Of a stretch of DNA of 33,082 bases, positions 1 to 33,082 are shown piece by piece. The DNA lies in the NCBI GenBank assembly GCA_003557725.1, contig PWNQ01000200.1, positions 1 through 33,082 of the forward strand, read 5' to 3'. The position numbers were made by a program, and so were the translations under genes. This DNA is from Bacteroidales bacterium (GTDB lineage Bacteria; Bacteroidota; Bacteroidia; Bacteroidales; PWNQ01). Each line of letters opens with the position of its first letter. Positions within the stretch are counted from its first letter, which is position 1. The notes beneath the pieces are model-generated. The model saw only the letters and a list, made by a program, of their open reading frames with translations, had not been told where the DNA came from and ran no database searches.

Positions 1-2
1 AG

Positions 3-968
3 GTATACATAAACGGGTTCTCCTCTTCGCTGCCACTGGAAGTGCAAATAAATGCTTTAAGGGCCATAGAGGGATTGGAAAAAGCAGCCGTATTTCAGCC
101 AGGCTATGCCATAGAATATGATTATTTCCCTCCACAGCAATTAACCTACAGTATGGAAACACGGCTGGTAAAGGGATTGTTTCTGGCCGGGCAAATAAAC
201 GGCACCACCGGATATGAAGAAGCTGCCGCATTGGGACTAATGGCGGGGATCAATGCCCATCAGATGGTAAATAACGGGGATCCCTTAATCCTGAACCGTT
301 CCCAGGCGTATATTGGAGTGCTTATTGACGATTTGATCAACAAAGGGACGGACGAACCTTACCGTATGTTCACCTCCCGCGCCGAGTATCGCATCATTTT
401 ACGGCAGGATAATGCCGATCTGCGACTCACTGAGAAGTCATTCCAGCTGGGACTGGCAGGCCATGAACGGATGGAAGCATTAGAGAACAAAAAGAAATAC
501 ATGGGAAAAGCCCTTGAGTATATCCGAACCACCAGCATTAGCCCCGGAGAGATCAATGAACTTCTGGAAGAACACCACGAAGCCCCCATAAAACAAAAAG
601 TAAAGCTGGAGACCATTGTCAAGCGCCCAAAAATAAACCTGCATCAAATCTACAAGGCGCTGCCAAATATGAAAAAGTTCTGGAAAAAAGAAACGGGAGA
701 CCATATGGAAGCCCTGGAAGAAGCAGGAATTATGGTGAAATACCAGGATTACATCGTTAAAGAAAAGGAAATGGCAGAAAAAATGCAAAAACTGGACAAT
801 GCCCCCATCCCTGAATCCCTTCAATACATGGAAATCCAGGCCTTATCTTTCGAAGCCCGGGAAAAACTACAGGCCCTCAAACCCCAAACCCTGGGACAGG
901 CATCAAGGATCAGTGGCGTTTCCCCGGCAGACATATCCGTGCTTATGATCCACCTGCGAAAATCGTAA
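3..968 (+). CDS. mnmG: tRNA uridine-5-carboxymethylaminomethyl(34) synthesis enzyme MnmG (GidA), C-terminal part; 5' end lies before the window
   Basis: The frame is open from base 3 (VYINGFSSSLPLEVQINALRAIEGLEKAAVFQPGYAIEYDYFPPQQL...ETRLVKGLFLAGQINGTTGYEEAAALGLMAGINA...FTSRAEYRIILRQDNADLRL), which are MnmG hallmarks. The GTG start at 42 in the ORF track is a truncation artefact. Confidence 0.96.
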   Translation, partial: VYINGFSSSLPLEVQINALRAIEGLEKAAVFQPGYAIEYDYFPPQQLTYSMETRLVKGLFLAGQINGTTGYEEAAALGLMAGINAHQMVNNGDPLILNRSQAYIGVLIDDLINKGTDEPYRMFTSRAEYRIILRQDNADLRLTEKSFQLGLAGHERMEALENKKKYMGKALEYIRTTSISPGEINELLEEHHEAPIKQKVKLETIVKRPKINLHQIYKALPNMKKFWKKETGDHMEALEEAGIMVKYQDYIVKEKEMAEKMQKLDNAPIPESLQYMEIQALSFEAREKLQALKPQTLGQASRISGVSPADISVLMIHLRKS

Positions 969-986
969 ATGTTCCACGTGGAACAT
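969..986. promoter_or_regulatory. parS-like centromere site 1
   Basis: Perfect 18-bp palindrome ATGTTCCACGTGGAACAT containing the 16-mer TGTTCCACGTGGAACA, which matches the broadly conserved ParB/Spo0J parS consensus. Confidence 0.85.
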
Positions 987-1186
987 AAGAGAAAAACCCC
1001 TGACAGCATACTTGTTACCGCAATCCCCGCCATTCATACCCTCCCAACCCCAATAGAGATCATCACTACCCTTCCATCTTAGGCCAATGCCTCCCGAAAA
1101 CCTATAACCCACCAGCACCCCACTTATATTGCCAAAACACAACGGCACACCAAAACACACCGGATGCCGACCAGCAACAAAACCCA

Positions 1187-1206
1187 TATGTTCCACGTGG
1201 AACATA
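1187..1206. promoter_or_regulatory. parS-like centromere site 2
   Basis: Perfect 20-bp palindrome TATGTTCCACGTGGAACATA with the same 16-bp core as site 1, about 220 bp away. Confidence 0.85.
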
Positions 1207-1437
1207 CCACATAAATAACTAAAAGAGTATTTTTTAACCCCCCATCTTAACAAAATCGGTCATGGTTCCGTAGCACAGGCAGGCAATCGGTCAACTTTTG
1301 CTACCTTTGCAAAATATTTACAATGGGAACAATAAGATATAATGAAACGCCCATGGCGAAAATTTTTTCGACACACAGGAGAATGATTATTTCCTTACCG
1401 GAAAGCTCCCGTGCGCGCCCCTCTGACTCCCCTTTGG

Positions 1438-1479
1438 GGGCATGGGGCATAGAGCATAGGGCATAGGGCATGGGGCATA
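1438..1479. repeat. 7-bp tandem repeat, 6 units of GGGCAT(A/G)
   Basis: Reads gggcatg gggcata gagcata gggcata gggcatg gggcata. Confidence 0.9.
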
Positions 1480-1527
1480 GCTGATTTTTAGGAATGTAAA
1501 AATGTGTGTTTTTAGACCGGGCTCAAT
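1480..1527 (+). repeat. Dispersed intergenic repeat family, copy A (right-half type)
   Basis: gctgatttttaggaatgtaaaaatgtgtgtttttagaccgggctca; shares the ...aaatgtg[y]..tttttagacc[gr]g[gc]ctca core with copies B-E. Confidence 0.6.
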
Positions 1528-1545
1528 ATATAAAATTATCAACAG

Positions 1546-2421
1546 ATGAAACATATTAAAGAATGCCCCCTGTGCGGGAGCCAGGATCACAGGCTATATT
1601 TGGAAACGCAGGACTGGTTTCTCACCATGGAAGCGTTTTCCATTCAGGAGTGCAATGCTTGCGCATTTCTGTTTACCAATCCCATTCCGGAAGAAATGGG
1701 ATCCTATTATCAATCGGAAGATTACCTTTCACATAATGCCTCCAAAAAAGGACTGCTCAGCACCCTTTACCGCATTATCCGGCTAATCGCCCTGAAAAAA
1801 AAGTATCACCAGGTGAAAAAACACGCCACCGGAAAAAACTTGCTGGATATTGGCTGTGGAACCGGAGAGTTTTTAAACTACTGCCAAATCCAGGGGATGA
1901 ACACCAAAGGGATCGAACCCGGCAAACAGGCCAGAGAGTTCGCAAAAAAGCAATATAACCTGGAAATAGACGACGAACCGGCCCTGGATAATCTCCCTGC
2001 CGGACAATACGACGTTATTACCCTGTGGCACGTGCTGGAACATGTGCCCAACCTCCACCAACGGATGAAAACCATTACTTCACTGATCAAAGACCAGGGA
2101 ATAATCATCCTTGCACTACCCAATCCCCAATCTTTCGATGCTGAAAAATATGAGAAATTCTGGGCCGCATACGATACCCCAAGACACCTGTACCACTTCC
2201 GCAAAAAAAATATTGAAACCCTGGCACAACAACATAACCTGAAACTGCTGGAAACCGTGCCAATGCCCTTTGACGCATATTATATCAGCCTGCTTAGCGA
2301 AAAATATAAAACCGGAAGCCAAAACTTCCTGAAAGCAACTATCAATGGATGTAAATCTAACATGAAAGGAGCAAAATCCAAAAACCACTCCTCCCTAACT
2401 TATATCCTGCAAAAAAAATAA
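1546..2421 (+). CDS. Class I SAM-dependent methyltransferase with N-terminal zinc-ribbon-like CxxC...CxxC segment
   Basis: CPLCGSQDHR...CNACAFLFTNPIP, then LLDIGCGTGEFLNYC (motif I) and YDVITLWHVLEHVPNLHQRMK. Confidence 0.9.
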   Translation: MKHIKECPLCGSQDHRLYLETQDWFLTMEAFSIQECNACAFLFTNPIPEEMGSYYQSEDYLSHNASKKGLLSTLYRIIRLIALKKKYHQVKKHATGKNLLDIGCGTGEFLNYCQIQGMNTKGIEPGKQAREFAKKQYNLEIDDEPALDNLPAGQYDVITLWHVLEHVPNLHQRMKTITSLIKDQGIIILALPNPQSFDAEKYEKFWAAYDTPRHLYHFRKKNIETLAQQHNLKLLETVPMPFDAYYISLLSEKYKTGSQNFLKATINGCKSNMKGAKSKNHSSLTYILQKK

Positions 2422-2490
2422 GCAGCAGCCACATATAGCAATAAACACGACCCCATTAATTATGAACTGATGAAAATCCAATGCTGCAGG

Positions 2491-2586
2491 GCCCGGGAAT
2501 TGGGCACCTGTCCCGAGAATTGGGCACCTGTCCCGAGAATTCGGGACCTGTCCCGAGAATTCGGGACCTGTCCCGAGAATTCGGGA
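2491..2586. repeat. 20-bp tandem repeat (4.8 units) of alternating inverted 6-mers TCCCGA/TCGGGA separated by GAAT and CCTG
   Basis: Unit [TCCCGA][GAAT][TCGGGA][CCTG]. The first arm is gcccgg, and two early arms are the variant TGGGCA. Confidence 0.95.
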
Positions 2587-2643
2587 ACATAGCTTTTGAC
2601 AAACAAGGGATGTTTAAATACCAAATGACGAGGAGGAGAGGAA

Positions 2644-2688
2644 GCGACTTAAGCGACTTAAGCGACTTAAGCGAACTGAGCGAACGAA
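2644..2688. repeat. 9-bp tandem repeat GCGACTTAA (3 perfect plus 2 degenerate units)
   Basis: gcgacttaa x3, then gcgaactga, gcgaacgaa. Confidence 0.9.
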
Positions 2689-2920
2689 TGGCTTTTACTC
2701 TACCCTGAATGGGGGAGGCAGCCACAAAAACGCAAAAATATTTGATCTGCGGACTTAAGGCCGCTTTACGACATAATCCATCCTCAACAGGCTAAAGTGC
2801 CGGGAAATCAAAAAAAACGCATGATTCTTAGTGTGTTGATATAGTGATGATTAGCGCATCATGCAGTATATTTATTGTTTTTCGTATTTTCGTCTCATAA
2901 AAATAACCGTTTTTTGCCAT

Positions 2921-3006
2921 ATACATGAGTCCGGCCAAAAAAGGACATAATAAATTTTCAGCTGTTGTAAGATGTGTGTTTTTTAAAGTTGGCCTCATAC
3001 ATAGAA
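2921..3006 (+). repeat. Dispersed intergenic repeat family, copy B (both ends)
   Basis: catgagtccggccaaaaaaggac ... attttcagctgttgtaagatgtgtgttttttaaagttggcctcatacat; the ends are imperfect inverted repeats. Confidence 0.6.
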
Positions 3007-3057
3007 AAGTAAAATCACGTTTACTTCATTGTACATTGTCATATTAATCAAACACGA

Positions 3058-6000
3058 ATGCAAAAGCCCGGAAAAGCGGCCACATATTTCATCCTTTTCG
3101 CTGCAACATTGATTGTTTTGGCCGGAATGAACTATTACTACAGCATCTCCCTCAGGGAAAAAAACCTGATCTCCCACGCCAAAGAGTTCACCATTAATGA
3201 GCTGGACATGCTCAATGAGGTAGTAGAAAACCTGACAGGCAAGGATTCAGCAGCATTGGGTCACTTTTTTTCAAGTGAACAGGGCATAGCATTAACAACT
3301 CCTCAGCGCGCTTTTTTTGCTTTCAAAGACCAGCGGCTTATCTTTTGGACAGATAACCGCCTTCCCATGCCCCGGGATAAACTGCCCCACCATCTGAATA
3401 ACACCTTTGCATCCTACGCCAATGCCTACTGCCTTAACGTTACCAAAGAAGCAGGGGATTATATCTACCTGGGAGTAACCATACTGAAAAACCACTTCCC
3501 CTACGAAAATGAAAATTTGCAAAATACTTTTAACCCGGAGCTAAACCTGCCTCCCGAAGTTATAGTAGACCAAGAACCGAAAGGGCATCCGGTTGAATAC
3601 CAGGGAGAGCCCATTTATCACCTCACCATCCCCCCAAATATTTCCTTAACCCCGACCCAAAACAACACCCTGTTCTCCATATTTTTGCTGTCTCTGGCAT
3701 TTTTGTTTTCGGCACTCTACCATGGGCACAAAAATATAAACCCTTTCAGAAAAAATCCCCGGTTATTTTTGCTCTTTTTTACAGCCGACATTATTCTAAT
3801 CCGCATATTGATCGCTTATTTCAATTTTCCGGCGTTCATTCACCATTCCATGCTTTTCAACCCATCCCTGTTGGCGTTTAATTCCTTTTTTCCATCACTG
3901 GGGGACATGGTTATTACAGCATTATGCATCAATGCGGTGGTGCTTGGAGCAACCATTGCATCACCCATTTCACGGGCTAAGGAAGAGTCATCCGGATATT
4001 TAAAGATCCTGACCGGAGTCACCGGTTTTATAGTATTACTACTCAGCATAAGAGGTATAACCTGGACCCTGGAAAGCCTGGTACATGATTCATCCATCAT
4101 GTTAAATCTGAACAACCTATTTTCCATAGACTTTTATACCATTGCAGCATTTCTTGCCCTATCCCTGTTACTGGCATCCTTTTTTCTTGCAACTGGTCGT
4201 TTTCTGGACTATCTCCATTCACAAAGTCCTGTATACATTTCCCTCACCTCCTTAATAATTGCCATTGCCGCATATGGGCTGGCGCTGATCTATCTAAACA
4301 TCCCAGACATCCCCATATTAGCCGGGGGCGGTGCCGTATTATTCCTCTTTTTGGGCATACGTCATATAATAGGTCCCTTATTTAGTTCACGCGGGGCCCT
4401 GGTTAGTCTTCTGCTTTTTGCATCACTGATTACGTTAGTATTAAACACCCACAACCAGCAAAAAGAGCAACAGGAGCGAAAGGTTGCCGCCATAAAAGCG
4501 GCACAAAAGCAAGACCCGGTGACGGAAAGCCTGTTTATGGAGGTAGAAGACCAGATACGTTTTGATGACACCTTAGGCGTCCTCCTCCAGGAAAAGCCTT
4601 TAGATGAGAGCCTGATTGTCTCATATATCATGTACCAATATTTTACAGGCTACTGGGATCGTTATCATTTTCAGACCACCCTTTGTTTTCCCCATGACAG
4701 TCTGATCCTTCAGCCGGAAGGGTACAAACAAAGGTGCCGTGATTTCTTTAACCAGTTGATCAGTGAACACGGGCACTTCACTTTCAGCAATAACCTATTT
4801 TATCTGGACAACAACCCCTGGCTTTCCAGCTACATAGCCAGGTTATACTTTCCCAGGTGGCCGGAAGAAGGCAGGCCACCGGTATCTTTGTATATAGAAA
4901 TGGATGCAAAGTTTGCCCCGGAGGGGTTGGTTTACCCGGAGTTGCTTATTGATGATAAAATCGACCGGTCTCAGATTTTCCTCGGAGAATATAGTGCAGG
5001 GAGGTACACCGAAGATGAATTGATCTCATCCATTGGCCCCTACAACTATTATATTACTTTACATAATTTCGGCATCCAGGACCAAAGCACCAGTGGGTTT
5101 TTTCAACATAACGGATACAGCCACTTTTACTATCCGGTTGATGAGCAGGAGGCGCTTGTGGTCAGCCGTCACATTCCCGGAATGGGGGAAAAGCTGGCCC
5201 CATTTGCCTATGTATTTATCTTCCTGGCAATTTCACTGCTCATCAGTGGGTTGATCATGACCCCCGGGCTGCTTTCCAGAGTAGGAAAAGACTTTAAAAC
5301 CCGGCTCCAAATGGCATTCTTCTTCATCGTCCTTGCCACCTTTATCATTATTGGGGTCATTTCTGTAGTCTACTTAAAGTCGCTGAACGAAGAAAAAAAC
5401 CAAAGCCTTCTACAGGAGAAGGCGCACTCCATCCTGGTAGAAATGGAAAACCGTCTCATGGGGCGCGATATCGCTTCCTCCGGGGAAACCAGGGATATCA
5501 ATTCACTGATGTTCGGGTTATCCTCCACCTTTTTCACCGATATCAATATATATGGGCTGGACGGGAATCTGCTGGGCACCTCACGACCGGAAATTTATGA
5601 TGCCGGCCTTATGTCCGGCCGAATGAACAACGATATACTGAGAAAGATCCGAAAAAAGGGAAAAACCGTTGTCTTACAAAAAGAAAGCATGGGCAACCTG
5701 CAATATTCTTCGGCATACATGCCCTTTCGAAATCACAAAAACCAAATAATCGCCTATCTGAACATCCCCTATTATGCCAAACAAAGTGAGCTGGAAAAGG
5801 AGATTACCGGGTTCCTGTCTACCTTTATTAACCTGTATGTGATCCTCTTAGCCATCGCTGTGTTCTTTGGCTTAGTGATCACCGGATACATTACCCGCCC
5901 CTTAAACCTGATCAAAGAGCATATGCGTAAAATAAAACTGGGGGCGGCCAACGAAAAGATCAATTTATCAGGATATGATGAAATCGGGGAGTTGGTGAGA

Positions 6001-6741
6001 GAGTATAACAAGATGATTGATGAACTGGAACGGAGTGCAGACCTGCTCATGCGGTCTCAAAGAGAATCAGCATGGAGAGAAATGGCCAAACAAGTGGCCC
6101 ATGAAATAAAAAACCCACTGACCCCCATGAAGCTAAACATCCAAATGTTGCAGCGGTCACTTAAAGACAGGGAAAGCCGATGGGATGATAAAAAAGTGGA
6201 GCGGATGACACAAACCCTCCTGGAACAAATTGATAATCTTTCAACCATTGCATCTGAATTTTCCAGTTTCGCAAAAATGCCTACGCCAAAACCCAAACTA
6301 ATAACACTGGATGAAGCCGTCAAGCACGCCTGTGATACCTATAACCACTATGATAATATCAATATATCATATCAAAACAGGGCCGGAGAAACCACTGTAA
6401 AAGCAGATTTTAAACAGCTTTTACGCGCATTTAACAATATTCTGGACAACGCGGTACAGTCCATCCCTAAAGGAAAGCAGGGCATTATCCAGGTCATTCT
6501 GGAACAAAAAGAGAAAACCCTGAGGGTGTCGGTGAAAGACAACGGACATGGGATTCCCTTAGCCCTGCAAAGCAAGCTGTTTTCTCCCAGTTTTACCACC
6601 AAAAGTGCGGGGATGGGGCTGGGGCTGACCATCGTAAAAAACATCATTGCCAACTGGGGAGGCAAGGTATGGTTCCGGTCTGCAGAAGACCGGGGAACAA
6701 CATTTTATGTAGAACTGCCATTGGCCGGGGAAGAAAATTAA
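3058..6741 (+). CDS. Very large (1227 aa) multi-TM HAMP sensor histidine kinase, NtrY-like
   Basis: Many hydrophobic TM segments; HAMP-like GYITRPLNLIKEHMRKIKLGAANEKINLSGYDEIGELVREYNKMIDEL; H-box AWREMAKQVAHEIKNPLTPMKLNIQMLQRSL; N-box NNILDNAVQSI; G-boxes VKDNGHGIP and GMGLGLTIVKNII. Confidence 0.93.
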   Translation: MQKPGKAATYFILFAATLIVLAGMNYYYSISLREKNLISHAKEFTINELDMLNEVVENLTGKDSAALGHFFSSEQGIALTTPQRAFFAFKDQRLIFWTDNRLPMPRDKLPHHLNNTFASYANAYCLNVTKEAGDYIYLGVTILKNHFPYENENLQNTFNPELNLPPEVIVDQEPKGHPVEYQGEPIYHLTIPPNISLTPTQNNTLFSIFLLSLAFLFSALYHGHKNINPFRKNPRLFLLFFTADIILIRILIAYFNFPAFIHHSMLFNPSLLAFNSFFPSLGDMVITALCINAVVLGATIASPISRAKEESSGYLKILTGVTGFIVLLLSIRGITWTLESLVHDSSIMLNLNNLFSIDFYTIAAFLALSLLLASFFLATGRFLDYLHSQSPVYISLTSLIIAIAAYGLALIYLNIPDIPILAGGGAVLFLFLGIRHIIGPLFSSRGALVSLLLFASLITLVLNTHNQQKEQQERKVAAIKAAQKQDPVTESLFMEVEDQIRFDDTLGVLLQEKPLDESLIVSYIMYQYFTGYWDRYHFQTTLCFPHDSLILQPEGYKQRCRDFFNQLISEHGHFTFSNNLFYLDNNPWLSSYIARLYFPRWPEEGRPPVSLYIEMDAKFAPEGLVYPELLIDDKIDRSQIFLGEYSAGRYTEDELISSIGPYNYYITLHNFGIQDQSTSGFFQHNGYSHFYYPVDEQEALVVSRHIPGMGEKLAPFAYVFIFLAISLLISGLIMTPGLLSRVGKDFKTRLQMAFFFIVLATFIIIGVISVVYLKSLNEEKNQSLLQEKAHSILVEMENRLMGRDIASSGETRDINSLMFGLSSTFFTDINIYGLDGNLLGTSRPEIYDAGLMSGRMNNDILRKIRKKGKTVVLQKESMGNLQYSSAYMPFRNHKNQIIAYLNIPYYAKQSELEKEITGFLSTFINLYVILLAIAVFFGLVITGYITRPLNLIKEHMRKIKLGAANEKINLSGYDEIGELVREYNKMIDELERSADLLMRSQRESAWREMAKQVAHEIKNPLTPMKLNIQMLQRSLKDRESRWDDKKVERMTQTLLEQIDNLSTIASEFSSFAKMPTPKPKLITLDEAVKHACDTYNHYDNINISYQNRAGETTVKADFKQLLRAFNNILDNAVQSIPKGKQGIIQVILEQKEKTLRVSVKDNGHGIPLALQSKLFSPSFTTKSAGMGLGLTIVKNIIANWGGKVWFRSAEDRGTTFYVELPLAGEEN

Positions 6742-6816
6742 CCCCCTTTTTCCGGCAACTTTTCTCCAGCCATTGGGCCATCACCCTTCTCCCGGGGAAT
6801 TGTTTATTTTTGCCCT

Positions 6817-8316
6817 ATGAGTTCCAACCCACTGAAACAGCTGGCCGGACAAACGGCAATATACGGAGGAAGCAGTGTTATCGGCCGCTTCCTCAACTAC
6901 TTATTAGTGCCCGTGCATACCCGGGTGTTTGTGCCGGAACAATATGGAGTTGTTACTGAGATCTACGCCTATACCGCTTTTTTATTTATTATCCTCCTGT
7001 ATGGGATGGAAACAGCCTATTTCCGGTATAATGAAAAAAACAAGGAAGCGGTATTTTCAACCGTATTGTCATCCATAATAGCGACCGCATCCCTGTTTCT
7101 GATGGCCGTTCTTATATTTCGACACCACCTGGCGGAGCTTATTCGTCATCCGCAACATACTGAATACATCGTTTACCTGGCCCTTATAGTATTTATGGAT
7201 GCCATCTCAGCCATCCCCCTGGCAAAACTCAGGGCAGATAATAAGCCCAAACGATTTGCAATAGTGAAGCTCACCAACATCGGAGTAAATATTTTGCTAA
7301 ACGTATTTTTGTTGGTAATATGCCCCCTGATCATCAAAAACAATGTGGCGGTCCTTGCCCCCATTGTTGCTTTATTTCATAGTGGGGAGGCCAGTGTTAG
7401 CCATATCTTTTTTGCCAATGTAATAGCCAGCACCGTACAGCTAATATTGTTATCCGGGTTTTTGAAAAAAATTAAAGCCGGGTTTGATATGGGATTGTGG
7501 AAAGAAATGGTTATCTACGCATTGCCATTACTGGTTTTTGGGCTGGCAGGGAATATAAATGAAACGTTGGACCGGTTATTATTAAAATATATGCTGCCCG
7601 AAGGAGAGGCACTAACACAAGTGGGTATTTACGGGGCCTGTTACAAGATATCCATCCTCATGACTTTGTTTATTCAGGCATACCGTTATGCAGCGGAGCC
7701 ATTTTTCTTTGCCAAGGCCCGGCTTAAAGAGGCAAAAGAGCTATACCGCCTGATGATGAACTATTTCATCATAGCAGGGGCCGTAATTTTCCTGGGAACA
7801 ACCCTGTATCTGGATATCATATTACACTTTATCAACGAAAAATACTGGGTAGGGCGGGATGTCATCCCCATTCTACTACTGGCCAATCTGTTTCTGGGCA
7901 TCTTTTACAACCTGTCCATCTGGTATAAGCTAACCAATCAAACCCGCTTTGGAGCGTATCTGGCCATAGGCGGAGCACTTATTACCATCGCACTAAACAT
8001 CTACTGGATCCCAAAAATAGGGTACATGGGGTCGGCCTGGGCAACACTGGCCTGTTACGGAACCATGATGGTTATATCATACTTTATTGGGAAAAAACAT
8101 TACCCCGTAAAGTATGATCTGAAAAAGGCAGGAATGTATGTGGGAATCAGTCTGGTATTATTTTTATCCTCAGGATACCTCAATATACAAACCCCTGAAT
8201 TAAAATGGATTACCCATTCATTTATTTTTCTTGGGTTCCTTTTTATGATTTATTTAGTTGAAAAAAGGGATTTTAAAAAGATTTTGCATCCGGAGGATTT
8301 GCCGGGTAATCCATAA
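6817..8316 (+). CDS. Lipopolysaccharide/oligosaccharide flippase (Wzx/MATE-like polysaccharide biosynthesis protein)
   Basis: 499 aa, about 12-14 hydrophobic segments, N-term SNPLKQLAGQTAIYGGSSVIGRFLNYLLVPVHTRVFVPEQYGVVTEIYAYTAFL. Confidence 0.9.
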   Translation: MSSNPLKQLAGQTAIYGGSSVIGRFLNYLLVPVHTRVFVPEQYGVVTEIYAYTAFLFIILLYGMETAYFRYNEKNKEAVFSTVLSSIIATASLFLMAVLIFRHHLAELIRHPQHTEYIVYLALIVFMDAISAIPLAKLRADNKPKRFAIVKLTNIGVNILLNVFLLVICPLIIKNNVAVLAPIVALFHSGEASVSHIFFANVIASTVQLILLSGFLKKIKAGFDMGLWKEMVIYALPLLVFGLAGNINETLDRLLLKYMLPEGEALTQVGIYGACYKISILMTLFIQAYRYAAEPFFFAKARLKEAKELYRLMMNYFIIAGAVIFLGTTLYLDIILHFINEKYWVGRDVIPILLLANLFLGIFYNLSIWYKLTNQTRFGAYLAIGGALITIALNIYWIPKIGYMGSAWATLACYGTMMVISYFIGKKHYPVKYDLKKAGMYVGISLVLFLSSGYLNIQTPELKWITHSFIFLGFLFMIYLVEKRDFKKILHPEDLPGNP

Positions 8317-8328
8317 TTATTACTTTTG
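8298..8328 (+). promoter_or_regulatory. Bacteroidota-type housekeeping promoter candidate TTTG-N19-TACTTTTG upstream of dut
   Basis: TTTG at 8298-8301, a 19-nt spacer, then TACTTTTG at 8321-8328, matching the TTTG/TAnnTTTG consensus described for Bacteroides. Confidence 0.6.
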
Positions 8329-8462
8329 CTTGGCTTTTATTGTCCCATAGGACACTATTTTGACACCCGGGCGCACACCCATAAGAACCGGTGGAATATA
8401 CACATACGAAATCTTGTCCTTCTCAGCATTTATGTCATTATGATCAATAAAAATATAATCTC

Positions 8463-8894
8463 ATGAAAGTACCAATAGTTAACAAAGGCACCTGTCATTT
8501 GCCATCCTATGCTACAGCCCACGCTGCCGGCATGGACTTACTGGCGAACCTGGATGAACCAATCCGATTAAAGCCATTGGACCGGGTTCTTGTTTCCACC
8601 GGCCTGCACATGGCCCTGCCTGCGGGATATGAAGCTCAGGTGCGCCCCCGCAGCGGGCTGGCCGTAAAAAAAGGAATAACCGTCCTCAATAGCCCGGGGA
8701 CCATCGATGCTGACTACCGGGGCGAAGTAAAGGTTATCCTGGTAAACCTCTCCAGGGAAGATTTTATTATTAATCATGGAGAACGGATAGCCCAAATGGT
8801 CATTGCAAAACACCAACGTATTAACTGGGAAGAGTCGGAAGAGCTGGACCATACCCCCCGAGGGGCAGGAGGCTTTGGCAGTACAGGCATATAA
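8463..8894 (+). CDS. dut: dUTP diphosphatase
   Basis: [40 protein letters not shown] and [10 protein letters not shown] dUTPase motifs I-V. Confidence 0.98.
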
Positions 8895-8954
8895 GCAGAT
8901 ATACAAACGGGATTCATAGTTTTTACAAGGACACCACTTAAACCATTTCTTATA

Positions 8955-9956
8955 ATGAAAATTATTATTCCAATGGCAGGTATGGGCAAACGCATGCGCC
9001 CCCATACCATTACCACTCCCAAGCCGCTGCTGGATATTGCAGGTAAACCCATCGTACAAAGGCTTGTGGAGGATATTGTAAGGGTGACCCCTGAAAAAGT
9101 AACCGAAATAGGCTACATCATTGGCGACTTTGGGCTGGAAGTAGAAAAGCGATTAATCCAAATCGCCGGAGAACTGGGCACAAAAGGAACCATTTATTAC
9201 CAGAATGAAGCCCTGGGAACGGCCCACGCCATCCTTTGTGCAAAACCATCCCTGGAGGATAAAATTGTGGTTGCTTTTGCCGATACCCTGTTCAAAGCTC
9301 AGTTTCAAATGGACCTGGACCAGGACGGAATCATATGGACACATCACGTAAAAGACCCCTCCGCTTTTGGCGTGGTGACCAAAGACGACGAAGGATATAT
9401 CAATGGATTCGTGGAAAAACCGAAAAAGTTTGTCTCGGATGAAGCCATCATAGGGATCTACTATTTCCGTGATGGAAAGGCCCTGCGTAATGAACTTCAA
9501 AAACTCATCAATGAAAAGGAGATGAAGTCCGGAGAGTATCAACTCACCGATGCGCTGCAGAACCTTATGAACAAGGGAACCCGGTTCCGAACGGGTGCAG
9601 TGGACGAATGGCTTGACTGCGGCAATAAAGACGCCACCGTCTATACTAACCAGAGAATACTGGAAATCAATAATGTGGAAAAATGCCTGGCCCAATCGGT
9701 GACCAAAGAAAACTCCATCATTGTGCAACCCTGCTACATCGGGGAGAATGTAACCCTGAAAAATTCCATCGTAGGGCCCCATGTATCCATTGGAGCCAAC
9801 AGCTTTATAGATTGTTCTATTGTAACTAACAGCATCATTCAGTCCAATTCGGTTTTGAAAAATGCCAATATGGACAACTCTATGGTGGGTAATCACGTTA
9901 ACTATATCGGACGAGTGGCCAAAGTGAGCATCGGCGACTTCACTCAACTATCCTAA
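8955..9956 (+). CDS. Sugar-phosphate nucleotidyltransferase with C-terminal left-handed beta-helix
   Basis: MKIIIPMAGMGKRMRPHTITTPKPLLDIAGKPIVQ, then hexapeptide-like repeats near the C-terminus (SIIVQPCYIGENVTLKNSIVGPHVSIGANSFIDCSIV). Confidence 0.93.
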   Translation: MKIIIPMAGMGKRMRPHTITTPKPLLDIAGKPIVQRLVEDIVRVTPEKVTEIGYIIGDFGLEVEKRLIQIAGELGTKGTIYYQNEALGTAHAILCAKPSLEDKIVVAFADTLFKAQFQMDLDQDGIIWTHHVKDPSAFGVVTKDDEGYINGFVEKPKKFVSDEAIIGIYYFRDGKALRNELQKLINEKEMKSGEYQLTDALQNLMNKGTRFRTGAVDEWLDCGNKDATVYTNQRILEINNVEKCLAQSVTKENSIIVQPCYIGENVTLKNSIVGPHVSIGANSFIDCSIVTNSIIQSNSVLKNANMDNSMVGNHVNYIGRVAKVSIGDFTQLS

Positions 9957-9965
9957 TATCTCATT

Positions 9966-11699
9966 ATGTATCGATTATCTTTTATTTGGTTACTGTTATT
10001 TTTCCTGATCAGCGCATGTAGCATCTTGCAACGGCAAGATATAGACGGGGAAAAGCAGGTGAAAACGGAATTATCCAGGCAAGACAGTCTGGAGGTCACC
10101 GCATTATTTATTGATGCAAAAAAAGAAGACCTTTTGGGCAACTCACAAAAGGCCATTTCATTGTATACCCGGGTGCTGGAGAAAAACCCCCGGCATGATG
10201 CCAGTCTCTTTGAGCTGGCCAGGATTTACGGGTCTTCTCACGACTTCCGGAAAGCGCAGGAATATGCCGAAAAAGCGGTTAAGGCAGCCCCCGAAAACGT
10301 CTGGTATCGTAAAGTACTGGCAAATATTGCCCAACAAACCGGCCAGCTGGATATGGCACGGGAACAGCTCAAATGGCTGGTAAAGAACGAAGCCCGAAAC
10401 CTGGAGTACTATCAGGACTGGTACAACCTGGAGCGTCATGCACAGAACTACACGGAGGCCCTGCACATACTGGAGAACATTGAGCAAATTCAAGGCCCCT
10501 CAGAGTCCATCCTATTAAAAAAGACCCGGATGTATCAGGAAACAGGTAACTATCCTGCGGCCATTGATGCGCTGGAGCAATTGCTGGTTCTTGATCCGGA
10601 AAACCCCGATTACTATCGTGAAATAATCGCCATGTATAATCAGGAGGATCAATACGACAAAGCCTTAGAGGCCATAGAGCGATTTAAAAAAACGGGCAAA
10701 GACCGAGGAATGGCAAACTTATTACTATCTGACCAGCACAGGATAAAAGGCAACAAAGAGGAAGCATTCCATTCCCTTTCCAATGCCATGAAAAACCCGG
10801 AACTAAGCATTGATGCCAAAGTCAACGTGTTAATGAGCCGTTACCTTATTTCTAATGATGAAGAAAAGATCGAGCAAGCCGAAATCCTTGTAGGTCATGT
10901 TCTTAAAGCTCACCCACAGGATCCGGTTGCCTGGGCCTTAAAAGGAGATCTTCATATGCAAAACCAGGAATTTGAAGCCGCAGCAGAAGCTTTTGAGAAG
11001 GTGATCTCCAGGGATAAAAGCCGGTATGCCGTATGGCAACAAACACTGCGGCTACAAATGCACCTGGAAGCTTATCATAAAGTAGTTGCCTATGCCGATA
11101 CCGCCATCGGCCTGTTCCCCCAGGAGCCCTTATTTTACTTGCTCAAAGGGGTGGCACACCTGGAAAGACAAGAGCACACCCAGGCGGCCGAAACCTTCAA
11201 CACAGGACTGTATTTCACCGCCGACAAAGAAACCAGGGCAGACTTCTATTCCCACCTGGGAGAAGCATACCATCAATCCGGAAAACATGAAGCTTCTGAT
11301 CAGGCGTTTGAAAATGCTATAGAACTGGAACCGGATAACATAATTGTACTCAACAACTATGCCTATTACCTGTCCTTAAGAAAGGAAAGCCTGGACAAAG
11401 CCCTTGCGATGAGCAAAAAAACCATAGACAAATACCCGGAAAATCCCACGTTCCTGGATACTTACGGATGGATACTCTTTCAGAAGGGGCAGTATAAAAA
11501 AGCTCAAAAAGCCTTGCAGGCCGCACTAAAACACGGAGGAATGAATAATCCGGTTATCCTGGAACACTATGGGGATTGCCTGATGAAGCTGGATAAAAAA
11601 GAGGAAGCCATCCAATATTGGAAGAGGGCCAAAGAGATTAGTGATACCCCTGAAGAGATTAATAAAAAAATACAAACCCACTTATCCGGTCAAGAATGA
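9966..11699 (+). CDS. TPR-repeat lipoprotein
   Basis: Lipobox FLISAC; serial TPR units such as ISLYTRVLEKNPRHDASLFELARIYGSSHDFRKAQEYAEKAVKAAPEN. Confidence 0.92.
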   Translation: MYRLSFIWLLLFFLISACSILQRQDIDGEKQVKTELSRQDSLEVTALFIDAKKEDLLGNSQKAISLYTRVLEKNPRHDASLFELARIYGSSHDFRKAQEYAEKAVKAAPENVWYRKVLANIAQQTGQLDMAREQLKWLVKNEARNLEYYQDWYNLERHAQNYTEALHILENIEQIQGPSESILLKKTRMYQETGNYPAAIDALEQLLVLDPENPDYYREIIAMYNQEDQYDKALEAIERFKKTGKDRGMANLLLSDQHRIKGNKEEAFHSLSNAMKNPELSIDAKVNVLMSRYLISNDEEKIEQAEILVGHVLKAHPQDPVAWALKGDLHMQNQEFEAAAEAFEKVISRDKSRYAVWQQTLRLQMHLEAYHKVVAYADTAIGLFPQEPLFYLLKGVAHLERQEHTQAAETFNTGLYFTADKETRADFYSHLGEAYHQSGKHEASDQAFENAIELEPDNIIVLNNYAYYLSLRKESLDKALAMSKKTIDKYPENPTFLDTYGWILFQKGQYKKAQKALQAALKHGGMNNPVILEHYGDCLMKLDKKEEAIQYWKRAKEISDTPEEINKKIQTHLSGQE

Positions 11700-12535
11700 A
11701 TATGCAAAGATATTTTTTTAAGTATGCTGGTCTGTTATTGTTGCCAGCTACTTTATATTTAAGTGCATGTAATGTTTGGGAGAAATTACGCCCTCCGGCA
11801 GCATCATCTGAAGAAGCGGCGTTAAATCAATTAAGTGCGGTGCTGGACTCGGCGGAAGCGGGCGGGTTATCCTTTGATTACTTTTCCGCACGTCTCTCGG
11901 GCAAAGCCACCCTCCCGGATAACTCCATGCGGTTCAGGGCTTCCCTACGCATGAAAAAAGACAGTATGGTTTGGATATCGGTTACTCCCGCCTTCACCCC
12001 CGGCCTGGAAGTGGCCCGTCTGGTGGTCACTCCCGATTCTTTATTATTGATCAACCGGATGCAGCGGGAATACTGCCTGGAAAACTACTCCGCCCTGGAG
12101 CAGCTTATCGGGGTTAATATTTCATTCTCTGCATTTCAGCGACTGCTCACCGGGTCGTTGCCACAAATACAGGCAGGGTATGACTGGGAGCTGGAAACAT
12201 CGGAGCAGGTATATATTATCAGGGAAAAGCCCTATCATCACTCCAGTGAGGCCATGGAAAAAAACATACGACAAGAGTTTCATCTGGAGCCGGTAAACTT
12301 CAGGCTTAGCCGGCTGGCCCTGGAGCAGATAAAGCCAATATACCGGACACTGGTCATCAACTATTCGGGGTTTGAGATGGCCGAAGGACAAGCTTACCCA
12401 CAAAGTATTGACGGAACCGTTTCGGGAAATAATCCTCTACACTTTCAATTCCAGTACCGGAATGTGGAGATTGATAAAATAATAACCTTCCCGGTCAATA
12501 TTAGCCCCCGGTATCAAAAAGTGGATTTGAATTAA
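11696..12535 (+). CDS. DUF4292-like outer-membrane-associated lipoprotein
   Basis: Lipobox LYLSAC; ATGA overlap with the preceding TPR gene; sequence and neighbourhood typical of the Bacteroidota DUF4292 family. Confidence 0.75.
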   Translation: MNMQRYFFKYAGLLLLPATLYLSACNVWEKLRPPAASSEEAALNQLSAVLDSAEAGGLSFDYFSARLSGKATLPDNSMRFRASLRMKKDSMVWISVTPAFTPGLEVARLVVTPDSLLLINRMQREYCLENYSALEQLIGVNISFSAFQRLLTGSLPQIQAGYDWELETSEQVYIIREKPYHHSSEAMEKNIRQEFHLEPVNFRLSRLALEQIKPIYRTLVINYSGFEMAEGQAYPQSIDGTVSGNNPLHFQFQYRNVEIDKIITFPVNISPRYQKVDLN

Positions 12536-12581
12536 TGATCCCCATATTTGCGGATTGGTTATTTTTGCAAAATAATGCCTT

Positions 12582-13826
12582 TTGATGATGAGTCCATATA
12601 TTTTCCACCGTCCGTATATCATTATTCTTCTGCTTTTGTCAGCCCTGAGCAGCCCTGCTCTAATGGGACAAACGGAAATGGAGGAGTTACAAAAGAAGAA
12701 AAAGGCGCTGGAAGAGGAAATTCGCTATACCAACAAACTGCTTTCACAAACTTCCCGGGACCGTCAGGCCTCCTTAAGTCAGCTACAGTTGCTGGATAAC
12801 AATATCAAAAACCGGCAGCAGCTAATCAACACATTAAACTCGGAGATCCGCTATTTAAACCGTGAGATCAGCAAAAACACCCGTGAGATCAAACAGCTTA
12901 ACCATGAGTTGGAGCAGCTAAAGGAAGAGTATGCCAGGATGATCTACCATGCCTACAAGACCCGCTCACGACACCACCGGCTGATGTTTATTTTTTCTTC
13001 AGAGGATTTTAATCAGGCTTACCGCCGCATGCGTTATTACAAGCAATACGGCGATTACCGGCGAAAGCAGGCCGCACTGATAGTAGAAAAGCGGGAAGCA
13101 CTGGCAGAAAAAAATGCACAGCTAAAACAGGATACCGAAGAGCGGGCCGCACGTATGGGCGAACGGGAACAGGAACGACAGCAGTTAAGGGAAAAGCGCA
13201 CCAATCAGAATGAAACCATTGAAGAGCTGAAAAGCAAAGAGCAGGAGCTGCAAAGAGAGATCGACCAAAAGCAGGAACAGGCCCGCGCCCTGGACCAGGA
13301 AATCCAACGAGCCATTGCTGAGGCCACACGGGCAGCAGAACATACCGATGAAACTGAAGCCCACTCCTTTGCGCTTACCCCGGAGCAAGTAGAACTCTCG
13401 GAAGACTTTGCATCCAATAAAGGACGACTACCCTGGCCAACACACCGGGGAGTGATCACCAGCCACTTTGGCCGTAGACGCCACGACGGGCTATCCAATA
13501 TCGAGATAGAGAACAGTGGCGTTACTATTCAAACCAGCCAAAATGCTCAGGCACGGGCCGTATTCTCAGGTGAAGTGAAAAAAGTCCTTACCATAGGAGG
13601 AAGAAAAGCCGTACTGGTTCAGCACGGAAAATACTTTACCCTGTATGATAACCTGGCAACTGTAGTGGTAACCCCGGGGCAATACATACAAACCGGTGAT
13701 ATTATGGGAACACTTAGAAGCAGCAGTGATGCCAATACAGCAGAACTGAACTTCCAGGTTTGGGAAGCACGCAAAAGAGGAACCCCCGAAAAACATGACC
13801 CCCAACACTGGTTGCTTCCAAGATAG
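12582..13826 (+). CDS. EnvC-like murein hydrolase activator: coiled coil plus degenerate LytM/M23 domain
   Basis: Long coiled coil (LQKKKKALEEEIRYTNKLLSQ...). C-terminal GVITSHFGRRRHDGLSNIEIENSGVTIQ...AVLVQHGKYFTLYDNL...LNFQVWEARKRGTPEKHDPQHWL has the M23 fold but lacks canonical metal-ligand motifs. Confidence 0.9.
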   Translation: MMMSPYIFHRPYIIILLLLSALSSPALMGQTEMEELQKKKKALEEEIRYTNKLLSQTSRDRQASLSQLQLLDNNIKNRQQLINTLNSEIRYLNREISKNTREIKQLNHELEQLKEEYARMIYHAYKTRSRHHRLMFIFSSEDFNQAYRRMRYYKQYGDYRRKQAALIVEKREALAEKNAQLKQDTEERAARMGEREQERQQLREKRTNQNETIEELKSKEQELQREIDQKQEQARALDQEIQRAIAEATRAAEHTDETEAHSFALTPEQVELSEDFASNKGRLPWPTHRGVITSHFGRRRHDGLSNIEIENSGVTIQTSQNAQARAVFSGEVKKVLTIGGRKAVLVQHGKYFTLYDNLATVVVTPGQYIQTGDIMGTLRSSSDANTAELNFQVWEARKRGTPEKHDPQHWLLPR

Positions 13827-13845
13827 CCAAAAGCGAACACCCCCT

Positions 13846-15402
13846 ATGAAAACCAAGAAAAGAAAAACACCCCACGGCCTACTACCGGCAAAAGTCTTTG
13901 CCGGTTTTAACCTGGCTATAAAGGTACTCCCCAAGGCCTTTGTTCCGGCAATCTTTCTCCTTTGCCCTTTTCCCGGCGGTGCCATAGCCACAGAGCCCCC
14001 TTGTGACTCCACCCTTATGGCCAGATATGAGCAAAATGCAGCACAAGCATTTACAAGGCCATTGGAATCAAGGCTTTTACCCGACTCTGCCTTTAATCCG
14101 CGCTGTTTAATACTGGATTCACTGGTAAAAACCTCCCTTACAGACTCTGTAATAAGTGCGCGCTTCAGCTATCTCAACGCATCTACTCCCATAGAACTCA
14201 GCTACAATGACCCGGTAAAGGCTCAGGTATTGCTTTACCTGGAAAGGCGCAAGCAGCTAACCTCCCGTGTTTTAACCCGTATTCAGTTTTATTTTGAACA
14301 CTTTGAACAAAGTTTGGACAAGCATGATCTTCCCCTGGAGCTCAAGTATGTTTCCATCATTGAATCGGCGTTAAATCCCACTGCCCGTTCCTGGGCCGGA
14401 GCCAGTGGTCTTTGGCAGTTTATGGCTCCCACAGCACGTATGTACGACCTTCAGGTGGGGTTTTATGTGGATGAACGCTACGACATGCATAAAGCCAGCG
14501 ATGCTGCGGCCAGACACCTCAAAGACCTGTATAACGTTTACAACGACTGGCTGCTGGTGCTGGCCGCCTATAATTGTGGATCAGGGAACCTTAACCGGGC
14601 CATCCGCAGAGCCGGCGGAGAAAAAGACTTTTGGAAAGTGAGGCCCTTCCTGCCCAGAGAAACACAAGCTTATGTGCCCGCTTTTATTGCCGTAAACTAT
14701 GTATTTTCATACGCACATAAACATTATATCTCGCCGGGAATGGCCAGCATCCCTTTGCAGGAAGCAGATACCGTAACCATTAAACAACGGGTGCACTTTG
14801 ACCAGATCGCTGAAGCCATGAATATTGACAAAGAAGTGTTGAAAACCCTGAACCCGGCATTCCAAAGAGGAATAATCCCCGCCAGTGATAAAAGGTATTA
14901 TTCTTTATTCCTGCCCCAAATCAAAGTCAACGACTTTATCATCATGGAAGATTCCATTTATGCTTATAAAACAAAGGCACAAAAGGAAATGGAAAAACGG
15001 CTGGCAGAAAAATATGGGCCGGTGGTCCAGGGTACACACGTGGTGCGATCCGGCGAAAGCCTGGGAGCCATCGCCAATAAATACGGATGCACCGTCTCTC
15101 ATATAAAAGAATGGAACGGATTACGATCCAGTCTAATACACCCCGGTGACGCCCTTATTATCTTTGCTCCCGAAAAGGTCCTGGAAGGAACAATCGCCAT
15201 GGGGGAATATGAAAACGCCACCCAGCAAGTGCAATCTGACGAATATATGTATCATACTATCCGACAAGGGGATACACTATACGACATCGCAAGAATGTAC
15301 CCCGGGGTCACGGTTAAGTCCCTGAAGGAATTAAACCAGATCAATAATGACAGGAGGCTGCGGCTCGGACAGAAGCTGCGCATTACCAAAAGTGCGCCCT
15401 GA
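13846..15402 (+). CDS. MltD-like lytic murein transglycosylase with C-terminal LysM domains (likely start ATG 13846; alternative 13795)
   Basis: SLT core SIIESALNPTARSWAGASGLWQFMAPTARMYDL...LAAYNCGSGNLNRAIRRAGG; LysM HVVRSGESLGAIANKYGCTVSHIKEWNGL and HTIRQGDTLYDIARMYPGVTVKSLKELNQ. Confidence 0.94.
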   Translation: MKTKKRKTPHGLLPAKVFAGFNLAIKVLPKAFVPAIFLLCPFPGGAIATEPPCDSTLMARYEQNAAQAFTRPLESRLLPDSAFNPRCLILDSLVKTSLTDSVISARFSYLNASTPIELSYNDPVKAQVLLYLERRKQLTSRVLTRIQFYFEHFEQSLDKHDLPLELKYVSIIESALNPTARSWAGASGLWQFMAPTARMYDLQVGFYVDERYDMHKASDAAARHLKDLYNVYNDWLLVLAAYNCGSGNLNRAIRRAGGEKDFWKVRPFLPRETQAYVPAFIAVNYVFSYAHKHYISPGMASIPLQEADTVTIKQRVHFDQIAEAMNIDKEVLKTLNPAFQRGIIPASDKRYYSLFLPQIKVNDFIIMEDSIYAYKTKAQKEMEKRLAEKYGPVVQGTHVVRSGESLGAIANKYGCTVSHIKEWNGLRSSLIHPGDALIIFAPEKVLEGTIAMGEYENATQQVQSDEYMYHTIRQGDTLYDIARMYPGVTVKSLKELNQINNDRRLRLGQKLRITKSAP

Positions 15403-15457
15403 AATCTTTGCATGATTTTTGCACCCACAATAATACACCCATGAAAATTGTAATCCC

Positions 15458-16531
15458 ATGATAAAATATTTTGCCATCGTCCCGCTAACTATTGCGCTCC
15501 TCTGGATGTGGGGCTGTGACTCTGAGGTTAGAAAAACCCCTTCCAAGCCGGCTTCATCAGGAACCACTCTGGAGCTATTGACCATTGTTGATAATGATAT
15601 CTGGAAAGGGCAAACAGGTGATGCCGTTAAGGATTTCTTCGGACAGGAGCAGCCGGGGCTGGGACAGGCCGAACCCATGTTTGATGTGAGACAGCTCCCT
15701 CAACAACAATTTAACAAGCTGTTTGAAAAACACCGGAATATCCTTATCATTCAGAAAAAAGAAAACATAAAGCCTAAGGCTAGTTATAGAAGGAATGTAT
15801 GGTCTCAGCCACAGTTCGTTGTTGTGCTGCAGGCCTCCACCAGCCAACAACTGGTCACACTTATTGAAGAAGAAAAGGAAAAAATGCGGGAGATATTCTA
15901 TAATGCTGAGCGGCAAAGAATAATAAACGCCTACACCCGATTGAACCAAAACAATCTTTCCAACCAGATCAGGGAGCGGATGAACCTTTCCATATTGGTG
16001 CCCAAAGGGTTTTACATAGCTACCCTCACGGATGATTTTGTTTGGATCCGTCGGGAAACACCCCAGCTAAGCCAGGGGATAATGATTTATACCCAGCCCT
16101 ATGTAAGCCGTGAACAATTTTCACCGGATAACATAATAGAGCGAAGGGATTCGGTGACGCAGGAGCATATCCCGGGCCCCACCCATGGGTCATTTATGGC
16201 TACCGAAAAGCTTTTCAGGCCTTTCACCCGGACAATGCGCTTTAATGGGGCGTATGCCAGTGAAGTACGTGGCCTTTGGAGAACGGACAGCTACCATGAT
16301 GACGGAGCCATTATGGGAGGCCCGTTTCTCAATATCACCACTTATGACAAAGAAAACCTGCGCCTGGTAGGAATGGATGGCTTTGTTTACCATCCAAATA
16401 AGGACAAAAGGAACTACCTGATGCAACTGGATGCCATTATTCACTCCATAGAATTTGTTTCTGAGGATGAGGCAGAGGACCCGGAAAGCCAGACTACAGC
16501 CGATACCACCCCGGTATTGCCTCCCGCCTAA
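15458..16531 (+). CDS. DUF4837-like lipoprotein
   Basis: N-term signal peptide with MWGC lipobox; TIVDNDIWKGQTGDAVKDFFGQEQPGLGQAEPMFDVRQLP is typical of Bacteroidota DUF4837. Confidence 0.8.
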   Translation: MIKYFAIVPLTIALLWMWGCDSEVRKTPSKPASSGTTLELLTIVDNDIWKGQTGDAVKDFFGQEQPGLGQAEPMFDVRQLPQQQFNKLFEKHRNILIIQKKENIKPKASYRRNVWSQPQFVVVLQASTSQQLVTLIEEEKEKMREIFYNAERQRIINAYTRLNQNNLSNQIRERMNLSILVPKGFYIATLTDDFVWIRRETPQLSQGIMIYTQPYVSREQFSPDNIIERRDSVTQEHIPGPTHGSFMATEKLFRPFTRTMRFNGAYASEVRGLWRTDSYHDDGAIMGGPFLNITTYDKENLRLVGMDGFVYHPNKDKRNYLMQLDAIIHSIEFVSEDEAEDPESQTTADTTPVLPPA

Positions 16532-16536
16532 GGGCT

Positions 16537-17829
16537 TCAGGGGTTCATTTTTTCTTCGATAGCATCCGCTTCCAGCGGCACCAAGCCGTCCATCAAATCC
16601 ACCGGCCCGCCGCTGGTGACCAATATATCATTTTCAATACGTACCCCAATATTTTCTTCCCGGATGTATATCCCTGGCTCACAAGTTAACACCATTCCCT
16701 CCTCCAGCCGTTCATAACGATTGCCCACATCATGAACATCCAGTCCCATAAAATGAGCCGTCCCATGGGGATAATAGGTCTTTATCAGCTTTTGCTTCTG
16801 CTGGCTGTCCCTGATATCCCCAATAGTGTAAAGCCCCAGCTGTATATGCTTTTCTATAAGGAGCTCCCTCACGTTCACGTTGATCTCTTCAATGGTGGTG
16901 CCCGGGGTCATCATCTGACGGGCCTTTTTAAAAACATCCAGAGCCGCATTATAAATTTCCCTTTCCCGTTTGGAATACCTCCCCGTTACCGGAATAGTAC
17001 GTGAAAGGTCGCTGGCATAGTGGTGATATTCACAGCCGGTATCCAACAGCAGCAGGCCGTAAGAACCGATTGTGCTGTTGTTCTGTGTATAATGAAGCAC
17101 GGTGGCATTCTTTTCCCAGGCTACTACCGGGTCAAAGGCATGCCCGTGCGCTCCCTGCCGCAGATATTCATGGATGATCTCTGCCTCCAGCTCATATTCT
17201 TTCATGCCGGGTTTCAGATAGGTACACACCCGTTCAAATGCTTTAGCCGTGATTGCGCAAGCCTGCCGGATCACTTCCACCTCTTCTCTTTCTTTGATCA
17301 GCCGTAACTGAGTCATCAATGGAGCCAGGCGGGAATAGGTATGCCATGGGTAGCGCTCCTGAAGCTTTTTCCCTTCCCTGAAATGACGCGACAAAGGGAC
17401 AAGGGGAGCCCCCCAATGTTCATTATCATTTAAATATATGCCTTCTGCCCAGGTAGCTGCCTGCCTCAAAACCCCCTCAAAAGAATGGACCCAAAACACC
17501 GTTTTCACCCCCGACCGCTCTGAAGCTTCTTCCTGGCTATACTTACTGCCCTCCCATACAGCAGTATGCTGGTCATCATGACGAAGGAAAAGCACTTCAC
17601 GGTACTCCTCCAACGGGCAATCAGGGTAAACCAACAAAATGGTATCCTCCTGGGAAATCCCGCTTAAATAATAAAGATCCGAACTCTGTCGATAGGGAAA
17701 GTACTGATCGCCGTTACGTGGCATCTTATCATTGGAGAAAAGAACCGCCAGCATATTATCATCCATCATCGACCCCAGCCGCTGGCGGTTACGGATGAAA
17801 AAATCACTGGTAAAAACATCGTCGCCCAT
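16537..17829 (-). CDS. M24 family Xaa-Pro aminopeptidase (aminopeptidase P); ORF open to 17877
   Basis: LLLDTGCEYHHYASDLSRTIPVTG, HGTAHFMGLDVHDVG, LTCEPGIYI and GVRIENDILVT: the five metal-ligand motifs of M24B peptidases. Confidence 0.95.
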   Translation of the reverse strand: MGDDVFTSDFFIRNRQRLGSMMDDNMLAVLFSNDKMPRNGDQYFPYRQSSDLYYLSGISQEDTILLVYPDCPLEEYREVLFLRHDDQHTAVWEGSKYSQEEASERSGVKTVFWVHSFEGVLRQAATWAEGIYLNDNEHWGAPLVPLSRHFREGKKLQERYPWHTYSRLAPLMTQLRLIKEREEVEVIRQACAITAKAFERVCTYLKPGMKEYELEAEIIHEYLRQGAHGHAFDPVVAWEKNATVLHYTQNNSTIGSYGLLLLDTGCEYHHYASDLSRTIPVTGRYSKREREIYNAALDVFKKARQMMTPGTTIEEINVNVRELLIEKHIQLGLYTIGDIRDSQQKQKLIKTYYPHGTAHFMGLDVHDVGNRYERLEEGMVLTCEPGIYIREENIGVRIENDILVTSGGPVDLMDGLVPLEADAIEEKMNP

Positions 17830-17943
17830 GACAAAAATTATTGATTTAAAGATTAACACTGCGCGACGAAAATACAAAACTGTGCAATACGGATTAACCC
17901 CTTAATTTTTTATATTTTTGTTCTCTCTAAAAAGCAAGAAAAA

Positions 17944-19548
17944 ATGCGAAAAGTCTCTCCATACCTTTACCTTCCCCTGGCTTTTGCCCTGGTATTAACC
18001 CTAGGGCTTTTCCTTGGCAGTCATATGATGGCGCCCACTGATTTTAAAAAGACGCTTTTCAAAACCAGGGATGGCTCTTTTGAGGGCATGGTGGATGTAT
18101 TGAACCTGATCCATCAGGATTACGTGGATACTATCCATACGGACCGTATTGCCAACAATGTGATTAAAGGCTTATTGGATGAACTGGACCCCCACTCTGA
18201 ATTTATTCCAGCGGAGCATTTTAACCGGATGAACGACCCTTTACGTGGTCGTTTTGATGGCATAGGCATCTACTTTCGAATGATACGAGATACGATAGTG
18301 GTCATTAAACCTGTGGCCGACGGGCCATCAGAAAAAGTGGGACTGCTTCCGGGAGACCGGATCGTGGAAGTTGATGGCGTTGCTGTGGCAGGCAAAGGGC
18401 TACATACCGACTCCATCGTAGGCATGCTGAAAGGGGAAAGGCAAACCACCGTAGAGGTAGGCGTGCAACGACAGGGAGTTCCCGGAGTATTGAACTATAC
18501 CATCACCCGGGATGAAATCCCCCTGTATAGCCTGGATATTGCCTATATGGCCGACGATAGTACCGGGTATATTAAGCTGAACAAGTTTAGTGCAACCACC
18601 GCCTCAGAAGTAAATGATGCCCTAAGACAGCTTCTTAGGAACAATATGACGCGCCTGATCCTCGACCTGCGGGGAAATGGAGGAGGATACTTCTCCGGGG
18701 CCATAGAAGTAGCAGAACAATTTCTCGAAAAAGAGGCCCTTATAGTGTATACCAAAGGGAAAAACCGCCCCAGAAAAGAAAGCCGGGCCTCCGGAAAAGG
18801 AATGTTTACCCGGGGAGCCCTGGTGGTCCTTATTGATGAGTTCTCTGCATCAGCCAGTGAAATCGTGGCAGGCGCAATACAGGATAACGGCAGGGGAACA
18901 ATTATTGGACGAAGATCTTTTGGGAAAGGATTGGTACAGGAACAAATCCCAATGCAAAACGGCGCCGCCATCAGGCTTACCGTCGCCAGATACTTTACCC
19001 CGGCAGGAAGATCCATCCAAAGACCATATCATTACGGCAACGACCAGGACTACTACCTGGAAATTGCAGAACGTTTCCGGAAAGGCCACGACCAGAAAAA
19101 CAGTAAACCAGAAGAATCAGAGGTGTTCCTCACCGCAAAAGGCGATACCGTGTATGGTGGAGGGGGAATATATCCGGATATATATGTGCCTTACCACGCA
19201 GAACTACCCAACAAATTGGCAAAAGAACTGGTGCAAACAGGCATGATGTTTCGTTTTGCCTTTACATATGTGGATAACAACCGGCAACTGGCCAGCACAT
19301 TCCATGACCCTCAGGAGTTTATCCGGCAATATGAAATCCAGGAACCCTTGATTAACAGCTTTAAAGCATTCCTCCGGAAAAATAAAATCCCTTTCAGCAC
19401 CGAGGACTTTGATGAAGCCCAATATTTAATAAAAACCAGACTGAAAGCCTTTATTGGACGCAACCTCTTTGACGATGAAGTGTTCTATCCCGTATTCCAC
19501 AAGGTGGATCCTGAATTTACCAAAGCTATGGAACACTTGAATTCCTGA
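17944..19548 (+). CDS. S41 family C-terminal processing protease with PDZ domain
   Basis: PDZ VIKPVADGPSEKVGLLPGDRIVEVDG; S41 LRGNGGGYFSGAIEVAEQF and VLIDEFSASASEIVAGAIQDNGRGTIIGRRSFGKGLVQ (Ser/Lys dyad). Confidence 0.96.
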   Translation: MRKVSPYLYLPLAFALVLTLGLFLGSHMMAPTDFKKTLFKTRDGSFEGMVDVLNLIHQDYVDTIHTDRIANNVIKGLLDELDPHSEFIPAEHFNRMNDPLRGRFDGIGIYFRMIRDTIVVIKPVADGPSEKVGLLPGDRIVEVDGVAVAGKGLHTDSIVGMLKGERQTTVEVGVQRQGVPGVLNYTITRDEIPLYSLDIAYMADDSTGYIKLNKFSATTASEVNDALRQLLRNNMTRLILDLRGNGGGYFSGAIEVAEQFLEKEALIVYTKGKNRPRKESRASGKGMFTRGALVVLIDEFSASASEIVAGAIQDNGRGTIIGRRSFGKGLVQEQIPMQNGAAIRLTVARYFTPAGRSIQRPYHYGNDQDYYLEIAERFRKGHDQKNSKPEESEVFLTAKGDTVYGGGGIYPDIYVPYHAELPNKLAKELVQTGMMFRFAFTYVDNNRQLASTFHDPQEFIRQYEIQEPLINSFKAFLRKNKIPFSTEDFDEAQYLIKTRLKAFIGRNLFDDEVFYPVFHKVDPEFTKAMEHLNS

Positions 19549-19634
19549 GGCTTCCCCATTGAACCCCATGTAAACAAATAAAGCCCGGCAGTTGTTGTCT
19601 TATTCCAAACCAAATTAACCAAAAAATAATAGCT

Positions 19635-20210
19635 ATGAGACATGACCTGCCCCAATTGCCCTATCCACAAAATGCACTGGAGCCTCACATCAGTGCTGAG
19701 ACCCTGAAGTTCCACTACGGGAAACACCATCAAAAATACGTTGATAACCTGAATGATCTGATCCAGGGAACTGAATTTGAAAATGCCAGTCTGGAGGAAA
19801 TCGTAAAAAACGCTAAGGGAGGCATCTTCAATAATGGCGCCCAGGTATGGAATCACACATTTTACTGGAACTGTCTATCCCCCAAAGGAGGAGGGGGGCC
19901 ACAGGGAAAACTGGCGGAAGCCATCGAGGATCAGTATGGATCGTTTGACGCTTTTAAAGAAGCCTTTTCCAAAGCCGCAGCAACATTGTTCGGCTCCGGA
20001 TGGGCATGGCTGTCCAAAGATAAAAACGGAAAGCTGCATATTACCCAGGGGCAAAACGCGGAGAACCCCCTTAGAGACGGACTCACGCCCCTGCTTACCT
20101 GCGATGTTTGGGAGCATGCCTTTTATCTGGATAAACAAAATAAAAAACCGGATTATATTAAAGACTTTTTTCTGATCATCGACTGGGAAAAAGTATCCAG
20201 CCGTTATTAA
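19635..20210 (+). CDS. sodB: Superoxide dismutase (Fe/Mn family)
   Basis: LPYPQNALEPHISAETLKFHYGKHHQKYVDNLN, NNGAQVWNHTFYWNCL, FGSGWAWL, LTCDVWEHAFYLD. Confidence 0.96.
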   Translation: MRHDLPQLPYPQNALEPHISAETLKFHYGKHHQKYVDNLNDLIQGTEFENASLEEIVKNAKGGIFNNGAQVWNHTFYWNCLSPKGGGGPQGKLAEAIEDQYGSFDAFKEAFSKAAATLFGSGWAWLSKDKNGKLHITQGQNAENPLRDGLTPLLTCDVWEHAFYLDKQNKKPDYIKDFFLIIDWEKVSSRY

Positions 20211-20223
20211 CCCGTAACAAACA

Positions 20224-20249
20224 TCCGCTCCAACAAACTATGGAGCGGA
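20224..20249. terminator. Hairpin with 9-bp perfect stem downstream of sod
   Basis: tccgctcca-acaaacta-tggagcgga; no strong T-tract directly after it. Confidence 0.5.
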
Positions 20250-20261
20250 AATACGGTAATT

Positions 20262-20319
20262 GATCCGCCTTTTCCTGAAAACCCCGCCGGGGTTAATAAA
20301 GAAAAGGCGGATCCTTTTA
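20262..20319. terminator. Bidirectional terminator candidate with nested hairpin between convergent genes
   Basis: Outer 13-bp perfect stem GATCCGCCTTTTC (20262-20274) / GAAAAGGCGGATC (20301-20313); inner stem AACCCC-GCC-GGGGTT (20280-20294); cctttt tract follows on the + strand. Confidence 0.8.
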
Positions 20320-20880
20320 CTTTTGCAAATAAATCTGCTGGAGTGCGCTTTCCACTTGATCGTATAGCTGTGCAATGGTTCCATCATTGTTAAACACAAA
20401 ATGAGCCCTCCGAATACACTCCTTCAGGTTTTGACTATTAGGATCTTCCGAGTGCATCTCCCGCTGCTCATTGGATAAAAAGGTTTCAAAAGAGATGTGG
20501 TCCGTTTCAGAACCCCGCTTCAGAATACGTTGATAACGAATCTCCGGGCTGGCATCAACAGCAAACAAAGAAAACCCCTCCTTTTGGCCAAGCAAATCCA
20601 CCTCGCCCGGCGTGCGAATGCTTTCAATAACACAATCTTTGCATAACCTGTGTGCCCTTTCATATAATGCCCGGGCCATGTAAGAAGGACCGTGCTTTTT
20701 TCTCAGATCGTTGGCCACTAAAACGAAGCTATCCCGGTTTAACGGCAAGTTGCGGGCCTTAACCTGCTCTGTTAAAAATTCTCTCACGGAAAAATGCACA
20801 AACCCCTTATCCTTTACTAAATAGTCCACTATGGTACCCTTGCCGGCGCCAATAGTCCCGGTGATCCCTATGATTTTCAT
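20317..20880 (-). CDS. P-loop nucleotide kinase (adenylate kinase/dephospho-CoA kinase-like NTPase)
   Basis: MKIIGITGTIGAGKGTIVDYLVKDKGFVHFSVREFL Walker A; VIESIRTPGEVDLL; LID-like RYQRILKRGSETD. Confidence 0.8.
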   Translation of the reverse strand: MKIIGITGTIGAGKGTIVDYLVKDKGFVHFSVREFLTEQVKARNLPLNRDSFVLVANDLRKKHGPSYMARALYERAHRLCKDCVIESIRTPGEVDLLGQKEGFSLFAVDASPEIRYQRILKRGSETDHISFETFLSNEQREMHSEDPNSQNLKECIRRAHFVFNNDGTIAQLYDQVESALQQIYLQK

Positions 20881-20949
20881 TGCCCAAACAGTTAATTATT
20901 AACGATTCTATAGTATTAAAATACTAACAATTACCCCCCCTATAAACCT

Positions 20950-21021
20950 TGAGTCCCATCTAAAAACACACATTTTTCACATCCGATGAAAATCAAAAGT
21001 AACCTTTTTAGACTGGACTCA
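20950..21021 (+). repeat. Dispersed intergenic repeat family, copy C (both ends)
   Basis: tGAGTCCcatcTAAAAAcacac ... gatgaaaatcaaaagtaaccTTTTTAgactGGACTCa; imperfect inverted termini. Confidence 0.7.
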
Positions 21022-21120
21022 TTTATGCATATATTACATGGCCTGTAATAAAGCCACGAAAATATGAAAAAGAAACGGGTTTAAAATCCTTCTGATATAG
21101 AAAGCAAATATACATTCTTT

Positions 21121-21199
21121 CATGAGTCCGGTAAACCAGGAAAAAATTTATAATCGCTGAAAATCAAATGCACCCTTTTATAAACCAGCCTCTTTCATG
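21121..21199 (+). repeat. Dispersed intergenic repeat family, copy D (both ends)
   Basis: catgagtccggtaaaccagg ... cgctgaaaatcaaatgcacccttttataaaccagcctctttcatg. Confidence 0.7.
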
Positions 21200-21406
21200 T
21201 GTTTATTTTTTTGTTCCTTGTTCGTTGTTCGTCGCCACGAATGCACGAATAATATGATTTTTATATGTTTAGCAAAGCGATTCTCACAATCACAGCAGGC
21301 CCTGAAGGGGCGACATGATAATAGCAACGCTGCCGGGTGTCGAATGCTTCGGCATAGGTGTTTCATGAATCAATAAATATGTACTTTTGTGCAAAACTAA
21401 AGCCCT

Positions 21407-22393
21407 ATGGATTTATTATATCCCCTTAAGTTTAAGCCTGTTTACATAGATAAGATATGGGGTGGCCATAAGATTCAAACTGAATTGAATCATGTGGAAG
21501 CTCCTCCACAGCAGTGCGGTGAGGCCTGGGTATTATCGGGTGTTCCCGGCAACCAGTCGGTGGTAACCAACGGCCCATTAAAGGGCAACAAGCTCAATGA
21601 GCTGGTTGAAGTGTTTATGGCCGATTTGGTAGGAGAGAAGATGTTTACGGAATATGGTGAAATATTTCCGGTATTAATAAAGTTTATTGATGCCAACGAC
21701 TGGTTATCAGTGCAGGTACACCCCGATGATGATCTGGCAGAGAAGCGCCATAAATCATTTGGCAAAACCGAGATGTGGTATATCCTGCAAGCGGAAAAAG
21801 ACAGTCACCTTATATGTGGGTTCAACAAGCTGCTGAGCCGGGAAGAGTACGAAAAAAGCGTGGAGCAAGGAACTTTGAAAAGGCTGCTTAACTATGAACC
21901 GGTGAAAGCCGGAGACGCCTTTTTCATTCCTGCCGGCAGGGTACACGCCCTGGGGCCAGGCATTTTATTGGCCGAGATACAACAAACCTCCGATATTACC
22001 TACCGTATATACGACTGGGACCGGTTAGATGCAGCCGGGCTCCCCAGAGAACTGCATACCAAGGAAGCAATAGCGGCCATTGATTTTTCCCCTTGCCATA
22101 ACAGCAGGGTTGAATGGAAGCCCGAAAAAGACAGCTCCGCACCAGTGGTGCGATCGCCAAAGTTTAACGTTAACCACGTGTGGCTTAACCAGGGAATGAA
22201 GAAAGATTACTCTGAACTGGACTCTTTTGTGGCATGGGTATGTATTGAAGGAAGCATGAAAGTATCCCTTGATGGGGCCCCTGATGAAATCAATGTGCAA
22301 AAAGGAGAAACCCTTCTTATTCCCCAGGTAATTGACCAGGTGAATATCTTTCCCCAACCACAGGTAAAATATCTGGAAGTATTTGTGGCATAA
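21407..22393 (+). CDS. manA: Class I mannose-6-phosphate isomerase
   Basis: KPVYIDKIWGGHKI, VQVHPDDDLAEK, KTEMWYIL, FIPAGRVHALGPGILLAEIQQTSDITYRIYDWDR. Confidence 0.96.
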   Translation: MDLLYPLKFKPVYIDKIWGGHKIQTELNHVEAPPQQCGEAWVLSGVPGNQSVVTNGPLKGNKLNELVEVFMADLVGEKMFTEYGEIFPVLIKFIDANDWLSVQVHPDDDLAEKRHKSFGKTEMWYILQAEKDSHLICGFNKLLSREEYEKSVEQGTLKRLLNYEPVKAGDAFFIPAGRVHALGPGILLAEIQQTSDITYRIYDWDRLDAAGLPRELHTKEAIAAIDFSPCHNSRVEWKPEKDSSAPVVRSPKFNVNHVWLNQGMKKDYSELDSFVAWVCIEGSMKVSLDGAPDEINVQKGETLLIPQVIDQVNIFPQPQVKYLEVFVA

Positions 22394-22530
22394 TATGCCC
22401 CTTATCTATGTCCCACCTTCATATAAAGCCCCGGGAAAGCCAGCATTTGTGATGGGGCTGTAAGCTGGTAAAATAATTTAGCATCTTTTAAGTTAATAAT
22501 GTACGTATCAACAAAAAGACAGGTTATATT

Positions 22531-25179
22531 TTGATCAGGGGAAAAAAAACATCATTTGGGCTGTTATATTTTGCCAGCGTGCTTGCCTTTATCAGCCTGA
22601 TCCAGAGCTGTTCTACCCATAAAAACACCTGGACTCGCCGCACTTACCACAATGTGACGGCCAGATATAATGCGTACTGGAATGGCAATCAGGCTTATAT
22701 GCAGGGGAGGCAACAAATTATTGATGCCCATGAAGATAACTTTGACCAGATAATACCCGTTTTTCGTTTGGCCGATGAAGTGGCGGCCCAGTCGGCCACC
22801 CCACAAATGAACCGGGCCATTGACAAAGCCGCCAAAGTGATCCGGGAACACTCCATGGAGTTTAATGGCATCGAGTATAATAACTGGATCGACAATTCCT
22901 ATCTTCTTATGGGCAAAGCCCATTTTTACAAGCAGGAATACATGCTGTCCATGCGCTTTTTCAACTTTGTAATTTCCAAGTACCACCGTAAGGATCTAAT
23001 CTATGATGCCATGACCTGGCGTGCCAAAACCAGCGTTGTTATGGGCAATTATGATGCTGCCCTCAACACTTTGGATGAAGTTCAGTTCTTTGACAGCCGT
23101 GGGCAGGTCTCTAAAGAGGCCAAACGCATTTACCCCAGAGTATATGCAGATGCATACATTCATCTGGGGGAATATGACAAAGCCCTGGAATGGCTGGATA
23201 AATCCATAAAGGCCGCCAGCAAAAGAGATGTGCGTTACCGAATGCAGTTTATAAAAGGGCAGGTCCTTATGGAAAAAGGGGAGTACGAAAGAGCCGCTAA
23301 AGTCTTTAGTAATCTTTCCCGGCGCAATACCTCTTACGAGATCAATTTCTATTCCCGGATCAATATTGCACTGGCCTTTCGTTCAGGTATGGATGATTAT
23401 GAGATCACCGAAGAGCTGTATACCATGCTTGACAATCCCAACAATCGTGATTATCAGGATGTAATTTATTACGCGCTGGCTCAGGTAGCCCTGGAGGAGA
23501 ACAAGGACAATAAAGGGATCACATATTTACGTAAATCAGTGAGCAGAAGCACCATAAACAGCCGTCAAAAAGCCATTTCCTCGCTGGAGCTGGGCGAAAT
23601 ATTTTTAGATGATAAAGAGTACACTTTATCACAGGCATATTATGATACGGCTATGGCCTTTTTACCCCAGGAGTACCCCAATTATGAGCAGTTGCAACTG
23701 CGTCATCTGGTCCTGTCCGACCTGGTAGACAATTTGGTTAAAGTACAGCATCAGGACAGTTTACAGCGTATCGCACAAATGCCTCCCGGGCAAAGGTCCC
23801 GCTTTATTAACGATCTGATCCTTCAAATTGAAAAAGAGGAAGAGCAATCCCGCCGTGAAGAACAGCAGCGTATGCGGGCCATTACCGACACGCGTATCAG
23901 TGATGCCCGCGACCGGCGAACGGGCGGAGGTAGTGGACAATGGTACTTCTATAACAACCAGGCTAAAAGCTTTGGGTTCTCTGAATTCCGAAACCAATGG
24001 GGAGAACGCAAGCTGGAAGATAACTGGCGGTTCAATTCGGTGGGCTCGGATGCGGTATTTGGTGATAGCCCCCAATATGCAACCGGAGAAATTGCCGACA
24101 ACGATACACTGGAACAAGGAGAGCGACTGAGTAAAAAGGATGCGGATTATTACCTGCGTGATTTACCTCTTACCGATTCAGCCATGGCCATATCCGACAG
24201 CATTATTAAATATGCCCTTTTTAACCTTGGGCTACTTTATCAGGAAAGGCTGCAAAACTTTGAAAAAGCCATTGAAAGCCACGAAGAGCTCCTGGAGCGC
24301 TTTCCCAACAGCAAGTATACCCTTCAGTCTTACTTCTATTTAGCCCGGAATCACAGAAGAATGGGAAACAGCAATAAAGCGGATGAATACCAGCAGCTTA
24401 TCCTTAACAACTTCCCCGATAGCGAGTACGCAAAGTTTATCCGGGATCCGGACTACTTTTCTTCCCTTAATGAACAGCGCGGAGAAGCAGAACAGTACTA
24501 TGAAAAAGTATGGAAAACCTATTCCAACAATAACTTTCAGCAAACCGTTTCCATGGCAGATACCGGAATGGCACGCTTTCAAGGATCAGAAGCTGAAGCC
24601 AGATTGGCCTTGCTAAAGGCTTATGCCAAAGGGAAAATGGCCGATTCCACCCGCTATGCTCAAACACTGGAGTATGTTGTTAACAATTTTTCTCGAACGG
24701 AACCCGGTGTACAGGCACAGGTTATGTTGCAGGCACTGCAAAATAAACAACAACAGAAAACAGAACCCAAAGAAGAACAGGCAACAGAAACCCAAACGGA
24801 ACAACAAATTTATACCTTTGAACCCCAGCAAATGCAATTGTATATCGCCATATTTGAAATGGAAGGCCTTTCCATTAACAGGATACAAATTGCCTACTCT
24901 GACTTTAACAAAGAATATTTCGGAAACAAAAGCCTGTCCGTTAATAGTGTATACCTGGATAATACCCGACAAATGCTTACCATTAGCCGGTTCGACAATA
25001 AGGAAGATGGCCTTAGATACTACCGATATGTGAATAATAACCAAGCCATTCAGTCCTACTTTAACGCAGGAAATGCCAAGCATTTTATTATTTCGGTAAA
25101 TGATTATTCCTCCTTTTATAAAAATAAAGATGTGAATAAGTATCTAAAATTTTTCACCACAAACTATTTGAATCCATAG
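22531..25179 (+). CDS. SprE/PorW-like TPR lipoprotein (type IX secretion system-associated), apparent TTG start
   Basis: Lipobox ISLIQSC; STHKNTWTRRTYHNVTARYNAYWNGNQAYMQGRQQI; many TPRs; C-terminal SPOR-like segment (FDNKEDGLRYYRYV), all as in Bacteroidota SprE/PorW. Confidence 0.82.
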   Translation: MIRGKKTSFGLLYFASVLAFISLIQSCSTHKNTWTRRTYHNVTARYNAYWNGNQAYMQGRQQIIDAHEDNFDQIIPVFRLADEVAAQSATPQMNRAIDKAAKVIREHSMEFNGIEYNNWIDNSYLLMGKAHFYKQEYMLSMRFFNFVISKYHRKDLIYDAMTWRAKTSVVMGNYDAALNTLDEVQFFDSRGQVSKEAKRIYPRVYADAYIHLGEYDKALEWLDKSIKAASKRDVRYRMQFIKGQVLMEKGEYERAAKVFSNLSRRNTSYEINFYSRINIALAFRSGMDDYEITEELYTMLDNPNNRDYQDVIYYALAQVALEENKDNKGITYLRKSVSRSTINSRQKAISSLELGEIFLDDKEYTLSQAYYDTAMAFLPQEYPNYEQLQLRHLVLSDLVDNLVKVQHQDSLQRIAQMPPGQRSRFINDLILQIEKEEEQSRREEQQRMRAITDTRISDARDRRTGGGSGQWYFYNNQAKSFGFSEFRNQWGERKLEDNWRFNSVGSDAVFGDSPQYATGEIADNDTLEQGERLSKKDADYYLRDLPLTDSAMAISDSIIKYALFNLGLLYQERLQNFEKAIESHEELLERFPNSKYTLQSYFYLARNHRRMGNSNKADEYQQLILNNFPDSEYAKFIRDPDYFSSLNEQRGEAEQYYEKVWKTYSNNNFQQTVSMADTGMARFQGSEAEARLALLKAYAKGKMADSTRYAQTLEYVVNNFSRTEPGVQAQVMLQALQNKQQQKTEPKEEQATETQTEQQIYTFEPQQMQLYIAIFEMEGLSINRIQIAYSDFNKEYFGNKSLSVNSVYLDNTRQMLTISRFDNKEDGLRYYRYVNNNQAIQSYFNAGNAKHFIISVNDYSSFYKNKDVNKYLKFFTTNYLNP

Positions 25180-25191
25180 CCTATCTGTGCG

Positions 25192-25231
25192 GTTTGACAA
25201 TCAAATGTGCCCTTTTTAGACCAGCCTGCGG
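25192..25231 (+). repeat. Dispersed intergenic repeat family, copy E (right half only)
   Basis: gtttgacaatcaaatgtgccctttttagaccagcctgcgg aligns with the right halves of copies C and D. Confidence 0.65.
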
Positions 25232-25393
25232 AATTCCAATACATGCTCCCTGAAAAAGATTTTGCTGATTGCGAAATAACCCTTATTTTTGGGCAATAAA
25301 CTAACACTGTAATACTCCATGTATGACACGCCATGCATGGCCATGTTTATAATATTGTTTATTTGTTAGTTAACTTAAATACGTGAGTCAAAG

Positions 25394-25840
25394 ATGAAAA
25401 AAAATAAAATGACAAAAAGCACTGAGTCCGACAGTAGTGCCATAAACATTCTGGATTCGGGAACCATTATTCAGGGAGATCTTCAGTCTGCCGGCAAGCT
25501 GCGCATAGACGGGAAGGTCATAGGAACCATCATGGCAAAAGACAAAGTAATACTGGGTCAAAATGGCATGATTGAGGGGGAAGTTACCTGTAAAAGTGCG
25601 GAGGTTTCGGGTAAGATCAAAGGGACCCTTGTAGTAAAAGAGCTTCTCTCCCTCAATTCCTCGGCAAACATTGAGGGGGAAGTATATACCCGTAAGCTGG
25701 CCATTGAGCCGGGAGCGGTTTTCAATGCCAGCTGCCGAATGTCCGACACCCCTGAAAATACTGCCGGAAAAGACCAGCACACTTATGAAAAAGAAAAATC
25801 GCCGGAAAATTCAAAACAACAACAGGGACAGCCTGCGTGA
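25394..25840 (+). CDS. Bactofilin (polymer-forming cytoskeletal protein)
   Basis: NILDSGTIIQGDLQSAGKLRIDGKVIGTIMAKDKVILGQNGMIEGEVTCKSAEVSGKIKGTLVVKELLSLNSSANIEGEVYTRKLAIEPGAVFNASCRM. Confidence 0.95.
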   Translation: MKKNKMTKSTESDSSAINILDSGTIIQGDLQSAGKLRIDGKVIGTIMAKDKVILGQNGMIEGEVTCKSAEVSGKIKGTLVVKELLSLNSSANIEGEVYTRKLAIEPGAVFNASCRMSDTPENTAGKDQHTYEKEKSPENSKQQQGQPA

Positions 25841-26015
25841 GTATGCCAGGTATTCCGGTATTGCAGCACAGATGATGGTGATTATTACGGCAGGAGTGTG
25901 GGGAGGGGTTAAACTGGATGATTTTATTCCCATTTCATTTCCCCTGCTCACAGTGACCCTCTCACTTGCAGCCGTAAGCCTTGCCATCTATATTGCTGTT
26001 AAAGACTTCCTTTAA
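25785..26015 (+). CDS. AtpZ/AtpI-like small two-TM protein of the ATP synthase operon
   Basis: MKKKNRRKIQ...LREYARYSGIAAQMMVIITAGVWGGVKLDDFIPISFPLLTVTLSLAAVSLAIYIAVKDF; two TM segments, directly upstream of the atp genes. The internal ATG at 25785 is more plausible than the ORF-track start at 25671. Confidence 0.85.
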   Translation: MKKKNRRKIQNNNRDSLREYARYSGIAAQMMVIITAGVWGGVKLDDFIPISFPLLTVTLSLAAVSLAIYIAVKDFL

Positions 26016-26053
26016 ATATACAAATGTTTTATAAATTTGTAATACCACCAGAT

Positions 26054-26458
26054 ATGACAGAGATGAAGCCATTAATCAGAAGTTTTATCCGCAAATTAAC
26101 CATTTTTGCTGCTGTTATTGCCATTGCCGCCATTTTTTTCCGATTAATGGCTCCCCCTCAACACATTACTCCCGCTTGGTTTATCCTGTTGATTTTCTTT
26201 TACCTTCTTACTGCCGGCATATACAGCTTCCTTATATACAGTGCCCGGGAACGCATGGCCAGGTTTAACACCCGGTTTATGCTCACCACAGTGGTAAAAC
26301 TGTTTTTGTTTATGATCATCCTGGTCATATATATCCTTGTTAATACACAAGATGCGGTTAACTTTCTAATCACCTTTTTAATTTACTACCTCTTATTCAC
26401 TGGATTTGAAGTATATAATGTGGCTAAACATACCCGGCGCATTGGAACAGAAAAATGA
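26054..26458 (+). CDS. Small four-TM protein between atpZ-like and atpB (ORF open from 26024)
   Basis: About four hydrophobic helices; conserved position upstream of atpB suggests an AtpI-like role. Confidence 0.7.
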   Translation: MTEMKPLIRSFIRKLTIFAAVIAIAAIFFRLMAPPQHITPAWFILLIFFYLLTAGIYSFLIYSARERMARFNTRFMLTTVVKLFLFMIILVIYILVNTQDAVNFLITFLIYYLLFTGFEVYNVAKHTRRIGTEK

Positions 26459-26525
26459 CTACTTAGGTTAGCCATTAATTATCCCGGGTTTTGACAGAAA
26501 CACTTCAATAGTTTGGGAAATAATG

Positions 26526-26533
26526 TATTTTTG
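26526..26533 (+). promoter_or_regulatory. Candidate -7 box (TATTTTTG) upstream of atpB
   Basis: TAnnTTTG match about 36 bp before the likely atpB ATG; no well-spaced -33 TTTG found. Confidence 0.35.
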
Positions 26534-26568
26534 GCGCGTATTTGGAAGCGGGATATAATTATAAAATT

Positions 26569-27699
26569 ATGGTTTTTAAAATCAGAAGAGTAAAAATAAG
26601 GCCCGGATTGATGCTGCTTACGGGGCTGCTTATGGTCGCCTCTTTGGCCAGTTTATATGCCTCAAATACGGATAACCTCAACGCCAACAAGTCACCGGAG
26701 AAAGCAGACAAGCCCGGTAATGAGCTGGATGCAGGCAAGATTATCCTGGGCAAGGTTTTAGACCATCATGAGTGGCCGTTGTTCAAAATCGGAGACGATT
26801 ATGTTTCCATTCCCCTGCCTATTATTTTATACGACAGGGATGAAGGCACTCTTCATATGTTTATGTCATCCCGTTTTGACCATGGTCATTCTTCTTATAA
26901 AGGCTTTAAGCTCGATGAAGATGAACGCATTGTGCCCGTCAGGGCCGGCACCATGGAGGTTGACCCCACTCGTCGTGCCCCGTTGGACTTTTCCATCACC
27001 ATGACCGCTGCAGGGGTATTTATAACCCTTATAATTATGATGCTTGTCTTTATTCCCATTGCACGCAAATATAAGCGTAAGGGCAATTGCCCTCCAAAAG
27101 GGCTCCAGGCCGTTTTGGAGCCATTGATCCTGTTTGTCCGTGACAACATTGGTGTTGCAGCCATTGGAAAAGATAAATATGAGCGGTTTATGCCCTTTAT
27201 ACTGACCATGTTTTTTTTCATTTTCTTTGCCAACCTGCTGGGGCTGGTTCCCATTTTCCCCGGAGGTGCTAATATTACCGGGAACATTTCCGTGACAATG
27301 GTTTTGGCAGCCATGACTTTTTTCACCATCTGTTTTAGTGGGAACAAGCAATACTGGATGCATATTTTCAACCCTCCCGGCATTCCCTGGTGGCTAAAAT
27401 TTCCCATTCCATTAATGCCCATTATTGAGATTGTGGGGGTGTTTATCAAGCCTTTTGTCCTGATGGTTCGTCTGACGGCCAATATTTTAGCCGGCCATAT
27501 TGTTATTTTAGGGCTGTTGGTACTCATATTTATCATTGGGAACATCAGTGTAACAGCAGGGTATGGAGCCGCGGCCATGGCGGTAATTTTCACGGTTTTC
27601 ATTACATTCCTCAAGTTTCTGGTGGCCTTTATTCAAGCCTATGTATTCACATTGTTATCGGCCATTTATTTAGGCATGGCGGTAGATGATGCACATTAA
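26569..27699 (+). CDS. atpB: F1Fo ATP synthase subunit a, with signal peptide and extended N-terminal domain
   Basis: FILTMFFFIFFANLLGLVPIFPGGANITGNISVTMVLA; LMVRLTANILAGHIVI; QAYVFTLLSAIYLGMAV. Confidence 0.95.
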   Translation: MVFKIRRVKIRPGLMLLTGLLMVASLASLYASNTDNLNANKSPEKADKPGNELDAGKIILGKVLDHHEWPLFKIGDDYVSIPLPIILYDRDEGTLHMFMSSRFDHGHSSYKGFKLDEDERIVPVRAGTMEVDPTRRAPLDFSITMTAAGVFITLIIMMLVFIPIARKYKRKGNCPPKGLQAVLEPLILFVRDNIGVAAIGKDKYERFMPFILTMFFFIFFANLLGLVPIFPGGANITGNISVTMVLAAMTFFTICFSGNKQYWMHIFNPPGIPWWLKFPIPLMPIIEIVGVFIKPFVLMVRLTANILAGHIVILGLLVLIFIIGNISVTAGYGAAAMAVIFTVFITFLKFLVAFIQAYVFTLLSAIYLGMAVDDAH

Positions 27700-27734
27700 A
27701 TAAACCCAAATACAAACCAATAACTTTATTCATT

Positions 27735-27995
27735 ATGACAGTTTTAAATGTAGTATTAGAAGCGACAAGCAACATGGCCATCTGGGGCCAGATCGGTGCG
27801 GCTATGGCTGCAGCTATTGTAGCCATTGCGGCCAGTTATGGTATCAGCACCCTCGGCAAAACAGCCCTGGAGTCAACAGCACGCCAACCGGAAGCAGCCG
27901 GAGACATTCGTTCCAACATGATCGTCTCGGCAGCACTTATTGAAGGGGTGGCGTTCTTTGCTATCGTCATTGACTTGTTGATCGTTGTTATGTAA
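27735..27995 (+). CDS. atpE: F1Fo ATP synthase subunit c
   Basis: Hairpin protein with the STARQPEAAGDIR loop and the ALIEGVAFFAIVI ion-binding Glu helix. Confidence 0.97.
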   Translation: MTVLNVVLEATSNMAIWGQIGAAMAAAIVAIAASYGISTLGKTALESTARQPEAAGDIRSNMIVSAALIEGVAFFAIVIDLLIVVM

Positions 27996-28011
27996 ATACC
28001 GTAACAACTCC

Positions 28012-28051
28012 GCTTTTTCCCATAGCGGTTGGCTATGGGAAAAAGCTTTTT
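28012..28051 (+). terminator. Terminator-like hairpin between atpE and atpF (14-bp perfect stem followed by TTTTT)
   Basis: GCTTTTTCCCATAG (28012-28025)-CGGTTGG-CTATGGGAAAAAGC (28033-28046), then ttttt. Confidence 0.8.
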
Positions 28052-28083
28052 GCAGATTATTGTAACCTAAAATATAATGCCTT

Positions 28084-28593
28084 ATGGGATTTGTCGTACT
28101 GGGACTTGTTAGCCCGGGGCTGGGATTGGTTTTTTGGAAAACCGTTGCCTTTCTCATTGTCATGTTCATATTGGGGAAGTTTGCCTGGCCTCCAATTATT
28201 AAAGCCTTAAGCCAGAGAGAAAAAGCCATTGAAGAGGCACTCAGATCAGCCCAAATGGCACGGGATGAGATGAAAGAGTTGGAAGCAAGGAATGAAAAAT
28301 TAATGCAGAAAGCCAAAGAAGAACGGGATGCCGTATTGACTGAAGCACGGAAGATGAAAGATAAGCTCATGGAAGAGGCCAAAAATTCAGCCAAAAAAGA
28401 AGGTGAACGTATCATGGAAGAAACTAAAAAGCAAATTCATTACGAAAGAATGGCTACCATTACAGAGCTAAAAAATGAAGTTGCATCCCTGTCCATTGAC
28501 ATCGCTGAGAAAGTGCTCCAAAAAGAGCTGGAGGATAAAAATAAACACTATTCCCTGATTCAGGAACAACTTAAAAAAGTGAAATTTAATTAA
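28084..28593 (+). CDS. atpF: F1Fo ATP synthase subunit b
   Basis: N-terminal TM then LGKFAWPPIIKALSQREKAIEEALRSAQMARDEMKELEARNEKL. Confidence 0.95.
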   Translation: MGFVVLGLVSPGLGLVFWKTVAFLIVMFILGKFAWPPIIKALSQREKAIEEALRSAQMARDEMKELEARNEKLMQKAKEERDAVLTEARKMKDKLMEEAKNSAKKEGERIMEETKKQIHYERMATITELKNEVASLSIDIAEKVLQKELEDKNKHYSLIQEQLKKVKFN

Positions 28594-28599
28594 CCCGCC

Positions 28600-29157
28600 A
28601 TGAATATCTCCAAAGTATCGCGGCGATATGCCAAAGCGCTTTTTTATGGAGCCCTGGAAGTGCAAAGCCTGGAACAGGTAAAACAGGATATCCAACTGGC
28701 CGCACTTACCTATACAAACAGCAGGGAGTTGAAAGCCTTTTTGAAAAACCCGGCCATCCATAACAACCTGAAAAAAAGTAGCCTGAAAGCAATCTTTGAA
28801 AACCGTATTAGTGAGATCACCCTCAACTTCCTAATTATTTTAGCCAACAGGAAAAGGGAGCCATTCCTTGCAGAGATTGCTTATGAGTTTGTGGAGTACT
28901 ACAAGGAAAGTAAAAATATCAAAACCGCCCACATCTCCTCAGCTACGGAACTGCGTGACGACCTTCGGAAAGCCTTGCAGGAACACCTGTCACAACAGTT
29001 CCATGCACAAATAGAACTTGAGGAGCGTGTGGATGAGCGGCTTATCGGTGGCATTATTGTAAAAATAGGAGACCGGGAGGTGGATCTCAGCCTGAGCAGA
29101 CAGATCCGCATGCTTTCACGCAATTATAGTGAAAACATTTATGAAGGAAAAATATAA
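28600..29157 (+). CDS. atpH: F1Fo ATP synthase subunit delta
   Basis: VSRRYAKALFYGALE; FLIILANRKREPFLAEIAYEFVEYY; ERVDERLIGGIIVKIGDREVDLSLSRQIRML. Confidence 0.95.
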   Translation: MNISKVSRRYAKALFYGALEVQSLEQVKQDIQLAALTYTNSRELKAFLKNPAIHNNLKKSSLKAIFENRISEITLNFLIILANRKREPFLAEIAYEFVEYYKESKNIKTAHISSATELRDDLRKALQEHLSQQFHAQIELEERVDERLIGGIIVKIGDREVDLSLSRQIRMLSRNYSENIYEGKI

Positions 29158-29181
29158 CCGTTCCAAAAATATATAATAGTT

Positions 29182-30780
29182 ATGGCAGAAATAAAGCCCG
29201 CCGAAGTATCGGCAATATTACGGCGCCAGTTGGCAGGACATGATCATGAAGAGGACCTTCGTGAGGTGGGCACGGTAATCCAGGTAGGTGACGGCATTGC
29301 TCGTATTTACGGGCTGGGAAACGTGGAGGCAGGGGAGTTGTTGGAGCTGGAAAAAAGTGGTATAAAAGCCATTGTGCTTAACCTGGAAGAGGATAATGTG
29401 GGTGCGGTTTTACTTGGAGAAGCCGACGACACCCTGGAAGGAGATATTGTGAAACGTACCGGCAAAATTGCCTCTATTGATGTGGGCGAAGGGATGCTGG
29501 GCCGCGTAATTAACACCATTGGAGAGCCCATCGACGGGCGGGGAGAGATTACCGGCGAACGTTACGAAATGCCTCTGGAAAGGAAGGCTCCGGGCGTTAT
29601 TTACAGGCAGCCGGTGAAAAAACCGCTCCAAACAGGGATTAAAGCCATCGACTCTATGATCCCCATTGGGCGAGGACAAAGGGAGTTGATCATTGGTGAC
29701 CGTCAAACAGGAAAAACAGCCATTGCTGTTGATACTATCCTCAACCAAAAAAATAATTACGACCAGGGAGACCCCGTATACTGTATATATGTAGCTATTG
29801 GACAAAAAGGATCCACCGTGGCACAAATCGTGGAAGTGCTTAAAGAAAACGGTGCCATGGACTATACGGTGATCGTTTCGTCAACCGCCTCAGACCCGGC
29901 CGCCATGCAGTTCTACGCTCCCTTTGCCGGCGCATCTATCGCTGAATTCTTCAGAGATACCGGCCGCCATGCACTGGTTATTTATGACGACCTGTCCAAG
30001 CAGGCCATCTCATACCGCGAAGTATCCCTGCTGCTTAAACGACCCCCCGGAAGAGAAGCATTCCCGGGCGACGTATTCTACCTGCACTCCCGATTGCTGG
30101 AACGTGCCGCCAAAATTATTGAATCGGATGACATCGCCAAACAAATGAACAATATCCCCCAATCCATTAAACCACTGATGAAAGGAGGAGGATCATTTAC
30201 CGCTTTACCCATTATTGAAACACAAGCCGGCGACGTGGCAGCCTATATCCCTACCAACGTGATCTCCATTACCGACGGGCAAATATTCCTGGAATCAGAT
30301 CTCTTTAATGCCGGAATTAGACCCGCCATCAACGTGGGAATATCCGTCTCCAGAGTAGGGGGTAGTGCTCAAGTAAAATCAATGAAAAAAGTGGCCGGCA
30401 CACTGAAACTGGACCAGGCATCATACAGAGAGCTGGAAGCATTCTCCAAGTTTGGCTCCGACCTGGATGCCACAACCAAAGCCGTGCTGGAAAAAGGAAA
30501 ACGAAATGTGGAAATCCTTAAACAACCACAATACAGCCCCGTGGAAGTGGAAAAACAAATTGCCATTATCTTCGCCGGTACCAATAACCTGATGAAAAAT
30601 GTACCCGTGAATAAAGTATTTGATTTCGAAAATGACTTCCTTAACCTCCTGGAAATAAAATATAAAGAAACTGTCCTGGATGTGCTGAAATCCGGAAATA
30701 TCACCGACCAGGTTAAAGAAATCTTAACCACCACAGCCAAAGAAATAGCTGAAAAATTTACAGAGAAAAAAGACCAGTAA
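29182..30780 (+). CDS. atpA: F1Fo ATP synthase subunit alpha
   Basis: [19 protein letters not shown]-loop; [39 protein letters not shown]. Confidence 0.99.
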
Positions 30781-30810
30781 CACCCTAAGGTGAAGAATAC
30801 CTAAAGTATT

Positions 30811-31725
30811 ATGGGAAATCTAAAAGAAGTACGGAATAGAATCGCTTCTGTAAAAAATACACAGCAGATTACCAATGCCATGAAAATGGTATCGGCCTCA
30901 AAATTGCGTAAATCACAAACATCCATACAGAAAATCAGGCCCTACAATCGCAAACTGCTGGATATACTAAATTATATTTCCCGGGATTTTAACCTGAAGG
31001 AAATGGATGTGCCCCTGCTGAAAAAACCGGAACCAGAAAAAGTGCTCCTGGTTGGATTCTCCGCCAACAGAGGCCTCTGCGGATCTTTTAACTCAAGCAT
31101 AATGAAAGCCTTCCAGAAAATAGTAAAATCCAATTACAGCCAGCAAAAAAGCAATGGAACCTTGCACACCTATCCTGTAGGAAAAAAAATACACCAATAT
31201 TTGGCCAGTCACAACTACCCAATTGAAAGTTATGAAGAAGACCTGGTGGAAAAACCCACCTATGAAAAAGTTGCCCTGCTGGCCGATAAGCTGATCCACC
31301 TGTTTACTCAAGAAGGATTTGACCGCATCGAATTGGTTTATAACTCCTATAAAAATACAGCCACACAAGAGATCATATCAGAGATATTTTTGCCCATGCA
31401 TATGGAAGAGGATGAAAATCAAATGGATGAAGAAGAGGACAGTTGGAGCAATATACAGGAGTATATCTATGAACCAAGCAGAGAAGCTATCATTCGTGAC
31501 TTGCTGCCCAAAATTTTACGCGTACAGCTCTTTAAAATCTTCCTGGATTCCAATGCCGCAGAACATGGAGCACGAATGACAGCCATGCATCAGGCCACAG
31601 AAAACGCCAAAGAGCTGCTTAAAGACTTGAAACTGGCATACAATAAAGCACGACAATCTGCAATTACCAATGAAATCATTGAAATTACCAGCGGGGCAAA
31701 TGCCCTTAGGGGTATGGCACGGTAA
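30811..31725 (+). CDS. atpG: F1Fo ATP synthase subunit gamma
   Basis: LKEVRNRIASVKNTQQITNAMKMVSASKLRK; ANRGLCGSFNSS; C-terminal NKARQSAITNEIIEITSGANAL. Confidence 0.97.
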   Translation: MGNLKEVRNRIASVKNTQQITNAMKMVSASKLRKSQTSIQKIRPYNRKLLDILNYISRDFNLKEMDVPLLKKPEPEKVLLVGFSANRGLCGSFNSSIMKAFQKIVKSNYSQQKSNGTLHTYPVGKKIHQYLASHNYPIESYEEDLVEKPTYEKVALLADKLIHLFTQEGFDRIELVYNSYKNTATQEIISEIFLPMHMEEDENQMDEEEDSWSNIQEYIYEPSREAIIRDLLPKILRVQLFKIFLDSNAAEHGARMTAMHQATENAKELLKDLKLAYNKARQSAITNEIIEITSGANALRGMAR

Positions 31726-31803
31726 ACATTACCCCGCTTTCGTTGTTAATTGATAAACCCTGCGGGAATAAAGTATTATATAACCTAATAAATAAATATA
31801 ATT

Positions 31804-32316
31804 ATGCTATCAGAAAAAATGCAAGAAGCGCTAAATGACCAAATTAACAAGGAGCTATGGTCTTCATATCTTTATTTATCCATGTCGGCTTACTTTGAGG
31901 ACAGGGGTCTTCCGGGTTTTGCCAACTGGATGAAGGTTCAGGCACAGGAGGAAGTTTCCCACGCCATGAAGTTTTTTAACTACATAAACGACCGGGGTGG
32001 CAGGGTGATCCTTAAGCCCATCGTGGAGGTTCCCTCTGAGTGGACTGACACCAAAGCCGTAGTAGAAGAAACCCTCAACCATGAGAAGTTGGTATCCTCT
32101 TATATAAACAACCTGGTTGATCAGGCCATCAAGGAAAAGGATCATGCCACCAATAATATGCTTCAGTGGTTTGTGGAAGAGCAGGTTGAAGAAGAGGCCA
32201 GTGTTAGTGAGCTGTTGGACAAGGTAGAAATGACAGAAGGGAAGCCACATGTCATACTGAATATTGACAAAGAACTGGGACAGCGGGTTTTTGTTGATGA
32301 GACCAAAGAAGGCTAA
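31804..32316 (+). CDS. ftnA: Ferritin (FtnA-type, 24-mer class)
   Basis: QINKELWSSYLYLSMSAYFEDRGLPGFANWMKVQAQEEVSHAMKFFNYINDRGG...NMLQWFVEEQVEEEA; ferroxidase-type Glu/His ligands present. Confidence 0.96.
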   Translation: MLSEKMQEALNDQINKELWSSYLYLSMSAYFEDRGLPGFANWMKVQAQEEVSHAMKFFNYINDRGGRVILKPIVEVPSEWTDTKAVVEETLNHEKLVSSYINNLVDQAIKEKDHATNNMLQWFVEEQVEEEASVSELLDKVEMTEGKPHVILNIDKELGQRVFVDETKEG

Positions 32317-32348
32317 GAAACGTTAGCGACTATTTTTAAGCACATACC

Positions 32349-32383
32349 AAAAAAAGGCAGGGACAAAATCCCTGCCTTTTTTT
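32349..32383. terminator. Bidirectional intrinsic terminator between convergent ferritin and encapsulin genes
   Basis: 15-bp perfect stem AAAAAAAGGCAGGGA-CAAAA-TCCCTGCCTTTTTTT, with an A-tract on one side and a T-tract on the other. Confidence 0.95.
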
Positions 32384-32407
32384 ATGTCATAGAACTCCAT
32401 TCCCTCA

Positions 32408-33082
32408 TTACTTAAACACCATCACCGCTGCCGGGTCCAACACCTGGAAGGCAAATGATTCGGTAAGGTACAGTTGCACCTTTTTATTGGTATGGCTTTC
32501 ATATCCAATGGAGAAATCTTGTCCCAGTGTTAATCGAAAACACCCTTCATCATCGGCTACCATCATACCTCCTTCAATACCATGTGCCAGGATAATATCT
32601 CCTTTGATGGTAGCTTCCACCTGTTTTCTCAACGGGTATCCTTTCATGTGGCTGTTGATCTTCTGAAACAACTCCGGGCCAACTACAAAATGAAAGGGTG
32701 CGTGAACACCTTTTTGCTCAAAGCGGATAATGGCCAGTGAAAGCACCTCCACCAGGTTGTCCATTTCTTCGGGAAAATTAACGGCACTATGCTCGCTGGC
32801 ATGGAGCAGCCCCTGGATATTGGCTTGTTTGAACCCGTGGTAAATGGCATTTTCTTCAAAGCGGGCCATTTTTAGTGCCGCTTCCTGCAGGTTATCCAGG
32901 TCTATATCCTCATTGCCCCGGGCCACATTATCCAGTTCCCAGATATCCAACTCAAAAGAAATACGAGCTTCCACCAACGGAAGGAGCTTGTGAATGCCAT
33001 ACTGAACGTCCTTTTTCCCTTGACGGGCCGGCAGGTCAAGCTCCCCCAAAGGAACTGCTGCAAAGTCCATCCCTTTAGGCCC
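32408..33082 (-). CDS. Family 1 encapsulin nanocompartment shell protein (HK97 fold, linocin-M18-like); N-terminus truncated by the window edge
   Basis: Reads GPKGMDFAAVPLGELDL...IHKLLPLVEARISFELDIWELDNVARGNEDIDLDNLQEAALKMARFEENAIYHGF...ATIKGDIILAHGIEGGMMVADDEGCFRLTLGQDFSIGYESHTNKKVQLYLTESFAFQVLDPAAVMVFK. Matches the remembered T. maritima encapsulin blocks ([51 protein letters not shown]). The frame stays open past 33070, so the ATG there is internal. Confidence 0.94.
   Translation of the reverse strand, partial: GPKGMDFAAVPLGELDLPARQGKKDVQYGIHKLLPLVEARISFELDIWELDNVARGNEDIDLDNLQEAALKMARFEENAIYHGFKQANIQGLLHASEHSAVNFPEEMDNLVEVLSLAIIRFEQKGVHAPFHFVVGPELFQKINSHMKGYPLRKQVEATIKGDIILAHGIEGGMMVADDEGCFRLTLGQDFSIGYESHTNKKVQLYLTESFAFQVLDPAAVMVFK

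Follow-up and report, generated by a model that had tools for sequence, protein, structure and literature searches.

The window analyzed here, a 33,082-nucleotide stretch of a Bacteroidales genome, ends on its right side within a gene that we assign to an encapsulin shell. The 3′ part of this gene lies on the minus strand at positions 32408–33082, comprises codons 41–264 and the stop codon, and stays open to the window edge; its translation is 224 amino acids long. Converging on it from the plus strand is a gene for a classical FtnA-type non-heme ferritin (31804–32316), which lacks an encapsulin-loading peptide and is the sole PF00210 protein of the genome. Between the two genes, a hairpin with a preceding A-run and a following T-run occupies positions 32349–32382. 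It is absent from the output of the terminator pattern scan but strong on folding (−25 kcal/mol, z −6.2), and it is likely a bidirectional rho-independent terminator common to the shell and ferritin genes. The last 121 bases of the window (32962–33082) overlap exactly with the right end of C187, a second contig from this assembly, which carries the start of the shell gene and an EncFtn gene.

The first-pass annotation had taken the reading frame at the window edge for a family 1 encapsulin and suggested a Linocin_M18 profile search, together with a scan of the neighboring genes for a loading peptide. The fragment matched Pfam Linocin_M18 (PF04454) at 1.1e-62 with 212 bits (cutoff 24.3) and scored 213.2 bits against NF041155, the NCBIfam model of family 1 encapsulins (cutoff 100). 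The Thermotoga maritima encapsulin (PDB 3dkt) matched over the full fragment length with an E-value of 2e-45. These matches bear out the early reading, and, judged from its sequence, the reading frame 32408–33082 is a family 1 (classical) encapsulin shell gene. AlphaFold modeled the truncated shell with low confidence (pLDDT 66.9), and this model was not relied on by itself; its top Foldseek matches were all encapsulins, the best at an E-value of 2.3e-18. The sequence match to a solved encapsulin, together with the Foldseek matches of this low-confidence model, indicates the HK97 fold of a family 1 encapsulin. A pattern-based search for relatives of the fragment returned proteins of 40–67% identity from Bacteroidales, Lentisphaeria, and Thermotogaceae. 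No second shell gene was found when the genome was searched, leaving this one as the sole copy.

The alignment with 3dkt begins at residue 41 of that protein, and therefore about 40 N-terminal residues are absent from the window fragment. The ATG at 33070 is internal to the shell gene and is not the true start. Searching the window's own genome, we found the fragment's 40 N-terminal residues encoded a second time at C187:48641–48760, with 100% identity. The right end of C187 is the reverse complement of the right end of the window over exactly 121 bases. Shell codons 1–40 are on C187 (L003:10522–10641), and the true start is at L003:10522, outside the window. Joined across the overlap, the gene encodes a complete shell of 264 amino acids, which is the standard length; the halves lie on separate contigs, and the join is a 121-base overlap, not an assembled read path.

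Directly upstream of the shell start, at L003:10174–10509 on C187 (plus strand, outside the window), lies a gene for an EncFtn cargo of 111 amino acids, 12 bases separating its stop from the shell start codon. The cargo is thus located just upstream of base 33082, where the first-pass annotation had expected it. The sequence gaggcaaac directly precedes the shell ATG. The EncFtn protein ends in a typical encapsulin loading peptide with the sequence STDLGIGKIKK, so that the suggested scan of the neighborhood for such a peptide also gave a positive result. A dedicated cargo gene with a C-terminal loading peptide therefore adjoins the shell gene, as is looked for in a family 1 locus. The protein scored 149.6 bits against TIGR04535 (“encapsulin-associated ferritin-like protein”, cutoff 125) and 140.8 bits against PF22277 (EncFtn-like, cutoff 27). 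It matched R. rubrum EncFtn (5da5) at 4.7e-29, and the solved EncFtn structures of Nitrosomonas and Haliangium were matched as well. The expectation that the cargo could be new was not borne out; by these profile and structure matches, it is instead a canonical EncFtn, and its loading peptide is canonical as well. A search of the genome found no second EncFtn-family protein.

In the alignment with R. rubrum EncFtn, the equivalents of E31, E32, E34, W38, Y39, H57, E61, E62, E64, and H65 are all conserved in the cargo. The equivalents of the ferroxidase residues E32, Y39, E62, and H65, along with those of E31/E34 and H57/E61/E64, are present in 20 of 20 alignment rows. According to the published accounts of the R. 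rubrum protein, E32, E62, and H65 bind the two irons (PMC5012862; PMC11202242). The linker ahead of the loading peptide is variable among the EncFtn relatives in the alignment, acidic-rich, and in several cases histidine-rich. The window organism has a His- and Asp-rich linker of this kind at L003:10438–10480, with equivalents in L006 (for example, GAHGHDHDHDDDHG), L008, L036, and L046. Such a linker might act as a metal binder.

Of the 198 genomes that were sampled from the order, 13 have a shell gene, counting the window genome, and the shell type is therefore uncommon but not rare in the order. The statement in the first-pass annotation that encapsulins are uncommon holds for the order to this extent, but does not amount to rarity there. 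An EncFtn gene is directly upstream of the shell gene in all 12 of the other shell-bearing genomes. The same arrangement was found in seven of the eight loci of a second collection, one of which comes from a genome already counted among the 12; in the eighth locus, the available sequence reaches only a few hundred bases upstream of the shell gene, too little to show an EncFtn gene. Most EncFtn relatives in the 12 genomes and the second collection end in DLGIGKIK or SLGIGKIK.

A variant arrangement was observed in two Bacteroidales, at L042:4862–6588 (minus strand) and L011:3886–5675 (plus strand), where genes for an Fe/Mn superoxide dismutase, EncFtn, and the shell are consecutive; the next gene resembles, by eye, a short-chain dehydrogenase. 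The EncFtn proteins of these loci are 95–96 amino acids long, end immediately behind the helical domain, and have no C-terminal loading peptide; 15–20 bases separate the EncFtn stop from the shell start. Searches of each of the two genomes returned no second EncFtn. The tagless protein may be loaded into the shell by a different route, or it may be an EncFtn that stays free. A tagless EncFtn is already known from Nitrosomonas, as NE0167 is described (PMC11202242), and in the portions of the literature covered by our search we found no description of a tagless EncFtn beside a shell gene and a dismutase gene.

The shell and EncFtn genes are read as a pair across two contigs, and their pairing depends on the C187–C71 join. 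The same 121-base stretch ends both contigs, which suggests that the assembler halted at a branch point there; the join could then be an assembly coincidence, and the shell gene of the window would pair with another, unseen cargo. We consider this highly improbable, since the protein of the 121-base stretch was found at just two places in the genome, the overlap between C187 and the window is exact, and the joined shell protein is of standard length. Moreover, the divergent RNase R gene that precedes the operon on the C187 side recurs in two genus-mates, whose shell homologues have the same upstream EncFtn and then the same RNase R gene. The neighborhood also bears on whether the reading frame 32408–33082 instead encodes a prophage major capsid protein. 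Weak matches to Major_capside (19.2 bits, cutoff 26.8) and PHROG 264 (21.7 bits) were obtained, as is to be expected of an HK97 fold common to encapsulins and phage capsids, but the encapsulin models score about 10 times higher in bits. The shell matched nothing among 50,697 phage records in a tblastn search. Its neighbors are ATP synthase genes, the ferritin, RNase R, and MsrA, with no phage genes seen among those examined, and directly ahead of it lies the gene of a cargo that bears a loading peptide. The prophage capsid was rejected on the encapsulin profile scores, the phage search, and this neighborhood, and we give it practically no credence.

The convergent ferritin raises the question of a second cargo, unlinked or noncanonical, that is also loaded; with the ferritin in this role, the result would be one shell nested inside another. 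In other systems, bacterioferritins have been put forward as cargos, according to the survey in PMC8346489, and the neighbor in question is the genome's only classical ferritin. On the other hand, its C-terminus, ELGQRVFVDETKEG, contains no loading motif, and in both genus-mates the ferritin gene adjoins atpG among the ATP synthase genes, apart from the encapsulin operon, which lies elsewhere and is followed by a photolyase gene. The ferritin was therefore rejected as a cargo or operon partner. Since the genus-mates hold the two blocks apart, their adjacency in the window genome is best read as a rearrangement that joined them, and not as a sign of a joint system. A genome-wide search for other tagged proteins pointed in the same direction. 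The pattern [LF]GIG occurred 74 times, compared with 97 in the reversed control, and is thus not enriched. We read 44 Leu-Gly-Ile-Gly sites, 10 of which are within 14 codons of a stop; only the EncFtn tail ends a recognized gene with a plausible peptide. Other tagged cargos were rejected on this basis, in a screen that is confined to the pattern and that divergent or N-terminal loading signals would escape. We regard a second loaded cargo as very unlikely, and there is a similarly slim chance that a further cargo without a recognizable loading peptide accompanies EncFtn, or that the classical ferritin and the shell constitute a two-tier iron store.

We propose, with high confidence, that the shell and EncFtn genes are a two-gene iron-storage operon encoding a standard encapsulated-ferritin compartment. 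The cargo and shell genes would be co-transcribed, and an HK97-fold shell would assemble around EncFtn decamers. By analogy with T. maritima, the shell probably consists of 60 copies with T=1 and a diameter of about 24 nm. The C-terminal DLGIGKIK peptide would tether the decamers to the inner wall of the shell. Fe2+ could then pass in via the shell pores and be oxidized at the EncFtn di-iron site, which would form between subunits, and the resulting Fe3+ would mineralize within the shell. Storage of iron in this form may provide the window organism with iron buffering and lessen oxidative damage. This scheme resembles published descriptions, according to which EncFtn oxidizes Fe2+ but cannot by itself store it, the shell surrounds both EncFtn and the mineral, and the loading peptide fastens EncFtn to the inside of the shell (PMC5012862, PMC8346489, PMC11202242).

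Among characterized systems, the T. maritima encapsulin with its EncFtn-type cargo (PDB 3dkt, 7kq5) is similar in having a family 1 shell of about 264 amino acids (36–37% identity) and a separate ferritin-like cargo, although it comes from another phylum than the window organism. The EncFtn-encapsulin systems of R. rubrum and Haliangium ochraceum (PDB 5da5, 7oe2; PMC5012862, PMC8791618) share the ferroxidase residues, the C-terminal loading peptide, and the family 1 shell, and differ only in sequence divergence and in the acidic, histidine-rich linker before the loading peptide. The survey by Andreas and Giessen ranks ferritin-like proteins second in size among the sets of family 1 cargos and places the Flp type in 23 phyla of bacteria (PMC8346489). 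The Bacteroidales relatives (L004/L040, L035, L005, and others) have the same two-gene order and a DLGIGKIK-type tail, but their downstream neighbors vary, and in L011 and L042 the loading peptide is absent and a gene for superoxide dismutase lies immediately upstream. What a window edge hides can be recovered from another contig of the assembly, here a cargo of the standard type, and members of the Bacteroidales are added to the documented EncFtn-encapsulin systems.
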